64,000 nt of DNA. It comes from Planctomycetota bacterium. Lineage in GTDB: Bacteria > Planctomycetota > Planctomycetia > Pirellulales > Pirellulaceae. This document shows, piece by piece, positions 1 through 64,000 of the stretch; the stretch's first letter is position 1, and each line of letters opens with the position of its first letter. A program made the translations under genes and the position numbers. Below the pieces are notes generated by a model. The model was not told where the DNA came from. It saw only the letters and a program-made list of their open reading frames with translations, and made no database searches. The stretch spans positions 39,034 through 103,033 of the forward strand of contig JAPOIJ010000001.1 of assembly GCA_029979005.1 (NCBI GenBank). The letters are read 5' to 3'.

Positions 1-213
1 GCATTGGACCCATGGGTGGCAACGGATGATTTCGCTCACGTCGTCACGGGTGTATTGTTTGGTTTCCAATAGCGAATTGGAATTATAAAATCCTTTTCCG
101 AAGTTTCGATTCATCAACTGTCTTAATGTCGATCCTCCAGCTTTGGGTACATGGACATGAAGCCAGCACTGCCGAAGTCGTTCAGTAGCGGTTGAGGAAA
201 TGGCATCGGTCAT
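1..213 (-). CDS. Sulfotransferase-family protein, N-terminal part only
   Basis: The reading frame starts at an ATG on the minus strand (213) and runs off the left edge after 71 codons. Near residue 20 it reads HVHVPKAGGSTLRQL, which matches the 5'-phosphosulfate (PAPS) binding loop of sulfotransferase family 2 (H-x-PKxGGST-L). Family members transfer sulfate from PAPS to carbohydrates or other acceptors. Only the cofactor loop is visible, so the substrate cannot be inferred. No signal peptide is seen before the loop. The neighbouring serine acetyltransferase also belongs to sulfur metabolism, but the gap of about 160 bp makes an operon uncertain. Confidence 0.75.
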   Translation of the reverse strand, partial: MTDAISSTATERLRQCWLHVHVPKAGGSTLRQLMNRNFGKGFYNSNSLLETKQYTRDDVSEIIRCHPWVQC

Positions 214-377
214 TTCAGGATCCAGTGAGACAACAAGTGGGAGAGTGATTCAAAGGGTACGAATGAAGCTGATCTGAATCGTCTGCATTCGGTCGACGAC
301 AATTGTCTCACGACTCTTCTTCGCAGACAATATCAACCTGTTGAATAGTATGGCAGCGCTGTTGAGACGCGTCTTAT

Positions 378-1487
378 TTAGTTGTCTATCTGATTGCGGA
401 TCTTCAGTTTCGGCTTTTCCATGGTAACCGTTGTTGAGGGCGCGACGCTCTCGGTCAGCCAGACACTCGAACCGACGACCGAATCTCGACCGACGACTGT
501 CTTCCCCCCTAAAACCGTCGCATTCGCGTAAATAACGACGTTGTCTTCGATCGTGGGATGACGTTTCGAATCGCGTACCAGTTGCCCCATTTCGTCCTGC
601 GGGAAACTTAAGGCACCGAGCGTAACTCCCTGATAGATTTTGACGTGCTCGCCGATGATGCAGGTTTCACCAATCACAACTCCAGTTCCGTGATCAATGA
701 AGAAATGATTGCCGATGGTTGCTCCCGGGTGGATGTCGACTCCCGTTTCTCCATGAACCCACTCCGCCATCATCCTCGGGATGAAGGGAACGTTTAATTT
801 GTAAAGTTCATGGGCAAGTCGATGGACGGTAATCGCATTTAACCCGGGGTAGCAAAGAATTACTTCATCATGATTTTTGCAGGCAGGGTCACCAAGGTAG
901 GCCGCTTTCACGTCAGTTAATAATGAGGCGCGAATTTCCGGCATTTTGCGAATGTAATCTGTCGATATTTGTTGACTAAATTCCATGATATTCTCCGGCA
1001 TGGTGAGCTTGCCGGGTGAAATGCCCCCGTAATCATGCAGCGTCATGTCTTCGCATGCTTCAAAATGGCGAGCGATTGCAATGGCGACTTGCCGAGAAAT
1101 CAGTTGATGAGCTTCGTCAATTTGCGACCTTAATCCAGCGAGCACTTTTTCACTGGAGGATTCGTTTGACCGGAAGCCGGGGTAGACGATTGCTTTTAAT
1201 CGTAGAATCAGATCAACCAGAGAGTCGAATTCAGGAATGGGCGCAACGTGAGATGATTTCGGAAATACGAGCGAGCCGTGGATTTCCGCAGCAACCTTGT
1301 CAAGGGTTTGCTCAGAGTTCTGGTTGTCTGACGTCGATTGCGGTTTCATGTAATTCGAAATGAAAAAAGTTTCTGTGGAAGAACTTCGATAAGCTGCCGC
1401 GATCCTGGGAGAAGCGGCCGGCGAACTGTGTAATGTCTCTGTTACGATTCCGTGATTACTTGGGAAAGGACTTGGATTTGTATTCAT
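378..1487 (-). CDS. cysE: Serine O-acetyltransferase (CysE/EpsC type)
   Basis: Makes O-acetylserine from serine and acetyl-CoA, the first step of cysteine synthesis in the cytoplasm. The C-terminal third (about residues 248-345) is a left-handed beta-helix of hexapeptide repeats. It contains the DIHPGA segment with the catalytic-type His253, the HGTGVVIGET turn, and a second conserved His310 in KRHPTI. The helical N-terminal SAT domain spans about 85-240 and includes PGLNAITVHRLAH. The first 46 residues are Ser/Pro-rich and unlike the family, so the true start may be the ATG at 1349 (323 aa, the usual length for EpsC-type enzymes). No convincing ribosome site favours either start. Confidence 0.9.
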   Translation of the reverse strand: MNTNPSPFPSNHGIVTETLHSSPAASPRIAAAYRSSSTETFFISNYMKPQSTSDNQNSEQTLDKVAAEIHGSLVFPKSSHVAPIPEFDSLVDLILRLKAIVYPGFRSNESSSEKVLAGLRSQIDEAHQLISRQVAIAIARHFEACEDMTLHDYGGISPGKLTMPENIMEFSQQISTDYIRKMPEIRASLLTDVKAAYLGDPACKNHDEVILCYPGLNAITVHRLAHELYKLNVPFIPRMMAEWVHGETGVDIHPGATIGNHFFIDHGTGVVIGETCIIGEHVKIYQGVTLGALSFPQDEMGQLVRDSKRHPTIEDNVVIYANATVLGGKTVVGRDSVVGSSVWLTESVAPSTTVTMEKPKLKIRNQIDN

Positions 1488-1764
1488 TGGAATCTAGGTT
1501 CGCAGGATTAGTTTAACGACTGAGGACTACTTTCAAACACAAGTCCTTAGTTAAAATTCCGTTTAATCGCCATTGGAAATCTATCGTCACTGTGGTCTCT
1601 GGGATTTGGCTCGATTCGTTAACAACTCCCTGAAACTCGATAAATCGGTGTGTTTTATTGTAATTTGCGACTAACGCTCGAAATTCTTCCCATTGCTTTG
1701 AGCCGAACTTTCGGCGGTCAACAAAGCGATAGCGGATTCTTGCTGGCTAATCTAGGTAGTGAAA

Positions 1765-1770
1765 TATAAT
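1765..1770 (+). promoter_or_regulatory. Possible -10 element (TATAAT)
   Basis: An exact TATAAT lies 16 nt before the ATG of the permease gene. A TTGCTG at 1740-1745 could be the -35 but the spacing is 19 bp. If used, the leader would be only about 10 nt long. Confidence 0.3.
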
Positions 1771-1786
1771 CCGCTAAGATGAAGAA

Positions 1787-3028
1787 ATGTTAGTAGATTG
1801 TTGGGCAATTTGGGCGAGACTGGCTCCTTGGCTTCTTTTGGGAATGTTAGTTTCTGGGCTCATGGGAGTTCTGCTTCCCAGTGATTGGATTCGTAAGCGT
1901 TTTCAAGGGTATTCGGGGGTCTTCCGAGCGGTCTTGCTTGGCGTTCCTCTGCCGCTTTGCTCATGTGGTGTTATTCCGGCTGGCATTGGTTTGCGGCAGC
2001 AAGGAGCTAGCAAAGGGGCTGCACTTGGTTTTCTTATCAGCACGCCTCAGACGGGAGTCGACTCGGTTTTAATAAGCGTTTCTTTTTTTGGTTGGCCATT
2101 TGCGATCGTGAAGATGCTGGCTGCTGCGGTGACTGGTTGGGCTGGTGGCTGTCTATTAGAGCTTGTGGAGCCTCGTGTTCCGGTCTCGCCTACAACGGCG
2201 GATAAAGCGGGGGATCTTCCCCGTGTTTCTGCCGATCGCAAACCTAAACCGCCGAGTTGGGTGGAGCGGTTCATCGAATCAAGTGTCGAAATTCTTCGGT
2301 CGATCTGGGGGTGGCTTGTGGTCGGCGTGTTGGTTTCTGCTTTGATCAACCAATACCTTCCTGTGGTTTGGTTGGAAAACCTTGAGTCTATGGGATGGCT
2401 TCCTTCGATTTTGGTCGTGTTGCTGGTATCGATTCCGTTGTACGTTTGTGCAACTGCGTCCGTTCCAATCGCTGCGGCATTGGTCTCGAGCGGTCTCTCT
2501 CCGGCGGCAGCGTTGGTATTCTTGATGGCGGGACCGGCGACCAATGTTTCAACGATTGGGGTGATTTATGGTCGATTTGGAGCGAGATCTCTCGCCGTTT
2601 ATTTGGTTACAATTCTCGTTGGCAGTATCGGGGTCGCGTGGCTGTTCGATGGATTCTTGTTATCCGATACTGATCAGGAAGTTATCGCGAAACATCACGT
2701 TTTATCGGTTTTGGAGTCAGCTAGCGGGGTTGTGCTCTTGTTGTTGGTCGTCAAATTTGTCGCGACTGACCTGCGTCGATTCTTCACCAAGAATCGACTT
2801 GTTGAAGGGGGAGGCGAGGCAATAATTTTAGCTGTCTCGGGAATGACGTGTGGCAATTGTATCAATCGGGTCGAGACCGCACTGCAGCAGGTAGATGGAG
2901 TGCAGAGCGTTTTAGTAGATTTAAAATCGGAAACGGCAACCATTTGGGGGGATCCGGAAGCGAGTGAGCTAATTGATTGTGTTCAGCGGATGGGGTTTCA
3001 AGCAACGAATCGACTTCAAGGGAAGTGA
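1787..3028 (+). CDS. SO_0444-type Cu/Zn efflux permease with C-terminal HMA domain
   Basis: This is an inner-membrane permease of the DUF318/ArsP-like family, subgroup SO_0444, thought to export Cu or Zn. It has about eight to ten hydrophobic helices in two repeated halves. The signature motif LCSCGVIPAG (about residue 63) is followed by GASKGAALGFLISTPQTG. The second half contains PLYVCATASVPIAAAL and MAGPATNVSTIGV. Residues 344-413 form a heavy-metal-associated domain with MTCGNC at 353-358, which binds a soft metal ion through two cysteines. A charged linker (about 125-160) separates the halves. The slyX-like gene follows after 6 bp, so the two are probably cotranscribed. Confidence 0.88.
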   Translation: MLVDCWAIWARLAPWLLLGMLVSGLMGVLLPSDWIRKRFQGYSGVFRAVLLGVPLPLCSCGVIPAGIGLRQQGASKGAALGFLISTPQTGVDSVLISVSFFGWPFAIVKMLAAAVTGWAGGCLLELVEPRVPVSPTTADKAGDLPRVSADRKPKPPSWVERFIESSVEILRSIWGWLVVGVLVSALINQYLPVVWLENLESMGWLPSILVVLLVSIPLYVCATASVPIAAALVSSGLSPAAALVFLMAGPATNVSTIGVIYGRFGARSLAVYLVTILVGSIGVAWLFDGFLLSDTDQEVIAKHHVLSVLESASGVVLLLLVVKFVATDLRRFFTKNRLVEGGGEAIILAVSGMTCGNCINRVETALQQVDGVQSVLVDLKSETATIWGDPEASELIDCVQRMGFQATNRLQGK

Positions 3029-3034
3029 AATAGA

Positions 3035-3256
3035 ATGGACCAGAGTGAGAGGGATAGGAAACGCATTACGGAATTGGAGAGTTCCATGATGCACTTGCAA
3101 AATGATTACGAATCGCTGAATGAAGTTGTGCTGGAGAATGTTCATCGACTCGAAAAAATGAGGCTAATAATTGAGCGGCTGGAGAGTCGTCTGCAGGCTA
3201 ATTCAGAAGCCGAGCCGGAGCGGAAGGCGGAGGATGAAGTGCCCCCTCATTATTGA
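3035..3256 (+). CDS. slyX: SlyX family protein
   Basis: A 73-residue, highly charged coiled-coil protein. It matches SlyX in length, in the internal pattern of a helical segment around LNEVVLENVHRLEKM, and in the characteristic terminal PPHY. SlyX is a small cytoplasmic protein of unknown biochemical role. It starts 6 bp after the metal-efflux permease stop, so both probably share a transcript; a role in metal handling is only suggested by this context. Confidence 0.8.
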   Translation: MDQSERDRKRITELESSMMHLQNDYESLNEVVLENVHRLEKMRLIIERLESRLQANSEAEPERKAEDEVPPHY

Positions 3257-3283
3257 TACCTTTGAGTGAGCGTTTATGTGATT

Positions 3284-3321
3284 CCAATTATTTTTGATTG
3301 ATCCAATTATTATTGATTGAT
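3284..3321 (+). repeat. Tandem 19-bp direct repeat
   Basis: Two adjacent 19-bp units (3284-3302 and 3303-3321) of the form CCAATTATTnTTGATTGAT differ at one base. They lie in the AT-rich gap between slyX and the RimK-type gene. They could be a protein-binding site or a replication-slippage product. Confidence 0.7.
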
Positions 3322-3486
3322 AAAACGATTTGAGTTTTCCATTCAAGAATTGGCCTTTTGGCAGACGAACAGGTTATAGGAAATTAAGGACTTGATTGAT
3401 ATTTGGACAAAGCCAAAAGTTTTTAAGTTGCCTGATTTTCTAGCCTGTTTCTGTTGAAATTTCGAATTTTCTGGACGCTCCCTCGA

Positions 3487-4701
3487 ATGAAGCTCGCGAT
3501 AATCTCACGCCAGCCAGATTGTTACAGCACGCGACGGCTGGTTGAAGCAGCGAAGACAAGAACGCACGACGTTGAGGTTCTCGATACGCTTAAGTTTTCA
3601 ATTGATTTAGCTGAATGTAATCCTCAGTTGTTTTATCAATCGAAGTGCTTGAGCGAATTCGATGCGATCATTCCTAGGATTGCTGCTTCGATCACTCGAT
3701 TTGGAACGGCGGTGGTCAGGCAGTTCGAACAAATGGATGTTTTTTCTGCTAACAGTTCTCATGGAATTGCCAATTCGAGAGATAAATTAAGAGCGTTGCA
3801 GATTTTAAGCCGGCATCAAATTGGCATGCCGCAAACGACCTTTGTAAAGAATCGCACGGATGTGCTGCCTGCTATCGAGCGAATCGGCGGAGCGCCGGTA
3901 GTTATAAAGCTCCTGGAGGGCACACAAGGGGTGGGAGTAATTCTTGCGGAAACTGAAAAGGTTGCCGAGGCAATTATCGAAACGATGCAGAGCACTCGGC
4001 AAAACGTTCTGGTTCAAAAATTTGTCTCTGAAAGCCGGGGTCAAGATATCCGTGCGTTCGTGGTCGGAGATCGAGTGGTTGCCGCAATGCGTCGAATTGC
4101 GATGGGAAGTGAATTTCGCAGTAATGTTCATCGGGGAGGAAGAACTGAGGCTGTCGAGCTGACGCCCGATCAAGAAAGGACTGCGGTTCGAGCGGCTCAA
4201 ATCATGGGTTTGCGGGTGGCCGGTGTGGATATGCTGGAGTCATTCTGCGGTCCCCAAATCATGGAGGTAAATTCATCACCGGGTTTGGAAGGAATCGAGC
4301 GTTGTACGCAGCTCGACATCGCCGGGGCAATCATCGACTATTTGGCTGCTCATGTCGACTTTCCTGAAATCGATATCCGGCAACGGTTGACTGTCAGCCA
4401 GGGATATGGTGTTACGGAGATCCATGTTCCGGACGGCTCAGAGTTCGTTGGGAAAACCATTGATGAATCGGGTTTGTTGGAGCAGGACATAAACGTGTTG
4501 ACGCTTTACCGCGGCACAACCGTGATTCCGAATCCTCGGTTGAAGCGTCGACTAGAGGCGGGAGACCGGATGTTATGTTTTGGGAAACTGGAATCGATGC
4601 GATCGATGATTCCCGCCAAGACACAACATCAACGCCGGCCAACGATTCAGGAATTGGCCAGCGATGCGGAAAGGAATTATTCTCGCCGGTTCGCTGCCTG
4701 A
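3487..4701 (+). CDS. rimK: RimK-type ATP-grasp ligase with C-terminal RCK_C-like domain
   Basis: Residues 1-295 follow E. coli RimK closely: the N-terminal MKLAIISRQ, IIPRIAASIT (61-70), the ATP-grasp glycine loop GAPVVIKLLEGTQGVGV (135-151), and the metal-binding end MEVNSSPGLEGIE (259-271). RimK adds glutamates to the C-terminus of ribosomal protein S6. Residues 300-376 are an extra domain resembling the TrkA-C/RCK_C ligand-binding fold, with the pattern EIHVPDGSEFVGKTI, NVLTLYRG and LEAGDRMLCFG. E. coli RimK has no such domain. The frame continues upstream to a TTG at 3454, but alignment with RimK favours the ATG at 3487. The substrate could differ from S6. Confidence 0.88.
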   Translation: MKLAIISRQPDCYSTRRLVEAAKTRTHDVEVLDTLKFSIDLAECNPQLFYQSKCLSEFDAIIPRIAASITRFGTAVVRQFEQMDVFSANSSHGIANSRDKLRALQILSRHQIGMPQTTFVKNRTDVLPAIERIGGAPVVIKLLEGTQGVGVILAETEKVAEAIIETMQSTRQNVLVQKFVSESRGQDIRAFVVGDRVVAAMRRIAMGSEFRSNVHRGGRTEAVELTPDQERTAVRAAQIMGLRVAGVDMLESFCGPQIMEVNSSPGLEGIERCTQLDIAGAIIDYLAAHVDFPEIDIRQRLTVSQGYGVTEIHVPDGSEFVGKTIDESGLLEQDINVLTLYRGTTVIPNPRLKRRLEAGDRMLCFGKLESMRSMIPAKTQHQRRPTIQELASDAERNYSRRFAA

Positions 4702-4731
4702 TGAACGGCCGGTGGAAAAAGGAGGAGACGG

Positions 4732-5655
4732 TTACGATTCTACTGAGTCCAGCCAGTTCCATTGGTCCTGCGTGGTTCCATCAAATAAGCCGAAAAAGGC
4801 GTTCTGAATTGCTTCTGTGATTGGTCCACGAGAGCCGCAACCAATTTCCATGCGGTCGACGCTTCTTACTGGCGTGACTTCGGCGGCAGTTCCGGTGAGG
4901 AAAATTTCATCAGCAACGTAGAGGAGTTCCCGTGGAATTTCTTGCTCGATTACTTCAAAGCCGACATGTCGGGCCAGTGTAATAACGGCGTCGCGAGTGA
5001 TTCCATCGAGAATCGCTGCGGAAAGCGGGGGCGTGAAGATCTTACCCTCTCGTACGATGAAAATATTCTCAGCGGATCCTTCGCTAACCGTGCCTCGCGC
5101 GGTTACCGAGATTCCTTCCGCAAAACCATTTCTTCTCGCTTCACCGCCAATGAGTTGCGCGTTGAGATAATGTCCTCCTGCTTTTGATAGAACAGGCAGT
5201 GCCGCACTGGTGGTTCTAGCCCACGAAGAAACGCAAACATCGATTCCGTTCTTTAGTCCTTCTTCGCCAAGGTAGGTGCCAAATTCCATTGCCGCAATGA
5301 TGACGTCCGTCGGGACATCTTCGTTGGGAACCACACCAAGAGATCCTGCCCCGAGAAATGCAAGCGGACGAATGTAAGCCGCCTCAAGTTCGTTTTTAGT
5401 AATGGAATCCCGACATGCCTGTTCGATTTCAGAAATGGAGAATGAGACCGGGTAACGATAGAGCTTCGCTGAATTAAAAAACCGTTTGATGTGAGCGTCC
5501 AGCCGAAAAATAGATCTTCCCATCGGGGTCGCATAACAACGAATTCCCTCGAACACACTCGAGCCATAATGGAGTGCGTGTGACATGACATGAACGGTAG
5601 CGTTTTCCCATGGAATCATTTCGCCATTCATCCAAATGTACTTGCTGTGCTTCAT
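4732..5655 (-). CDS. ilvE: Branched-chain amino acid aminotransferase
   Basis: Class IV PLP-dependent transaminase that interconverts Val, Leu and Ile with their 2-oxo acids using glutamate. The start MKHSKYIWMNGEMIPW is typical of IlvE. The PLP-binding lysine is Lys158 in LSKAGGHYLNAQ. EGSAENIF (192-199) and LDGITR (216-221) are the conserved cofactor-phosphate segments. At 307 aa it has the usual length. The frame extends to 5697, but the added residues do not resemble the family, so the ATG at 5655 is chosen. It converges with the rimK-type gene, 30 bp apart. Confidence 0.95.
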   Translation of the reverse strand: MKHSKYIWMNGEMIPWENATVHVMSHALHYGSSVFEGIRCYATPMGRSIFRLDAHIKRFFNSAKLYRYPVSFSISEIEQACRDSITKNELEAAYIRPLAFLGAGSLGVVPNEDVPTDVIIAAMEFGTYLGEEGLKNGIDVCVSSWARTTSAALPVLSKAGGHYLNAQLIGGEARRNGFAEGISVTARGTVSEGSAENIFIVREGKIFTPPLSAAILDGITRDAVITLARHVGFEVIEQEIPRELLYVADEIFLTGTAAEVTPVRSVDRMEIGCGSRGPITEAIQNAFFGLFDGTTQDQWNWLDSVES

Positions 5656-5955
5656 CGTTTTTTCCAAGGTTGCATGAGTTTCTCCAAATTGTCGCAATTC
5701 CAGTCAAACGACACAAGTTTCACTTTCGAAAATTCTTGCCGGGAGTAGGTTGAACCACGATGTGGATTTGAGCGTGGGATGCAAGTTTCCAGTTTTGGAT
5801 CGATTATTTGGTGACGGTGTTGTTCGCCTTGCTGCTGTTGCTAAAGTCCGAATTTCTTTATCATGGTGCTAAAGCAAACGTTTGCGTTGCGGTCTGTTAA
5901 TTACAACTTCTTTAAGATCATTAACCCATTGGTAGGAACTACTGTGAGCTTGGGA
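5656..5955. other. Intergenic region between divergent ilvE and MOSC genes
   Basis: About 300 bp that must hold the promoters of both divergent genes. I see no convincing consensus promoter, hairpin or further coding sequence. Confidence 0.5.
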
Positions 5956-6441
5956 ATGAAACAGTTGCTGGCGACAATGCCACAGGTGGGAAGAGTGGAG
6001 TGGATTGGTGTTCGGCCCGGGCGTCGCGAGTCTGTAAACGTGCTGCAATCAGTAACTGTAAGCATGGAGGGCCTCGTTGGAGACCGTTACCGCGGGAAGG
6101 CCGGGGGCCCAAGAATGGTGACGCTGATTCAGGACGAGCACATTGCGACTGTTGCGAGTATTTTGAAGCTGAAGGCGATTGATCCAGGGTTGTTAAGACG
6201 AAACTTCGTCGTTTCGGGTATCAATTTGCAAGCGTTGAAAAAGCGGCGAGTTCTGATCGGTGAAGTAATTCTTGAAGTGACGGGGAATTGTCCTCCTTGC
6301 AGTCGCATGGAAGAGAATCTTGGCTGTGGGGGGTACAATGCAATGCGCGGTCACGGTGGAATCACGGCAACCGTTATTCAGGGAGGCAGAATTTGTTGTG
6401 GTGACTCGGTCCAGTGCTTAGCTGAAGCGACCGAGGCATAG
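5956..6441 (+). CDS. MOSC domain-containing protein
   Basis: A stand-alone MOSC (molybdenum cofactor sulfurase C-terminal) domain of about 160 residues, of the YiiM-like type. Characteristic segments are the opening GRVEWIGVRPGRRE, GLVGDRY, MVTLIQDEHI, RRNFVVSGINL and the Cys-bearing GNCPPCSRME. Such proteins bind molybdenum cofactor and act in sulfur transfer or N-hydroxylated compound reduction; this one's substrate is unknown. The frame is open from 5863, but the first 31 residues do not resemble the family, so the ATG at 5956 is used; 5977 is another option. It converges with msrB, with only 5 bp between the stops. Confidence 0.85.
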   Translation: MKQLLATMPQVGRVEWIGVRPGRRESVNVLQSVTVSMEGLVGDRYRGKAGGPRMVTLIQDEHIATVASILKLKAIDPGLLRRNFVVSGINLQALKKRRVLIGEVILEVTGNCPPCSRMEENLGCGGYNAMRGHGGITATVIQGGRICCGDSVQCLAEATEA

Positions 6442-6446
6442 GCAAC

Positions 6447-7040
6447 TTATTTTGCTTTTACAATCATCGCCGGCGGCTCGGTGCCCTCTGGGAAAAATTT
6501 CAAGGAGACGGAGTTAACGCAGTGCCGAATGTTCTTTTCAGTTTTCTGTTCCCCTTCGAACACGTGCCCAAGATGCCCATCGCAATTTTGACATAAAATC
6601 TCGACACGATAACCGTCGGCGTCTATTTCTCTTCGAACGGCTCCCGGTATCTCATCGTCGAAACTTGGCCAGCCACAGTGGGCCTCAAATTTGTCATCAG
6701 ACCGGTAGAGCTTGGCATTGCACTGGCGGCAGGTGTACACGCCTGACGCTGTTGTGCTGTTGTATTCTCCCGTGTTGGGGCGTTCCGTTCCTTTGTCAAG
6801 AATCACACTGGCTTCGAAAGCAGTTAGCTTGTTGTACTCAGCGGGCATTTCGTTTTTCTTCTCTTTCTCGACAGCCTCTGTTTCAGGAGTCGTTGTAGGA
6901 GGGTTCGAGGTAACCGGATTCGTATTCAAATTTGCGGTACCAATTTCTTCCTTTGGGGTCGGTTGATTTGTCAAATAAAAGACCAGTCCAACGAGAAGAA
7001 AAATGAGCAATCCGGCTCCGATGATTTTATTTTGGTTCAT
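6447..7040 (-). CDS. msrB: Membrane-anchored peptide-methionine (R)-S-oxide reductase
   Basis: Reduces the R form of methionine sulfoxide in oxidised proteins. An N-terminal transmembrane anchor (about 6-24) and a Thr/Pro-rich linker (25-65) precede the MsrB domain (70-195), placing the enzyme outside the inner membrane. The zinc site is complete: Cys104, Cys107, Cys150, Cys153. The catalytic Cys174 lies in RHCVNSVSL, and HCGWPSF (121-127) is also present. The first bases overlap the end of the DUF1499 gene (ATGA), so translation is probably coupled and the two proteins may work together at the envelope. Confidence 0.93.
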
Positions 7041-7552
7041 GGTTTTAAACTCTCGGCTAACTGGTTCATTCGCTTACGGTTTACTCCGAGATCTGAGTGA
7101 CCGACTCTTGAGGCTGAGCGAAATTGGATGACTGACGAATTATCATCAACGAAGAACTCCACGTCGTCAATAAACCGGAAGATTAGCGATTTGAATTCGT
7201 AATGCAAATAGTATTCCGTCTCACTGATTAGCTTCGCTCGTGGGTAATTTAGTTTTACAACTTCTTTAATCTTGGAAATTGCTTCGGACGGGGAACCACG
7301 AAATGCAACCGGTTTCATTTTTTTCGCAGGGTCATCAGCCTGAGTTGATACACAGTTTGGTGTATCTGGACACGCTGCGAGTTTTCCGGCGGTGACACCT
7401 AGGTTGTCGGGTTGTTTGGAAGTCATGCTAATGCCAAGTAGACCTATTGAAGACAAGACTAACACGGTGACTAGGTTCCGGCCAATTTTTGAAAGTGAAA
7501 AGCGGGCACGCTTGTTTATCTCGGTCGGAGGCTTGTCGTTAGTTGAGTTCAT
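7037..7552 (-). CDS. DUF1499 domain-containing membrane protein
   Basis: A 171-residue protein with an N-terminal membrane segment (about 25-43) followed by a DUF1499 domain. Family features seen are [15 protein letters not shown] near residue 55, the central [21 protein letters not shown], and the end [17 protein letters not shown]. The function of DUF1499 is unknown. It is the upstream member of a two-gene unit with msrB (4-bp overlap), which suggests a role in the same envelope compartment, possibly under oxidative stress. That role is inferred from context only. Confidence 0.85.
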
Positions 7553-7637
7553 CTCGAGGCTGTTCGGGGGTGATTAAGACCATTATTTACGGTTCGCCAA
7601 ATTTACGGTTCGCCAAAGCGTCACTTTATCGGACCGG

Positions 7638-8084
7638 CTATTGAAAGCAACTTAAAAGAAAGATTGCCAATGACAAGATGACAAGAAGGAAAAGTAAGGT
7701 CGGAACCAGATTGCCATTTTGCCCTTTTTCACAAATTAAGAAATCAGATGAAATTAAATTGAGTTTTTCTTGTTGCTCAGCGGGATTCTTAAAAAGCCAA
7801 ATCTGGGTTTTCATACTTTGCGTTCGGATTCGCTCGTCATCTAACGCAACGCCAAATACTTGTTGCCAATCGCGCTCATTCTCCGTGCATTGTTCTTGGT
7901 TGTTTTCGTCGAACGGACGGTATTTGACCCTTGCGCAAAATCTAAAAACCTGAACCCATCCTGGTCTCTGAATGGCGTGGAGTTCCAGTTCTTCAAATTT
8001 GGCGGTCTTTCCAACAAACCCGTTTTGATTCAACCAAGCTCGAACATCGGCTTCAGTGGATCGATTGGAAATAGTTAGTGGCAT
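7638..8084 (-). CDS. Hypothetical tail-anchored protein
   Basis: I do not recognise a family. The 148-residue product has a soluble, charged N-terminal part (1-120) and a single hydrophobic helix at the very end (about 127-146, with VPTLLFLLVILSLAIFLLS), so it is predicted to be anchored by its C-terminus facing the cytoplasm. Two cysteines (in RFCARV and EQCTEN) do not form a known motif. The start ATG at 8084 gives a natural N-terminus. It is transcribed separately from the DUF1499-msrB pair, about 85 bp upstream of it. Confidence 0.6.
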   Translation of the reverse strand: MPLTISNRSTEADVRAWLNQNGFVGKTAKFEELELHAIQRPGWVQVFRFCARVKYRPFDENNQEQCTENERDWQQVFGVALDDERIRTQSMKTQIWLFKNPAEQQEKLNLISSDFLICEKGQNGNLVPTLLFLLVILSLAIFLLSCFQ

Positions 8085-8335
8085 TTATTTTTAGCTTAGT
8101 TGTTTCTGAAAAGCGTTCTGGCGTGGCAAGTCAATCAGCAAGATTTATCGCGAGGTGCCACGCTTAATTTGACCTTAGGTCTGTTGGGCGTAAACGAGCG
8201 AACTCACCGCGTGTCCGTATTGACTAGACCGTTGTATCAATTGCGAATTCACCACCGTTTCGATGTGAAGTTGCCTTTACAAAAAACGGTTGAACGCTTC
8301 AAATTGCGAGTAGGAGATTAGACGCGCAGGGAGCA

Positions 8336-8812
8336 ATGGGTGGATTTATGATTGACGTCAGTTTATCAGTTGCGTTAATTCGCAAAACATACAACGAAAA
8401 GCTAAGGTGGCTTGCACGGTTAGATCCGACCACGAAGCAGCTGAATTTTATTATCGGTGAGAGACTCGAGGATGAGTCATTCCGTGAGACGACAATACGC
8501 GAAGTGGCGTGGGCTCTTTGGCTGGATCGAAAACGCGATTTCCTTGTTTCTAACATGGCTCAAATGAATCTGGAGTTTGTCGATCGGGTTCCAGGGCATT
8601 TCCAAAAGAGTCGAGTCGCCGTCTCGTTTTTTAACGTGGAAGTGTACCGTAAAGACGTTATTTCAAAAATCGAACGTCAGGGAGACAATTTTTGGGTGAC
8701 GTCTGATGAAATTTGCAATGGAATCAGCCAGTGCGGTCGTCGATTTGATCCTATCGTTCCCTATTTGATCAACCGTTCGAGTGTGATTCAGTATTGGGAA
8801 TCTTCCCAGTAA
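8336..8812 (+). CDS. Hypothetical protein
   Basis: A 158-residue soluble protein with no recognised domain. A GGGAG sequence 4-5 nt before the ATG at 8336 supports the gene and its start. The sequence alternates charged and hydrophobic residues with mixed alpha/beta character; notable segments are RETTIREVAWALWLDRKR and VEVYRKDVISKI. There is no signal peptide or membrane helix. It stands alone between a divergent tail-anchored protein and the convergent AI-2E-type permease. Confidence 0.55.
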   Translation: MGGFMIDVSLSVALIRKTYNEKLRWLARLDPTTKQLNFIIGERLEDESFRETTIREVAWALWLDRKRDFLVSNMAQMNLEFVDRVPGHFQKSRVAVSFFNVEVYRKDVISKIERQGDNFWVTSDEICNGISQCGRRFDPIVPYLINRSSVIQYWESSQ

Positions 8813-8915
8813 CAACTCTCCTGACGGGGAGTTTGCAGGCTGATTTCTCAGCCCCTTTGAAGTATGGTTTTCAATCGGTTGTGATAAAGCGAATTTCTTA
8901 GACAACGACCACTGA

Positions 8916-10517
8916 TTAGATTTCTTCGGAATCAAGGGCGGCGTTTCCAATGGGTTTGGGCGGCAGTACCGGTGGACTCGAAGAAATTTGATCGAGGTGG
9001 GTCATCTCACGTTGGAGAATCTTGAGAAGAGTTTGCAGGAATGCAACAACCATAGGGCCAATGACAATCCCGATCGGGCCGAGTGTGGAAACGCCACCAA
9101 GAACACTCAACAGCGCGAAAAGTGGGTGAATGTTTGATTGGCCGTGCAAAATGTACGGCTTGATGACGTTATCAGCCATTGAAATGATGGCGATCCCATA
9201 AATTCCTAAACCGATCGCGGCCGTTATGTTGCTGTCAAAAAAGAGCAAGTAGAAGCAGCAAGGAATCCAGACAGAGGCGGCCCCCACAAAAGGAACCATT
9301 GCTAACATTGCAGAGATTACGGTCAGCAAAAACACGGACTCGAATCCAGCAAAATAAAAGCCGATTCCCGCCAGTAAGCCCTGGGCTAAAGCAGAGGCGA
9401 GTGTCGCCACCACGACAGCTCGGCTAACCGTGCCAAACTCCGTGACGAGTTCTTGTTCGTGTTCATCGTCGATTGGAGAAAGGCCTTTGAAAGCTTCGAT
9501 CAATCGCGGCCCGTCCAGTAAGAAAAAGTAGAGTCCAATAACCATGATCGCTGCACCGACGATTAAGTTGCCGGCGTAACTCACACCGGCTCCCGTTAAC
9601 TGGAGCAATTTATCTTGTAGGAATCCAACCACGGAGTTGGCGTAAGATTCTGATTCTTCATCGGATGGATTGACCAGTTTGATCAACCAGGCCTTGGCCT
9701 TACCTCCAAGTAATTCCGATTCAAACAAATTGAAATGAGTGGCTGTCTGGTTTATTTTTTCGTGGTAGTTCACGATTGCCTGATTGCGACTTTGCGCAGT
9801 TTCTGTCGATGCTACTGGAATCGCTTCGTGCAAAATTCGAGCTTCGGTAAGATCGGCCACGAACAAATCCCAGGTTGAGCGAGATTCGAGTGGAGTTTCA
9901 TCAAGTTTACCTTTTATTGGCCAGTCTTTCCCCGTCACGCGAGCCAGTTTCTTTCCAGCCTCTTCAATTTCAAACAGGCTGATTTGGAATCGGTCTTCGT
10001 CGGACGGAGAAAATGAGGTTGAAGATTTTAATGAAGCTAACTCAGTTGAAATTTTTCGCAATTCATTTTTGCAAGGCATGTCCAGTTTTAAATCAGAACG
10101 AATTTGGTAAAAGCCGTCGGTGATTTTTGTTGCGCTAAAGTCGTTGTAGACTTGCTTTCCTTCGATGGCTGCCATGAAGAAAATGACGCTGAGAGGTGCC
10201 AGTACGGTGAGTAATACGCTGAGCGTCGTCAATGCAGCAGACAGTTTTTCCCGACCGTTTGATTTTTTCATAAACCAGCGATGTAACGGGCGAAATACAA
10301 CTACAAGAATTGCTGAGAGGAACAACGGGATTAAGAAGTGAGCCATGACCTCATAAAAGAGGAGGCCAACGATCGCGATTACGCCGAGCAACAAGCCAAA
10401 AGAAATGTATCTTGATACATTGGATTCGGCTCGATCAACCGGTGTTGGATTGTTTCGTTTGTCAGTATTTGATTTCGGACTCGGAGGGGGCTTAGGTTTT
10501 CGTTTTTTCTTGCTCAT
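8916..10517 (-). CDS. AI-2E family transporter (PerM/DUF20 type) with large loop
   Basis: A polytopic inner-membrane protein. N-terminal helices (about 35-110) are followed by a long hydrophilic loop of roughly 190 residues, then the conserved C-terminal membrane block with GLYFFLLDGPRLIEA, ALAQGLLAGIGFYFAG, LAMVPFVGAASVWIP and the closing SVLGGVSTLGPIGIVIGPMVVAFL. This is the AI-2E/UPF0118 family, which includes peptide-signal exporters and Na+/H+ antiporters; the substrate here is unknown. The basic, Pro-rich start MSKKKRKPKP at 10517 is preferred over the longer frame to 10583. The loop is longer than in typical members. Confidence 0.85.
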   Translation of the reverse strand: MSKKKRKPKPPPSPKSNTDKRNNPTPVDRAESNVSRYISFGLLLGVIAIVGLLFYEVMAHFLIPLFLSAILVVVFRPLHRWFMKKSNGREKLSAALTTLSVLLTVLAPLSVIFFMAAIEGKQVYNDFSATKITDGFYQIRSDLKLDMPCKNELRKISTELASLKSSTSFSPSDEDRFQISLFEIEEAGKKLARVTGKDWPIKGKLDETPLESRSTWDLFVADLTEARILHEAIPVASTETAQSRNQAIVNYHEKINQTATHFNLFESELLGGKAKAWLIKLVNPSDEESESYANSVVGFLQDKLLQLTGAGVSYAGNLIVGAAIMVIGLYFFLLDGPRLIEAFKGLSPIDDEHEQELVTEFGTVSRAVVVATLASALAQGLLAGIGFYFAGFESVFLLTVISAMLAMVPFVGAASVWIPCCFYLLFFDSNITAAIGLGIYGIAIISMADNVIKPYILHGQSNIHPLFALLSVLGGVSTLGPIGIVIGPMVVAFLQTLLKILQREMTHLDQISSSPPVLPPKPIGNAALDSEEI

Positions 10518-10685
10518 TATTCGGTTTCGAATTGCGTGAGTTCTACAGCGAAAAAGCCATCGTGATGCCAAAGCACTTGTCAAAACACCTCGACGAAAAG
10601 CTGTTTCAAACGACGATTTGAAAGTTGAGCGGCATCGCTTTTAGTTGTTGGTTGGCCGCTCGGGGAAAGCGAGCCCGGGGTTCCT

Positions 10686-13600
10686 TTACTGCCGTGAGCC
10701 GGGAGTGATTTTTAATTCGATCCGTTTGCCGTCCCGGAGGACGGTAATGGATGTTTCTTCTCCAATTTTTATGGCGTCGATAATCGCGGTGTAATCGTAA
10801 ATGTTTTCGATGCTTTTACCAGCAAGTTCGACAATGATATCGCCTCCTTTGATTCCTGCTTTGTCTGCAGGCGCCCCTTTGGTCACATCCGAAAGCTTGA
10901 CACCAACGACGTCTTCGCCATAGGCAGGAACGCTTCCGAGGTAAGCGCGAAGCCCGCCTTTGGGCGCGTCCTGGGGTGTCGAAGATTGTTCGATGTAGTC
11001 GGGAGCCTGATCGGTGGTCGCGAGTGATCTGGTGATGAGTCCCATCAATCGAGCAATCCTTGCAGCGTCGGGATAGTTAAGTTTTTCAGGGGTATCGCGA
11101 GGCGTATGGTAGTCGGTGTGCGATCCTGTAAAGGCGGACAAGATTGGAATACCACCTCGGTAAAACGAACTCGCATCGGTGGGGAGGTCGGTTTCGTTAC
11201 TGAGCGTAACGGGAAGGCCTACGACCGCGTTTTTAGATTCGATAACCGATGGCCAGAAACTACTACTGCTAACGCCTTGCAGGACAAGTTGATCGGTTAA
11301 TCGACCAACCATGTCCATGTTGAGGGCAGCGATAATTCCAGTGCTTGGTCGTGGAGCTCCCTCTCTAGGATCTTTATTGTTGAGCGTGACTTTTTTCACT
11401 CCGAGGCTTTTGACCATTTCAGTCAGCTCGTTGACGGCTTTTCGCTTTGCTTCTGGATGAGCCTCGACTTGAATTTCAAAATCAGGATAGTTTTTGGCGA
11501 TAAACTTTAAAGACTCACTTATTTCGTTAGTTTTTGCAGATTCACCGTTGAGCAAGATTTCCCCTTCAGCATCAACTCCAAGCACGAAGTCATGGGAGGC
11601 ATCCTGAGAGGCGGGAGATTCGGCAGGTTCAAGCGACTTGACATAATTAGCGGAGCCGTAAAGTCCGAGTTCTTCGCCGGACCAACCGGCAAAGATCACG
11701 TCTCGCTTAAGTTTTAGTTTTCCGGTGCGCTGTTGAGCGACCAGATACTCGGCAATTTCCAGCATTGCGGCAACACCTGACGCATTATCATCTGCACCGA
11801 AGTGAATGTTGTTTTGCTCGTCTTGTTTTGCGAGGCTGCTGCCAGATTTGCCGGCCCCGAGGTGGTCAATGTGTGCTCCAACGATTACCGCGTCCTCGCT
11901 TGGGGATTGCCCGGCGAGAAGGCGACCCACGACATTGCGTCCCTTGCCAGTAATTTTTTCAATATCGATTTCTGTTTTGAGCTTGCTCCCCTTAAGGATA
12001 AAACCCATGACCGGCGATCCGTCATCTAATCGATCTTGGAGTTTGTGGATGTCCTTGCCAGCCGCCTGAAGAATTTTTTGTCCGACCTCATCGGAGACAC
12101 TGATCGCGGCGATGCTTGATCCGCTCGGTGAAAAATCATTTCGCAAAGGAACCAGTTGCTCGCGAACCTGAGAATTAGGGCCGCTGACAACGATCACACC
12201 TTTCGCCCCTTGCTGTCTGGCATGGAAAATCTTTTTGTGAAGCTCCGCATGTGTTTTGAAAAAACGCCGTCGCTCAGGGGAGACATTTTCAGGTAGGAAG
12301 CGATACACAAAAACCCATTTATCCTTTACGTCGAGGTGGACGTAAGAGTCATATTCTTCCTCCGAGCCTTGTGGTGGAGCCACGATCCCGTAGCCCGCAA
12401 AGACGATTTCTGTCGGATCAATCTGGAGATTGCCAGAAAACGAAAGCGGTCTCCAGTCCTGGTTGACCTTAAGCGATTCGGATTTCTCCCCAATCGTAAG
12501 CTCCAGTTGGTTCTTCGGTCCCATTTTGACGCCATTAGGAAAGTCGAACGTTTGGAACCAAGTTCCATTGTCACCAGCAGGTTTCAGCCCTAAGTGATCA
12601 AGGTAAGCTGCGACATAAGCAGTTGCTTTGCGTTCGCCGGTTGAGCCCGTCATTCGGCCGCCCAATTCCTTGCGGCAGAGGTAGTCGACATGTCTCATGA
12701 TATCTCTTGGGTCAAAACCGGCACTTGCTTGTTGTGCAGCATTGAGTCCAGTGTCGAATGCTGATTTCTCTTCCGGAGACCATTGGTTGCCCGCCGACTG
12801 GTTTGCCGAAATTGCCTCGGATGCTATCTCGTGATTCCAGTCAGCCAGGTAAATTTGTGATTCCTTTTTGGGATTGCGAGTGGAGGTCCAAGTCAGTTTT
12901 TTTCCGTCGGGTGTAAAGCTTGCAAGTCCATCAAAACCGTCGGTGTCAGTAACGCGTACGGGCGGCGATTTGCCATCAGTGGCTACCAGGTAAAGCTCGA
13001 AGTTTCCAAATCCATGCCGGTTGGTTGTGAAGATCAGGTACTCTCCCGACGGGTGGTAAAACGGTGCCCAACTCATTGCCCCAATGTTAGTGAGTTGTTT
13101 CTGATCGCTCCCATCGATGTTCATGGTCATGATTTCCGCGGTCGCCCCGGATTCTGAAAATCGTCGCCAACAAATACGTTTTCCATCGGGAGAGAAGAAG
13201 GGCCCCCCGTCGTACCCCGGGACATCTGTAAGCTGGCGGACGTTCGTGCCATCGGAATTCATGATGAAAATATCCATCATGTAGGCGGGGTCTGTTTTAA
13301 AGTTCTTTTGTTGTTCGGCAGTTAGTTGCTTAGAATAGCCATTGCGATTGGACGCAAATGCGATCAGTTTTCCATCCGGAGAGTAAGATCCTTCGGCGTC
13401 ATAGCCAAGGTCGTTGGTTAGTTTTTTGTATTCTTTTGAATTGCGATCGTAGGAAAAAATTTCATAGGTTTCATCGTAGTCCCATGAGTAACGTCGGGCT
13501 TGTCCGGATTCCCGAAATTCTATTTCCTCTTTTTGTTTTGCTTTGGCGTTAGGGTCAGCTTGAGTTGAAGCGTAAAGAACAAGATTGTTGTTGGGGTGTA

Positions 13601-13955
13601 CCCACGCGCATGTTGTCTTTCCGTAGCCCGGAGAGATTGGTTCCACGTCACCCGATTCAAAATCAAGTAAGTAAATTTGGAAAAAGGGATTGTCGATTCG
13701 TCGCTCACTTTGAAACGCAAGTAACGTTCCGTCAGGACTGAAATAACCTTCGCCCGCCCGTTTGCCTTCAAAAGTCAGTTGCCGGGCATTGGAAATAAAC
13801 TTGATTTCCTGACCGCCATTTGTTTCAGAGGGATCAGCGTTCGGTTCTTGTGCTGCTACGGGACAGCAGGCGAAGAAACTGAGGCTGAGTAGTCCGGTCA
13901 GGGCGAAAGCGAAAATGGATTGTTGATTCGCAATGGGGCGAATTAAAGTGAACAT
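10686..13955 (-). CDS. Secreted M28 metallopeptidase with TolB-like propeller, PA, ExbD-like insert and PDZ domain
   Basis: A 1089-residue exported protein. Signal peptide about 1-35. Residues 50-375 are repeated TolB/PD40 beta-propeller blades (YFSPDGTLLAF, YSPDGKLIAF, FFSPDGKRI, FTPDGKKL). The peptidase spans about 415-980 with a PA-type insertion (about 500-660). The zinc and catalytic residues are His695 (GAHIDH), Asp722, Glu761-Glu762 (SGEELG), Asp881 (NMDMVG) and His950 (DYHTP). Residues 788-860 interrupt the peptidase with a segment like ExbD/TolR. A PDZ domain (about 1005-1086, with DKAGIKGGDIIVELAGK) closes the protein. It probably degrades peptides in the periplasm or outside the cell. 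Confidence 0.93.
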   Translation of the reverse strand: MFTLIRPIANQQSIFAFALTGLLSLSFFACCPVAAQEPNADPSETNGGQEIKFISNARQLTFEGKRAGEGYFSPDGTLLAFQSERRIDNPFFQIYLLDFESGDVEPISPGYGKTTCAWVHPNNNLVLYASTQADPNAKAKQKEEIEFRESGQARRYSWDYDETYEIFSYDRNSKEYKKLTNDLGYDAEGSYSPDGKLIAFASNRNGYSKQLTAEQQKNFKTDPAYMMDIFIMNSDGTNVRQLTDVPGYDGGPFFSPDGKRICWRRFSESGATAEIMTMNIDGSDQKQLTNIGAMSWAPFYHPSGEYLIFTTNRHGFGNFELYLVATDGKSPPVRVTDTDGFDGLASFTPDGKKLTWTSTRNPKKESQIYLADWNHEIASEAISANQSAGNQWSPEEKSAFDTGLNAAQQASAGFDPRDIMRHVDYLCRKELGGRMTGSTGERKATAYVAAYLDHLGLKPAGDNGTWFQTFDFPNGVKMGPKNQLELTIGEKSESLKVNQDWRPLSFSGNLQIDPTEIVFAGYGIVAPPQGSEEEYDSYVHLDVKDKWVFVYRFLPENVSPERRRFFKTHAELHKKIFHARQQGAKGVIVVSGPNSQVREQLVPLRNDFSPSGSSIAAISVSDEVGQKILQAAGKDIHKLQDRLDDGSPVMGFILKGSKLKTEIDIEKITGKGRNVVGRLLAGQSPSEDAVIVGAHIDHLGAGKSGSSLAKQDEQNNIHFGADDNASGVAAMLEIAEYLVAQQRTGKLKLKRDVIFAGWSGEELGLYGSANYVKSLEPAESPASQDASHDFVLGVDAEGEILLNGESAKTNEISESLKFIAKNYPDFEIQVEAHPEAKRKAVNELTEMVKSLGVKKVTLNNKDPREGAPRPSTGIIAALNMDMVGRLTDQLVLQGVSSSSFWPSVIESKNAVVGLPVTLSNETDLPTDASSFYRGGIPILSAFTGSHTDYHTPRDTPEKLNYPDAARIARLMGLITRSLATTDQAPDYIEQSSTPQDAPKGGLRAYLGSVPAYGEDVVGVKLSDVTKGAPADKAGIKGGDIIVELAGKSIENIYDYTAIIDAIKIGEETSITVLRDGKRIELKITPGSRQ

Positions 13956-14462
13956 TTACAGTTTCCGGTAAAAAAATTAAAAGAACTGATCAGTGGAGGC
14001 TGTTGAAAAGCCAGTTGAAATATTCTGGGGCTCACTAAAACTAAAGCCCGCGACGCGGCCGATTGTATTTAAGTTTGTTTTATCCAATAAGGAGCAGGTT
14101 TAAGATTATTGGATTTGATTGAGCTTTTGTTGATTATCACACCTTATAAAACGTTCAGGTAGAAGGGTTGGGTCGGATTTGGTAGCGAATTTGGGGTGGA
14201 ATGGTTAAATAATTTGCTCGAATATCGGTTCGAGCCGAGGATAAAGGCTGAGTTAGTGCTCCCCCGAGCAAACCAACGCGGGCTGAGAACGATTTGTTCG
14301 CTCGATTTCGGCAAAACGTTAAATGTTGGTTGTTCAGTCTAGTCTCAGCGTTGCTGATGACGATAATTGGTGGTGTGCGTTAGGTCGGCGTCGACGGCGA
14401 TCCGTGCGAGTTTAAAGCGAATGGCTCATTTCGCTGAATTTGGTTGTGAATAGGGAATTACG
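13956..14462. other. Intergenic region between divergent peptidase and flavoprotein genes
   Basis: 507 bp without a supported gene. It must contain both divergent promoters. The only clear structure is the 7-bp perfect inverted repeat at 14216-14235. Confidence 0.5.
14216..14235. repeat. Perfect inverted repeat GCTCGAA-N6-TTCGAGC
   Basis: Two 7-bp arms separated by TATCGG, about 230 bp upstream of the flavoprotein start. No T-run follows, so it is not a terminator; an operator is possible. Confidence 0.5.
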
Positions 14463-15725
14463 ATGATTGCGAATCGAAGCTATGACTGTGTTGTTCTTGG
14501 CGCCGGGCCCGGAGGGTCGTCTGCGGCGGCAATCGTAGCGGAACAGGGATTGTCGGTTTTGCTCGTCGAGCGCGACAAGATGCCCCGATTCCATGTCGGC
14601 GAGTCATTGATGCCCGAGACTTACTGGGTGTTTGAGAGGCTGGGAATTGTTAACGAACTGGATCGAATTGGCTTCACGAGAAAGTACGGTGTTCAGTTCG
14701 TTAGTAGTAACGATCGTGAGACAAAGCCATTTGTGTTCGCTGAGCATGACCCAAGGCCATGCAACGAGACTTGGCACGTCGATCGAGCCAAGTTTGATCA
14801 CTTGCTTTTTGAGACAGCATTCAATCGGGGAGCGACCTGTGTTGATGGGACTCGTGTTTTAGATATTGACATTCGGAACAAATCGCCGCACCTGGTTACA
14901 CTTCAGGGGGAGGACGGCAAGCAGCAGGAGATTTCCGGCAAGGTAATCATCGACGCGTCGGGTCAGTCTTCTCTTCTCGCTAACCGTTTGCAGACGAAAG
15001 AGTATTACGAAGATTTACGTAAGGCGGCGATCTGGGGTTATTATGACGGTGCCGTGCGTGCGGGCGGTGGTAATGCAGAGGTTACCTGTATTCTTCATAC
15101 AAAAAGTAAGGACGCCTGGTTTTGGTATATCCCGCTAAGCGATGGCACGGTTAGCGTTGGACTGGTTGGCGACAATGATTTCTTGCTGAAGCGGGGAGGA
15201 TCGCCAGCCAAGACCTTTGAAACGGAGATCAACAACTGCCCGGGAGTTAAGCGTCGTCTAATGGATGCGAAACTTCGCGGTAAGTTTGCGGTTGCCAAGG
15301 AATTTTCTTACACCGTCAAAGAACAGGCTGGTGATGGATGGGTTCTTGTCGGCGATGCTGGTGGCTTTATCGATCCTTGTTATTCTTCGGGAGTTTTCCT
15401 TGCGTTGAAATCTGGGGTGATGGCAGGCGAGGCCGTAGCTGAGGGTCTACACGCAGGTGATACGTCCGCAAAACAACTGGGGAAGTGGACGCGAGAGTAC
15501 GAGTCGGGAGTAAAGTGGATACGAAAACTGGTTCGTGCTTTTTATACGAAAGAGTTCAGCTTTGGGTCTTTCATGAAGGCACACCCAGAGCATGCGAAAA
15601 ACGTTACCAATCTTCTAATTGGGCGTGTTTTCGAGGGGAATCCCGGTAAAGTCTTTGAAGATATGGATCCCTGGATTGAAAAGGCAAAACGCGGAGAAGA
15701 CATGGAGATGGCGGCGAGTAATTAG
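14463..15725 (+). CDS. FAD-dependent oxidoreductase, tryptophan-halogenase-like
   Basis: A 420-residue flavoprotein of the halogenase/geranylgeranyl-reductase superfamily. The FAD-binding Rossmann loop GAGPGG is at 13-18, followed by LVERDKMPRFHVGESL (34-49). The second FAD motif is WVLVGDAGGFIDP near 292-304. Residues 219-224 read WFWYIP, fitting the WxWxIP signature of flavin-dependent halogenases, which prevents mono-oxygenation. It could therefore chlorinate or brominate a substrate, but no biosynthetic cluster or flavin reductase lies beside it, so a hydroxylase or reductase role remains possible. Confidence 0.85.
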   Translation: MIANRSYDCVVLGAGPGGSSAAAIVAEQGLSVLLVERDKMPRFHVGESLMPETYWVFERLGIVNELDRIGFTRKYGVQFVSSNDRETKPFVFAEHDPRPCNETWHVDRAKFDHLLFETAFNRGATCVDGTRVLDIDIRNKSPHLVTLQGEDGKQQEISGKVIIDASGQSSLLANRLQTKEYYEDLRKAAIWGYYDGAVRAGGGNAEVTCILHTKSKDAWFWYIPLSDGTVSVGLVGDNDFLLKRGGSPAKTFETEINNCPGVKRRLMDAKLRGKFAVAKEFSYTVKEQAGDGWVLVGDAGGFIDPCYSSGVFLALKSGVMAGEAVAEGLHAGDTSAKQLGKWTREYESGVKWIRKLVRAFYTKEFSFGSFMKAHPEHAKNVTNLLIGRVFEGNPGKVFEDMDPWIEKAKRGEDMEMAASN

Positions 15726-15945
15726 CTGGCCGTCGGTTCCCGCCAAAGAGTCCAATTCGTTTCGGGTTTTCGGCTTGACCCACCCCTTTTGAGTACACCG
15801 TCAGTCTAGCGTTTAGAGCGGCTCCACGGAGACTTCAGGTCTCGGTTTCACCGCTGATCTTGCCTGCTGCGTGGCTCTACTGGCGAATGGGGCAATTAAT
15901 GTCGTTTTAATAGTCATGAAGCCACCTAGTTTTTGTTAGTTTAGG

Positions 15946-15982
15946 GGTTTTAGGTTCGTTTTGCGGCTATCCTAAAACCGCA
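15946..15982 (+). repeat. Two overlapping, mutually exclusive hairpins
   Basis: GGTTTTAGG (15946-15954) pairs perfectly with CCTAAAACC (15971-15979). TGCGG (15962-15966) can instead pair with CCGCA (15978-15982), so the two helices share bases and cannot form together. Confidence 0.5.
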
Positions 15983-16158
15983 TCTCAGAAAAAAAACTAC
16001 TGTTTCGAGTCATTTAATGGATGGGATTGTTTCGTTAGAGGCGGTTCATGTCGCTTATTCACGCTGTGAAATGAGTCTGTTGGCTCCATTAATGTTGATT
16101 CCTTGTTTTTTGGGGTTCAAAAAACTGGTTTGACCACTGATTTTACAGTGTTCGATGC

Positions 16159-16188
16159 TTGACAATCCGAGGCTGCCCACACTATCAT
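16159..16188 (+). promoter_or_regulatory. Sigma-70-type promoter for the DUF1559 gene
   Basis: A consensus -35 TTGACA (16159-16164) is followed after 18 bp by TATCAT (16183-16188). Transcription would start near 16195, giving a leader of about 120 nt before the ATG at 16315. Confidence 0.6.
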
Positions 16189-16314
16189 GGCGACTAAGAA
16201 ATGAAGTTTTCTTTATTACGATGAACAATCGACGCCGTTAAATAACGTCATAATTAGCGACGGCATCGTTCAAAAAATTGGTAATTTTTCTTTTTTATGT
16301 TTTTGGAGTGATTT

Positions 16315-17298
16315 ATGAAAAATCGAAGAAACTCTGGTTTCACATTGGTGGAACTTCTTGTTGTGATTGCCATCATCGGCATTCTCATCGGGATGCTGCT
16401 TCCTGCTGTTCAGCAGGTTCGTGAAGCAGCTCGTCGTACAACTTGTATGAACAACTTGCGACAAATTGCTTTGGCAACACTCAACTACGAGTCGGCCTAC
16501 CAAAAGTTCCCTAAAGCTTGGAACGGTAGCGACGATTACAATGCGAATGTTGACGCCTTGTTCACTTCAACTACTGGTCACCAGTGGGGTGGAATGTTGG
16601 TTGCTATCCTTCCTTTCATGGAGCAAAACAACGTTTCTCGTTACTTTGAAGAGTACAAAGTTCCTGATGTTTACTGGAGCTCAGCGGACATCAACCAGTT
16701 TGCTGCTTCACAGAAGATTCCAACATTTGAGTGTCCTTCTGACCAAGCTGAAACTCGACGTAAAGTCGGTGGAAGCGGTGACTTCTCGACCTTCTTCTTG
16801 CTAAGTGGTCGTGGGAACGGTTGGTGGATGAACGATGCTGGTGGCGATCCAATCGCTAGCCATCACCAAATCACTAACTACACCGGTTGCTCAGGTCGCT
16901 TGGATTACGATCCAGTTGGTGGAACTGATCCTCGCTGGTCACCTTACTACGGTGTCTTCGGTGAGTGGAACCGTGGAGTTAAGATGGGTTCAATCACTGA
17001 CGGTACTTCAAACACAATTGCTTACGGTGAAGTAACTGGATTCGGTACTAACGCATGCTTCGCATGGACCACGACTCCTCAGTGCGTTCACTGGAACACT
17101 AAGAACTTGGCTGGAACACCATACCCAGACTACGATGGTCGTTGGTATGTATTCGGCTCACGTCACGCTGGTAACTTTATCAACTGGGCGTTTAGCGATG
17201 GTTCAGCTCACTCAATCTCTGAGTCGATCAACCCTGATCTTTTGATCCAGTTGGCCGGTCGCGCAGACGGTGAAGTTCTTATCAGCACTGATTTCTAA
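16315..17298 (+). CDS. DUF1559 pseudopilin-like protein
   Basis: A planctomycete-type prepilin of 327 residues. The N-terminus has the type IV pilin/pseudopilin cleavage and helix motif (GFTLVELLVVIAIIGILIG, residues 8-26). The DUF1559 (SBP_bac_10) region follows, with CMNNLRQIALA and Cys-containing FECPSDQAETRR. Near the C-terminus the family H-x9-DG motif appears as HAGNFINWAFSDG, with one extra residue. The protein should be processed by a prepilin peptidase and assembled by a type II/IV-like system. Codon choice is more restricted than in the neighbours, which suggests high expression. A small lipoprotein gene follows after 28 bp. Confidence 0.93.
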   Translation: MKNRRNSGFTLVELLVVIAIIGILIGMLLPAVQQVREAARRTTCMNNLRQIALATLNYESAYQKFPKAWNGSDDYNANVDALFTSTTGHQWGGMLVAILPFMEQNNVSRYFEEYKVPDVYWSSADINQFAASQKIPTFECPSDQAETRRKVGGSGDFSTFFLLSGRGNGWWMNDAGGDPIASHHQITNYTGCSGRLDYDPVGGTDPRWSPYYGVFGEWNRGVKMGSITDGTSNTIAYGEVTGFGTNACFAWTTTPQCVHWNTKNLAGTPYPDYDGRWYVFGSRHAGNFINWAFSDGSAHSISESINPDLLIQLAGRADGEVLISTDF

Positions 17299-17326
17299 AA
17301 ACTTGAAAACCACGAAAGGTTTTACG

Positions 17327-17506
17327 ATGCAGAAGTGTTTTTTATTAATGACTTGTTTCTTCCTGGCAATCGCTTGTGGCTGTGAGAATGGCCCAAAAGA
17401 GGACCCAGAATTCAAGAAGACGAAGGCCACCGACGTTGAAGCCGAAAGTAAAGTTGGCAAAAAGGCCGGTGACAAGGGACAAGCGATGGAAGCTCCGGCA
17501 ATGTAA
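17327..17506 (+). CDS. Small lipoprotein downstream of the pseudopilin
   Basis: A 59-residue protein starting at ATG 17327, with a CGAAAGG ribosome site 8-14 nt upstream. Residues 1-19 are a lipoprotein signal ending in a lipobox-like AIACGC, with Cys at 17 or 19. The mature part is short, Lys/Glu-rich and probably disordered, ending in EAPAM. Small lipoproteins of this kind commonly follow DUF1559 genes in planctomycetes. It lies 28 bp after the pseudopilin stop and before a strong terminator, so both are probably on one transcript. Confidence 0.75.
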   Translation: MQKCFLLMTCFFLAIACGCENGPKEDPEFKKTKATDVEAESKVGKKAGDKGQAMEAPAM

Positions 17507-17558
17507 AACTGGAGTGTAGAGAGTTTTAATTAGTAAGAACTAATTGATGATAAACAGA

Positions 17559-17587
17559 AGCCCCGCGGTTTTCCGCGGGGCTTTTTT
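17559..17587 (+). terminator. Rho-independent terminator
   Basis: A 10-bp perfect stem (AGCCCCGCGG / CCGCGGGGCT) with a TTTT loop, followed by a T-run at 17582-17587. It ends the pseudopilin-lipoprotein transcript. Confidence 0.95.
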
Positions 17588-17750
17588 CGTGCGTAATTTT
17601 ATTGGAACGGAGACGGTAGCCCGGTACGCGATATACCAATGTAAGTGAATCCCCAGAATTGATGATTCTGGCTTTGGGCTTGCTTTTGTCGCACTAGCGG
17701 GCATGTGGAGGGCAATTGGAGGTCACGTAATCCCCGATATTTCGGTTCGG

Positions 17751-18974
17751 TTAGTCAATTCGAAGATCGAGCCAAACCAAACGATGGTCCGTCGCATCAA
17801 TTAGATCGGATCCGGCTTCAGACGGCTTTGGCCAAAAGACTCCACTGGATTCAACCTTGAAGTTTGACGAGGGTAGACAGTAGTCGAGACGCAGGTTACC
17901 AACATTGCTGTCTCCAAAATCGCTTGTGTCCCATGCTGCATTTCCTTTTTGATCGACGTTAACGCCTCCCTGAATCTCAGCGTAAAATTTTCCTCCTGAA
18001 CTCACCGGAGGAGTGGAGTCATTGATTCGAGTATGTTTAGTCAACAGACTCGCGGCGTTGTTGGTACTGTCACCGTCATTTGCATCTGCATTCATATCTC
18101 CAGCGAGGACGAAGAGCTCATCTCGCGCAAGTCCTCCGTAGCGACCTTGGTCGTCGTAAATATAGTCTGACTTGCCTTCGGTAATGTAGTCGGCGAAGAA
18201 GCGGATCTCGTCGTGATTACGACAACCGTTACGGTCTTCGGGACCGTCGAATACTGGCGGAGTGGGGTGAGCTGCTAGGAAATGGATTGTTTTTCCTTGG
18301 GCTCGGATTGGAATATCCCAGTGGCTTTTTGATGAGAGTCTGAAGTGCTCCATGATTTTGGGAGCGTAAAAGGGTTGTTTATTTTGTTTATATGGGACCA
18401 GGCGTGTAGGCATGTCTTTCCAGAGGAAATTTCTAAAAGTCCTGATGTCAGGTTCGACAATTTCAAATTTGGAGAGTACGACCATGCCGTATTGGCCGGG
18501 GAATCTTCCAAAGCCAAACGCATCATTTGCAGTTCCCAGTACGCCATCACCGTCAAGGTCCAGCTTGGAATCGACTCCGGTGTTTACTGCGGCTGAAAAT
18601 GAAAACCCGTATTGGATAGGAGGGTTTCCGTTTTGTGAGACAGCTAGGTAGTTGTTCTGAAAGCCCTCTATTCCCTTTCCGGCGGAGTCGTAGTCAAACT
18701 CATTAAGAAGAATTACATCGGGGCGGATTCGTTGAATGATTTCAGCGATCTTCTTTGGGCTCTCTGAATTGCCATCTGATAGTTCCCGTTTAAGTTGTCC
18801 GGCCTCCGACCGATAGAACGAGATATTGAACGATGCGAATCGAATTGTCTCTACGTTTGATTTCTGAGAGGTTCCAGCAGTCTGAGCGGCGGTTCGATGG
18901 ATTAGCGATTGAGAGGTCAATAAGGCAACGAAAAAAAGCAGGATGGGGACTGCATGATGCTTAGTGAATGGCAT
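17751..18974 (-). CDS. Secreted endonuclease/exonuclease/phosphatase family protein
   Basis: A DNase I-like (EEP) fold protein with an N-terminal signal peptide (about 1-30, cleavage near RTAAQ). Metal and catalytic motifs are ASFNISFYR near the start, ILLNEFDYDS, AAHPTPP, GDMNADANDGDS and the final ATDHRLVWLDLRI, which contains the catalytic DH pair. The family includes nucleases, phosphodiesterases and lipid phosphatases; this type is often annotated as an extracellular nuclease. The start at 18974 gives a proper signal peptide; the frame continues to 19037 without family support. It stands alone. Confidence 0.85.
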   Translation of the reverse strand: MPFTKHHAVPILLFFVALLTSQSLIHRTAAQTAGTSQKSNVETIRFASFNISFYRSEAGQLKRELSDGNSESPKKIAEIIQRIRPDVILLNEFDYDSAGKGIEGFQNNYLAVSQNGNPPIQYGFSFSAAVNTGVDSKLDLDGDGVLGTANDAFGFGRFPGQYGMVVLSKFEIVEPDIRTFRNFLWKDMPTRLVPYKQNKQPFYAPKIMEHFRLSSKSHWDIPIRAQGKTIHFLAAHPTPPVFDGPEDRNGCRNHDEIRFFADYITEGKSDYIYDDQGRYGGLARDELFVLAGDMNADANDGDSTNNAASLLTKHTRINDSTPPVSSGGKFYAEIQGGVNVDQKGNAAWDTSDFGDSNVGNLRLDYCLPSSNFKVESSGVFWPKPSEAGSDLIDATDHRLVWLDLRID

Positions 18975-19152
18975 GAAGATTGACCAATAAGGAGTGACGC
19001 AAATTATAACTAATTTCGACGAATGGGCTTTAGGCAATTCGGCACGTGTAAATTTATAACCATCGCGAGATTCTACGCAAAATTATGGAGGGGTTCCAAG
19101 ATGAAAACAGCCAGAAAGGGCGTCTGAGCACTTGAATGCGAAAATTTTAAAC

Positions 19153-20076
19153 TCACGAGAATCGCTTTAACGTAGTCATGCATGCCTCAAAATAGGAGGA
19201 GCCGAAGAGGTTGAGGTGGTTTAAGAGGTGGTAGAGTTGATAAATCTTTACTCGTTCTTGCCAGCCATCGTTAAGCGGCCAGAATTCGTTGTAGGCTTCG
19301 TAGAAATGGGAACCGAATTCACCGAAAAGTGTAGTCATCCCAAATTCAAATTCCCGATCTGAGTAGGAGACTGCGGGATCAATCAAAACTGGTGTTCCCT
19401 CCTTTGCAATGATTACATTGCCTGCCCAAAGGTCGCCATGAATAAGTACGGGCGAAAATGAATTGGTTAAGAGTTTTCCTAATTTAGAAAGCAAGTGGTC
19501 TGCGGATCGGTTGAATGTTGGTGTGGTGAGACCATGGTTTTGAGCCAATTTTATTTGGGGAGTTAATCGGTGTTCGATGAAAAATGATGTCCAATCGTCG
19601 GTCCAGTTATTCACTTGGGTCGTACTGCCGATGAAGTTGGATTGCGGGTAACCAAAACGCGTTACTTGTGTTTTGCGATGCATCTTGGCGAGGCAGCGGC
19701 CAAGTTCGATTTCCGAGGTTGCAGTAGCGTGCCCGGATTCCACCGCTTCAAGAACGAGAAATGAGCTGCCGCAATCGGTTTTCCCTAATCCAAGAACCTC
19801 CGGGACTCGCAGAGTTTGTGTTGCTCGGATAGCTTCCAGCCCGTTCCGTTCAGCTTTATATAAAGCTATATCGTGAATGCAGGATTTTACAAAAACCTGT
19901 TTTCCGTCTTTTAGCCTCAACAGAAAGGCGTTGCTGATACATCCACCGTTGAGAGGTTCCAATGATACAACAGTGCACGGGAGTTCGCGGAGCCGATCAA
20001 AGTGCGTATCCTTGCTTCCAGCAATGATATTTTTAATGACTTTGAGCAGGGTTGGCTGTGATTCAGAATTTCCCAT
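19153..20076 (-). CDS. Fructosamine/ribulosamine-3-kinase family protein
   Basis: A kinase of the FN3K/YniA family, which phosphorylates ketosamines formed when sugars react with protein amines; the products are then lost spontaneously, repairing the protein. Motifs seen: NGGCISNAFLL (nucleotide loop), SFLVLEAVESG (hinge), VLIHGDLWAGNVI (catalytic loop with HGD) and VLIDPAVSYSDREFEFGM (metal-binding DPA). The usual length of about 290-310 aa fits the ATG at 20076. The longer frame to 20220 would overlap the phosphatase gene and looks non-coding. The LMW phosphatase gene immediately precedes it, an arrangement known for bacterial ribulosamine kinases. Confidence 0.9.
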   Translation of the reverse strand: MGNSESQPTLLKVIKNIIAGSKDTHFDRLRELPCTVVSLEPLNGGCISNAFLLRLKDGKQVFVKSCIHDIALYKAERNGLEAIRATQTLRVPEVLGLGKTDCGSSFLVLEAVESGHATATSEIELGRCLAKMHRKTQVTRFGYPQSNFIGSTTQVNNWTDDWTSFFIEHRLTPQIKLAQNHGLTTPTFNRSADHLLSKLGKLLTNSFSPVLIHGDLWAGNVIIAKEGTPVLIDPAVSYSDREFEFGMTTLFGEFGSHFYEAYNEFWPLNDGWQERVKIYQLYHLLNHLNLFGSSYFEACMTTLKRFS

Positions 20077-20108
20077 GAGAGCCTGCCTGCCAACTTTCCC
20101 GAAGCGTC

Positions 20109-20576
20109 CTAGGTTGAGATGGAGTTGATGATTGAGGGGCACGCCGCTTCTATCATGTCTAGAACATACTCGAAACCTTCGTCTCCACCGTAGTAGGGGT
20201 CTGGAACGTCCGTCGGCCACTCGTCTCCCAGGAAATCGCTTAACAGTCTTAATTTTGCTGTCGGCTCAGGAGTCATTCTTTTTATGTCTGCGAGATTTTC
20301 TCGATCCATCGCAATCACGAGGTCGAATGAGTGCAGGTCTTGGGCAGTGATTTTTCTAGATTTACTAAGTAGTTGCACTCCGCGATTGAGTGCCGCACTG
20401 CGCATCCTTGGGTCAGCCGGTTTACCGGTGTGGTAGCCAATGGTGCCTGCCGAGTCAATTTCAATACTGCCCTTCTCTTCACGGGCGTCGATGGAGTGTT
20501 GTAATAGCCCCTCTGCCGCTGGGGAGCGGCAGATATTGCCGAGGCAAACGAACAGTATCGAAGTAGAATTTGGCAC
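20109..20576 (-). CDS. Low-molecular-weight protein-tyrosine-phosphatase family protein
   Basis: A 155-residue enzyme with the complete LMW-PTP active site: the P-loop VCLGNICRSP near residues 10-19 (C-x5-R-S) and the general acid Asp in DVPDPYYGG near 120. Family members remove phosphate from phosphotyrosine; some instead act on protein-bound ribulosamine 5-phosphate. The kinase-family gene follows 32 bp downstream on the same strand. This arrangement favours a role in sugar-damage repair rather than signalling, although tyrosine phosphatase activity cannot be excluded. Confidence 0.92.
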   Translation of the reverse strand: MPNSTSILFVCLGNICRSPAAEGLLQHSIDAREEKGSIEIDSAGTIGYHTGKPADPRMRSAALNRGVQLLSKSRKITAQDLHSFDLVIAMDRENLADIKRMTPEPTAKLRLLSDFLGDEWPTDVPDPYYGGDEGFEYVLDMIEAACPSIINSIST

Positions 20577-20742
20577 TTAAGTCATCCTCAAATCAATCAT
20601 GCGATTAATCGCCAGAGTGTCATCTCTCAATGATAGTATCAGACGGAGGAGGTCGTCTATTGGGAAGGGGGTATTGCGTTGCGCCAGTGGCAATTCTGAA
20701 GAGGTGATACGGATTTCAAGGATCGTCACTCAGTGTGGGTGA

Positions 20743-20928
20743 TTACTCTAGCACCTGCATCTCCACGGCAGCATCTTCCCACAGGATTTTTTGAACCTGG
20801 CCTGTTCCGAGAATGGCCCCGATACCGAACAGGATGATCAGGGCAAGAAGAACAGCATACTCGGTGGTTGCAGCGCCTTCTTCACCCTTTAGCGGGTGGG
20901 AACAGATCCGTTTGATTTTTTTTAACAT
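20743..20928 (-). CDS. Flp/Fap-type IVb pilin
   Basis: A 61-residue pilin subunit. The basic leader MLKKIKRICSHPLKGEEGAATTEYAVLLAL has the type IVb pilin signature: a Gly cleavage site, then the Glu+5-like TTEY, followed by a hydrophobic helix (about 25-45). It should be processed by a TadV-like prepilin peptidase and assembled by a Tad machine, whose genes are not in this window. The start is placed at 20928; the upstream extension to 20982 does not match the leader. It is a solitary pilin gene. Confidence 0.85.
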   Translation of the reverse strand: MLKKIKRICSHPLKGEEGAATTEYAVLLALIILFGIGAILGTGQVQKILWEDAAVEMQVLE

Positions 20929-21095
20929 AGTTCGATCGGGGATTATGGTTCTTTCCTTGCTTCCCCAAGGATAGGTTTGCAAGCTGAATTGGCATGAAAA
21001 AAAATTGGCTGTGCCCCGGTTTCCAATTTGTTAAAAACTCAAAAAGCGAAATGTAGCGATTGTTCGGGTCGTAGTGACTGGGTTGATAAAGGATT

Positions 21096-22442
21096 TTATC
21101 GTTCAGAATGACCGATTTTTGAGTGCCGATTCGATTTTAGTTTCTGCCTGATCTCGTCTTTTAAATGGTTCATGACAGAGTTTTTGTCTGTCGTAGCCAG
21201 TATTTCTTTGACCACGCTTTTAGCTGAACCAGATCCCCAAGTCTCTCCGTGTTCAAAATAGTGTTTTGCAGATTTTCCAATAATATAAGAGCCAAATCCG
21301 ACGGCAGCTCCTTGGGGGATCAAGGTCAAAGCAGTTCCTAGTGTTCCGGTCACCAACTTGAAAAAACTTGCTCCGTAGTTAGCGAGTTCACCGAGAGCGT
21401 AGATTCCCCCGGCAGCGCTAATGGTCTTGGCTAGGCTGCGCGCTTGGCTCATGGTGAACGTCAGTCCATAGACTTTGGAGAGCGTCGCAATCATCACGGC
21501 ATCGACGGCAAGGCCTCCTAAGAGATCGACAACGGGTATCGGGTTGGCGGCAACCACCACTGCTTTGGTCGCAGCCATTGTCCAAATGACTTGATCCGCT
21601 TGTCGATTCCGCAATTCAACGCGAAGGCTGGAAATTCGATCACTTTTGTCTGCCGCATACATGGCGGCATTTAATGCGATTAATCCGAGTCCCTCATTTT
21701 CAAGTGTTTTGAGGATTAGCAGCTTCAATTCGCTAATCTCGGGTTCTGGTTTTTTCCAAACGGATTGCGACGTGCCATCAGGTTGCTCGGTTAAGTATTC
21801 AATTTCACGGGGATCTGCTGTGGTGAGGACGAGGTGATTGGGGGGAATCAAACCGTCGATGCGGCCTTTTAAAGTTTCAACTAGCGTGGCTTTGACATCA
21901 GGTAAGTAGAGGTCAGTTTTGTTAAACACGAAGAGAATTGGCTTTTGGATGGCAGCAAGTTCTACCAATGCGGCGTACTCAGTATCGTTTAGGTCGGAGT
22001 CGGTAACGAACAGGATAAGATCAGCCTGTCTCGCCGTTACCTCCGCCAATTGAGCTCGATCCGCGCCGCCAACTTCGTTGATTCCGGGCGTGTCGATGAT
22101 TACGATTTCAGATTTTTCCAGACTTGGCAATCGGTAACCGGCACCACTCCAAACGGTTCCCCAAACCTGTTGAGTCCATCCACCTTGCACATCGACCTCG
22201 GCTACTTGGCGTCCGATGAGCGCATTAATAAGAGCTGACTTGCCCGTGCTGATCTCACCAAATATTACAATTTCGATTCGACCTGAAGTTAACTTTTCAT
22301 GCATCTCATTGAGTTGAGCGATGTCAGCTTGTAGTTGTTCACGTTCTTTGGGTGGACAACCCCGAAGGTCAGCAAGCGTTTTTTCAACGGCCGTTACTGC
22401 ATCCTGATAATTCAGGTTTTGATTGGAGCGAGTGTCGTTCAA
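21096..22442 (-). CDS. Era/YcjX-like GTPase with DUF697 domain (downstream copy)
   Basis: A 448-residue GTP-binding protein. The G domain has G1 GEISTGKSALINAL (about 62-75), G3 DTPG and G4 NKTD. The N-terminal 55 residues are helical. The C-terminal half contains hydrophobic helices of the DUF697 type (VVVAANPIPVVDLLGGLAVDAVMIATL and a Gly/Ala-rich stretch ending ALTLIPQGAAVGFG), which probably associate with the membrane. Function is unknown; dynamin-like or stress-related membrane roles are proposed for relatives. The second GTPase gene ends 37 bp upstream, so the two are very likely cotranscribed and may form a hetero-oligomer. Confidence 0.85.
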   Translation of the reverse strand: MNDTRSNQNLNYQDAVTAVEKTLADLRGCPPKEREQLQADIAQLNEMHEKLTSGRIEIVIFGEISTGKSALINALIGRQVAEVDVQGGWTQQVWGTVWSGAGYRLPSLEKSEIVIIDTPGINEVGGADRAQLAEVTARQADLILFVTDSDLNDTEYAALVELAAIQKPILFVFNKTDLYLPDVKATLVETLKGRIDGLIPPNHLVLTTADPREIEYLTEQPDGTSQSVWKKPEPEISELKLLILKTLENEGLGLIALNAAMYAADKSDRISSLRVELRNRQADQVIWTMAATKAVVVAANPIPVVDLLGGLAVDAVMIATLSKVYGLTFTMSQARSLAKTISAAGGIYALGELANYGASFFKLVTGTLGTALTLIPQGAAVGFGSYIIGKSAKHYFEHGETWGSGSAKSVVKEILATTDKNSVMNHLKDEIRQKLKSNRHSKIGHSER

Positions 22443-22479
22443 GGTTTCTTAGATCCTGTACGTTGTTGAGCCGAAGCGA

Positions 22480-24024
22480 TCAATCACTGAGTTTTTCTCG
22501 TGCGGTTTGAACGAGTTTTCGCAACTCATCGACCGTTGTCACTTGCTCCCATTTTCGCCGAGCGAGACCAGCGAGGCCTCCTTCGGGAGCTTTCATTTCA
22601 TTGCTGAAATATTCGATAAATACGGCACCAATCCATTTGGTAATCAAAGCCTGGGTGGCTCCCTGAAGCGCTCCCCCCGCAACGGTTCCCGCGAATGGCA
22701 CCGTCTTGATGAGCGAGGCAACAACGGCACTAACAGCAACCGTTGCTCCTTGGGCTCCAAGGACGCCAATTAGGTTTTTACCCATTTCACCAAGCCATTT
22801 CGAAGCTGTTTCGAGATCTACTTTTTGCTGGTAAACATCGGCAAGGTCGATAATCATCTTGGTGGAAATAGCGGAGCCGGCAATAAGATCAATTGCCGGA
22901 AACGGACTAATCGCGGCAACGCCTCCGGCGCCCCACATATATTTATCGACTACTTTCCAAGCCTTTTGTGCAATGGCGTCCTCGACGCTGTTCCTTGCTT
23001 TCTCAACGAGTCCACGTGATCTGAGGAGTAAGTTTGCGACCAAGAGGTCTTTGCCGTCTTCTTTGACGATTTGTAGCATTCGAGACGCAAGCGGTTCAAT
23101 ATTGGGTTCGATTGCGATCGTTTCGTCAACCTCGGTTCCATCGGCGAGAATTTTTCGGCGAGTGCGATGCCCCAGTTGAGCTTGGATGCAGACAATATCT
23201 TTCTGATTTACGAAATTCCCTGTTTGTTCGGAGATTTGGTTTACCAATTTTTCTTGGTCAGTGGGAGAATACCAATCTGACTTGTTCAGGCAGATAATCA
23301 CCCGTTTTTCCATTTGCCCTAATTTGGTGAGAAGTTCGTGTTCGCTTTGTCTGAGAGGACCATCCACCACTACGATTACGAGATCTGCATCCTTCGCGGA
23401 TTCGGCAGCAATGTTGACGTGCTCAGCACCATCAACTTCGCCAAGCCCGGGCGTGTCCACTAATGTGACTCGGTCGACACCCGGCCACGGGATTTCATTA
23501 CGGGAAATGGTCGTCCCCCCACGCGCATCGGTGGCAAAAACATCACGTCCGGCCAGAAGGTTCATGACGGATGATTTTCCACTCGAGATCGTGCCGAAGG
23601 ACACGATCTCCAAGGTCTGAGCGATTCTCTTTTGCTCAATTTCTTTAACGAGTGGTGCAAGTTGATTTTTCAGTTGAGCTTCCGTGTCGACTTCCTTGGA
23701 CAGTCGCTCAACTTGCTCGAGATTTTCATCGATCTCTGACTCTTGTTGTCCTTTTGTCAGTTGACTTGGGTTTTTATTTCTTCGCAGCTTACGTTTCTTT
23801 TTTGCGACCGATGCTCCCCAGAGTTTCCAGAACGTCCACCCTGCACTGCCAATGAGTAGACAAGCTCCGAGCAAGACAATGGTGAGGTATAGCCACCCAA
23901 GTCCGAGCGTGGCAGCTCTTTCGTAATTGAGAAGAACCCAACCGGGAAGATAGACCAACGCCAAGCCGAGGAACGCCGCGACGACGATGAGCAAAGCTCC
24001 TGAAATGGATTGGCTGAGTTTCAT
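22480..24024 (-). CDS. Membrane-anchored GTPase with DUF697 domain (upstream copy)
   Basis: A 514-residue paralogue of the next gene. It begins with two transmembrane helices (about 8-30 and 42-64), then a Lys/Arg-rich and coiled-coil linker. The G domain contains G1 GTISSGKSSVMNLLAG, switch-region RGGTTISRNE, G3 DTPGLGEVDG and G4 NKSD. The DUF697 region follows, with PFPAIDLIAGSAISTKMIIDLADVY and GALQGATQALITKWIGAVF. The helices place it at the inner membrane with the GTPase inside. It heads a two-gene operon with the soluble-N-terminus copy. Confidence 0.87.
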   Translation of the reverse strand: MKLSQSISGALLIVVAAFLGLALVYLPGWVLLNYERAATLGLGWLYLTIVLLGACLLIGSAGWTFWKLWGASVAKKKRKLRRNKNPSQLTKGQQESEIDENLEQVERLSKEVDTEAQLKNQLAPLVKEIEQKRIAQTLEIVSFGTISSGKSSVMNLLAGRDVFATDARGGTTISRNEIPWPGVDRVTLVDTPGLGEVDGAEHVNIAAESAKDADLVIVVVDGPLRQSEHELLTKLGQMEKRVIICLNKSDWYSPTDQEKLVNQISEQTGNFVNQKDIVCIQAQLGHRTRRKILADGTEVDETIAIEPNIEPLASRMLQIVKEDGKDLLVANLLLRSRGLVEKARNSVEDAIAQKAWKVVDKYMWGAGGVAAISPFPAIDLIAGSAISTKMIIDLADVYQQKVDLETASKWLGEMGKNLIGVLGAQGATVAVSAVVASLIKTVPFAGTVAGGALQGATQALITKWIGAVFIEYFSNEMKAPEGGLAGLARRKWEQVTTVDELRKLVQTAREKLSD

Positions 24025-24321
24025 TGGATTGAACTGCGTTGCGGCGAATTGAGCGACTAAACCCTATTAGAATCGGCGATTATGTCTTTATTCAACGTAT
24101 TGAAGAAAATATTGACGATTTTAACTCCTTGACGTACCAAATTTCCGCTGCCAAGTAAATTTTTATGTCCAAATGTTGTCGTCAGCAGCGTAGTTACTTG
24201 AGAAGCTGTTGAATTAAAATGAGCGCCAATTGAATTGGAACCAGCGTTTTCACGTTTCCTTTGCCAGTTCTATTTGTTTTAATGAAAGCCAGTTGTAAAT
24301 TTCTGGTTGCAGAATTCCAAA
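24025..24321. other. Intergenic region with a 13-bp palindrome
   Basis: About 300 bp between the divergent GTPase operon and the FG-GAP gene. The palindrome CCAATT-G-AATTGG at 24226-24238 lies 83 bp before the FG-GAP start and could be a regulator site. No coding sequence is seen. Confidence 0.45.
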
Positions 24322-25362
24322 ATGAAAAGTCTCCTTAACGCACTCGCTGCCATTGTTATCTTTATTTTGCTCATTGTGGCAGTGGTGTTTTTGTATTCGT
24401 TAGCGTTTGCACCGGCTGACGAAGGCAGCGTCACCAATGCACAGGAAGCCGCCAAGGTAACGGCATCTGAAATCGGCATCCCGTTCGTTGCCGCATGGGT
24501 TGATCGCGATGTGCCGTCTTTGAAAAATCTTCTTCGTGGAGAATTTGAAGGGGCGATTCCAGATCTTGTCCCATGGGAACGAGAAGAATTACCTCCATTT
24601 AATGTGCAGCGACGAATTTCGACTGAGGAGGAGCATCGAGAGCAAACTGATGATTTTGATATCTTTTTTGGTGGCCTGCTTGACCAGTTAGCAGGAGTCG
24701 ATGTTGTCAGTACAGAGTTCAGTATCATTCGGTCAATGGAGTTTTCTAAGAAACGGAAAAGTTTTTGGTCGATACGATTATTGCTTGCCGCGACTGGATT
24801 TAATCAGGAAGGCGGTATTACTCAGTATCGTTCGGAGAATGAACTGGTTAGTTCTATTCCTCCCAAGTCTTCTAACGTGCCGCCTTCGATTAGGTTGTGG
24901 CACATCTACACTGAGTTGGAAAGGGAGAGTCAAGCACCGGTTAAGGAACAATTGCAAGAACTCCTTGCGGAAAATGGGATAGATATTGAGGATCGCTCGT
25001 TTTACTCCATGGATTTAGAGGATGTTGATCAAGATCAAGATTTAGACATTGCTTTGACTACCAAAGATGGGCGTCGATTCCTGTTTTTGTTTAATGACGG
25101 TTCTTACGAAAATGGGACGACGGCAATGGGCTTGGTCGATCAGAAGGTGCGAGATTCACAGGTGACGCGGCCGATCACCGCATTTTTCGATTATAACGGT
25201 GATGGTTTTATGGACTTGTTGTCCAATCGTCAGATTTTCGAAAACCAAGCTGGAGAGAAGTTTGTTGATGTGACCGAACAGTCGGGGGTCACTGAGTTGC
25301 TGGGAGACCCCTCAATTAATACGCTGGGGGAGTTGCGACGCCGTTTTCAAAGTGACCAATGA
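24322..25362 (+). CDS. Membrane-anchored FG-GAP/VCBS-repeat protein
   Basis: A 346-residue protein with one N-terminal membrane helix (about 6-27) and an extracytoplasmic remainder. Residues about 230-330 hold two FG-GAP-like units with calcium-binding Asp patterns: DLEDVDQDQDLDIAL and DYNGDGFMDLL, then FENQAGEKFVDVTEQSGVTELL, the usual text of CRTAC1/ASPIC-type propellers. Only two repeats are present, fewer than the seven of a full propeller. The middle part (30-220) is unrecognised. The ATG at 24322 is used rather than a TTG five codons upstream. Confidence 0.7.
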   Translation: MKSLLNALAAIVIFILLIVAVVFLYSLAFAPADEGSVTNAQEAAKVTASEIGIPFVAAWVDRDVPSLKNLLRGEFEGAIPDLVPWEREELPPFNVQRRISTEEEHREQTDDFDIFFGGLLDQLAGVDVVSTEFSIIRSMEFSKKRKSFWSIRLLLAATGFNQEGGITQYRSENELVSSIPPKSSNVPPSIRLWHIYTELERESQAPVKEQLQELLAENGIDIEDRSFYSMDLEDVDQDQDLDIALTTKDGRRFLFLFNDGSYENGTTAMGLVDQKVRDSQVTRPITAFFDYNGDGFMDLLSNRQIFENQAGEKFVDVTEQSGVTELLGDPSINTLGELRRRFQSDQ

Positions 25363-25382
25363 GCACGGAAGCTAAATAAAAA

Positions 25383-25410
25383 GCTCGGCCTTCAGAGATA
25401 GAGGCCGAGC
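25383..25410. terminator. Bidirectional terminator between convergent genes
   Basis: A perfect 9-bp stem (GCTCGGCCT / AGGCCGAGC) with a 10-nt loop. TATTTT follows on the + strand and a TTTTTATTT stretch on the - strand, so it can end both the FG-GAP gene and the DUF1501 operon. Confidence 0.88.
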
Positions 25411-25449
25411 CGAGTATTTTCTTAAACTGAGCACGTTCAGTTTTCTGTG

Positions 25450-26760
25450 TTAGCCAACTAGGCCGGGAATAATATTCCCATCGCGTACAATTGAGATAGG
25501 TCGGCCAATCGATGTGTCGTACTCTTTGCGGTGGTTGATGCCTAGCGTTCTAAAGAAAGAAGCCGCCGCATCTTCAGGATTGATTCCTTCGTGTTTGGGC
25601 CCTGCAGCGGTAGCATCGCTTTCGCCGATCACTTGTCCACCATTGATTGGACCGCCACCCATTAACATGAACATGCAGCGAGGATAGTGGTCGCGACCGC
25701 CATCAGCTGAACGTGCATTTATTTTAGGAGTTCTTCCAAATTCACCCGAGACAAAAACAGTAGTTGAATCGAGAAGTCCCTTGGCGGCTAAACCGTTGAA
25801 CAGCCCGGAGAGACCGGCATCCAGCTTGGGAAGGAGGTTGTTTTGAAGCTTCGAAAAGTTGTCCGAGTGCGTGTCCCAGCCACCGAGAGAAACGGTTACG
25901 AATTTGACACCAGACTCAACGAGGCGGGACGCCAACATGCAGCTTTGGCTAAAATCGTCTTCCCCGAACAGTTTGGCGTAACTCGGAGCTTCTTTACTCA
26001 GATCGAAAGCATTACGCGCCCGGTTAGAGGTGATCATTGAAAATGCTTTTTGGCTAAATTTATCGAGACCACTCAGTAGGTCGTCACGGTCTTTAATGTT
26101 GTCAAAAGTACGATCTAGATCTTTCAGAAGATTCGATCGTCGCTGCATTTCGTTTATGGTAACACCGTTTCCGAGTGTGATTCCACGAACACTGAAGGGG
26201 GATCCAAATTTAGGAGTTGCGTTTGTCTGTAGCGACGCGTATTTAACACCGAGATGCCCGGGCCCCTGTTTCGCTTTAGGGATTGCGACGTACGCGGGTA
26301 AATCATCATCACTTTTGATTTCTTTTGCGACGACGCTACCGTAACCCGGATAATCGAGGGAAGGGTTAGGCCGATTGCCGGTGAAGACAAACTGTTGTCC
26401 AAGTGGGTGTGCCCCGAGTGAGTGAGAGACTCCGCGAAGGATTGCAAATTTGTCAGCACATTGTGCTAGTTTGGGTAGGTGCTCGCAGATTTCAACACCC
26501 GGAGCGTTTGTTTTAATTGGGTTGAACTTGCCGCGAAATTCGGATGGTGCGTTCGGTTTTAAATCAAAGGTATCCATGTGCGATGGCCCCCCTGGCAGTT
26601 CGATAAAAATCGCCGCCTTTGAGGTTGCCTTTTTGTTGATCTGCCCCGCATCGGCCATTCTCAGGAAATTGCCCATAGTCAGGCCAGTGGCAGAACCGAG
26701 AACGCCGACCTTGATTGCATCGCGACGTGTCAAGCCGTCACATTGTCGATGAAAACCCAT
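25450..26760 (-). CDS. DUF1501 (sulfatase-like) protein with Tat signal
   Basis: A 436-residue planctomycete-typical DUF1501 protein, distantly related to the alkaline phosphatase/sulfatase fold. The N-terminus has a twin-arginine signal (LTRRDAIKVGVLG), so the folded protein should cross the inner membrane. Family segments: IFIELPGGPSHMDTFDLKPNAP, VSLGGWDTHSDNF, FVSGEFGRTPKIN and DGGRDHYPRCMFMLMGGGPINGG. The His and Asp residues in these resemble metal ligands. Function is not established. It is the last gene of the ECF operon, 43 bp after the DUF1549/DUF1553 gene, its usual partner. Confidence 0.92.
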   Translation of the reverse strand: MGFHRQCDGLTRRDAIKVGVLGSATGLTMGNFLRMADAGQINKKATSKAAIFIELPGGPSHMDTFDLKPNAPSEFRGKFNPIKTNAPGVEICEHLPKLAQCADKFAILRGVSHSLGAHPLGQQFVFTGNRPNPSLDYPGYGSVVAKEIKSDDDLPAYVAIPKAKQGPGHLGVKYASLQTNATPKFGSPFSVRGITLGNGVTINEMQRRSNLLKDLDRTFDNIKDRDDLLSGLDKFSQKAFSMITSNRARNAFDLSKEAPSYAKLFGEDDFSQSCMLASRLVESGVKFVTVSLGGWDTHSDNFSKLQNNLLPKLDAGLSGLFNGLAAKGLLDSTTVFVSGEFGRTPKINARSADGGRDHYPRCMFMLMGGGPINGGQVIGESDATAAGPKHEGINPEDAAASFFRTLGINHRKEYDTSIGRPISIVRDGNIIPGLVG

Positions 26761-26803
26761 TTTTTAACCTGCTTTTATCGGTGGAAATCTGATTGGAATT
26801 GTT

Positions 26804-29623
26804 TTAGTGGTTTACGATAAACTCTTTAGTGTTCACCAGAGCCCAGAGCACACCGGTTACACCTTTGACAAGATCTTCTTCTTCCTGGATATGCTGCATG
26901 CAACGATCCAGTTCTTCCGGGGTTGGAAACCGGCTGAGTGTTCTTAAGTATGCTTCTTCTACAACTTGTTGAACATTCAGTTCGCCTTCCGGTTTCTGAA
27001 TGCTGGCAAGTTTCGCTTCCAAGCTCCGTTTGGTTTTTTCCAAACTCTTAATTTTTTTGCTCAGGCTCTGAAGCTGTTTTTTATTGTCCGCTTGCTTCAG
27101 GTCAGTTTTCGTCAGCTCCATTTTGGCAATTCGCTCGTTCAGTGTATCAAGTGATTTCTGAGTGCTCGCTGCTTGGATTTGAGCGGTGTTTTGCTGTGCC
27201 ATGCGATTTAACCAACTGTCTTTCTGCGTAAGCATGAGGTGGATATCGCGGTCGTTTTGCATGTAAACCGTTTGAATTAGGCTGGTTTCCTCCGACCGGT
27301 CGCAGTCGCAACTGCTGGCTCGCTCAGACCGTCCAAAGACCTTCAGCGCAAACGATGCGTCGGTCGAGTACTTGGTGCGTTTCACATTGGTGACGGTTCC
27401 GGGAATTGAGATCGCACGGCCATTAACGGAGTTTCTAAAGGTGGAATTTGTTTCCGAGTCAGAGGCTGCAAATGTAATCGAGTCGAAGATCACTTCGGCG
27501 GGCAGTCGTCGTGGAATTGCGCGACTAAAGTTTCGTCGATCACTTTCGTTCGTTTGATTTGGAACCCAGCTCAACTGATAGGTTCGGCTGTTGGTAATTT
27601 CCCGATGTAACCATTTCAGATCAAAGTCATGTTTGATGAATTCTTGCGTAAGATGGTCGAGCAAAGCTGCATTGCTGGGGGGATTGGCAAGGTTGAGATC
27701 GTCTACAGGGTCAACAATGCCGACTCCGAAATACTTAGCCCAGACGCGGTTGACGAGAGCTTTCGCAAAGAATGGGTTGTCGCGCTGTTTCATCCAATCC
27801 ATTAAAGGGGTTCGGACATCTTCGTGATCAGTGAGGTCGATGATATCGCCTCCGAGCAAGGTGGCCTCGGTAATGGCAGGCTTTTTAATGGTTTTCTTTT
27901 TCTTGGACTTCTTGTTCGCCTGTAATTGTTTCTGAAGTTCGCGTAGTTCTTCGCGTGTCAGTTTGGGAGAGTCGATGGCGAGGAATCCATACGGCGTTGT
28001 CTCACCCTTTCGATAAGCTTCTCGAAGTTGACGCTGGAGGTTGGGGTTCTTTTTGCGGTCTGGATCGATATCCAGGTTCTTCAGGATAGCGACATAATCT
28101 TTCTTATCGTCTGGAGTGGTTCCGCCGGAGTATTGCCGTACGTTGATTCCACTGAAGAATTTAGAGAAATCTTTGAAGTCTTTCTGGCTCCATCGATCGA
28201 ACGGGTGCTTGTGGCATTGTGCACATTGAATTCTCAAGCCCAGGAAGGCATGAGCAAAACTAATGGCCATGGTTTCTCGGTCTCTGAATTCTCGACGCAT
28301 CCAGTAGTAGGGCATCGTTTCATTTTCATAGAACGAGTCGTTGGCGGAAGTCTCTTTCATGCGTTCGCAGAAATCGATGTAGCTTTCACCAGTTTGCCGG
28401 CTAACACCAAGCACGATTCCTTCGATCATCTCGTCGTAAGGGGTGTTGTCTTTGACACGTTTGTGAATCCAGTCATACCATTGCTCACTTGGCAGATTGT
28501 TGTCAAAAGCAATGTTCCGCAATTGATTGGTATTGTTTTCGGTCATGTCACAGAAAAAAGTAGTCCACCATGATGCGTAAGCTGGTGACTCTAAGAGTTC
28601 GTCGATCTTCTTTTTTCGTTTTTGCGGATCTGTATCGGCAACAAATTTTCGGATTTCATCAGACGTTGGCAAAGTTCCTGTAATATCAATACTGACTCGT
28701 CTCAGGAACATTGTGTCGTCGGACAATTCCGAAGGTTGGAGGTTGAGTTTTTTCCACTTCTTTTCGGCAAGGACGTCTATTTTCGACACACTGGCGAAAG
28801 CGGTTCTGGAATTCAGAGGTTTACCAGCAAACGGATGAATGGCAGGAACGGGTACGACGGCGTTGTCGTAGGAAACAACAACGTGAGTATCACCCGAGAT
28901 TGAGTTGGTTGAGACCTCGCCCGATTCCGTGATTTTCGCGATTGAATCGTTGTTGGAGTGGAAGCGACACAAGGGAGTCACATCTTCGACCGTGCCGTCT
29001 TTCCAGTGTGCAATTGCCTTGAGTTCGAATTTTGTAGAAGGTGATTTGAAGATTAGTTCACTTGGTTCGATCACTAAGCGGTCGAGTTTGTGAATTGAAT
29101 CAGCGTTAGTTCCCCCTCCGGCAATCCAGGACTGCAAGAGATTGTATTGCCAACTGTCTTTATCGTATCGAAGCCCGCCCTCATGTTCGTCTTCATCAGT
29201 TGGTTTGGTCAGGATCAAACTATCCGTTGGATTTTTTAAATTGACCCGGTCGGTGCCGTCTTCTAGCAGCGCTTTATGATCCGATTGGAAGTCGTAGCCA
29301 AACAGTGAAAGTTGAAATCCACCTTGTCCCTGAAACGATCCGTGGCAGGCTCGACCATTACAGCCTAAGCGGCCAAGGAGTGGTGCAACGTGTTTTTGAA
29401 AGTCCGGTAATTCGTCATGTCCGGAGTTTTTAAATCGAACGTCTACGCTCTCGATCGGTTTTGAAGCGTTGTCAGCCGGAGTTGCAGCCGTGACGGGCTG
29501 GTCGGGATTCGCCGCGGCACCATTCGCTCGGTCAATGGTGACGATCACTACTGCGGAACAGCAGAAAATGAATGTGGCGGGAAGGATCGATTCAAGCAAA
29601 TGTCTTTTGCGTTTTTTTAGCAC
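26804..29623 (-). CDS. DUF1549/DUF1553 planctomycete cytochrome-type protein
   Basis: A 939-residue exported protein anchored by an N-terminal hydrophobic segment (12-35). In order: a cytochrome-like CNGRACH site (Cys88, Cys93, His94; four rather than two residues between the cysteines), a bacterial Ig-like domain (about 185-265), DUF1549 (about 285-490) including a canonical CAQCH haem motif (467-471), a Lys-rich loop (568-582), DUF1553 (about 605-800), and a conserved tail with RTLSRFPTPEELDRC. A coiled coil (811-877) interrupts the C-terminal part. The protein probably binds haem outside the inner membrane; its reaction is unknown. DUF1501 follows directly. Confidence 0.92.
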   Translation of the reverse strand: MLKKRKRHLLESILPATFIFCCSAVVIVTIDRANGAAANPDQPVTAATPADNASKPIESVDVRFKNSGHDELPDFQKHVAPLLGRLGCNGRACHGSFQGQGGFQLSLFGYDFQSDHKALLEDGTDRVNLKNPTDSLILTKPTDEDEHEGGLRYDKDSWQYNLLQSWIAGGGTNADSIHKLDRLVIEPSELIFKSPSTKFELKAIAHWKDGTVEDVTPLCRFHSNNDSIAKITESGEVSTNSISGDTHVVVSYDNAVVPVPAIHPFAGKPLNSRTAFASVSKIDVLAEKKWKKLNLQPSELSDDTMFLRRVSIDITGTLPTSDEIRKFVADTDPQKRKKKIDELLESPAYASWWTTFFCDMTENNTNQLRNIAFDNNLPSEQWYDWIHKRVKDNTPYDEMIEGIVLGVSRQTGESYIDFCERMKETSANDSFYENETMPYYWMRREFRDRETMAISFAHAFLGLRIQCAQCHKHPFDRWSQKDFKDFSKFFSGINVRQYSGGTTPDDKKDYVAILKNLDIDPDRKKNPNLQRQLREAYRKGETTPYGFLAIDSPKLTREELRELQKQLQANKKSKKKKTIKKPAITEATLLGGDIIDLTDHEDVRTPLMDWMKQRDNPFFAKALVNRVWAKYFGVGIVDPVDDLNLANPPSNAALLDHLTQEFIKHDFDLKWLHREITNSRTYQLSWVPNQTNESDRRNFSRAIPRRLPAEVIFDSITFAASDSETNSTFRNSVNGRAISIPGTVTNVKRTKYSTDASFALKVFGRSERASSCDCDRSEETSLIQTVYMQNDRDIHLMLTQKDSWLNRMAQQNTAQIQAASTQKSLDTLNERIAKMELTKTDLKQADNKKQLQSLSKKIKSLEKTKRSLEAKLASIQKPEGELNVQQVVEEAYLRTLSRFPTPEELDRCMQHIQEEEDLVKGVTGVLWALVNTKEFIVNH

Positions 29624-29668
29624 AGCGCGTCTCCCGAGGGCGTTACACCAGACCGGCGAAATCGAATT

Positions 29669-30511
29669 TTACTTTTTGTTCTTTTCGACTTGTTCTGCCT
29701 GGTTCTTCTTAGCTTGGTTTTTTTTGGCCGGTTCTTTTTCTGCCGTTGCTGGTTTGCCGGAATTCTTTGATTTGTTTTTACCAGCGGCTTTTGCCTTTTG
29801 TGCGGCTTGTATTCTTTCGGCGTTCTTAGTGAACGATTCTATTTGTTTCTTGATTTCAGCATCGCGAGTTGAACGGAGTTGGTCAATTTGCGAGCTTATT
29901 TTCGCGAGCCGAGCTTTCGTGGTTTCTCGCTCTTCGTTCAGATGCTTGATTTTTAGATCCTGTAGTTGGCCGATCAGTTTGCTAAGGCTACTGGTCGTCT
30001 TGGCTCGCTGTTCCTTGGAGGTCCTAACCGCCAATCTCGCCGAGAGGAGTTTGATCTTTGAACGAAGAACCCATTGGGCAAGTAGTTTTTCGTAACGTTC
30101 CTTTGATTTTACCATTTGAAGCTGCTTGATTTCGCGGTCGAGTGTCCGCAGCGCTTTCTCGAATTCTGCGGGGCGTTTTTTCTGCAGAGATTCAAGCAAG
30201 GGGATCAATTCCTCGTGGTGCTGTTTGCAGAAATTCAGCAGCTCTGTGCGTCTTTTTTCTGTGATGGCAGTGACAGGCTTTTTCTTGTCGGGGGCCGTTG
30301 CCTGCCCCGAAGCAGGAACCTTTGAGTTCTTGGAGGTTTGTTGAGTTTGGTTTTTCGAGGCGACGGACGTTCGGCTTTTATTTGTTTTTGCTTGATTTGG
30401 TTTTGGGGAGGGAGCATTCGCGGAGGTCTGCGCAAACCCCGGGCTAGCTGTAAACAGGAGCAACAGTAAAGCCGGAGCGATGATAGTTGAAACGTTTTTA
30501 ATGGGTTTCAC
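29669..30511 (-). CDS. Exported Lys-rich coiled-coil protein
   Basis: No known domain. The start is taken as GTG 30511; the frame opens at a TTG at 30544, and no ATG lies near. A signal peptide (about 6-28, ending SPGFAQ) is followed by a Lys/Ser/Thr/Gln-rich disordered stretch (30-80). A long predicted coiled coil follows (about 85-240, with repeated heptads such as KLIGQLQDLKIKHLNEERE), then a Lys/Ala-rich tail. It lies between the anti-sigma gene (14-bp overlap) and the DUF1549/DUF1553 gene. The partner also has a coiled coil, so direct interaction is plausible but unproven. Confidence 0.72.
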   Translation of the reverse strand: MKPIKNVSTIIAPALLLLLFTASPGFAQTSANAPSPKPNQAKTNKSRTSVASKNQTQQTSKNSKVPASGQATAPDKKKPVTAITEKRRTELLNFCKQHHEELIPLLESLQKKRPAEFEKALRTLDREIKQLQMVKSKERYEKLLAQWVLRSKIKLLSARLAVRTSKEQRAKTTSSLSKLIGQLQDLKIKHLNEERETTKARLAKISSQIDQLRSTRDAEIKKQIESFTKNAERIQAAQKAKAAGKNKSKNSGKPATAEKEPAKKNQAKKNQAEQVEKNKK

Positions 30512-31055
30512 CCTCGATGTTCTCTGAGGAATCGGCTTCTGCAAGGGCTACGAACATCCAGTCGTCCAGTCCATCCGTCACCACTTCATTTTGTGGGACT
30601 TCTTCGTTAATAAATTCATTGAGTTCTTCGTCGCTCATGGTGATGAGGGTTTCAACCCAAGCAGCAGCGAGTCCATCCGATTCCGTTACAACGACTGGAG
30701 TGTCGGAGGGGAAAAAGAGCGACCAACTGTTGACCGCAAGCAGCAAGGCTGCCGCAGATGCAGCAAAAGTCGCGATCCAGCGAAACGATGAGTTCGTCTT
30801 TCTAGAGACCAATTCGGAATCTGCGGCCATCGGTTGCGGATCTTGCTGGAGTGTCCTGTAGAGTATTTGCGAGTCTCTCACGGCACCAATCACTGCGTCG
30901 CGGGCAGATTCGCACTCCACCAAACGGGCTTCAAATTCTTCTCGTTCAGTCTGGTTGAGTTCATTCGCGATATAGCAGAAAGCGAGCCAATTCAAATCTT
31001 TAGGATCCAAATCGGATGATACTGTCTCGGTGTTTTTATTATTTGAGTGCGTCAT
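30498..31055 (-). CDS. Anti-sigma factor-like membrane protein
   Basis: A 185-residue protein encoded directly after the ECF sigma gene. The cytoplasmic N-terminal part (1-90) resembles an anti-sigma domain (LAFCYIANELNQTEREEFEARLVECESARDAV), but the zinc-finger H-x3-C-x2-C pattern is not complete. One transmembrane helix (about 93-112) leads to an acidic extracytoplasmic part with VPQNEVVTDGLDDWMFVALAEAD. It probably holds the sigma factor inactive until a signal outside the inner membrane is sensed. Position and topology support the call more than sequence does. Confidence 0.75.
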   Translation of the reverse strand: MTHSNNKNTETVSSDLDPKDLNWLAFCYIANELNQTEREEFEARLVECESARDAVIGAVRDSQILYRTLQQDPQPMAADSELVSRKTNSSFRWIATFAASAAALLLAVNSWSLFFPSDTPVVVTESDGLAAAWVETLITMSDEELNEFINEEVPQNEVVTDGLDDWMFVALAEADSSENIEGETH

Positions 31056-31098
31056 TTCAATAAATTACCAATGATCGTAGATAAGATCGTTTACGGTT

Positions 31099-31692
31099 TT
31101 ACGTGTGGTCGTCGGTTGATTTTAAAAGTGGTTTAAGTTTTTTTAGGCCTGCCTGCATCCTTGCCAGAACCGTGCCTAGTGGGACGTTCAAGTCGTCCGC
31201 AATTTCCCGAAATTTAAGTCCTTCGTAAATTCGTTTTTTAACAACTTCTCTTTGTGGCAGCGGGAGTTGATCCAGGGCTGCTCTAACTTGTTTTATGTCT
31301 TCTTGTTGGATTGCATGATGAACTGATTGGCTGAGTCGATGGTCGGCTCCTCGATCAGCCCCTAATTGCCCATGGAATTTCCAGGCAACGTTCTCTGCAT
31401 GTTTCTTACTGGTTGTCTCCTTGCGACGAATCAACATCGCTTCGTTAAAGGCAACTCGAAACAACCAGGATTTCATCGAATCCTGTTGTTGAACCAAATG
31501 GCCTTTCTCAATCAATCGTGTAAAAGTGGTTTGCAATGCATCAGCGGCGGCCGCTTCGTCCCGGAGAACTCCGATCAGGAAACGTTCAAGTGCGAGGCAG
31601 TGCTCTGAGTAGATCGCCTGAACTCTTTCAGTGTCCAATCGTGGAGGTTCGGGTTTTGAGGAATCTAGATTCAAAAAGTCACCAAAACCCAA
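31099..31692 (-). CDS. ECF-type RNA polymerase sigma factor
   Basis: A 197-residue sigma-70 family protein with only region 2 (about 25-95: ALERFLIGVLRDEAAAADALQTTF, SWLFRVAFNEAMLIRR) and region 4 (about 130-190: ALDQLPLPQREVVKKRIYEGLKFREIADDLNVPLGTVLARMQ, a helix-turn-helix). This is the extracytoplasmic-function group. It heads a five-gene run on the minus strand with an anti-sigma-like gene, a coiled-coil protein, DUF1549/DUF1553 and DUF1501. It probably transcribes its own operon. Confidence 0.92.
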   Translation of the reverse strand: MGFGDFLNLDSSKPEPPRLDTERVQAIYSEHCLALERFLIGVLRDEAAAADALQTTFTRLIEKGHLVQQQDSMKSWLFRVAFNEAMLIRRKETTSKKHAENVAWKFHGQLGADRGADHRLSQSVHHAIQQEDIKQVRAALDQLPLPQREVVKKRIYEGLKFREIADDLNVPLGTVLARMQAGLKKLKPLLKSTDDHT

Positions 31693-32127
31693 GCCACTCT
31701 GCTCAGCAATAAGATGTGCGAAATTTCGAGATTATTGAATTTTCGTACGCTAAACGCGAATAAAAGCCATTTTTAATCAACTCTCTCAATGCTGTCTATG
31801 TTTTGGACATTGTGACAGGCCTCGAGACATTGAAAAAGGGCTGTTGTGGTGGCCAATTACATGATTTACGGGGAAAGCTGGCGGTTGCGAGGTGTTTCTA
31901 GCGGCGTTTAGGTGGCGGGCTGGAAATCGGTGCATCGGCTGGATCGGTTTGGTTGAAAGGGAGAATCTGAAGATTCCGACCCATGGAAACGTGCTCTTGT
32001 TGGAAAACCGTCAGAATTGTGCTGTATTTTCGGGCTCGTCTACGTACGGTGGATGCTTCGCGTTATACTTGATTGAAGTTTTAATCCTTGCTGAACTCAA
32101 TTTTTCGAACGTCATTGAAAGTCCATT
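31693..32127. other. Intergenic region between the ECF operon and the ABC-2 permease
   Basis: 435 bp separating divergent units. An 80-codon open frame at 31892-32134 has no support and overlaps the permease start. I see no clear hairpin or consensus promoter. Confidence 0.45.
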
Positions 32128-34011
32128 TTGTTAGTCGGTCCCGTATTTACCCGCGAAGCTGTTGTCGCCCCCCGTCGTCCTCGACATCATGTAATGCGAA
32201 CGGTCTACGCGGTCGCGTTGCTACTGTTGATTTGCACTGCCTGGATGATCTTGAAGGGGACTCAGATCATTCAAAACGTCGGAGACATGGCGAGATTTGG
32301 CGCCATTTTATTTCAGATCCTAGCGCCGCTCCAACTGGCATTGGTGATGTTTCTCTCTGCAATTCAAGCGGCAAGTAACATTGCGATTGAAAAAGACAGG
32401 CAGACTCTGATCTTGTTGTTGATGAGTCGGTTAACCAACAGCGAACTCGTGCTTGGGAAGCTGTTCGCGAGTCTCTTAAGCATTGGGGTAATGCTAATTA
32501 CCAGTCTGCCGATTTTTATGTTGATTGTCCTTTTCGGTGGCACCTCATTTGAGCAAGTGGGCTGGACGTTTGCGGTGACGTTAATGACCTCCGTCGCGGC
32601 AGGGTCTTTGGGGGCGATCGTCGCTTTGTGGCGGGAGAAAACATTCCAAACGCTTGCGCTGGTCGCGATGTGCATCGTTTTTTGGTTGGGGCTTTGCGAG
32701 GGGATTGGGCTGGCCGGTCCGGTTGTTGCAGGGTTCACTGGAACCGAGATCGCGGGTGCGATGAGTCCTGTTCGAACAATTATGGCGGCAAGCCATCCAA
32801 CGGTTTCGTCGACTTGGAGTTTTTCCGTATTACCGTTTTTGGTCCTGTCCTCATTTATCTCGGTGCTGCTTTGCAGTGTGGCGATTTGGAGAGTCAGGCA
32901 GTGGAACCCGAGCCGTGACGTCCGTAGCGGCCAGGCTTCCGCCGAAGAGTCAGAGGCAACGGTCAATCATGGATTGAATGTGGTCGGTGAGCTACCAGGG
33001 TCTGGTGCTTCCGGTGTCGAAGAATCGTTAACTGGTCAGCAGGTTGTCGAACAATCGGAAGGTTTGCGTACCGGCCACGTCGATGATCGTGCTCGAACGG
33101 CAAACCAAAACAGTCGCCGAGTTTGGGATAATCCTGTTCTTTGGCGGGAGATGAAAACGTGGGCCTATGGGCGGAAGATATTATTCATTCGGGGTGCCTA
33201 TTGGTTGCTTGCGGCTTTCGTGTTTTTTGCTGTTTTCTCTCTGGTGGATTCGGGGGTGGCGACTCGCGTTACCGCGGATGCGGGAGTAACGATTCCGCCT
33301 GCCGCACGTCCATTAGCTCCGTTTATTTTGGTGAGTATCGTAATGGTTAACGCGTTGGCGGTCACTTCAATTACCACTGAGCGGGACGGTCGTGCGCTTG
33401 ATTTGTTAATGGTGACCGATATTTCACCACGGGAGTTTCTGTTCGGAAAAATAGGAGGTGTCCTGTATGTCGTCTCCGATATGATTTTGTTACCAATTTT
33501 GATCAGCGGATATCTCTGGTTCAACGGTGCCTTGTCTGGTGAAAATTTGATTTATTTATCGATCGGTCTCTGTGTTTTGTTCTTTTTTGTGACGATGCTG
33601 GGTGTGCATTGCGGAATGTCCTATGGAGGTAGCCGCCAAGCGATTGGCGTGAGTTTGGGAACTGTTTTCTTTCTCTTCCTCGGCGTCGTGACCGTGATGG
33701 TGATGATGGTGTCCTTTACCGGAAATGTTGAAGCCCAGTTGAGTCCGTTTCTGGCTTGCATTGTTGGAGGGGCGATCGGTTTGTATGTAGCTCTGGGGTG
33801 GCATACGCCCTCCCCTGCTCTGGTGCTTGCCTGCGGTGTTCTTCCAATTGCGATGTTTTATTCAATTACCAGTTTGTTGCTAGGTAACTTTTTGTCAGTC
33901 TTGTTGGTGGTCAGTTTTACCTATGGATTTGCAACAACCGCGATGATGATCCCGCGATTGAGCGAATTCCTCGTTTCTACAGGACGTTCGAAAACGGCGG
34001 AGAATGGATAG
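32128..34011 (+). CDS. Internally duplicated ABC-2 type permease
   Basis: A 627-residue polytopic membrane protein with about 12 helices in two similar halves. The halves share the order GPVFTRE / NPVLWRE, then a first helix, then EKDRQTLILLLMSRLTNSELVLGKL / ERDGRALDLLMVTDISPREFLFGKI, each followed by further helices. This is the ABC-2 permease pattern; normally two such subunits pair with ATPases. A hydrophilic linker (about 260-330) joins the halves. The start is a TTG at 32128; no better start is visible. No ATPase gene is adjacent, so it may use one encoded elsewhere. The stop overlaps the next gene by 8 bp. Confidence 0.82.
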   Translation: MLVGPVFTREAVVAPRRPRHHVMRTVYAVALLLLICTAWMILKGTQIIQNVGDMARFGAILFQILAPLQLALVMFLSAIQAASNIAIEKDRQTLILLLMSRLTNSELVLGKLFASLLSIGVMLITSLPIFMLIVLFGGTSFEQVGWTFAVTLMTSVAAGSLGAIVALWREKTFQTLALVAMCIVFWLGLCEGIGLAGPVVAGFTGTEIAGAMSPVRTIMAASHPTVSSTWSFSVLPFLVLSSFISVLLCSVAIWRVRQWNPSRDVRSGQASAEESEATVNHGLNVVGELPGSGASGVEESLTGQQVVEQSEGLRTGHVDDRARTANQNSRRVWDNPVLWREMKTWAYGRKILFIRGAYWLLAAFVFFAVFSLVDSGVATRVTADAGVTIPPAARPLAPFILVSIVMVNALAVTSITTERDGRALDLLMVTDISPREFLFGKIGGVLYVVSDMILLPILISGYLWFNGALSGENLIYLSIGLCVLFFFVTMLGVHCGMSYGGSRQAIGVSLGTVFFLFLGVVTVMVMMVSFTGNVEAQLSPFLACIVGGAIGLYVALGWHTPSPALVLACGVLPIAMFYSITSLLLGNFLSVLLVVSFTYGFATTAMMIPRLSEFLVSTGRSKTAENG

Positions 34012-35275
34012 CATTTTTCAATTGTTGCCCTGGTTAATTACCATGGTGGTGTTGATGGCTTGCTCTGGTTTTTTTTCAGCCAGTGAAGCAGCGTTGTTTT
34101 ATATTCAAGCACGTGACCGGCGGCATTTGAGAAATGGTACACTTGCCGAGCAGGCGGTTGCGGCACTGCTGTTAAAGCCGGATCGATTGCTGTCCGCGGT
34201 CTTATTCTGGAATTTGGTAATCAACATTGCCTATTTCTCAATAGCATCGATTTGTGCGATTAAAATCGAAGAAAGTCCTGATGGCGGGCAGGCGCCGGCC
34301 TTTTCTTTTGCGGCGGTTTCGCTGCTCTCGATTATTTTCTTCAGCGAAATGTTGCCTAAGAGCGTCGCTGTTTTGAAGCCGAGAGAATTGGCGACACTCG
34401 TGAGTGTTCCGTTGACGTTTGCTGTTCGGTTAGTGGATCCGTTGATGCCGCTTTTGCGTTCGGTCAATTTAATTTCACGTCGTCTCGTTTGGCCTGGTTT
34501 CAAAACGGAACCGTTTATGGAGGTGAGCGATCTTGAGCGGGCGATTGAGCATTCTGGAAAAGATGCAGCGGTCATTAAGCAAGAGCAGGCTGTATTAAAA
34601 AATATCGTTCAATTGTCGACGATTCGCGTGGAAGAGTGGATGCGGCCTCGCACTCAATTTGTTTCTTTTTCGCCGCCGGTGAAATTGTCTGATCTACGGG
34701 GTGAAATCCCAGCGAGTGGTTATTTACTGATTACAGAACCTGATAGCCGGGAAATAGAAAAGGCGATTCGGCTTGATAATCAGTATCACTTAGACCAAGA
34801 CAATCTTGAGCGTTTTTCTGAACCGGTTTTGTACCTTCCGTGGTGTGCAACGGTTGCGGATGCGTTGGAAAAAATGTCGCACCGCGATCGCGAGGTTACC
34901 GTGGTCGTAAATGAATTCGGGGATACGATTGGTGTACTGACAATTGAAGATATTCTTGAAACGGTATTTGTGTATTCCCCGAGTCGGAGTGAGCGGTTGC
35001 TAGATATGCCGCCCCTTGAAGAAATCTCCGAGGGTACGTGGAGAGTCGCGGGGATTATGAGTTTAAGGCAGTTGGCAAGACGATTGGAGGTGGCAATTCC
35101 AGAGACAGTCAGTGTGACGGTCGGCGGTGTCATTCAAGAATCGATGCAACGTTTAGCAGAAACCGGGGATCAATGTGAATGGGGGCCGTTTGAGTTCCTG
35201 GTGGTTGAGGCGAAGGAGCGGGGAGTCCTGCAAGTTGAGGTGCGTGTCCTCGGTGAAGAGGAGGACGTCCTGTGA
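34004..35275 (+). CDS. CNNM/CorC-type transporter (DUF21-CBS-CorC_HlyC)
   Basis: A hemolysin-family membrane protein of 423 residues. The DUF21 membrane domain (about 5-175) has three to four helices and SGFFSASEAALFYIQ near 22-36. Two CBS motifs follow (about 200-325; VVVNEFGDTIGVLTIEDILE in the second), then the CorC_HlyC domain (about 340-415). Relatives export Mg2+ or Co2+ or support divalent-cation resistance. It overlaps the upstream ABC-2 permease by 8 bp and the second DUF21 gene by 4 bp, so the three genes are translationally coupled. Confidence 0.92.
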   Translation: MDSIFQLLPWLITMVVLMACSGFFSASEAALFYIQARDRRHLRNGTLAEQAVAALLLKPDRLLSAVLFWNLVINIAYFSIASICAIKIEESPDGGQAPAFSFAAVSLLSIIFFSEMLPKSVAVLKPRELATLVSVPLTFAVRLVDPLMPLLRSVNLISRRLVWPGFKTEPFMEVSDLERAIEHSGKDAAVIKQEQAVLKNIVQLSTIRVEEWMRPRTQFVSFSPPVKLSDLRGEIPASGYLLITEPDSREIEKAIRLDNQYHLDQDNLERFSEPVLYLPWCATVADALEKMSHRDREVTVVVNEFGDTIGVLTIEDILETVFVYSPSRSERLLDMPPLEEISEGTWRVAGIMSLRQLARRLEVAIPETVSVTVGGVIQESMQRLAETGDQCEWGPFEFLVVEAKERGVLQVEVRVLGEEEDVL

Positions 35276-36258
35276 TTTTATTAATGACCGTACTGTTGTT
35301 TTTAATGGGAATTTTTCTCAGTGCATTCTTCAGTGGATGCGAGACCGGTTTTTATCGAGCCAGTCGCGTTCGATTTGTGATCGCCGGCTTGGACGGAGAT
35401 CTCATATCTCAGTACCTGATTAAGTTGTTTAACAATCCGACACTGTTTGTGGCGACGACACTGATCGGCAATAATGTTGCAAATTATCTAACGAGCCTTG
35501 CGATTGTCTTGCTTGCCCAGCAGACAACTGGTTCCAATGCCGCCGAAATGTTGGCGCCGATTCTGCTGTCGCCGTTGTTGTTTGTTTACGGCGAATTGCT
35601 TCCGAAAAACCTCTTTTACCGTGCCCCTAATTTTCTATTGCGATTTTCCGCGCCGCTGGTTTTGCTATTCACAGTATTGTTTTCGCCGGTCGCGGCTTTG
35701 TTGTGGGGAATGGGTAGATTGCTGGAAGGGCTGCTGGGGCAATCGCCGAATAAAGTGCGGTTAACTTTAGCGAGGAAAGAGCTGCAGCAGGTGTTTGAAG
35801 ACGGGCTTGAGGCAGGGATTTTACATCCAACCCAGCGGCATCTCGGGCAAAGTTTTTTTCTGGTAGCCTCCAAGACGATCGGCGAAATTTGTACCCCCGT
35901 TAGTCGGATTCAAGCAATTTCGATTAAGACCAGTCGGGATCGTGCGTTAAAGTTTGCAAGGCAGCGGCGAATGGCCGATATTCCAGTTTTTAAATCCCAA
36001 AAGAATGAGCCCGTGGGATACCTGCGAACGGTTGAGCTAATGGTGTCTGATGAAGACGTGCGAATTGAGGACATGGTGCATCCATTTTCAGATGTAAACG
36101 CGACGGATCTATTTGGGGAGATCATTTTACAAATGGAATCGACTCGGCAAACCTTGGCTCGGGTGGTCAGCGATGAAGGGAAAATCGTGGGCTTGCTGTT
36201 TGAAGATCAGCTGACCGACCCGCTACTGAATGGCCCGCTGGGATCTCTGAAGCGGTAG
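35272..36258 (+). CDS. DUF21-CBS protein lacking the CorC domain
   Basis: A 328-residue paralogue of the preceding gene, starting at GTG 35272 (GTGA overlap). DUF21 spans about 1-170 (FLSAFFSGCETGFYRASRVR; GNNVANYLTSLAIVLLA; GELLPKNLFYRAPN) and two CBS units follow (about 190-320). It ends directly after the second CBS unit and has no CorC_HlyC domain. It probably forms a heterodimer with the longer paralogue, since CNNM proteins are dimers; that is inference. A strong terminator follows. Confidence 0.9.
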   Translation: MILLMTVLLFLMGIFLSAFFSGCETGFYRASRVRFVIAGLDGDLISQYLIKLFNNPTLFVATTLIGNNVANYLTSLAIVLLAQQTTGSNAAEMLAPILLSPLLFVYGELLPKNLFYRAPNFLLRFSAPLVLLFTVLFSPVAALLWGMGRLLEGLLGQSPNKVRLTLARKELQQVFEDGLEAGILHPTQRHLGQSFFLVASKTIGEICTPVSRIQAISIKTSRDRALKFARQRRMADIPVFKSQKNEPVGYLRTVELMVSDEDVRIEDMVHPFSDVNATDLFGEIILQMESTRQTLARVVSDEGKIVGLLFEDQLTDPLLNGPLGSLKR

Positions 36259-36280
36259 CCGATAGAGTCAATAATAAAAA

Positions 36281-36306
36281 AAAGAACGAGCAGGAGCTCG
36301 TTCTTT
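36281..36306 (+). terminator. Rho-independent terminator
   Basis: An 11-bp perfect stem (AAAGAACGAGC / GCTCGTTCTTT) with an AGGA loop and a short T-run. It ends the ABC-2 permease/DUF21 operon. The A-run before it also allows termination on the minus strand. Confidence 0.88.
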
Positions 36307-36427
36307 TATGTTGCAAATAATTCTGTTCTCAAGATTTCCTCGAATTGTTTCGACGAGCTTGAGCGTTGCTATTGGTAATCTTTTTAGACCGGAAACCAAC
36401 GGATAAACGGTGTCGTTCGTATCTGAA

Positions 36428-36682
36428 TTAGGATTTGACGTAGCCGATTGATTTGATGACTTGAATCATCTCTTCGTGGGTAATGTAACGGCGACTGTTG
36501 GTTAATTTGTATTGATCGATTGCGATGCCCAATTCGGCTGCTTCGGGAGAAAGTCCCTGATGTCCGTCCGAAAATTGGCGACGCTCAAAGCCACCTGCAT
36601 TGTCTTGTTTTCTCGCCGATCGGCGATCCACAAATTTTGTGTTATTCGTTTCGTTGGTAACAGTGGTTTTTTCAAAAGACAT
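36428..36682 (-). CDS. Small conserved-looking hypothetical protein
   Basis: An 84-residue soluble protein. The N-terminal half is polar and probably disordered (FVDRRSARKQ, FERRQFSDGHQGLSPEAAELGIAIDQYK). The C-terminal half looks like a folded helical unit ending RRYITHEEMIQVIKSIGYVK. I believe similar proteins occur widely in planctomycetes, but I cannot name a family. The start at 36682 is chosen; the frame continues to 36700 with an alternative ATG. It stands about 230 bp downstream of the TPR gene on the same strand. Confidence 0.65.
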   Translation of the reverse strand: MSFEKTTVTNETNNTKFVDRRSARKQDNAGGFERRQFSDGHQGLSPEAAELGIAIDQYKLTNSRRYITHEEMIQVIKSIGYVKS

Positions 36683-36915
36683 AACGTGCTCCGCGGGCAA
36701 TTGGGTTGGAATTCAGTGAGGTGGTAGGTGGAACTAATGAAACATAAGTCGCAAACTTGTGTTTTTGCGGTTCCTGCAAGAATTCCTCGCCTAGAAACGG
36801 CGGAGCGACCCCAATCGGGTATCAAGTTATCAATTAAACCGATTGTGGGGGCAGTGTGCGGTTCTTTTGGGGGAAGAAATTGAGCACTGCGATGCAATTC
36901 TGATTGGCAGAATCG

Positions 36916-37905
36916 CTATTTTCGTTGCGCAACTCGCTCGTTGACCGCGGGAATTTCGATTTGACTGCGAATTTCCAAAAATTGAGCCCGGTAATTCGGA
37001 AACGCTTTTGCGCCAGAAGCAAGCGTGTTTCGAGCGTCGCTATAGGACTGCATCCTCTTCTGGGCAGCTGCTAAAAGATAGACCATGGTTGGTGTGAAAT
37101 TTTCACTCGCTTGTCGCTCGAGAAGAAAGTTTTCAGCAGCAGAAGGTTGGTTCATTTCGATCAAACCTTCAGCTTTAGCGATCACTAGATTTTCCGGATA
37201 GTTCTCCACCGGATAATCCAGCAAAATACTATCAATCGTATTGTTGGCCAGCCGCCATTTTTTATCGAGCTGGTAAGCTTCTGCAATTTTTAGCCGAATT
37301 CCAGGAGGTGGTGGAGAGCACGCGGCAGCTCGCTGAAATAAATGCAGCGCGTCGGTGTAGTCTTGTTCTGCAATTGCGATTCGGCCTAAAAGTAAGAGTG
37401 CGGGTCCGCAGCGGTGTTCTGCTTCCAGTGCCATTTGAGCTTTGTTTTTAGCCGTGTGGATATCTCCGTTGTCGAGGTATAGGTTGCCCAACTCGACAAC
37501 TAGACGCGGATCGCCGTCAGATATTTTAACTGCCTCACTCATCTCCCTGATCGCTTCTTCTGTCTGGCCACTCTTTTTAAGTGTCTGAGCCAGGCGTTCA
37601 CGGGGCCAAGGGTCGAACGGGTTTTTTTTAATGGCCTCGCGTTGGTTGAGCTCGGCATTGCGAAGCTCGCCTGTTTGGCAAGCTAGATTGCCATTTCGAG
37701 TCAGCTGTCTCGCTTCCAGAGCGTTATCGTTGAGCGAAAGCTGTGTCGAGTGATTGGTTAATCCGGTCAGGGTAGAGCAGCCTGTCTGAAAAGAAAGGAT
37801 TCCGATCCCGAGACCAAGCGCGAGGATGCGCCAGCGTTTTGATATTCGTTGATCTGGAATCGTGTGCCGCAATGGAGGCTCTTTCAAGTACTTTTGTTTT
37901 CGCAA
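36916..37905 (-). CDS. Tetratricopeptide-repeat lipoprotein
   Basis: A protein of up to 329 residues with a lipoprotein signal: basic start, hydrophobic helix (27-41) and lipobox QTGCST with Cys43. About five to six TPR units follow (about 60-310), for example ACQTGELRNAELNQREAIKKNPFDPWPRERLAQTLKKSG and AIAEQDYTDALHLFQRAAAC. TPRs form a protein-binding superhelix, so this is probably a scaffold on a membrane facing the periplasm. The start is uncertain: the frame opens at TTG 37905, and a TTG at 37872 has AAAGAG upstream. No operon partner is seen. Confidence 0.8.
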   Translation of the reverse strand: MRKQKYLKEPPLRHTIPDQRISKRWRILALGLGIGILSFQTGCSTLTGLTNHSTQLSLNDNALEARQLTRNGNLACQTGELRNAELNQREAIKKNPFDPWPRERLAQTLKKSGQTEEAIREMSEAVKISDGDPRLVVELGNLYLDNGDIHTAKNKAQMALEAEHRCGPALLLLGRIAIAEQDYTDALHLFQRAAACSPPPPGIRLKIAEAYQLDKKWRLANNTIDSILLDYPVENYPENLVIAKAEGLIEMNQPSAAENFLLERQASENFTPTMVYLLAAAQKRMQSYSDARNTLASGAKAFPNYRAQFLEIRSQIEIPAVNERVAQRK

Positions 37906-38158
37906 TTAATTAGTGTTGCCCGAGCGAGTGCGGACTCTACAAAAATTGCGGATTGTTTACCATATCGGAACATTCGGGCGGTTGTGATTATTCGATTCGA
38001 CGCGTAAAGTCAAACATGTGAAGGATTAGCCACGCCCTGCTATCACAGGGCTGCTAGCGGGGACAGGGGCTGGCTGTGTGTTGGGTTTCTATTGGGAAGC
38101 AATACAGGGTTTTCCGGCGTCAAATTTGTTTGCGATGGATTGGGAGAGTTTTAGATAG

Positions 38159-38596
38159 ATGACAGCAAAGTACGACAAACTGGGGCTTGAGTTTTTGTAC
38201 CCAGAGAATTGGAAGCTAATTGATGACGTTTCCGGATCACCGCAAGTAATAACCTTGGAGACGCCGGACGGTAGTACAACGTGGTCGGTTCATCTTTATC
38301 CTCGCGAAACCGACATAGATTCGGTGCTCAAGGAGGCGATCGACTCTTTGCAACAAACTTATGAAGACATTGAGATTTCACCTTGTGAGATCGCTGATGA
38401 CGACGCATCTGAGAGTGGTGTTGAAACTTTGTTTTACTGTCTCGACTTTTTAATTCGTGCTGAATTGAAAATTGTAAAAACAGAGGAGAGGTGTCTGATG
38501 TTTTGGACTCAAGCAGAGGATCGAGATTACGACAAACAGAAGTTGGTTTTTAAAGCGATCACCGTTAGTTTGTTGCAATCGCTCGAAGCTGCTTAG
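38159..38596 (+). CDS. Hypothetical protein, possible PsbP/DcrB-like fold
   Basis: A 145-residue soluble protein with no signal peptide. The opening YDKLGLEFLYPENWKLIDD, followed by TLETPDGSTTWSVHLYP and the late QKLVFKAITVSLL, resembles the PsbP/DcrB (Mog1p) pattern in which a short lipid-free domain begins with YPENW. Similarity is by eye only. A GGGAG about 11 nt before the ATG supports the start. It has no close neighbour on the same strand. Confidence 0.65.
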   Translation: MTAKYDKLGLEFLYPENWKLIDDVSGSPQVITLETPDGSTTWSVHLYPRETDIDSVLKEAIDSLQQTYEDIEISPCEIADDDASESGVETLFYCLDFLIRAELKIVKTEERCLMFWTQAEDRDYDKQKLVFKAITVSLLQSLEAA

Positions 38597-39111
38597 CCCT
38601 AACGCCAGTCGGTTGCGTCGAGGAGCTGTTTCCTGACAGATGACATTGGTTTGGGATTGTGTAAGAGTTACATGCGCAGTGAAATTTTTTTAACGCGAAG
38701 TCGCGTTGTGATTGGGATTTGCTTGGGCGGTTTTCGGATTTAGCGATTGTTTCTGATTGGCATGGCAATTGCGAATTAAGATTATGGGTTCCGTTGCTGC
38801 CTGCGATTAACATCGGATTGGCCAGTCAGTTGGCAACCAATCCCGAACTTTCAATTCAGATAAGGCGAACTCACTCGAAATCGATGGCGTAGATGAAAAG
38901 GTCTCAATGACCTGACGCTTTGGATCTAAGGCAACCCCATTTAGAACGATGGACTTTTGGGCTGACTCAATACGCAGCAACCGCCAATTTTTCCTAGCGT
39001 AATTGCGTTCCATTTGAAAAAATGGGAAGGCATTTTTTGTTGATCCAGAATGGTTGATCCGACGGTTAGCCAATTGGGTATGCGGTATTTGAGACCATTC
39101 GTTTATTGAAT
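38597..39111. other. Intergenic region downstream of pyruvate kinase
   Basis: 515 bp between a + strand gene and the end of pyk. It holds a short GC hairpin at 38692-38707 (AACGCG-AAGT-CGCGTT) without a T-run after it. An 88-codon minus-strand frame (38807-39073) has no recognisable features, so I do not call it a gene. Confidence 0.45.
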
Positions 39112-40548
39112 CTAATCTACCTGGGCGACAAGTACCGAATCGTGTACGCCGGGTAGGAGATCTGTATCCGTGACAACGACGAAATGATCTCCCGATTTTA
39201 AGTCTTCATTGGACGCTGCCCATTGATTGACAAAACTGAGGAGTTCGTCTTGTTGAAGTGGCGATGAGCTGAGTACCGGCGTAACGCCCCAAAAAAGAGA
39301 CATCCTCCGGTAGCAATTGGGGTGGTCGGTGATGCAAATCGTGGGAATTAGATCGCGCTGTTTAGATTTTAGGAGTGCGATTTCTGAGTTGCGGCTCGCA
39401 ATCACAACGATTTTCGCATGAATTCTTTTGGCAACGTGAGCCGCGCCGAAAATGACCGCATCGGAAACGTCCCAGGCCGACGCATAGTCCTCGCTCCTCA
39501 TACGGGCCCGTTGCTGAGATAGCGATTTTTCAGTTTCGGTCATGATCTTATTCATCATTTGAACCGATTCTACCGGGTATTCTCCAATGGCTGTTTCGCC
39601 GGAAAGCATGCAGGCATCTGCGCCGTCGTGAATGGCATTGGCGACATCGGTTACTTCGGCCCGCGTTGGCTGTTTCGAGGCGTGCATACTTTCGAGCATT
39701 TGGGTGGCGACAATCACCGGTTTGCGAAAGCGGAGGCAAGTTTTGATGATTCGTTTTTGCGCAGCTGGAGTTTTTTCAATATCAATTTCAACCCCCAGAT
39801 CACCTCTTGCGACCATGACACCGTCGGTCGCTTCGACAATCGCATCGAGCGCGTCGAGTGCTTCTCTTTTTTCTATTTTTGCGATCACCATCGCCTCGCT
39901 ATTCTCTGACGCTAAGAGGCTTTGGAGTTCCTTGATTTCTTCGGCGTTGCGGACAAAGCTGAGGCTCACAAATTCAACGCCCTGCCCTGCCGCCCATTTT
40001 GCGTTGTCTCGATCAACGGGACCAAGCGCGGGTACGCTTAAATTAGTGCCGGGAAGGTTCACCCCTTGCCTCGAGCGAATCGCCCCGCCATCGTTGACCC
40101 GGCACACCAAATGGTCTTTTTCTTTGGTAATCACTGACAATCGAGCTAGGCCATCTGCCAACACGATGGCGTCGCCAATTTCGACCTCGTCAATAAGCGG
40201 TTCGTAGATACAGGTAAGCTCGTCATCCGATTTGGATTCTGTCCCGCGGACGAACTTGATCTCATCCCCGTTGTTGAGCACCAATGGATTTTGAGTTAAT
40301 TGCCCCAGACGAATTTTCGGGCCAGCCAGATCAACGAGGATTCCTGCGGGAAGTCCTGTCGTTTCCGAGGCGGATCTAATGTTCGTAACGGCCAGTTCAT
40401 GGGATTCTCGAGAGCCGTGAGCCATGTTAATTCGAAAGACGTCGACGCCTGCACGGAGGAGTTTGTTTAAAATATCCGGTGAAATAGATGCTGGACCTAC
40501 CGTTGCGACCGTTTTTGTCCGTGCGTTACTCAGAGATTGGACGCTCAA
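39112..40548 (-). CDS. pyk: Pyruvate kinase
   Basis: Makes pyruvate and ATP from phosphoenolpyruvate and ADP, the last step of glycolysis. Conserved segments in order: KTVATVGPAS near the start, RINMAHGS, VDLAGPKIRLG, the B-domain region around GDAIVLADG, VEFVSLSFVRNAEE, IAKIEKREALDALDAI, the family signature VMVARGDLGVEI and CMLSGETAIGEYP. The C-terminal domain is regular in length. The start is set at TTG 40548, 9 nt after an AAGGAA ribosome site; that gives 478 aa, the normal size. The longer frame to 40683 adds unrelated residues. Confidence 0.95.
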   Translation of the reverse strand: MSVQSLSNARTKTVATVGPASISPDILNKLLRAGVDVFRINMAHGSRESHELAVTNIRSASETTGLPAGILVDLAGPKIRLGQLTQNPLVLNNGDEIKFVRGTESKSDDELTCIYEPLIDEVEIGDAIVLADGLARLSVITKEKDHLVCRVNDGGAIRSRQGVNLPGTNLSVPALGPVDRDNAKWAAGQGVEFVSLSFVRNAEEIKELQSLLASENSEAMVIAKIEKREALDALDAIVEATDGVMVARGDLGVEIDIEKTPAAQKRIIKTCLRFRKPVIVATQMLESMHASKQPTRAEVTDVANAIHDGADACMLSGETAIGEYPVESVQMMNKIMTETEKSLSQQRARMRSEDYASAWDVSDAVIFGAAHVAKRIHAKIVVIASRNSEIALLKSKQRDLIPTICITDHPNCYRRMSLFWGVTPVLSSSPLQQDELLSFVNQWAASNEDLKSGDHFVVVTDTDLLPGVHDSVLVAQVD

Positions 40549-40906
40549 TTTGCATTCCTTAAATGGCTTCAGCTGACAATTCTTAGGGCCAAATCCAAAT
40601 GTGGCCATCCTCGATTGTTCTCTTAATACTTCAATTCGCTCGAATTGTAAGACAACTTTGAGATTGGCTCTATCCTCGAACAATCGAGATTATAAAACCT
40701 GTTTTCGTGGCAAAACGTTAGTTCGCTTTAAGGGGAGTATTCTTCCCTTTGGTCATTTTTTAGGTGGAGATTTACTGGTTGTTCCCTTTTGTTAAAATTT
40801 AGAGATTAGGAGGTTTAGTCCTTGAAAACTAAATCTGACGGGATTAAACTGAGCCCCAACAACTGTGAATTTATGCAATTTTAAGATTTTTTATCCGGAT
40901 TTTTCG
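40549..40906. other. Intergenic region between pyk and the PEP-CTERM gene
   Basis: About 360 bp between divergent genes, rich in A and T. A weak repeat TTTAGT-N8-ACTAAA lies about 80 bp before the PEP-CTERM start. No further coding sequence is seen. Confidence 0.4.
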
Positions 40907-41659
40907 ATGAACAACAGATTATTTGTGGCTGCCGCCGTGATTGCATTTGGTGCCCTGTCTGGCTTGGTTAAGGCGGACGTTTACTTTTCGGAGGGCTTTG
41001 ATTATTCGGATGGTTCTTTGACCACGGTATCCTCGGACTGGACGAGACACAGTGGAACTGAAGGACAGATTCAGGTATCGGGTGGAAAGGTACTTCTGAC
41101 CGATTCACAGAGTGAAGATGTAAATCGTCTGCTTGGAACCACGATCACTACAGGAACCGTGTTTGCTGGATTCGACTTTTCGGTCTCAGCCAATAACCCC
41201 GGAGGTACCGACTTTGAGTATTTCGCGCACTTCGGAAATGGAACTTCGGACTTTACGGCGAGAATGGACGTTAACACCGCAGACGCGAATGGATTTTTAG
41301 TTGGGATCAGTCACACAAGTACCGCCCAGGCAAGTTGGGGGTCAACGCTAAGCTACGACACGGTATATCGTGCGATTATTGGTTACGATAGAGATTCAGG
41401 GCTTGCTAATTTGTGGATTGATGCGTCCCAAGATACAGACACTTCGATCGTTACAACGACTAACGATACGAACAATGTTGAGGGCTTTTACCTCCGAGAA
41501 TCAAACTCCTCGGTAAACGAGACCATTGTGGTCGATGATTTGGTAGTTGGGTCGACATTCGCCGATGTAGTTACTTTTAATGCAGTTCCTGAGCCTAGCG
41601 GTTTGTTGGTTCTAGGGCTTTTCGGCTTTGCAGGCTTGGCTCGACGACGAAGGAGCTAG
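40907..41659 (+). CDS. PEP-CTERM sorted exported protein
   Basis: A 250-residue exported protein. It has an N-terminal signal peptide (about 1-23, cleavage near VKADV), a beta-rich LamG/concanavalin-like middle (about 25-220, with FDYSDGSL, GFDFSVSANNPGG, NLWIDASQD) and a C-terminal PEP-CTERM sorting signal: VPEPSGLLVLG, a hydrophobic helix and the basic end RRRRS. Such proteins are handled by exosortase and attached to or released from the outer surface. The ATG at 40907 gives the signal peptide; the frame opens earlier at 40865. Confidence 0.88.
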   Translation: MNNRLFVAAAVIAFGALSGLVKADVYFSEGFDYSDGSLTTVSSDWTRHSGTEGQIQVSGGKVLLTDSQSEDVNRLLGTTITTGTVFAGFDFSVSANNPGGTDFEYFAHFGNGTSDFTARMDVNTADANGFLVGISHTSTAQASWGSTLSYDTVYRAIIGYDRDSGLANLWIDASQDTDTSIVTTTNDTNNVEGFYLRESNSSVNETIVVDDLVVGSTFADVVTFNAVPEPSGLLVLGLFGFAGLARRRRS

Positions 41660-41683
41660 ATCAGTTCATAAGAATAAGTACAC

Positions 41684-41716
41684 AAGGCGGCTAATCTTTG
41701 GATGGCCGCTTTTTTT
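41684..41716 (+). terminator. Rho-independent terminator
   Basis: A GCGGC/GCCGC stem extended by A-T and G-T pairs, with a loop of about 13 nt and seven T from 41710. It ends the PEP-CTERM gene. Confidence 0.75.
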
Positions 41717-41740
41717 ATGCGCATACACTTTGACTGGTAA

Positions 41741-42379
41741 ATGGGATTTAGATTGGTAAACGACTATCTGATTCTAATCGACGGGTACAATCTGATTTTT
41801 CAGTGCGGCCTGGAAGGCAAGTCACGCACACCCGCATCGTTGCAGCGTGGAAGGAATCGATTGGTGGGGGAATTGGAGGTCGGTTTGCCCGAATCGATCA
41901 AGCAACGGACTGCCCTCGTTTTTGATGCAACACGTTTACCCTCTGGGGAGTCGCGGTCGACAACCCAAACCGAGAGCGGATTGACCGTCATCTATGCGCT
42001 CGGCTACGAAGATGCCGACACGCTGATTGAAATATTGATTCAAAAGAATTCCACCCCCAAGAAGTTGACAGTTGTTTCCAGTGACCATCGGCTTCATAAG
42101 GCAGCTCTTCGACGAAAATCAACTCCAGTTGATAGCGACCAATGGTTCGATCAAATAACCGGTGAGTCGACGAAGCAAGTGGCGAACGAACCAAGTGAAG
42201 AAAAGAAGCAGCAGATTGAGCAGCTAGATGAAATTGACTGGCTGGCAGAGTTTGGATTGGCGCAAGGCGTTTCAGATGAAATTGAGAATTCTGATGAAGG
42301 GTTGAGGTCGGATGAGGGGGCTAATTATGATCCTTTTCCCCCCGGTTACGCGGATGATTTACTGGATGGGCATGATTGA
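41741..42379 (+). CDS. NYN-domain (YacP-like) ribonuclease
   Basis: A 212-residue protein whose first about 135 residues form a NYN/PIN-like domain: YLILIDGYNLIFQ (acidic Asp and Asn), ALVFDATRLPSG, YEDADTLIEILIQ and LTVVSSDHRLHKAAL. The four conserved acidic positions of metal-dependent RNases are present. YacP (Rae1) in Bacillus cleaves mRNA on the ribosome; here only the fold is certain. The acidic C-terminal tail (140-212) is probably disordered. The GH108-like gene follows after 80 bp. Confidence 0.85.
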   Translation: MGFRLVNDYLILIDGYNLIFQCGLEGKSRTPASLQRGRNRLVGELEVGLPESIKQRTALVFDATRLPSGESRSTTQTESGLTVIYALGYEDADTLIEILIQKNSTPKKLTVVSSDHRLHKAALRRKSTPVDSDQWFDQITGESTKQVANEPSEEKKQQIEQLDEIDWLAEFGLAQGVSDEIENSDEGLRSDEGANYDPFPPGYADDLLDGHD

Positions 42380-42459
42380 TTTGTAGCAGTCGGCTTCGTT
42401 GTGATAGTTTCGGTGGTTTGGGTCTGCCAGATGCCTGCTTTAAAAGTTTGGGGGAATTA

Positions 42460-43047
42460 ATGGCTGATTTTGATATTGCGTACGGCGAAACTGAGTTGCG
42501 CGAGGGTGGATACGTTAACGACCCGGTTGACCGCGGTGGTGAAACCCATCGTGGTGTATCGCGAAAGTTCAATCCCGATTGGGACGGATGGGCGTTGGTT
42601 GACCGACTTAAACGTGAGAATCCTCGAGATTTCAAGGCGGTGATCAATGAAAATGTAGAGCTCAGTTCGTTGGCAAAGGAACTGTTTCGCGTAAGGTATT
42701 GGATGCCCATTCGTGGGGATGAGATTCCTGATCAGCACATCGCAAACAAGGTGTTTGATACGGGGGTGAATCAGGGAGTTGGTCGATCCGTACGCTATCT
42801 TCAGGTTGGGTTAAATCGTCTCAATCGGAATGAGAAAGACTATGCTGATATTCAAGTCGACGGGAAATTTGGCGATCGAACCTTAGCGACTCTTGGGGCG
42901 TTTCTTGAATTGGAGAAAGGACGCCCCGACTACTTGTTGAAAATTCTCAATTTAATGCAGGCTGCTCATTATCTTGATGTGATGAATCGAGATTCGACCC
43001 AGGAGCGGTTTGCCCGGGGGTGGCTAAATCGCGTCGACTTATGTTGA
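42460..43047 (+). CDS. GH108-type muramidase with peptidoglycan-binding domain
   Basis: A 195-residue protein of the glycoside hydrolase 108 type (ZliS/secretion-activator-like), which cleaves glycan strands of peptidoglycan. The catalytic Glu lies in REGGYVNDPVDRGGET (near residue 15), the family signature. The C-terminal part contains a peptidoglycan-binding type 3 segment with VFDTGVNQGVGRSVRYLQ and VDGKFGDRTL. No signal peptide is visible at the preferred start (ATG 42460 after GGGGG); the upstream extension to 42376 is also not a signal. This family is usual in phages, but no other phage gene is near. Confidence 0.85.
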   Translation: MADFDIAYGETELREGGYVNDPVDRGGETHRGVSRKFNPDWDGWALVDRLKRENPRDFKAVINENVELSSLAKELFRVRYWMPIRGDEIPDQHIANKVFDTGVNQGVGRSVRYLQVGLNRLNRNEKDYADIQVDGKFGDRTLATLGAFLELEKGRPDYLLKILNLMQAAHYLDVMNRDSTQERFARGWLNRVDLC

Positions 43048-43157
43048 TCGCGAGGAACTAAATTATAGCAACGATCGAAAACGCCCGTTGAGGTTGGTTC
43101 TCATTGCCAGTCGGCGAAACGTTGGTCATGGTTCCGCCGACCGTCGAGAGTGACCGC

Positions 43158-44459
43158 CTAACGACTGAGGGTGATCGCTTTGTCTGAGATATCTTTTCGA
43201 CACCAGGCTCCATCCCAACGAATGCACTTGATTGCCTTGTAAGCTTGGAGTTTTGCGGTGGCGACGGAGTCTCCAAGGGCGGTGACGCCGAGGACTCTTC
43301 CACCGTTGGTGACTACGTTTTGTTCGTCGTCCAAGCGGGTGCCGGCATGGAAGACTTTGACATCTTCGATTGCAGCGGCTTCTTCGAGTCCCCGGATGAT
43401 TTTCCCTTTTTCATATTTTCCGGGATAGCCATCGGAAGCCATGACCACGCAGACGCTGGGGCGTTCATCCCATTGGAGCGGCCCAATTTCACTAAGTCTG
43501 CGATCGACGGTTGCCTCGAGTAGGTCCAGGAAGTCAGTTTTAAGTCGCATTAAGAGTGGCTGGCACTCGGGGTCACCAAATCGGACGTTGTATTCGAGAA
43601 CTTTCGGCCCTTGGGGCGTCATCATCATGCCGGCATACAAAATGCCTCGGAATGGGTTTCGTTTTCGTTTCATGACGTGTACGGTTTGAACCAATACGTT
43701 CGACTCGACCCAGCGAAGCGTTTTGTCGTCAATCGAGGGAGTCGGGCAGTAGGCGCCCATACCTCCTGTGTTGGGGCCGGTGTCTCCGTCGTGAGCACGT
43801 TTGTGGTCTTCGGCGGGCGGGAGTGTGAGGATCGTTTGTCCGTCAGTAATGGCGAGGATACTGGCTTCTATTCCTTGAAGCCGGTCTTCGATAATCATTT
43901 TATTACCGGCGTCCCCAAATTGTTTTTGCCGTGCGATGATGTCGATCGCTTCGAGTGCTTCTTCCCGAGTGCTGCAAACGATGGCACCTTTACCAGCGGC
44001 CAATCCGTCGGCCTTGATGACGACGGGGCAGTCATCAGGTGTTTCGCTGTAGCGTTCATTGATGAATCGTTCGGCCGGTTCGGCACTGTGAAATTCCTGA
44101 AAATCGGCGGTTGGTACGTCAGCCGCTCGGAGAACGTTTTTGCAGAATACTTTACTGCCTTCGAGTTGGGCGGCGGCACGCGAGGGGCCAAAGACTTTTA
44201 GACCGGCATCCTCAAACGCGTCGACGATTCCATTGCAGAGAGGAATTTCGGGTCCGACGACGGTCAGTCCAATTTCGTTTTGTTTGGCAAAAGCGACCAG
44301 CTCGGTGATGTTGTCGGCCGCAATTTCGATGTTTTCCACATCTTTTGCAGTACCGGCATTACCAGGGGCAACGAAAACACGATCTGCCCGAGGGCTTTGT
44401 GATATTTTCCACGCGATGGCGTGTTCACGCCCTCCGTTACCAACAACGAGAACTTTCAT
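43158..44459 (-). CDS. purD: Phosphoribosylamine-glycine ligase (GAR synthetase)
   Basis: Second step of purine synthesis: joins glycine to phosphoribosylamine using ATP. The N-domain begins MKVLVVGNGGREHAIAWK. The ATP-grasp core has VVIKADGLAAGKGA, EDRLQGIEASILAI and the substrate motif DGDTGPNTGGMGAYCP. The C-domain includes VLEYNVRFGDPECQPLL and ASDGYPG. The length of 433 residues is normal. It stands as a single gene here. Confidence 0.97.
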   Translation of the reverse strand: MKVLVVGNGGREHAIAWKISQSPRADRVFVAPGNAGTAKDVENIEIAADNITELVAFAKQNEIGLTVVGPEIPLCNGIVDAFEDAGLKVFGPSRAAAQLEGSKVFCKNVLRAADVPTADFQEFHSAEPAERFINERYSETPDDCPVVIKADGLAAGKGAIVCSTREEALEAIDIIARQKQFGDAGNKMIIEDRLQGIEASILAITDGQTILTLPPAEDHKRAHDGDTGPNTGGMGAYCPTPSIDDKTLRWVESNVLVQTVHVMKRKRNPFRGILYAGMMMTPQGPKVLEYNVRFGDPECQPLLMRLKTDFLDLLEATVDRRLSEIGPLQWDERPSVCVVMASDGYPGKYEKGKIIRGLEEAAAIEDVKVFHAGTRLDDEQNVVTNGGRVLGVTALGDSVATAKLQAYKAIKCIRWDGAWCRKDISDKAITLSR

Positions 44460-44668
44460 GATGTAGCGATTTTCTTGAAATGGTGGACTTCAAACAGGCG
44501 TCATTTAACTGGAGAACGATTTTAAGGGATTGAAAGCTGAATGACAGGGGCAACAATGGACTTCCGGCCGAGTTCATGAAATCAATGGGCAAATTTGTTA
44601 CAATAGGGCCGGTACTCAAAGCGTCTTAATGTTATATGAAAGTCCTAATCCACATTCAGGAATCGATA

Positions 44669-45472
44669 ATGAAGCGAGTTTTCTGCTGCACACTGTTTTT
44701 TGTTTTTTGCGTTTCGATGAGTTCTGTGGCATTGGCACAGGACGGTTGGGGGAATCTAACCGGTCAGATTGTAATTTCAGGGGAAGTGCCCGAAAACCAG
44801 CCGGAAGATGTCAAGGATAATCCTGATAAAGCGGTTTGCCTGGTAGACGGAAAGATTCCGCTAGATGATGGGGTTGTGGTCAACGACAAAAATCAACTGC
44901 GTGACGTCTATGTGATGATGTACACAGGTCGGGGAGCAGATACTCCTGACACTTATCACCCGTCTTATGACGCACAAAAAGAAGTCAAATTGACTTTGGA
45001 TAACGTCAAGTGCCGGTTTGTTCCTAAGGCTAGTTTCGCTAGACCAGGGCAAACTTTAATTCTCAAGAACAGTGATAACGTTGGGCATAACTGTCGTATT
45101 GCTACGATGGAGCATGAGCATAATGTCAACATTGTAAAGAACGCGGCGTCTGAAATTGTTCTCGGCGAAGAGAGCGATAAAATCCCCGGTGAAGTTAAAT
45201 GTGACATCCATCAGTGGATGGATGCGATCATTCTCATTCGTGACAACCCGTACGTCTCTATTTCTGACAAAGACGGAAAGTTTAAGATTGAGAACATTCC
45301 TGCAGGCGACTGGAAGTTTCAGTTTTGGCATAAAAAGGGAGGCTACCTGAAGACCATTGAGGTAAAAGGTTACGAACCGGATCGGCGCGGTACAATCGAA
45401 GCGACGATTAAAGCGGGTGAAACCCTTGATCTCGGTACACTTTCGTTGCCAGGCGAAGCGTTGACGAAGTAG
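44669..45472 (+). CDS. Exported cupredoxin-like protein with carboxypeptidase-regulatory-like domain
   Basis: A 267-residue exported protein with a signal peptide (about 1-23, ending VALAQ). It starts with GWGNLTGQIVISGEVPEN, a CarboxypepD_reg-like beta-sandwich. The middle is cupredoxin-like: a possible type-1 copper site with His in NVGHNCRI and Cys-His-Met in KCDIHQWM. The spacing is tighter than in plastocyanin, so copper binding is plausible but unproved. The C-terminal part (DKDGKFKIENIPAGDWKFQFWH) is another carboxypeptidase-regulatory-like strand unit. It could be an electron carrier or copper store near the oxidase cluster. ATG 44669 gives the signal peptide. Confidence 0.8.
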   Translation: MKRVFCCTLFFVFCVSMSSVALAQDGWGNLTGQIVISGEVPENQPEDVKDNPDKAVCLVDGKIPLDDGVVVNDKNQLRDVYVMMYTGRGADTPDTYHPSYDAQKEVKLTLDNVKCRFVPKASFARPGQTLILKNSDNVGHNCRIATMEHEHNVNIVKNAASEIVLGEESDKIPGEVKCDIHQWMDAIILIRDNPYVSISDKDGKFKIENIPAGDWKFQFWHKKGGYLKTIEVKGYEPDRRGTIEATIKAGETLDLGTLSLPGEALTK

Positions 45473-45586
45473 TCACAATGGTCAAATCAGCCGGTTTACT
45501 AGAAACCTTTTGAGTGACGGCTTTGGGGTCGTTGAATTCATGGGGCAGTTGCCGGATCGGATTTGAGTTTGAATCGAGTTGAACCC

Positions 45587-45624
45587 ACACCCTTTTGTCT
45601 CAATTCGGCAAAGGGGTGTTTTTT
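45587..45624 (+). terminator. Probable terminator
   Basis: ACACCC (45587-45592) pairs with GGGTGT (45614-45619), extended by A-T pairs with one bulged G. A run of six T starts at 45619. It probably ends the cupredoxin-like gene. Confidence 0.6.
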
Positions 45625-45711
45625 GTTTTTTGTTACGGTGTCAATCTATCACGCCCTCCAGTTCAGGCTGGTTTTGCGAAACGGTCAATTTTTTAAGGGA
45701 ATGGACATTTG

Positions 45712-45867
45712 ATGATGCTCCGCAATTCATGGTATCTGATCGTGCTGATCGTTTTAATGAGTAGTTTTGTTGGTTGTTATCAGCGTACGGTGGCACCTGC
45801 GTTGACTTTTGATCAAAAAAACGCCGAAACTCTCGATAGCGAAATTAAAAGAATGGAGTGGGACTAG
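45712..45867 (+). CDS. Very small lipoprotein upstream of the oxidase cluster
   Basis: A 51-residue product starting at ATG 45712 (or the next ATG at 45715). A signal with hydrophobic residues LIVLIVLMSSFVGC ends in a lipobox Cys (Cys22). The mature peptide is only 30 residues, ending EIKRMEWD. It lies about 200 bp before the cytochrome c gene on the same strand. I do not recognise a family; the lipobox and codon use make it a credible gene. A role in oxidase assembly is suggested only by position. Confidence 0.6.
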   Translation: MMLRNSWYLIVLIVLMSSFVGCYQRTVAPALTFDQKNAETLDSEIKRMEWD

Positions 45868-45950
45868 GCGCTCGATCCCTGTTTTGAGCGAATCGAGCGG
45901 CTAAGGTTAAAGAAATAGGCTGAGAACGGGTTTTATAGTGGTTCTGTGAC

Positions 45951-45971
45951 AATTTGTCCGGTCGACAAATT
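45951..45971 (+). promoter_or_regulatory. Perfect 8-bp inverted repeat, candidate operator of the oxidase cluster
   Basis: AATTTGTC-CGGTC-GACAAATT, two 8-bp arms with a 5-bp spacer, 97 bp before the cytochrome c start. No T-run follows, so it fits a dimeric regulator site better than a terminator. Confidence 0.6.
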
Positions 45972-46067
45972 TCTAAAATCAGACAAAATACAGTAGTGTT
46001 CGACCGTTAATTTCGCGGAACCTTTCTCTTAAAACTACCAGGCCAATCTCAAAGGATTGGGGATTTT

Positions 46068-47351
46068 GTGTTTCGACTGTTTTTCCATCTTGTAATCATA
46101 AGTACCGCATTGCTGGGAATGTCCGGGTGTGAGAAATCCGAACCACCGGTCTTTCGGTTTAATTCGGTGGAGTGGGTGAAACAGGAAAAAACTCATCTTG
46201 CCGAAGGCGAGCACTTCCCTGAGGAGTACAAAACCGAAATTGGCACCATCATGACGGCTTTGTTTGGAACGCCGGATGATCCGAAGTTTCCTTTCTTTCT
46301 TGGTGATGAAGATCCTGCACACGATATTATCTCAATTGAGAATCTCAAAATGGCGGCGGGGCCAACACGAGTCGATAAGCGAGAGTCGGCGTCGGGGCTG
46401 TATCGTGAGCACTGTGCTCACTGCCACGGGATTACAGGAAACGGCGCCGGTGACACTGCGGCTTCGCTTGAGCCTTATCCACGCGATTTTCGGTTGGGAA
46501 AATTTAAATTCAAGTCGACGCCTCTTCGCTCACCTCCTACCGATCACGACCTAACGGAGATTTTAGTAAACGGAATCCCCGGATCCGCTATGCCTTCCTT
46601 CAGGACTTTGCCGAAAGATCAAATTCAGGCGTTAGTTGAGTATGTCAAGTATCTGACTATGCGAGGGCAGTTTGAGCGTTTCCTTTTAGGCGAGTTGGCT
46701 GCCTTGGATGGGGAGCCGTTGATTGACCTCTCTTTGGTAGATAAGCCCGAAGGTGAGGAGCCTTCGGACGACGATATCGAAGAGTTTGAAGATCAAATGT
46801 ATACGGTGATCGGGGAAGGCCTGCAGGAGCGAATCATTGACCGCTGGCTGAGAACCGAGCGAAAGGTTACCAAGATTGATCCAGCGCCTCCTGAGTTTGA
46901 TATCAATCACGAAGGGCACAAAGATTTTGTCCAGCAAGGGAGAGAGCTCTTTTTTGCCAAAGGGAATTGTATGCAGTGCCATGGAGACACTGGGATTGGC
47001 GACGGCCAGTTGAACAATTTTGATGACTGGACGAACGATTGGATTAAATCGGCCGAGGTCGATCCGCAAAATCCGGAAAGTTATGCAGATTTTACAGAAG
47101 TCGGTGCGCTCCCGCCTCGTCCGGTGAAGCCAAGAAACTTGACGCGTCATTATTATCGCGGTGGCGATCACCCGAATGACTTGTATTTGCGATTGCGTAA
47201 CGGCATTGAAGGAACTCCGATGCCGGCATCGACGGCAATGACATCTGATGAGATTTGGGCGGTGGTCGCATATGTGCGTGCGATGCCCTATCAGGACGCC
47301 AACAAGAATGGTTCGTCAAAACCTGTCAATGAAAAGCAGGTGATGAGATAA
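46068..47351 (+). CDS. Di-haem cytochrome c lipoprotein
   Basis: A 427-residue membrane-attached c-type cytochrome beginning at GTG 46068. The lipobox GMSGC gives Cys21 for lipidation. Two haem sites: CAHCH (116-120) with likely axial Met175 (GSAMPSF), and CMQCH (301-305) with a Met in GTPMPAS. About 180 residues of acidic sequence separate them. It overlaps coxB by one base (TAATG), so the two are translated together. It probably delivers electrons to the CuA site of CoxB, which itself carries no haem c. Confidence 0.92.
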   Translation: MFRLFFHLVIISTALLGMSGCEKSEPPVFRFNSVEWVKQEKTHLAEGEHFPEEYKTEIGTIMTALFGTPDDPKFPFFLGDEDPAHDIISIENLKMAAGPTRVDKRESASGLYREHCAHCHGITGNGAGDTAASLEPYPRDFRLGKFKFKSTPLRSPPTDHDLTEILVNGIPGSAMPSFRTLPKDQIQALVEYVKYLTMRGQFERFLLGELAALDGEPLIDLSLVDKPEGEEPSDDDIEEFEDQMYTVIGEGLQERIIDRWLRTERKVTKIDPAPPEFDINHEGHKDFVQQGRELFFAKGNCMQCHGDTGIGDGQLNNFDDWTNDWIKSAEVDPQNPESYADFTEVGALPPRPVKPRNLTRHYYRGGDHPNDLYLRLRNGIEGTPMPASTAMTSDEIWAVVAYVRAMPYQDANKNGSSKPVNEKQVMR

Positions 47352-48244
47352 TGAATCGTTTCTGGAGCGTTTTGTTTCTGTTGGTTCCTGTGTTGGGAAT
47401 TGCGTCCATCTTGATGGCGATGTACGGAGTGGCGCCGCTGGAGTCGGCCTGGTTGCCTAAATCGCTGAGTCAAGCCGGAGACACGATTGATCAGTTATTT
47501 AACGGGATCCATCTGCTGGCGGCGTTCATACTTGCAGGCACCGTATTCACTATTGGTTGGGCACTTTGGCGATTCAGCGATCGTGGGGATTCTGATGCAA
47601 AAGCTCTTTACATCACTCACAACACGAAATTAGAAATTACGTGGACAGTGATTCCTGCCCTGATTCTCGTGTTCCTTGCCTTTTTCCAGATGAAGTCCTG
47701 GGCTGAGAATAAAATGGAGCGTCCTACCGTAACGGTCAACGGAGTCTCTTCATTCAAGCCACCGATGGTCATGGTAAAGGCCAAGCGGTTTGGATGGGAG
47801 TTCTACTACGCGGGTGATGACGGTGTCGTTGAAACTGAGGATGATATTTTTGTAGAAAACCTCCTTGTTCTTCCGGCGGGTGAAGAGATTGTTCTGCAAA
47901 TGGAGAGTCGGGATGTTATTCATAGCTTCTATGTTCCTGAGCTTAGGTTGAAACAGGACATCGTTCCGGGGATGACTCAGTTCGTTTGGTTCAATGCCCG
48001 TGAGGAAAAAGAGGTTGAGATTATGTGCACCGAGTTATGTGGCTGGGGGCATTACATGATGAAAGCAGATTTGAATTTTGTTTCGCGGGCTCAATTCGAC
48101 GCTTGGATTGCGGAGCAAAAATCGGCTTACTCGCCAGAATTTAAAAAAGCGGTGGAGCCCACTGCTTCGCTGAGAGGTTCAAGTAGTTTGTATTCGGCGG
48201 AGCGGTTAATTGCTGCTCAAGCCGATTTGGGATTTGAAAAGTAA
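47351..48244 (+). CDS. coxB: Cytochrome c oxidase subunit II
   Basis: A 297-residue subunit II. A first hydrophobic segment (3-25) precedes the two usual helices (about 48-72 and 95-115). The periplasmic CuA domain shows DVIHSFYVPELRLKQDIVPGM and the copper ligands in CTELCGWGHYMM (two Cys, Glu, His, Met). No CxxCH is present, so unlike caa3 enzymes this subunit is not fused to cytochrome c; the separate di-haem protein upstream may replace it. CuA receives electrons from cytochrome c and passes them to haem a in CoxA. Confidence 0.95.
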   Translation: MNRFWSVLFLLVPVLGIASILMAMYGVAPLESAWLPKSLSQAGDTIDQLFNGIHLLAAFILAGTVFTIGWALWRFSDRGDSDAKALYITHNTKLEITWTVIPALILVFLAFFQMKSWAENKMERPTVTVNGVSSFKPPMVMVKAKRFGWEFYYAGDDGVVETEDDIFVENLLVLPAGEEIVLQMESRDVIHSFYVPELRLKQDIVPGMTQFVWFNAREEKEVEIMCTELCGWGHYMMKADLNFVSRAQFDAWIAEQKSAYSPEFKKAVEPTASLRGSSSLYSAERLIAAQADLGFEK

Positions 48245-48273
48245 AGTAGATTATGTTTGGGTTGGATCTGTAA

Positions 48274-50013
48274 ATGGCAGAAACTTCTGTTGAAAATTCG
48301 ATTACACCAGATCACAAGGGGAATGTTGTTTCCCGATTTGTCTGGACTTACGTTTTTGCAACGGATCATAAGGTCATCGGTCTGCAGTTCCTTTTCTCGT
48401 CATTGATCTGGTTTTTTGTCGGCGGTTTCTTAGCGTTAGCCGTTCGCTGGCAACTGGCTTGGCCCTGGTCGGACATGCCAATTTTTGGACACATGCTGTT
48501 TGCTGAGTCGGGCGGGCAGATGTCGCCCGGTTTCTACAACATGTTGTTTACCATGCATGCGACGATCATGATCTTTTTTGTGATCATCCCTATTCTCGCT
48601 GGCGCGTTTGGAAACTACCTGATCCCATTGATGGTCGGTGCGGAGGATATGGCATTTCCTCGGTTGAACATGCTGAGTTATTGGTTTATGTGGCCCGCGT
48701 TTGCGTGCATTATTCTTAGCTTCTTTATGCCCGAGTATGGAGCTTCTGCCGGTTGGACCTCCTATCCTCCACTGAGTGTTTTTCAGGGGGATGCGCAGTC
48801 GTTGTGGCTGTTGGCAATGGTTTTTGTCGGGGTTTCATCGATGATGGGATCGATCAATTATCTGACGACGATCATACAAATGCGGGCACCTGGGATGACA
48901 ATGTTCCGAATGCCAATGACGGTTTGGGGCATGTTCATTACGGCAATTATGCAAGCCTTCGCATTGCCGGTTTTGACAGCTGCACTTCTCATGCAATTGT
49001 CCGACCGATTATTAATGACTGGCTTTTTTCTTCCTGAGAACATCGCTGTGAATAACGGCGTGGCGACCAGCGGTGGTGGGCAAGTTTTGCTGTGGCAACA
49101 CCTGTTTTGGTTCTACTCGCATCCAGCGGTTTACATCATGATTTTGCCAGCGATGGGTATGGTTTCAGACATAATTTCCTGCTTTTCGAGAAAGCCGCTA
49201 TTTGGTTACCGCCCGATGGTTTACTCGATCACCGCCATTGCCGGACTTGGTTTTATTGTCTGGGGCCATCATATGTTTATCTCTGGCATGAATCATACTT
49301 TGGCAATGAGTTTTATGGTTTCGACCATGCTGATTGCGTTGCCGAGTGGGATCAAGGTTTTTAACTGGATTGGAACCTTATGGGGCGGAAAACTGCAACT
49401 GACGACACCGATGTTATTCTGTGTCGGGTTTGTTGCTATGTTTGTGATCGGTGGACTGTCCGGGATTGTCATGTCGGCGCCCCCGGTGGATATCGTTATT
49501 CACGACACCTATTACATCGTGGCTCACCTACACTATGTTTTGTTTGCCAGTAGTGTTCTGGGCGTCTTGGGTGCAATCTATTTTTGGTTCCCAAAAATGT
49601 TTGGCCGGATGATGAATGAAAGGTTAGGCAAGATTCATTTCTTCCTTACCTTTGTTTTCTTGAATGGCACATTTTTTCCAATGCATTTTTTAAGTCGGAT
49701 GCCGAGGCGTGTGGCTGATCCCTACATTTACGAGGGATTGAAGGACTTGTTGCCGCTCAATCAGTTTATGACAATCTGTGCGATCGGGATGGGGCTGACT
49801 CAGCTGATTTTCGTGGCGAACTTTTTTGGCAGTATGTTTTTCGGGGCAAAAGCTGGTCGAAATCCCTGGAATGCAAATACGCTGGAATGGACAACCGTTA
49901 GTCCGCCGCCGCACGGAAACTTTGACGTCCAACCTGTGGTTCGCCGGGGTCCTTACGAATACAGTCACCCGGAGACAGACTCCGATTTTTTCCCACAAAC
50001 AAAAACGAGTTGA
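48274..50013 (+). CDS. coxA: Cytochrome c oxidase subunit I, A2 type
   Basis: The catalytic subunit (579 residues, about 12 helices) that reduces O2 to water and pumps protons. Haem a ligands are His95 (MHATIM) and His420; haem a3 is bound by His418 (AHLHYV). CuB ligands are His283, His332 and His333, and Tyr287 is the crosslinked tyrosine. The helix VI motif is YSHPAV rather than GHPEV, so the D-channel Glu is missing. This is the signature of A2-type oxidases such as the Rhodothermus caa3 enzyme. An RBS is not obvious; the start at 48274 fits the family N-terminus. Confidence 0.97.
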   Translation: MAETSVENSITPDHKGNVVSRFVWTYVFATDHKVIGLQFLFSSLIWFFVGGFLALAVRWQLAWPWSDMPIFGHMLFAESGGQMSPGFYNMLFTMHATIMIFFVIIPILAGAFGNYLIPLMVGAEDMAFPRLNMLSYWFMWPAFACIILSFFMPEYGASAGWTSYPPLSVFQGDAQSLWLLAMVFVGVSSMMGSINYLTTIIQMRAPGMTMFRMPMTVWGMFITAIMQAFALPVLTAALLMQLSDRLLMTGFFLPENIAVNNGVATSGGGQVLLWQHLFWFYSHPAVYIMILPAMGMVSDIISCFSRKPLFGYRPMVYSITAIAGLGFIVWGHHMFISGMNHTLAMSFMVSTMLIALPSGIKVFNWIGTLWGGKLQLTTPMLFCVGFVAMFVIGGLSGIVMSAPPVDIVIHDTYYIVAHLHYVLFASSVLGVLGAIYFWFPKMFGRMMNERLGKIHFFLTFVFLNGTFFPMHFLSRMPRRVADPYIYEGLKDLLPLNQFMTICAIGMGLTQLIFVANFFGSMFFGAKAGRNPWNANTLEWTTVSPPPHGNFDVQPVVRRGPYEYSHPETDSDFFPQTKTS

Positions 50014-50069
50014 GTGAACTTGGTTTGCCCTCCATCCCTACAAAACTCTGAAAAGACGAGTTAGCTCGC

Positions 50070-50990
50070 ATGTCAGCAATGTCAACGAATCCAGAAATTA
50101 CGACAGCCAAGGAGACCACGAGGTTGCAAACCTATGTGGCGCTGACGAAATTGCGAATTTCGGTAATGGTATTAATTACTTTTGCCGTCGCCGCCGTATT
50201 AGCAGCGCATGCCGCGGGTGAGGCAATGGGCATCGGAACAATGTTCGGTGCGCTCGTCGGGATGTTGATGATTGCTTCGAGTGGTAACGCGATGAATATG
50301 TACCTCGAACGCTACACCGATTTTTTGATGCCCAGAACTGCATCGCGTCCACTTCCCTCGCAGCGATTGTCTTCGACGGAAGTGGCAATGTTCGTCGCGG
50401 TGACTTTCGGGGTGGGAGTCGCATTCCTCTACGGGATGGTGAATTGGCAGACGGCGGTTTGTGGTATTGCCAATTGGGTGCTCTACGTAGCCATTTACAC
50501 TCCTCTTAAATTAAGGACACCGCTTAACACGGAGATCGGTGCCATTGCCGGGGCGATGCCGATCATCATGGGATCGTTGGCAGCTACCGAAACAGTTGGA
50601 TTAGTGTGTTGGGCATTCTTTGGAGTCTTAGTTCTCTGGCAATTCCCTCACTTTATGGCAATTGCCTGGATGTATCGTGATCAATACCGCCAGGGTGGTT
50701 TGAAGATGATTACGGTTACCGAGCCAACCGGTCGAGTTGCCGGTCTAAAATCCGTGGTCACAGCGGTGATGTTGATTCTTGTTAGTTTGCTTCCAATCTT
50801 GAGTTTGAGGACGCCAATTCATGCGTGGGTTTTCGCACTCGCCTCCTTGTTTTTAGGAGTTTATTATTTAAGAGCGGCTTGGGCATTTCGTCTCGATCGT
50901 AATGACCAAGTAGCGAGGAAGTTGTTGCGTGCTTCGTTACTTTATTTGCCGGCTTACATGCTGGTTCTGATTCTCGCGTGTTTGACTTAG
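50070..50990 (+). CDS. ctaB: Protohaem IX farnesyltransferase (haem O synthase)
   Basis: A UbiA-type prenyltransferase of 306 residues and about nine helices that adds a farnesyl group to haem B, giving haem O, the precursor of haem A. The Asp-rich substrate motif reads NMYLERYTDFLMPRTASRPLPS (near 72-93). The second conserved loop is YTPLKLRTPLNTEIGAIAGAMP. PHFMAIAWMYRDQYRQGGLKM is a further family signature. It lies between coxA and coxC, as expected for an oxidase assembly factor. Confidence 0.95.
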   Translation: MSAMSTNPEITTAKETTRLQTYVALTKLRISVMVLITFAVAAVLAAHAAGEAMGIGTMFGALVGMLMIASSGNAMNMYLERYTDFLMPRTASRPLPSQRLSSTEVAMFVAVTFGVGVAFLYGMVNWQTAVCGIANWVLYVAIYTPLKLRTPLNTEIGAIAGAMPIIMGSLAATETVGLVCWAFFGVLVLWQFPHFMAIAWMYRDQYRQGGLKMITVTEPTGRVAGLKSVVTAVMLILVSLLPILSLRTPIHAWVFALASLFLGVYYLRAAWAFRLDRNDQVARKLLRASLLYLPAYMLVLILACLT

Positions 50991-51057
50991 GCGTTTCGAA
51001 TGTTTTCTTAACACACATCGAGTTTGTGTTTACTAGCTCCAAGATCTTTAAAGAAAA

Positions 51058-52332
51058 ATGAATTCAAAAGCGAACCCGTCCAATGAAACAGACGCTACCA
51101 ACGGTGGATTGGATGGGGGTTCGCACGGACATATTGAACTGAAGTATCAGCCAGCAGTGCCAGTTCCCAAAGGCAAGCTTGCGGTTTGGCTGTTTTTGTC
51201 CACAGAAATTATGTTTTTCACGGCCTTGATTGGCACTTACATTGTTCTTCGTTTTGGGGCCCCTGAAGGCTCGTGGCCGACGCCTGGGGATGTACGCGTT
51301 CTTGAATGGCTAGGCGCCGTCAACACGTTTGTTTTGATTTGTTCCAGTGTGACGATTGTCTTTGGGATGGAGGCTGCCAAGCAAAACAAGGCAGGGAAAG
51401 CAAAGTCCTGGTTGTTCGGTACTTTTGTTCTCGGGTGTGTTTTTCTCGGGATCAAGGCGTATGAATATAATTCCAAGTTTGAGCACGGAATCCACCCCGG
51501 TACTCCCCGAAGTTTGCTTTATGATCGCGCCGACTTAAATTATCTTTCTGCTGTGAAGTCGAATTTGGATGCTGAAATTTTGAGTCTTGAAAAGGAAAAA
51601 ACGGCTCTGGTGTCTGAATCGGTTGTGCCTCACGATCATGATGTATTGGATACGCTTGTCCTGATTCGAGCTGGCCTGGTTCAGTGGACTCAACGGACGG
51701 TTGGAGAAGCTGAGAATCCAATGATGAGAGAGCTGGCTCTTGAAAGCCTGGCTCATCAGATTAATCCCCGCACTTCCAACCCACGGGTCGAAGCTTATCT
51801 GGCGAGCGAAAATGCTGATGTGAAAAATCAAATTGCCGAATTGATGGGTCAGCAGGAGACTGTGGAACAGGATGTCCGCGAGATGCAGGAGCGAATCGAT
51901 GTATTGTCGGAGCAGCTCAAAGCTGAACAGGACGATGCGAGGAAGCCGGATATTGAGAGTGAGTTGTCTGCAGCTACCGAAGCATCGAAGACGGCAGCGA
52001 CCAAGGCAACCGAGTTGGTTGATTTACTAACTCCGTTAGAAAATCGGGTTAGTGCTTATGAGCAGTTCAATGGACTTCATGAGGGGCTGAACGAGCATTT
52101 TCACCTGAAGCTTCCGATGGTCATTCCGAGTGGTAATACTTGGGCGAACACCTATTTCCTGATGACTGGTTTCCATGCTTTGCATGTATTGGGAGGGCTG
52201 GTCGCTTTTATGGTTTTGTTGATGTTGCGATTGGATCGTTCAAGGGCTGGTTTAATGGAGAATGTCGGTTTGTACTGGCATTTCGTCGACATCGTTTGGA
52301 TCTTTTTGTTTCCTTTGCTTTACTTATTTTGA
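51058..52332 (+). CDS. coxC: Cytochrome c oxidase subunit III with large helical insert
   Basis: Subunit III of the oxidase, but 424 residues long instead of about 200. Helices 1-3 are at about 42-66, 86-106 and 117-137 ([47 protein letters not shown]). The last two are at about 362-390 and 405-424 ([35 protein letters not shown]). Between them residues 150-355 form an insert rich in Glu, Gln, Ala and Lys with strong coiled-coil character. The insert is flanked by the normal family text, so it is not a frameshift. Its role is unknown. Confidence 0.93.
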
Positions 52333-52336
52333 TTTC

Positions 52337-52741
52337 ATGAATGAAACAGACGCCATCAATCGAGACGCAACCGGGAATTCAAACACGAAAGTCTTTTTGT
52401 TTGTATTCCTAATGCTGTGTGCGTTAACCGGGATTTCATTTTGGGTCGCTAACTCCTACTTAATGGAGAACAGGGTTGTGGGTTGGTCGGCAATGATGCT
52501 GGTTTCAGTTGCTAAAGCATTGTTGGTGATTTTATTTTTTATGCATCTGTGGTGGGAGCGGGCGTGGAAGTATGTGCTCACGATACCAGCGCTGTTCATG
52601 GGTGTTTTGCTGGTTTTGTTGTTGGTTCCGGATGTTGGCTATCGATATTTAACCTACTCAAAAGATCGCCGTGAGAATGCTCCCAAGCCCGTTGTCAGTG
52701 ACACGATTGACGTCAATCCTGCGAACTACGAGATTAGATAA
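52337..52741 (+). CDS. coxD: Cytochrome c oxidase subunit IV-type protein
   Basis: A 134-residue membrane protein with three helices (about 20-40, 48-70, 78-100): VFLFVFLMLCALTGISFWVANS, MLVSVAKALLVILFFMHLWWE and KYVLTIPALFMGVLLVLLLVPD. This matches the bacterial COX IV/CtaF small subunit that stabilises the oxidase. The ATG at 52337 lies 4 bp after the coxC stop. The longer frame to 52262 overlaps coxC and is not used. Confidence 0.9.
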   Translation: MNETDAINRDATGNSNTKVFLFVFLMLCALTGISFWVANSYLMENRVVGWSAMMLVSVAKALLVILFFMHLWWERAWKYVLTIPALFMGVLLVLLLVPDVGYRYLTYSKDRRENAPKPVVSDTIDVNPANYEIR

Positions 52742-52753
52742 AGACGCACTTTA

Positions 52754-54031
52754 GTGGCGAAAAGAAATATGTTTGCACGAGTTCGAGTATTTTTGTGGAT
52801 ATTAGTAGTAGTGTCTGCAGCGGTAGTGATCTACTTGCGGTCGGTCGACCGCCGGCCCGTTGAACGACCTCAGGCGGCGTCTATCGACAAAAATGAAAAC
52901 GACGGTACCAATCTTCAGCTAGACAGTAACGGTAGAGCGTTTGCGACGGTTCCATGGGAACACTTGCCAAGTGTTGATCGTTTCGAGCTGATCGATCAGG
53001 AGGGAAATAAATTTGACTCAGCTGACCTAGCGGGTCAGGCCTACGTGGTCAGTTTCTTTTTTGCGAGTTGTCCAACGTTTTGCATGGATTTAAATAAAGA
53101 AATAGACCGAGTGAATTCGGCTCTAAAAGGTACTGATATTCGCTTTTTGACACTGACCGTCGATCCTAAAAATGATACGCCTGAAGTTTTGAACAAATAT
53201 GCAGAAGGGTTTGGTGCATCGCCAGATCGTTGGGCGTTTCTTACCGGACAAAACTATCAATTAGTAGAGATCGGTGAGAACATGTTTAATGTTCCGGTGA
53301 ATCCAGAAACGCATACGGACAACATACTGCTGGTTGATAAATGGGGACGTTATCGCGATCGGTTCAAGTGGGATCAACCTTACGATATGAAGCGGTTCGT
53401 CAAGGTTGCGAAGGAAGTTGCAGCCGAAACGAAACCTCCGGTAGGAAAGAAAATTGATACGAGAAACGTTTTGGCAGGTGTCGAGCGGGAAGAGCTGAAT
53501 GATATCCGCTGGGTTCGTGACTTTTTTCTTACCGAACGGTCCGGCGAAAAGTTTTTCTCTCGGGATTTGACCGGCGAGGTTTGGATTGCGAACTTCTTCT
53601 TTAGCAACTGTCCCGGAGTGTGTAAGGCTCAGAATCAGTACCTGCGTAATTTACAAAAACGGCTTGGAGATGATTGCCCACGGATCGTCAGCATTACGAC
53701 TGATCCGGCTCGCGACACGGTGGAGCATCTTAGGGAATTTGCCGATACGCTAGAAGCGGACCCGGAAAATTGGTTGTTTTTGACCGGAAGTCCTGTGTTA
53801 ATCAAGAGAATTGGAAGTGAGTTTTTCAAGGCGGATTCGGGGGGCGAGCATCACTCATCACTTTTGTATGTCGTCGACCGGTGGGGGCAAGTTCGTGGGA
53901 AGTTTGATTGGGGAAATGCGGCTGACGAGGCGGAGATGATAAAGCTGGTCAAATTGCTGGAAAGTGAAGATCAGCCCAATCCGCGAGGTGGTGAAACGAA
54001 AGAAACAACGAAATCCGAGGGACAAGAATGA
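52754..54031 (+). CDS. Tandem Sco/SenC double-domain copper chaperone
   Basis: One membrane anchor (about 8-28) and two complete Sco domains in a row (about 65-225 and 245-405). Domain 1 has the copper motif CPTFC (Cys106, Cys110) and His187; domain 2 has CPGVC (Cys286, Cys290) and His366/367. Both have the family VDP/TDP turn and WGR/WGQ end. Sco proteins deliver copper to CuA of subunit II. A single family member has about 200 residues, so this is a fusion of two copies. It overlaps the DUF420 gene by 4 bp. The start is GTG 52754 (an ATG lies at 52769). Confidence 0.93.
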   Translation: MAKRNMFARVRVFLWILVVVSAAVVIYLRSVDRRPVERPQAASIDKNENDGTNLQLDSNGRAFATVPWEHLPSVDRFELIDQEGNKFDSADLAGQAYVVSFFFASCPTFCMDLNKEIDRVNSALKGTDIRFLTLTVDPKNDTPEVLNKYAEGFGASPDRWAFLTGQNYQLVEIGENMFNVPVNPETHTDNILLVDKWGRYRDRFKWDQPYDMKRFVKVAKEVAAETKPPVGKKIDTRNVLAGVEREELNDIRWVRDFFLTERSGEKFFSRDLTGEVWIANFFFSNCPGVCKAQNQYLRNLQKRLGDDCPRIVSITTDPARDTVEHLREFADTLEADPENWLFLTGSPVLIKRIGSEFFKADSGGEHHSSLLYVVDRWGQVRGKFDWGNAADEAEMIKLVKLLESEDQPNPRGGETKETTKSEGQE

Positions 54032-54594
54032 GCGGAGAAGAGTTTTTTAAGCTTGAACCCAACCCTGTACTGGGTAAAAAGTTAACGATTGTCAGTTGGA
54101 TTGTGACAGTCGCGGTTTGGGGTTTGGTTGGCCTCATGAGAGGACCGACTAAAATTCCGTTACCCGAGGGAGTGACTTTAGATTTTCTGCCGATGGTGCA
54201 TGCCGGCTTAAATTGCCTCGTTGCGCTGTTTTTAATACTGGCGTTAGTCTTTGTTAAACAGCGGAAAATCGAGTTGCATCGATTGTCGATTTCAGCGGCG
54301 ATGGTCTGTTCAGCATTGTTTTTGCTTTGTTATGTCGCCTACCATTTTACTAATGAAGAAACTAAGTTTGGCGGTGAAGGGTTTGCGAGGACTTTGTATT
54401 TCATTTTATTGATCAGTCACATCGTTCTGGCGGCATTGAGCCTTCCGTTTATACTGCAAACATGGATTTTTGGATTCACCAATCAGTTTGACAAACACCG
54501 TAAAATGGCAAAACTCGTGTTTCCAGTTTGGCTGTATGTCGCGTTGACTGGGCCAATTTGCTATCTCATGCTGCAACCTTATTACGGACAGTAG
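54028..54594 (+). CDS. DUF420 membrane protein
   Basis: A 188-residue, five-helix membrane protein. Family features: DFLPMVHAGLNCLVALFLILALVFV, ELHRLSISAAMVCSALFLLCYVAYHF, and ISHIVLAALSLPFILQTWIFGF, each carrying conserved His. DUF420 (YozB/CtaM-like) proteins accompany haem-copper oxidase genes; CtaM is needed for maturation of some oxidases. The 4-bp overlap with the double-Sco gene supports an assembly role. Confidence 0.9.
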   Translation: MSGEEFFKLEPNPVLGKKLTIVSWIVTVAVWGLVGLMRGPTKIPLPEGVTLDFLPMVHAGLNCLVALFLILALVFVKQRKIELHRLSISAAMVCSALFLLCYVAYHFTNEETKFGGEGFARTLYFILLISHIVLAALSLPFILQTWIFGFTNQFDKHRKMAKLVFPVWLYVALTGPICYLMLQPYYGQ

Positions 54595-54601
54595 CGGAAT
54601 A

Positions 54602-54892
54602 ATGATCGAAGTTAACCTTAAACAATTCTCTAAGCTTGTCGCCTGTAGTTTTCAGGTCGTGCTCCTGCAGTTGGTGTTCTCGAGTAGTTTACTTGCTTGT
54701 CCCACCTGTAAAGACGGCCTTCACGCCGATGGTTCTGCAGCAGCCTACGCAATGAGCATCCTGTTTATGATGGGGATGCCTTTTGTAATTTTGTCTTGCT
54801 GGGTAACCACCATTGTGCGATTGAGGCAAAACGTTCCCGATGTGGATGAATTTTCGGGTGATGATTTAGCCGATAAAGAGGCATCTCGCTAA
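54602..54892 (+). CDS. Small membrane protein with an extracytoplasmic Cys pair
   Basis: A 96-residue product starting 7 bp after the DUF420 stop. A signal-like helix (about 12-30) is followed by the Cys motif LACPTCKDGLH, a second membrane helix (about 52-72) and an acidic end. The CxxC on the outer side could bind copper or act in thiol exchange. I do not recognise a family, but the position at the end of the oxidase cluster and the CxxC suggest an assembly or copper-handling role. Confidence 0.7.
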   Translation: MIEVNLKQFSKLVACSFQVVLLQLVFSSSLLACPTCKDGLHADGSAAAYAMSILFMMGMPFVILSCWVTTIVRLRQNVPDVDEFSGDDLADKEASR

Positions 54893-54955
54893 AGCCGGTC
54901 AGCATGGTAAGCGTCCTGTGCCCTGCCCTTTTGGGGAATCAGTTGTCGTCGTTGC

Positions 54956-55906
54956 TTAAGCCAACCAGCGGAGGATATTTTCTCCTACCTCATTAAATCT
55001 AGAGGTATAGAAGTGGTCGGCCTCCTCGATTTCTTGGATGGTTAAAGAATTCCAACCAGCAGTTAACAGAGCGAGGTCGTCGCGGAGACCTTCGAAAGCA
55101 ACGTTTTCGTTAAGCTCTCTCTCGCCGAACAGCATCAGCGTTGGTATCTCGATTCGATCGATAAAATTAAGCCAGTTGAAAGACTCCGCCGGCCCATATT
55201 TATCCAGGTAACCCTGAGGGCTCATCCACGTAGGGAACGGGAAAGGTACTTGAATTGGGTTGTGGCCTTGATTTTGTTCAACCAGTGATTCGCATTTTTT
55301 AATTGTATCTCGAAACAGTTCGCCACGCGGGGAATCGCTTAGTTTGGCATAGCTGAGCCTTGTCGCCGATAACGCGATAATGTTTTTAATATTGGGATGC
55401 GGTGCGAATGCCTGAGAGTAAATTGACTTAATGGCACCGAGTGAGTGCCCGACTGCAGCGATGTTGGCATGGCCCCGTTTTGCCAAAAAGTCTGCCCATG
55501 CACTGATGTCCATTTTTGAGTCGGCAACGTCTTCGAAAGCGGCGCCAACTGATCTTGTTTTCCCGGCCCATGTAGAGGAGTTGATCATGTCATGACCTCG
55601 CGTGTTGGCGATTACAACATGGATGCCAATCGACTCAAGCACTTGAGCCAGATGGAATAGCAGCCTCGAAGAATAAAAGTTACCTCCGAGGCCATGTGTC
55701 AAAATAGCAGCGCTAATCGCACCTGTCTCGGAATTGGTGACAAGCGTTTCCTTGGATTCGCGGTAAAACCCATGGAGCCTAACAAAATCCGAAGTGATGG
55801 TATGAACTATTTCGCCGTGCATCAAAACTCTCGGCTTAAAAAAATGTAAAAGCTGATTTATTACCTGTTCTCTTCGATCTACAGCAAACGGGGCATCCTC
55901 AAACAA
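54956..55906 (-). CDS. Alpha/beta hydrolase family protein
   Basis: A 316-residue alpha/beta hydrolase. The oxyanion loop is HGLGGNFYSS near 72-81, the nucleophile elbow is AVGHSLGAIKS (Ser in GHSLG), an acid Asp/Glu lies around LMLFGERELNENV, and the catalytic His is in EEADHFYTS. There is no signal peptide. Substrate unknown; the sequence most resembles esterase- or DUF1749-like hydrolases. It converges with the oxidase cluster. Confidence 0.82.
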   Translation of the reverse strand: MFEDAPFAVDRREQVINQLLHFFKPRVLMHGEIVHTITSDFVRLHGFYRESKETLVTNSETGAISAAILTHGLGGNFYSSRLLFHLAQVLESIGIHVVIANTRGHDMINSSTWAGKTRSVGAAFEDVADSKMDISAWADFLAKRGHANIAAVGHSLGAIKSIYSQAFAPHPNIKNIIALSATRLSYAKLSDSPRGELFRDTIKKCESLVEQNQGHNPIQVPFPFPTWMSPQGYLDKYGPAESFNWLNFIDRIEIPTLMLFGERELNENVAFEGLRDDLALLTAGWNSLTIQEIEEADHFYTSRFNEVGENILRWLA

Positions 55907-55956
55907 TACTATAGCTAAGTCTTTAAAATATTGAGGTTGCCAGTTTTCTCACTTAT

Positions 55957-55986
55957 AAAAAAAGCCTCAACCAGTCTGGTAGAGGC
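55957..55986 (-). terminator. Terminator for the minus-strand hypothetical gene
   Basis: GCCTC (55964-55968) pairs with GAGGC (55982-55986), and inner ACC/GGT bases extend the stem. Read on the minus strand the stem is followed by seven T. Confidence 0.75.
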
Positions 55987-56028
55987 ATGTTTTGCTGTGA
56001 AGTGTGACTACCCGAAGGTAGTTGTTTT

Positions 56029-56490
56029 TTAGTGGTTATCGCCGGGATGAAGGCTCAACTGGGAGAGCAGTTGTAAGACACCGTTGAGATGGGCTAGGCG
56101 TGGCCCGTAGCGATCCACAAATTCGTTTAATACGAATTCGCTGTCCATCATTTCTTCGTGGTTGTCGTTGACGTCGATGGTCAGAGTTTGCAGAAATTCT
56201 GTTTGCACTTGGGATAATGCCTCGGCTGCAGCTCGGCAGCGTCGAGCAAGCAACGGATTTGCTTCTTTCCATTGGGACAACTCATTTGAGCGTTGTCGTT
56301 GGCTCGCGTGCATTTGGTCGATCATTTCTTCCATCAGTTCATTTTGACGGTCCTGGCCTGCCACAAGCTGTTGCAGGATCGCGGCAATATCACTCTGCCC
56401 GGCTCCCGAATGAGGGGCCGCAGAATCGCTAGCACTTTGAGCAACGTCAATCCGGAAAACTGGGGAAATATCTTGTGAATCGTGAGGCAT
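56029..56490 (-). CDS. Hypothetical helical protein
   Basis: A 153-residue soluble protein of mostly helical character with no known domain. The first 35 residues are polar and probably disordered; the rest is rich in Glu, Gln and Leu (AAILQQLVAGQDRQNELMEEMIDQM; AAAEALSQVQTEFLQTL; EFVLNEFVDRYGPRLAHLNGVLQLL), suggesting a helical bundle or coiled coil. It has its own terminator. No neighbour suggests a role. Confidence 0.6.
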   Translation of the reverse strand: MPHDSQDISPVFRIDVAQSASDSAAPHSGAGQSDIAAILQQLVAGQDRQNELMEEMIDQMHASQRQRSNELSQWKEANPLLARRCRAAAEALSQVQTEFLQTLTIDVNDNHEEMMDSEFVLNEFVDRYGPRLAHLNGVLQLLSQLSLHPGDNH

Positions 56491-56803
56491 ATGATCAACA
56501 CTCCGGGAAGTTTTTTATGAATACCTAAACAGTATAAACCGCGCCATGGAAAGTGTCGAGCTTTTGCTTGAGGATTCATCCTTTTGAAAAGCCACTTGAG
56601 GGAAAAAATAGACTGACCCGAAAAGTTTTTCATTTGATTGTTAAGAGAATCTATGTGTGCCTTTAATTCGGTTTGGAGTAAGCCCTCGGTAAGACGTTGG
56701 TAATCTAAAGTGAAAAACCCGTTTCCGCCGATGTCACTTGAGCGTTCGCGCGCCGACCAAAGGTATGAGAGCAGCTATTTTGCGAAAAAAAATATTTTGG
56801 TTG

Positions 56804-56809
56804 TTGACA
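56804..56809 (+). promoter_or_regulatory. Consensus -35 element (TTGACA)
   Basis: An exact TTGACA 85 nt before the TTG start of the unknown gene. The best -10 is TATGCC at 56825, spaced only 15 bp, so the promoter is uncertain. Confidence 0.4.
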
Positions 56810-56832
56810 AAAAAACAAATTCTGTATGCCTC

Positions 56833-56880
56833 AAATTTCAACTGAAATTTACTGTTGCATCATGAATTTTGATAATTCAT
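56833..56880 (+). promoter_or_regulatory. Two perfect inverted repeats, possible operator
   Basis: AAATTTC-N4-GAAATTT (56833-56850) and ATGAATT-N5-AATTCAT (56862-56880), both with 7-bp arms, lie between the -35 element and the start codon. Confidence 0.6.
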
Positions 56881-56893
56881 AAGGACAGAGCTT

Positions 56894-57427
56894 TTGACCC
56901 AAGCGACTAACCATCCACTTCAATCATTCGGTTTTATGACCGTTGTTGAATTGCCCTCACTCGGGCATTGCGGCGGACTATTGGTTGTTTCAAGAATTGG
57001 AAGACCGATTGAGTTTCATTGTACCGCGCCGGTGGCTACCAATCGTGCTCAGCAAATCATGTACGGTGAAACCTACAGTGGTTTTCTGTTTTCTGATCAG
57101 ATAGGAATGGCTTTAATTGATAAGGCTAAAAATCGGCCATCCGTCTTTATTACCGACTGTTCGGAAATGCTGCCGCTAACGGAGTTGATCGATAATCCTT
57201 TGGTGTTTGCCGAACCAGTGGATTCTGAAACGGAATTTGATGGGTCAGGATTGGAACATTTTGATCTCTCGGGGCAGTCAGTTTACTGCGTCAATCATCG
57301 CGGCACCGAAGCGGCTGCGATCTCTCAAGGCGTGCACGAATTTGCAAGCCGGTTACCACTGGATGAGCCATTCGAAAGAATTCGGCAGGCAATTGAGGAG
57401 GCTCACTCCGTGCTTCGCGCGGCGTGA
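56894..57427 (+). CDS. Unknown protein preceding the SNF2 helicase
   Basis: A 177-residue soluble protein from TTG 56894, with AAGGA about 10 nt upstream. No known domain is recognised. Features include FMTVVELPSLGHCGGLLVVSRIGRPIEFHCTAPV near the start and Cys/His residues (GHC, EFHC, ITDC) that could bind a metal. No signal peptide or helix. The SNF2 helicase gene starts 34 bp later on the same strand, so the two probably form an operon and may act together. Confidence 0.7.
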   Translation: MTQATNHPLQSFGFMTVVELPSLGHCGGLLVVSRIGRPIEFHCTAPVATNRAQQIMYGETYSGFLFSDQIGMALIDKAKNRPSVFITDCSEMLPLTELIDNPLVFAEPVDSETEFDGSGLEHFDLSGQSVYCVNHRGTEAAAISQGVHEFASRLPLDEPFERIRQAIEEAHSVLRAA

Positions 57428-57461
57428 AAAGGTCTCTTTCAAATCTTAAGAAGCGGTCTCG

Positions 57462-59345
57462 ATGGATCAGTATTTTAAATTAACCGAATCGCTAAACCAT
57501 CGGGGTTCTTCTACGGACAAACCGCCGAATCAATTGATTCGACAGGATGCGGCTGTGCCAAAAATTGAGCCAGTTGTTTTGGATACCAATTCTTGGAATC
57601 GAGCCATCGAAGCTCAGTTGCCTGATCTTTTAAGCAGTTGGAAAGCCGAGTCGCCGGCTAAGCCGCCTGTCGTTTCTGCTCGATTCAAAGGGCGGCGGAT
57701 TAAAACAACCAGTTATTACTTTTCGGAGACGGGACCAGCGAAACGGGGGAATCGATCTGCCATCGCTGCTAATCTGTTCGACCCCTACGCGCCGGAGCCA
57801 TCGGCGGAACCCGTAGGCGAGAAGAGCAAAGCTGATTCGAAGGCGAAAAGAGTAACCACGCGAACCCGTATGAAAGCTCCTGCGGATGTAATCAAGTTGG
57901 AAGACCGCTTGTTTTATCTTTTGCAACCTCCGTTAGAAAATCTCCTCGACGGCAAGACGATGGAGTTTCCGTTTGAGCCCTTTCCATTTCAATATGCGGG
58001 TATTGCATTCTTGTTTCCCCGCAACAGCGCAATTTTAGCCGACGAAATGGGACTCGGTAAGACAATGCAGACGATCGCCACGGTTCGGATGTTGCTTCGT
58101 GCCGGATTCATTAAAAGCGTCTTGATCATTTGCCCCAAGCCACTGGTGACCAATTGGCAGCGAGAATTTAAATCGTGGGCGCCTGAAATCACCGTCGCAG
58201 CAATAAAAGGCAATCAGCATCAACGTGCCTGGCATTGGAAAACTGAGTCGGCAATGGTCAAGCTCGCCAATTATGAACTTTTGACACGTGACGAGGCTTT
58301 GGTTACGGCTCCGGAGAATGAGTATGATTTGGTGATTCTTGATGAAGCTCAGCGCATCAAGAACAAGGCGAATGCGACAAGTGAGGTTGTGCATCGAATT
58401 AATCGAAAAAGAAGTTGGGCATTAACGGGAACCCCGATCGAAAACGGTGTCGAGGATCTCGTCGGAATTTGCGAATTTGCAGCGAAGGGAGCTGTGTCAA
58501 GTGGAATGACGGCGCGAGAGATGCGCGTGCGTGTGAAGGATTTGATACTTCGCCGGACAAAAGATTTGGTCATGAAAGATATGCCCCCGCGATTGATGCG
58601 CGACGCGGAACTGGATCTTTCGCCGGAGCAGCAGATAAGCTACGACGGCGCAGAAAAGGACGGGGTCCTGCGGCTCAATGACATGGGGGATGAGTTAACG
58701 ATTAAGCACGTCTTCGAGTTGGTTCTTCGGTTAAAGCAAATCTGTAATTTTGATCCTGCCACGGGGATGAGTAGTAAAATTGAACGTCTCAAAGCGGACA
58801 TGGAAGAGGTGGCGGCGAGCGGTCAGAAGGCAATTGTATTTAGTCAGTGGGTGGATTCCCTTGAGGTTATTGGAAAACAACTGACGGTGCACAGACCACT
58901 GGAATATCATGGACGTATTCCATCGAAACAACGTGATCCGATTTTAAAGGAATTTAAGGAGAATCCAGACCGCAAAGTTCTCCTGATGAGCTACGGCGCA
59001 GGAGCGGTCGGTTTAAATCTGCAATTTTGCCGTTACGTATTTTTATTCGATCGCTGGTGGAATCCGGCAATCGAAGATCAGGCGATCAATCGAGCACATC
59101 GAATTGGAGCCGCGGGCAGTGTGACGATTACCAGAATGATTATGGCGGGTACCATCGAGCAGCGAATTCATCAGATATTGGAAGAGAAGCGAGAGCTGTT
59201 TCGGGAAATATTGTCAGACGGTGATGCCCCTGCCAAGCGAGGTTTGTCCCGCAATGAAATTTTCGGGCTGTTTGATCTAACGACTCCCAAGGGTAAAATC
59301 ACGCCAGTTAACGAGGTCGAAGACGAGTTGGGTAAAGCGGCTTGA
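57462..59345 (+). CDS. SNF2-family DNA helicase/ATPase
   Basis: A 627-residue SNF2/Rad54-type translocase. The first 165 residues are a polar, basic extension without a SWIM zinc finger. RecA lobe 1 (about 175-400) shows motif I DEMGLGKT (194-201), LIICPKPLVTNW (Ia), DEAQ (294-297, motif II) and LTGTPIEN (III). Lobe 2 (about 430-570) shows IVFSQWVDSLEVIGKQL, YGAGAVGLNLQ (V) and INRAHRIG (VI). Such enzymes move on double-stranded DNA and remodel bound proteins. The unknown gene upstream is probably its partner. Confidence 0.93.
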   Translation: MDQYFKLTESLNHRGSSTDKPPNQLIRQDAAVPKIEPVVLDTNSWNRAIEAQLPDLLSSWKAESPAKPPVVSARFKGRRIKTTSYYFSETGPAKRGNRSAIAANLFDPYAPEPSAEPVGEKSKADSKAKRVTTRTRMKAPADVIKLEDRLFYLLQPPLENLLDGKTMEFPFEPFPFQYAGIAFLFPRNSAILADEMGLGKTMQTIATVRMLLRAGFIKSVLIICPKPLVTNWQREFKSWAPEITVAAIKGNQHQRAWHWKTESAMVKLANYELLTRDEALVTAPENEYDLVILDEAQRIKNKANATSEVVHRINRKRSWALTGTPIENGVEDLVGICEFAAKGAVSSGMTAREMRVRVKDLILRRTKDLVMKDMPPRLMRDAELDLSPEQQISYDGAEKDGVLRLNDMGDELTIKHVFELVLRLKQICNFDPATGMSSKIERLKADMEEVAASGQKAIVFSQWVDSLEVIGKQLTVHRPLEYHGRIPSKQRDPILKEFKENPDRKVLLMSYGAGAVGLNLQFCRYVFLFDRWWNPAIEDQAINRAHRIGAAGSVTITRMIMAGTIEQRIHQILEEKRELFREILSDGDAPAKRGLSRNEIFGLFDLTTPKGKITPVNEVEDELGKAA

Positions 59346-59436
59346 CGAGGGTAATGTCTGTTAATGCGTTTTACTTTTCTGAGAGATCGAGTAGGCTGCG
59401 ACGAGAGTCTGGTGAAAGGGATAGCACGGCACCGCC

Positions 59437-60597
59437 ATGTCAAATACATCTACAAAATCAAAACCGAAACCTAATTGGTATCCGCCGTGGGCCCCCAGGT
59501 TTTGGAACGGGATGCGTTTGGGTGACTATCTGCGGTTGATGAGAGAGAACCGCTTTAAGATCCATCCTTTCAAGTATCCAATGTTTGCTCTTGGCGGTGG
59601 ATGCGCCGTGATGAATTCAATTCTCGCTCAGGTTCAAGATGTCACGCACGGAAGTGTGATTGAGTCTGCTCAACTCAAAGATCCTCCCGTTTTTATTATT
59701 GGGCATTGGCGTTCCGGTACGACGTTGATGCATGAATTGATGTCTTTGGATTCGCGATTGGCGTTTCCAACAAATTTTGATGCGTTTATTCCCAATCATT
59801 TTCTTGCCTCACGGTTCTTTTTTTATCCGTTTTTGAAATTATTGATGCCTCGGCAACGACCGATGGACAATATGTCGATGGGAGTCGGGTCTCCTCAAGA
59901 AGATGATTTTGCATTGTGTGCTTATGGAGCTCCAACGCCCTACCGTAGAATTGCGTTTCCGAATCAACCGAATCGAGAGCACCTAAATCTCAAACTTTCT
60001 GATGCGGATCACGAGGTGCAGGAACGATTGCACGGGGCCATGGATTATTTCCTAAAGGCACTCACGGTCAGGTACGACTCGCAGTTGGTCCTGAAGTCAC
60101 CGCCTCACACCGGACGTCTGTCGCAGTTGGCCGACTGGTTTCCCGGGGCGAAGTTTGTACACATGGCGCGTCACCCGCACAAACTTGTGCCTTCTACGAT
60201 GAGGCTATGGAAGCTGTTAGATTCGCTTCAAGGATTTCAGATTCCAAGATACGATGATACGTGGCTCAAAAACTACATTTTTGAGTGTAAAGACTTAATG
60301 TATTCGGCCTACTTTAATCAGCGTGATTCGATTCCAAAAAATCAATTAGTTGAGGTTAACTTTGAAAATCTCACATCTCAGCCGATCGTCGAAATGGAAC
60401 GAGTCTACGACCAACTTGAGATGGATGGGTTTGCGGAACTAGAGCCGTCGCTGATGGAGTATTTCGAGCGCAAAAAGCACCATAAGAAGAACCCGTTTAC
60501 GCTTGAGTCTTCGCTTGAACTTGAGATTGATAATAATTGGCATCGCTACATGGATGAGTTTGGTTATTCAGATCCATCTGAAAGCGCGACGGACTGA
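59437..60597 (+). CDS. Sulfotransferase family protein
   Basis: A 386-residue sulfotransferase. The PAPS-binding loop is IIGHWRSGTTLMHELMSLDS (about 87-106) and the 3'-phosphate motif lies in HMARHPHKLVPSTMRLW. It belongs to the Sulfotransfer_3 group common in planctomycetes. A short hydrophobic stretch near 45-60 does not form a clear signal peptide. The acceptor is unknown. It is separated from the helicase by about 90 bp. Confidence 0.9.
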   Translation: MSNTSTKSKPKPNWYPPWAPRFWNGMRLGDYLRLMRENRFKIHPFKYPMFALGGGCAVMNSILAQVQDVTHGSVIESAQLKDPPVFIIGHWRSGTTLMHELMSLDSRLAFPTNFDAFIPNHFLASRFFFYPFLKLLMPRQRPMDNMSMGVGSPQEDDFALCAYGAPTPYRRIAFPNQPNREHLNLKLSDADHEVQERLHGAMDYFLKALTVRYDSQLVLKSPPHTGRLSQLADWFPGAKFVHMARHPHKLVPSTMRLWKLLDSLQGFQIPRYDDTWLKNYIFECKDLMYSAYFNQRDSIPKNQLVEVNFENLTSQPIVEMERVYDQLEMDGFAELEPSLMEYFERKKHHKKNPFTLESSLELEIDNNWHRYMDEFGYSDPSESATD

Positions 60598-60640
60598 GGG
60601 ACGGTCACCTCTGTCGCTAGAGCGAATCGCCAAAAAGCGG

Positions 60641-61393
60641 TTATCTTAATCGGCTCAATTCTTGACGCCGCCGGTGAATCTGAGGATCACCGTTTTGCAT
60701 TCTCATTTCGTCCCGTAGTTGTTGGTCCGTCATTTTGAGACGATTTTCATGACTGATAAATTTCATGAAGAAGTCTAACGTCGAGGCAAACAAAAGAGTA
60801 ATTGCAACGTGCAGTGAAACACCGAGTACGAGGCCCAGCAGTTTGGCGGCCATTAAGTCAATTGGTAAATTCGCCAACTGAAAAAAACTAGCTTGTTGAA
60901 TCCAGATACTTGTTCCCCCTGCGATTCCTGCGAGGATCGTTTTCGGGATCCCAGTGATAATGGTAAAGAATCCACTAAAAGAGAAAATATTTCTCCATGC
61001 ACCAGATGCCAGTCGCGTTGGGTCGGGGGAAACTCGTCCAGGTAATAAGAGTGGGCCAGATTGAATCCAGTGGGAAACCACTCCTACGACAACGAGTAAG
61101 CACAACAGAGGTGCGAGGTGAGTGACGGCACCGAGGATAGTGAGTTGAATCTGTTCGGTGAATTCCTGATTGGACATGTTTAAGTTGCCCGGAGCTGATG
61201 TCCAAACTTCAGCGGTCCAGTTGCGAATCCAGTTGCTGACACCTCCAAGCAGATAGTAGGTAATTGCAATGGCACCAAGCATTTGGACGGCGGCAGCCAT
61301 TTCATGACTCTTGACAATGTCGCCATTCTGTCGGGCTTGTTGCCGTCGGCTTGGAGTCGCCTGATGAATGCGGTCTTCCATGGAATCACTCAT
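60641..61393 (-). CDS. flhB: FlhB-type export component without the C-terminal domain
   Basis: The N-terminal membrane part of FlhB/YscU: start with ATPSRRQQARQNGDIVKS, four helices (about 30-52, 85-105, 135-165, 180-205) and the conserved linker LKMTDQQLRDEMRMQNGDPQIHRRRQ. FlhB normally continues about 100 residues into a cytoplasmic domain with the self-cleaving NPTH motif. Here the gene stops just after the linker (RQELSRLR), and the downstream bases encode the end of another gene. The protein probably sits in the flagellar export gate; the cleaved domain must be absent or encoded elsewhere. It overlaps fliR by 8 bp. Confidence 0.85.
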   Translation of the reverse strand: MSDSMEDRIHQATPSRRQQARQNGDIVKSHEMAAAVQMLGAIAITYYLLGGVSNWIRNWTAEVWTSAPGNLNMSNQEFTEQIQLTILGAVTHLAPLLCLLVVVGVVSHWIQSGPLLLPGRVSPDPTRLASGAWRNIFSFSGFFTIITGIPKTILAGIAGGTSIWIQQASFFQLANLPIDLMAAKLLGLVLGVSLHVAITLLFASTLDFFMKFISHENRLKMTDQQLRDEMRMQNGDPQIHRRRQELSRLR

Positions 61394-62162
61394 TCTTTGC
61401 GACCTCTTTGATCGACGATTGCATGGAATCTGTGATCATTGAAACGAAGTGATCCAAATCGTCTACGAATAACCAAACGCTACCGCCTAGGGTCAAAAAA
61501 ACCGCGAGAAACATCACGATAAGATTGGAACTGAGTCCCATGCCAAGCAGGTTCATTTGCGGGTAAGTTCGGCTGACGAACCCAATTATGATGGTCGCAA
61601 TTAGCATTGCGGCAACTGCTGGAGCAACGCCGCGAAGTGTTAAGATGAAACTCTGTTGCAAGAGGTTGACTAAAATGTCGCTTATTCGATTAGGGGCTAA
61701 TTCGGTACCAAGTGGGAGATGGATAAATGTATCAAGAAGCGCAGAAATAACTAATTCGGGACCGCCGGCGAGAGCAAATGCAGCCAGTGAAAGAATGGCG
61801 AACAACTGGCTGATGGTGGATGAGTTTTCGCCAGTTTGCGGATCTAGTGTATTGGAAATTTGAATTCCTGCCATTTGCCCGATAACGGTTCCGGCAAATT
61901 GAGCGGCCGAAAACATTATCATCACACCCAATCCTAAAAGTGAGCCAATAACAACTTCGCTAAAGATTGCCGAAAAAAGGCTCTCTAGATTGGAGGGTTC
62001 GAATTCGGGAAGTGTAATTAATGGAAATGCAGCCAAGCTTAAAAGCACGGCAGTTCCCAGTCGAATTTTTAACGGCACAGATCGGCTGCCAAAAATTGGT
62101 GCCGTCATCACCAATGCCGTAACCCTTGAGAATGCAAGAAAAAAAATAAATGCCGAATCCAT
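61386..62162 (-). CDS. fliR: Flagellar biosynthetic protein FliR
   Basis: A 258-residue, six-helix inner-membrane component of the flagellar type III export gate, of normal length. Typical segments are the opening FIFFLAFSRVTALVMTAPIFGSRSVP, VVIGSLLGLGVMIMFSAAQFAGTVIGQMAG, FALAGGPELVISAL and the closing NLLGMGLSSNLIVMFLAVFLTLGG. It lies between fliQ (2 bp apart) and flhB (8-bp overlap), the standard order. Confidence 0.95.
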   Translation of the reverse strand: MDSAFIFFLAFSRVTALVMTAPIFGSRSVPLKIRLGTAVLLSLAAFPLITLPEFEPSNLESLFSAIFSEVVIGSLLGLGVMIMFSAAQFAGTVIGQMAGIQISNTLDPQTGENSSTISQLFAILSLAAFALAGGPELVISALLDTFIHLPLGTELAPNRISDILVNLLQQSFILTLRGVAPAVAAMLIATIIIGFVSRTYPQMNLLGMGLSSNLIVMFLAVFLTLGGSVWLFVDDLDHFVSMITDSMQSSIKEVAKNE

Positions 62163-62164
62163 TG

Positions 62165-62710
62165 TTACCCGCCTTTTTCAGTCCGGGGTACTTTGGAGAC
62201 GCGATAATGAGGAAGTAGGAACGGATTGTTAGATGCTTTCGATTGACCGTCAGGTTGGCGTGGGGTCGGTTGCTCGATCGATTGCTCAATTTTTTGAAAC
62301 TGACCGATGAGAGAAAAGATAGAATTGTCAGGCTTTGTGTTAGAAGCCCGCGTTGTTGCGATGGGTTCCGAAATCGTCTCGGTTGAGTCTGATTCAGTTT
62401 CTACTGCGGAGGCACTGGCGAAGAGTGTCGGTGGAGGAGAATTTGCCCATTGAGTCATTGGCTTTTCAAATGACAGCCGAGCGAAATCGGTCATGCGTTC
62501 CGTCAGCCAGGGGAGGCAGAGTCCAATTACGGCAATCAAAATGAGGATTTTGGGAACAAACGAAACCGTTTGATCCTGAACCTGGGTCATGGTTTGAATA
62601 ACGCCGATGATCAAGCCAATGAGCAGGCTAGTCACGAGAATTGGGCCTCCAACTAACATGCACGTTTTCATGGCTTCGCGACTGAAATCGATTGCATCTT
62701 CGGGGTTCAT
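62165..62710 (-). CDS. fliQ: Flagellar biosynthetic protein FliQ with long C-terminal extension
   Basis: Residues 1-85 are FliQ: MNPEDAIDFSREAMKTCML, GGPILVTSLLIGLIIGVIQTMTQVQDQTVSFVPKI and a second helix ending LPWLTERM. FliQ is normally about 89 residues; here about 95 more follow (88-181), rich in Ser, Thr, Pro and Gln with no motif, and therefore probably disordered. The gene continues without a stop into this tail and ends 2 bp before fliR. FliQ forms part of the export-gate core with FliP and FliR. Confidence 0.92.
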   Translation of the reverse strand: MNPEDAIDFSREAMKTCMLVGGPILVTSLLIGLIIGVIQTMTQVQDQTVSFVPKILILIAVIGLCLPWLTERMTDFARLSFEKPMTQWANSPPPTLFASASAVETESDSTETISEPIATTRASNTKPDNSIFSLIGQFQKIEQSIEQPTPRQPDGQSKASNNPFLLPHYRVSKVPRTEKGG

Positions 62711-62794
62711 CTTGTGATCCAGTAAGATCGCGTAATTTGAAAAGTGAGGCTCGAGGGAAAGTCTCGGGCAACGGTGTTGTTAAAGCGTTTTCAG

Positions 62795-63784
62795 TCAGGT
62801 GATGGGGATGAAGCTTTGAAGTAACATTCCCACTACAAGGTTCCATCCATCCACCAGCACAAACAGTATTAATTTTAAAGGAAAGCTAACCATGGTCGGC
62901 GGCAACATTAGCATTCCCGTCGAGACGGTGACGGATGAGACAACTAGATCAAGAACTAAAAATGGAAGAAATATTTGAAAACCAAGTAAGAACGCTACCT
63001 TAAGTTCACTCACCATAAACGCAGGTAACAGGACATTGATTGGAACATCCTGTGCGCTGGTTGGTGCCGCTTCGGAGTATTCAGGGACGTATTTGTAAAA
63101 TACCGCAATCGATTCTGCGTTTCCGGCGGCTTCAATCTGTTTGGCCATGAATGTTTTCACAGGAGCAATTCCGCGGGTCCATGCCTCTTCCCAACTGATT
63201 CCATTTTCAGTTTGTGTATAAGGATCAATCGCTTCATTTTTTACTTCGTTCCAAACGGGTGTCATGATTAGCAAAGTCACGAACAGTGAGAGGGCCGTCA
63301 AAACTTGTGTCGGAGGTAGTTGTTGAGCCCCAAATGCTTGCTTGAGCAAGGTTAAAACCACAATGACTCTCACGTAGCAGGTGGTCATCAAGACAATCGC
63401 CGGGGCAAGACTCAAGGTTGCCAAGATTAAGGCAACTTTAATGGAGGAGGTTAAACCCTGAGGAGACGTTAGCTGGTCGGTCGGTGAAGACAGAAAAGAT
63501 GTGAGCGATGGTTGCGGGGAAGAAGGTGCGTGGTCAGGGGATGCGCTCTGTGACGGTGCCGTGGAGCCGGGCGGAATTGCTAATCCAAGTTGACTTCTAA
63601 CTTCACTGGGTAGCTGATCTGAAGGATTAGCGGTTTTCGATTCTTGTTCATCGAGCGAATCTGGGCTCGACAACTGCGCCGCGGCTGGTTGGTTGCCGAC
63701 CGATAGGCCAATGCAAAATAGAGCCAACGCGCAGTACCGAAGTAACGCATGCGCTGATGTTAATTTAGAACGTAAAGTGTGCAA
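62795..63784 (-). CDS. fliP: Flagellar biosynthetic protein FliP
   Basis: A 329-residue FliP, the main component of the export-gate core. A signal peptide (about 12-35) and a Ser/Pro/Gln-rich spacer (36-110) precede the conserved membrane region: LMTTCYVRVIVVLTLLKQAFGAQQLPPTQVLTALSLF, AFMVSELKVAFLLGFQIFLPFLVLDLVVSSV and MLMLPPTMVSFPLKLILFVLVDGWNLV. The start is a TTG at 63784. The fliQ gene follows after an 84-bp gap. Confidence 0.93.
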   Translation of the reverse strand: MHTLRSKLTSAHALLRYCALALFCIGLSVGNQPAAAQLSSPDSLDEQESKTANPSDQLPSEVRSQLGLAIPPGSTAPSQSASPDHAPSSPQPSLTSFLSSPTDQLTSPQGLTSSIKVALILATLSLAPAIVLMTTCYVRVIVVLTLLKQAFGAQQLPPTQVLTALSLFVTLLIMTPVWNEVKNEAIDPYTQTENGISWEEAWTRGIAPVKTFMAKQIEAAGNAESIAVFYKYVPEYSEAAPTSAQDVPINVLLPAFMVSELKVAFLLGFQIFLPFLVLDLVVSSVTVSTGMLMLPPTMVSFPLKLILFVLVDGWNLVVGMLLQSFIPIT

Positions 63785-63811
63785 TTTAAAAAACTAAAAA
63801 AAGACTGCAGG

Positions 63812-64000
63812 TTAGGCTTCGAAAACTGAGTTGTTGGAATGGGCAGATAAGTCAAGAGTTCGCAGAATGCTGGCGAGATTGTTCTGTTGCTGAGCTTGTG
63901 ACTGAGATGGTTGAGGGGGAGCAGTGGCGGGGACCGGCGAGGGGGCGGGGGGGGGGCTCATTTTTGGTTGGGAAGGGGGGCGGCGCCCGCCGCCCAAGGG
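63812..64000 (-). CDS. C-terminal part of a probable FliO
   Basis: The frame is open at the right edge and ends at 63812, 27 bp before fliP. The visible 62 residues are Pro/Gln-rich (PPPAPSPVPATAPPQP) and end LASILRTLDLSAHSNNSVFEA. Position directly before fliP is where fliO lies in most flagellar operons, and planctomycete FliO has a low-complexity tail. No FliO core is visible in this piece, so the call rests mainly on position. Confidence 0.5.
   Translation of the reverse strand, partial: PLGGGRRPPSQPKMSPPPAPSPVPATAPPQPSQSQAQQQNNLASILRTLDLSAHSNNSVFEA

Follow-up and report, generated by a model that had tools for sequence, protein, structure and literature searches.

An ExbD/TolR-type domain inserted in a secreted M28 peptidase of Pirellulaceae

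ExbD and TolR are components of proton-driven envelope motors, and one gene of a Planctomycetota bacterium raises the question of what a segment resembling them could be doing in the middle of a secreted peptidase. The gene lies in a 64,000-nt stretch of DNA, referred to here as the window, taken from contig JAPOIJ010000001.1 of assembly GCA_029979005.1 (Pirellulaceae). According to the list of open reading frames, its translation and the Pfam matches, the gene (10686..13955, minus strand) encodes a PD40-M28-PA-PDZ protein of 1089 residues, which starts with a signal peptide and is secreted. The Pfam matches are PD40 (7e-39), Peptidase_M28 (9e-36, split into two stretches), PA (2.3e-5), and PDZ_2 (1e-9). 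Five PD40 repeats make up an N-terminal, TolB-like beta-propeller (about residues 50-369; 12849..13808, minus strand), which matches the TolB model TIGR02800 at 8e-39, yet far under the cut-off of that model. The C-terminal PDZ domain (about residues 1012-1088; 10692..10922, minus strand) is recognized by both PDZ_2 and PDZ_6.

The catalytic domain itself looks intact. The alignment places the motif SGEELG, with the catalytic and metal-ligand Glu 761/762, at residues 759-764 (11664..11681, minus strand) and the motif NMDMVG, with the metal-ligand Asp 881, at residues 879-884 (11304..11321, minus strand). These two Glu and the Asp do not vary in any of the 65 homologues aligned or of the 24 sequences from the genus, and the whole set of metal and catalytic residues (H695, D723, E761, E762, D881, and H950) is invariant in the latter. 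The model of the domain has an aminopeptidase fold, its best Foldseek matches being M28 aminopeptidases (E down to 7e-28), and the host peptidase is apparently active, judging from its catalytic residues. With the M28 family (PF04389; 2ek8, 6hc6, 8ac9, and glutamate carboxypeptidase II) it shares the catalytic domain, the PA insertion, all metal ligands, and the catalytic Glu. It differs from the family by the PD40 propeller and PDZ domain fused at its ends and by the ExbD-type domain added between the Glu-Glu and Asp ligand motifs. A link to the Tol-Pal system through the TolB-like propeller was considered and set aside, because the propeller is common to the whole family, with or without the insert.

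A first-pass annotation of the window had placed an ExbD/TolR-like segment at 11376-11594 on the minus strand, i.e. residues 788-860, between SGEELG (759) and NMDMVG (879), and this assignment is borne out by several comparisons. We delimit the core domain as the 74 residues 788-861 (HDF...VTL; 11373..11594, minus strand), flanked by an N-terminal linker of residues 776-787 (11595..11630) and a C-terminal linker of residues 862-873 (11337..11372), both on the same strand. The annotation had named PF02472 as the family concerned; this profile matches residues 778-861 of the whole host protein at E 2.4e-4, with 21.6 bits under the cut-off of 25.4, and the segment alone at E 6.8e-6, with 26.6 bits over it. 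An ExbD search of the bacterium's own genome lists the insert site at 25.3-25.8 bits, over the cut-off. In an alignment of the window's insert with those of 15 relatives, all 16 rows match PF02472 (best E 9.8e-10), and hhalign comparison with ten canonical ExbDs gives a probability of 98.6% over 82 columns (E 1.2e-15). Against the PDB, phmmer with the single insert segment found no relevant match, and the profile of the insert alignment found ExbD at weak E values (0.026-0.07). Run against 241 genomes of the family, the insert profile retrieves, within the window's genus, the peptidases that carry the insert and, outside it, open frames mostly of 140-200 residues (E down to about 1e-9). Nine of these frames were read, and they are canonical ExbDs with a NLTPMIDVVFLL-type membrane helix. 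Canonical ExbDs are likewise retrieved across the phylum, in a set of 392 genomes spread over it.

The predicted structure points the same way. The AlphaFold2 model of the insert alone (pLDDT 84.3) has the element order E E H E H E (beta-beta-alpha-beta-alpha-beta), the ExbD/TolR alpha/beta fold that the annotation's proposal implied. In a Foldseek search of the PDB with this model, ranks 1-6 are all ExbD/TolR periplasmic domains (8pek, 8p9r chains A and B, 8vgc, 8vgd, and 5by4; TM (target) 0.57-0.76), and 2pfu and 2jwk follow at lower ranks. Since profile searches, hhalign, the AlphaFold2 fold, and the Foldseek matches agree, the identification stands, and the insert is almost certainly a periplasmic domain of the ExbD/TolR type.

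A second model, covering residues 405-1000 (pLDDT 88.1, and 84-93 within the insert block), puts the insertion point between helix 766-774 and strand 874-881, which ends in the metal-ligand Asp. Both linkers are poorly predicted, with low pLDDT at model residues 375-384 (residues 779-788 of the protein) and lower values at about 461-470. In parallel alpha/beta folds, helix-to-strand loops sit at the end of the sheet opposite the active site. From this order of secondary-structure elements, the insert is expected on the far side of the catalytic domain, as seen from the active site. A role as a direct lid looks unlikely, because the loop runs into the N terminus of strand 874-881, at whose other end the metal-ligand Asp lies.

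Compared with ExbD/TolR proteins (PF02472; 8pek, 8p9r, 8vgc, 2pfu, 5by4, and 2jwk), the insert shares the fold, the order of elements, and the length of the core, together with the signatures VDxxGxIxLNG and G(V/I)xx(V/I)xL. It differs from them in being embedded in an enzyme, in its own HDF and P-x-F residues, and in lacking the post-membrane linker as well as the N-terminal transmembrane helix with its proton-carrying Asp. Positions 1-40 of the PF02472 profile are indeed unmatched, and only the short variable linker 776-787 precedes the core. Without a membrane helix, the insert alone cannot work as part of a proton-driven motor. Another difference concerns the R-x-D motif after strand 3. 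An alignment of ten canonical ExbDs shows its Arg to be invariant and its Asp nearly so. The motif is nearly always replaced in the inserts (E-A-H in the window), and its Arg is kept only by L164 (V-R-A-H) and L167 (I-R-L-D); a pattern match in L159 lies elsewhere in the sequence and not in this loop.

The segment is foreign to a normal M28 domain, since homologues of the peptidase hold short or low-complexity loops at the same site. The loop, motifs included, is about 35-41 residues long in many acidobacterial, hydrogenedentote, and phycisphaeral homologues, and in others it is of low complexity, acidic or His-rich, the site being hypervariable across the family. Planctomycete PD40-M28-PA-PDZ proteins without the insert (L021-L098) have the same domain order as the host and about 47-60% identity to it over the full length, but unlike in the host, their loop is short, of low complexity or His-rich, or an unrelated helical segment. 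In the planctomycete proteins L045, L088, and L031, the loop is filled by repeats rich in His (NPHA or DPHAKA, for example), which are perhaps metal-binding. The sister clade of the insert-bearing proteins (L171, L172, L174, and L019) has, between SGEELG and NMDMVG, an unrelated insert of about 100 residues that is probably helical and for which no Pfam family exceeds its cut-off (best 0.0073). Both types of insert start with H-D after a variable linker, the sister-clade type with P-H-D. Kinship between the two was considered and rejected, at an hhalign probability of 0.6%.

Searches with the insert profile and the peptidase found the insert in an M28 protein of 21 of the 28 genomes of the window's genus (in G305 as a fragment). 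Among the other seven genomes, three have the helical insert (L171, L172, and L174), a short loop is present in one (L175), the orthologue ends before the site in another (L173), and two are without a close orthologue (G299 and G303). No insert-bearing M28 protein was found outside the genus among the 241 family genomes and the 392 genomes across the phylum. As the hosts are mostly metagenome assemblies, one might suspect a fragment of an ExbD gene wrongly joined to the peptidase gene during assembly or gene calling. This explanation was rejected, with practically no chance left to it, because architecture and frame are identical in the 21 genomes, including one that is a single 6.6-Mb contig (G288).

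In a tree from which the loop was left out, one clade (SH-aLRT 99) unites the 20 insert-bearing proteins included with the short-loop L175, and the helical-insert proteins are sister to it. The presence of the insert requires two state changes on this tree, most simply one gain and one loss (L175/L046). A gene for an FAD oxidoreductase of the tryptophan halogenase type, located at 14463-15725 (plus strand) in the window by a Pfam scan of the neighbours, is next to the peptidase gene in almost every insert-bearing locus whose flank is long enough, and likewise in L046, which lost the insert, and L019, which has the helical one. The peptidases of all these loci are therefore orthologues. An AI-2E permease is usually part of the conserved synteny, for L046 and L019 as well. 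In the window, the minus strand also encodes, at 7638-8084, a small protein that matches SAM_3 marginally (22.5 bits, cut-off 22.6) and has a C-terminal hydrophobic stretch. The Pfam scan of the eight neighbour genes of the peptidase found no ExbB/TolQ. The window's genome (G000) contains eight other ExbD-family genes on contigs C96, C173, and C202; six of these form three pairs of neighbouring genes.

The insert core has a dN/dS of 0.12 in a set of eight close relatives. Its N- and C-terminal linkers reach 0.32 and 0.29, and values of 0.01-0.03 were obtained for the host domains (catalytic, PA, propeller, and PDZ). Mean pairwise identity is 41% for the inserts versus 73-80% for the host domains; all 19 inserts compared share H788, F790, N803, and F826, and D/E789 is invariant or nearly so. 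The insert is thus under purifying selection, weaker than that on its host, and the dN/dS and identity figures describe a domain that is maintained yet fast-evolving.

We propose that an ancestor within the genus, a Mariniblastus-like member of the Pirellulaceae, captured an ExbD/TolR core once, without the transmembrane helix and the N- and C-terminal extensions. The recipient site would have been a helix-to-strand loop that tolerates insertions, in a secreted zinc peptidase of PD40-M28-PA-PDZ architecture that is apparently active. There the core would take no part in proton-driven work and would form a passive accessory module on the enzyme's surface, remote from the active site, most likely offering an envelope partner a surface for docking or spacing. 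To this explanation as a whole we give an even chance, and the docking or spacing role in particular is favoured only tentatively. The faster divergence of the insert (41% against 73-80% identity), its loss in L175, and the arbitrary low-complexity loops of relatives would also fit a passenger without a role of its own, an ExbD core kept in a tolerant loop as a compact and harmless plug. Such a neutral or structural passenger is a close rival and quite possible, given that the site is hypervariable across the family, with His-rich repeats and an unrelated helical insert, that the insert was lost once, and that its dN/dS is about 4-11 times that of the host domains. A mere plug is harder to reconcile with the ExbD family match, which persists among inserts down to 20% pairwise identity, with the near-invariance of H788, D/E789, F790, N803, and F826, and with a dN/dS well below neutral and below that of the insert's own linkers.

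More specific roles can be drawn from the motors, and the first-pass annotation had suggested that the segment might tether or regulate the peptidase, the corresponding region of ExbD/TolR sensing peptidoglycan or partner proteins. TolR(60-133) has a cryptic peptidoglycan-binding activity that becomes evident only after removal of the swapped segments at both termini (PMC4646322). Because the insert resembles this truncated core, in its length, in the lack of flanking extensions, and in its Foldseek matches to TolR 5by4 and 2jwk, it could by analogy hold the peptidase at the cell wall. Such a tether appears improbable, as the binding by TolR(60-133) is credited to a dimer groove, and few inserts keep the R-x-D loop, which adjoins the dimer contact of ExbD. 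The insert might also capture a partner by recruiting a beta-strand, tying the peptidase to Ton/Tol-type machinery, in the way that ExbD captures the D-box of TonB through the strand containing Leu-132 (PMC10907165). Most inserts have a hydrophobic residue at the position aligned with Leu-132 (Leu itself in the window), and the genome has its eight other ExbDs. ExbD protomers contact one another through the loop near R-x-D (PMC10907165), and this dimer-contact loop is not conserved in the inserts. In addition, the genome, which is 92.5% complete, yielded no TonB C-terminal domain, making TonB binding less likely; we judge strand recruitment very improbable. That the captured core is a working targeting module, by which the secreted enzyme docks on the cell wall or on the motor machinery of the envelope, is rather unlikely, but if true it would be a new use of the ExbD/TolR domain outside proton-driven motors.

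The individual parts of this protein are known, and the combination of an ExbD core with an M28 peptidase appears to be new. The literature searched, outside which most subscription journals lie, holds no description of an ExbD-type domain in an M28 peptidase. Another membrane-free ExbD-type domain in the phylum is found in L185 (G585:C14:188000-190200), where a 337-residue frame on the plus strand from base 317 has a lipoprotein-like signal and an ExbD domain (PF02472, E 5.3e-9) without a membrane helix directly before it. Since L185 also carries such a domain, the ExbD/TolR domain may be a general portable module. An ExbD-type core without its anchor, inside a secreted enzyme, shows that the fold is reusable by itself, and the insert provides a natural membrane-free construct for probing what ExbD-type domains bind. 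It also documents a domain insertion for which sister lineages show the site empty or holding an unrelated segment. In the window's genus of marine planctomycetes, the fusion of an ExbD-type domain with a peptidase is real and conserved.
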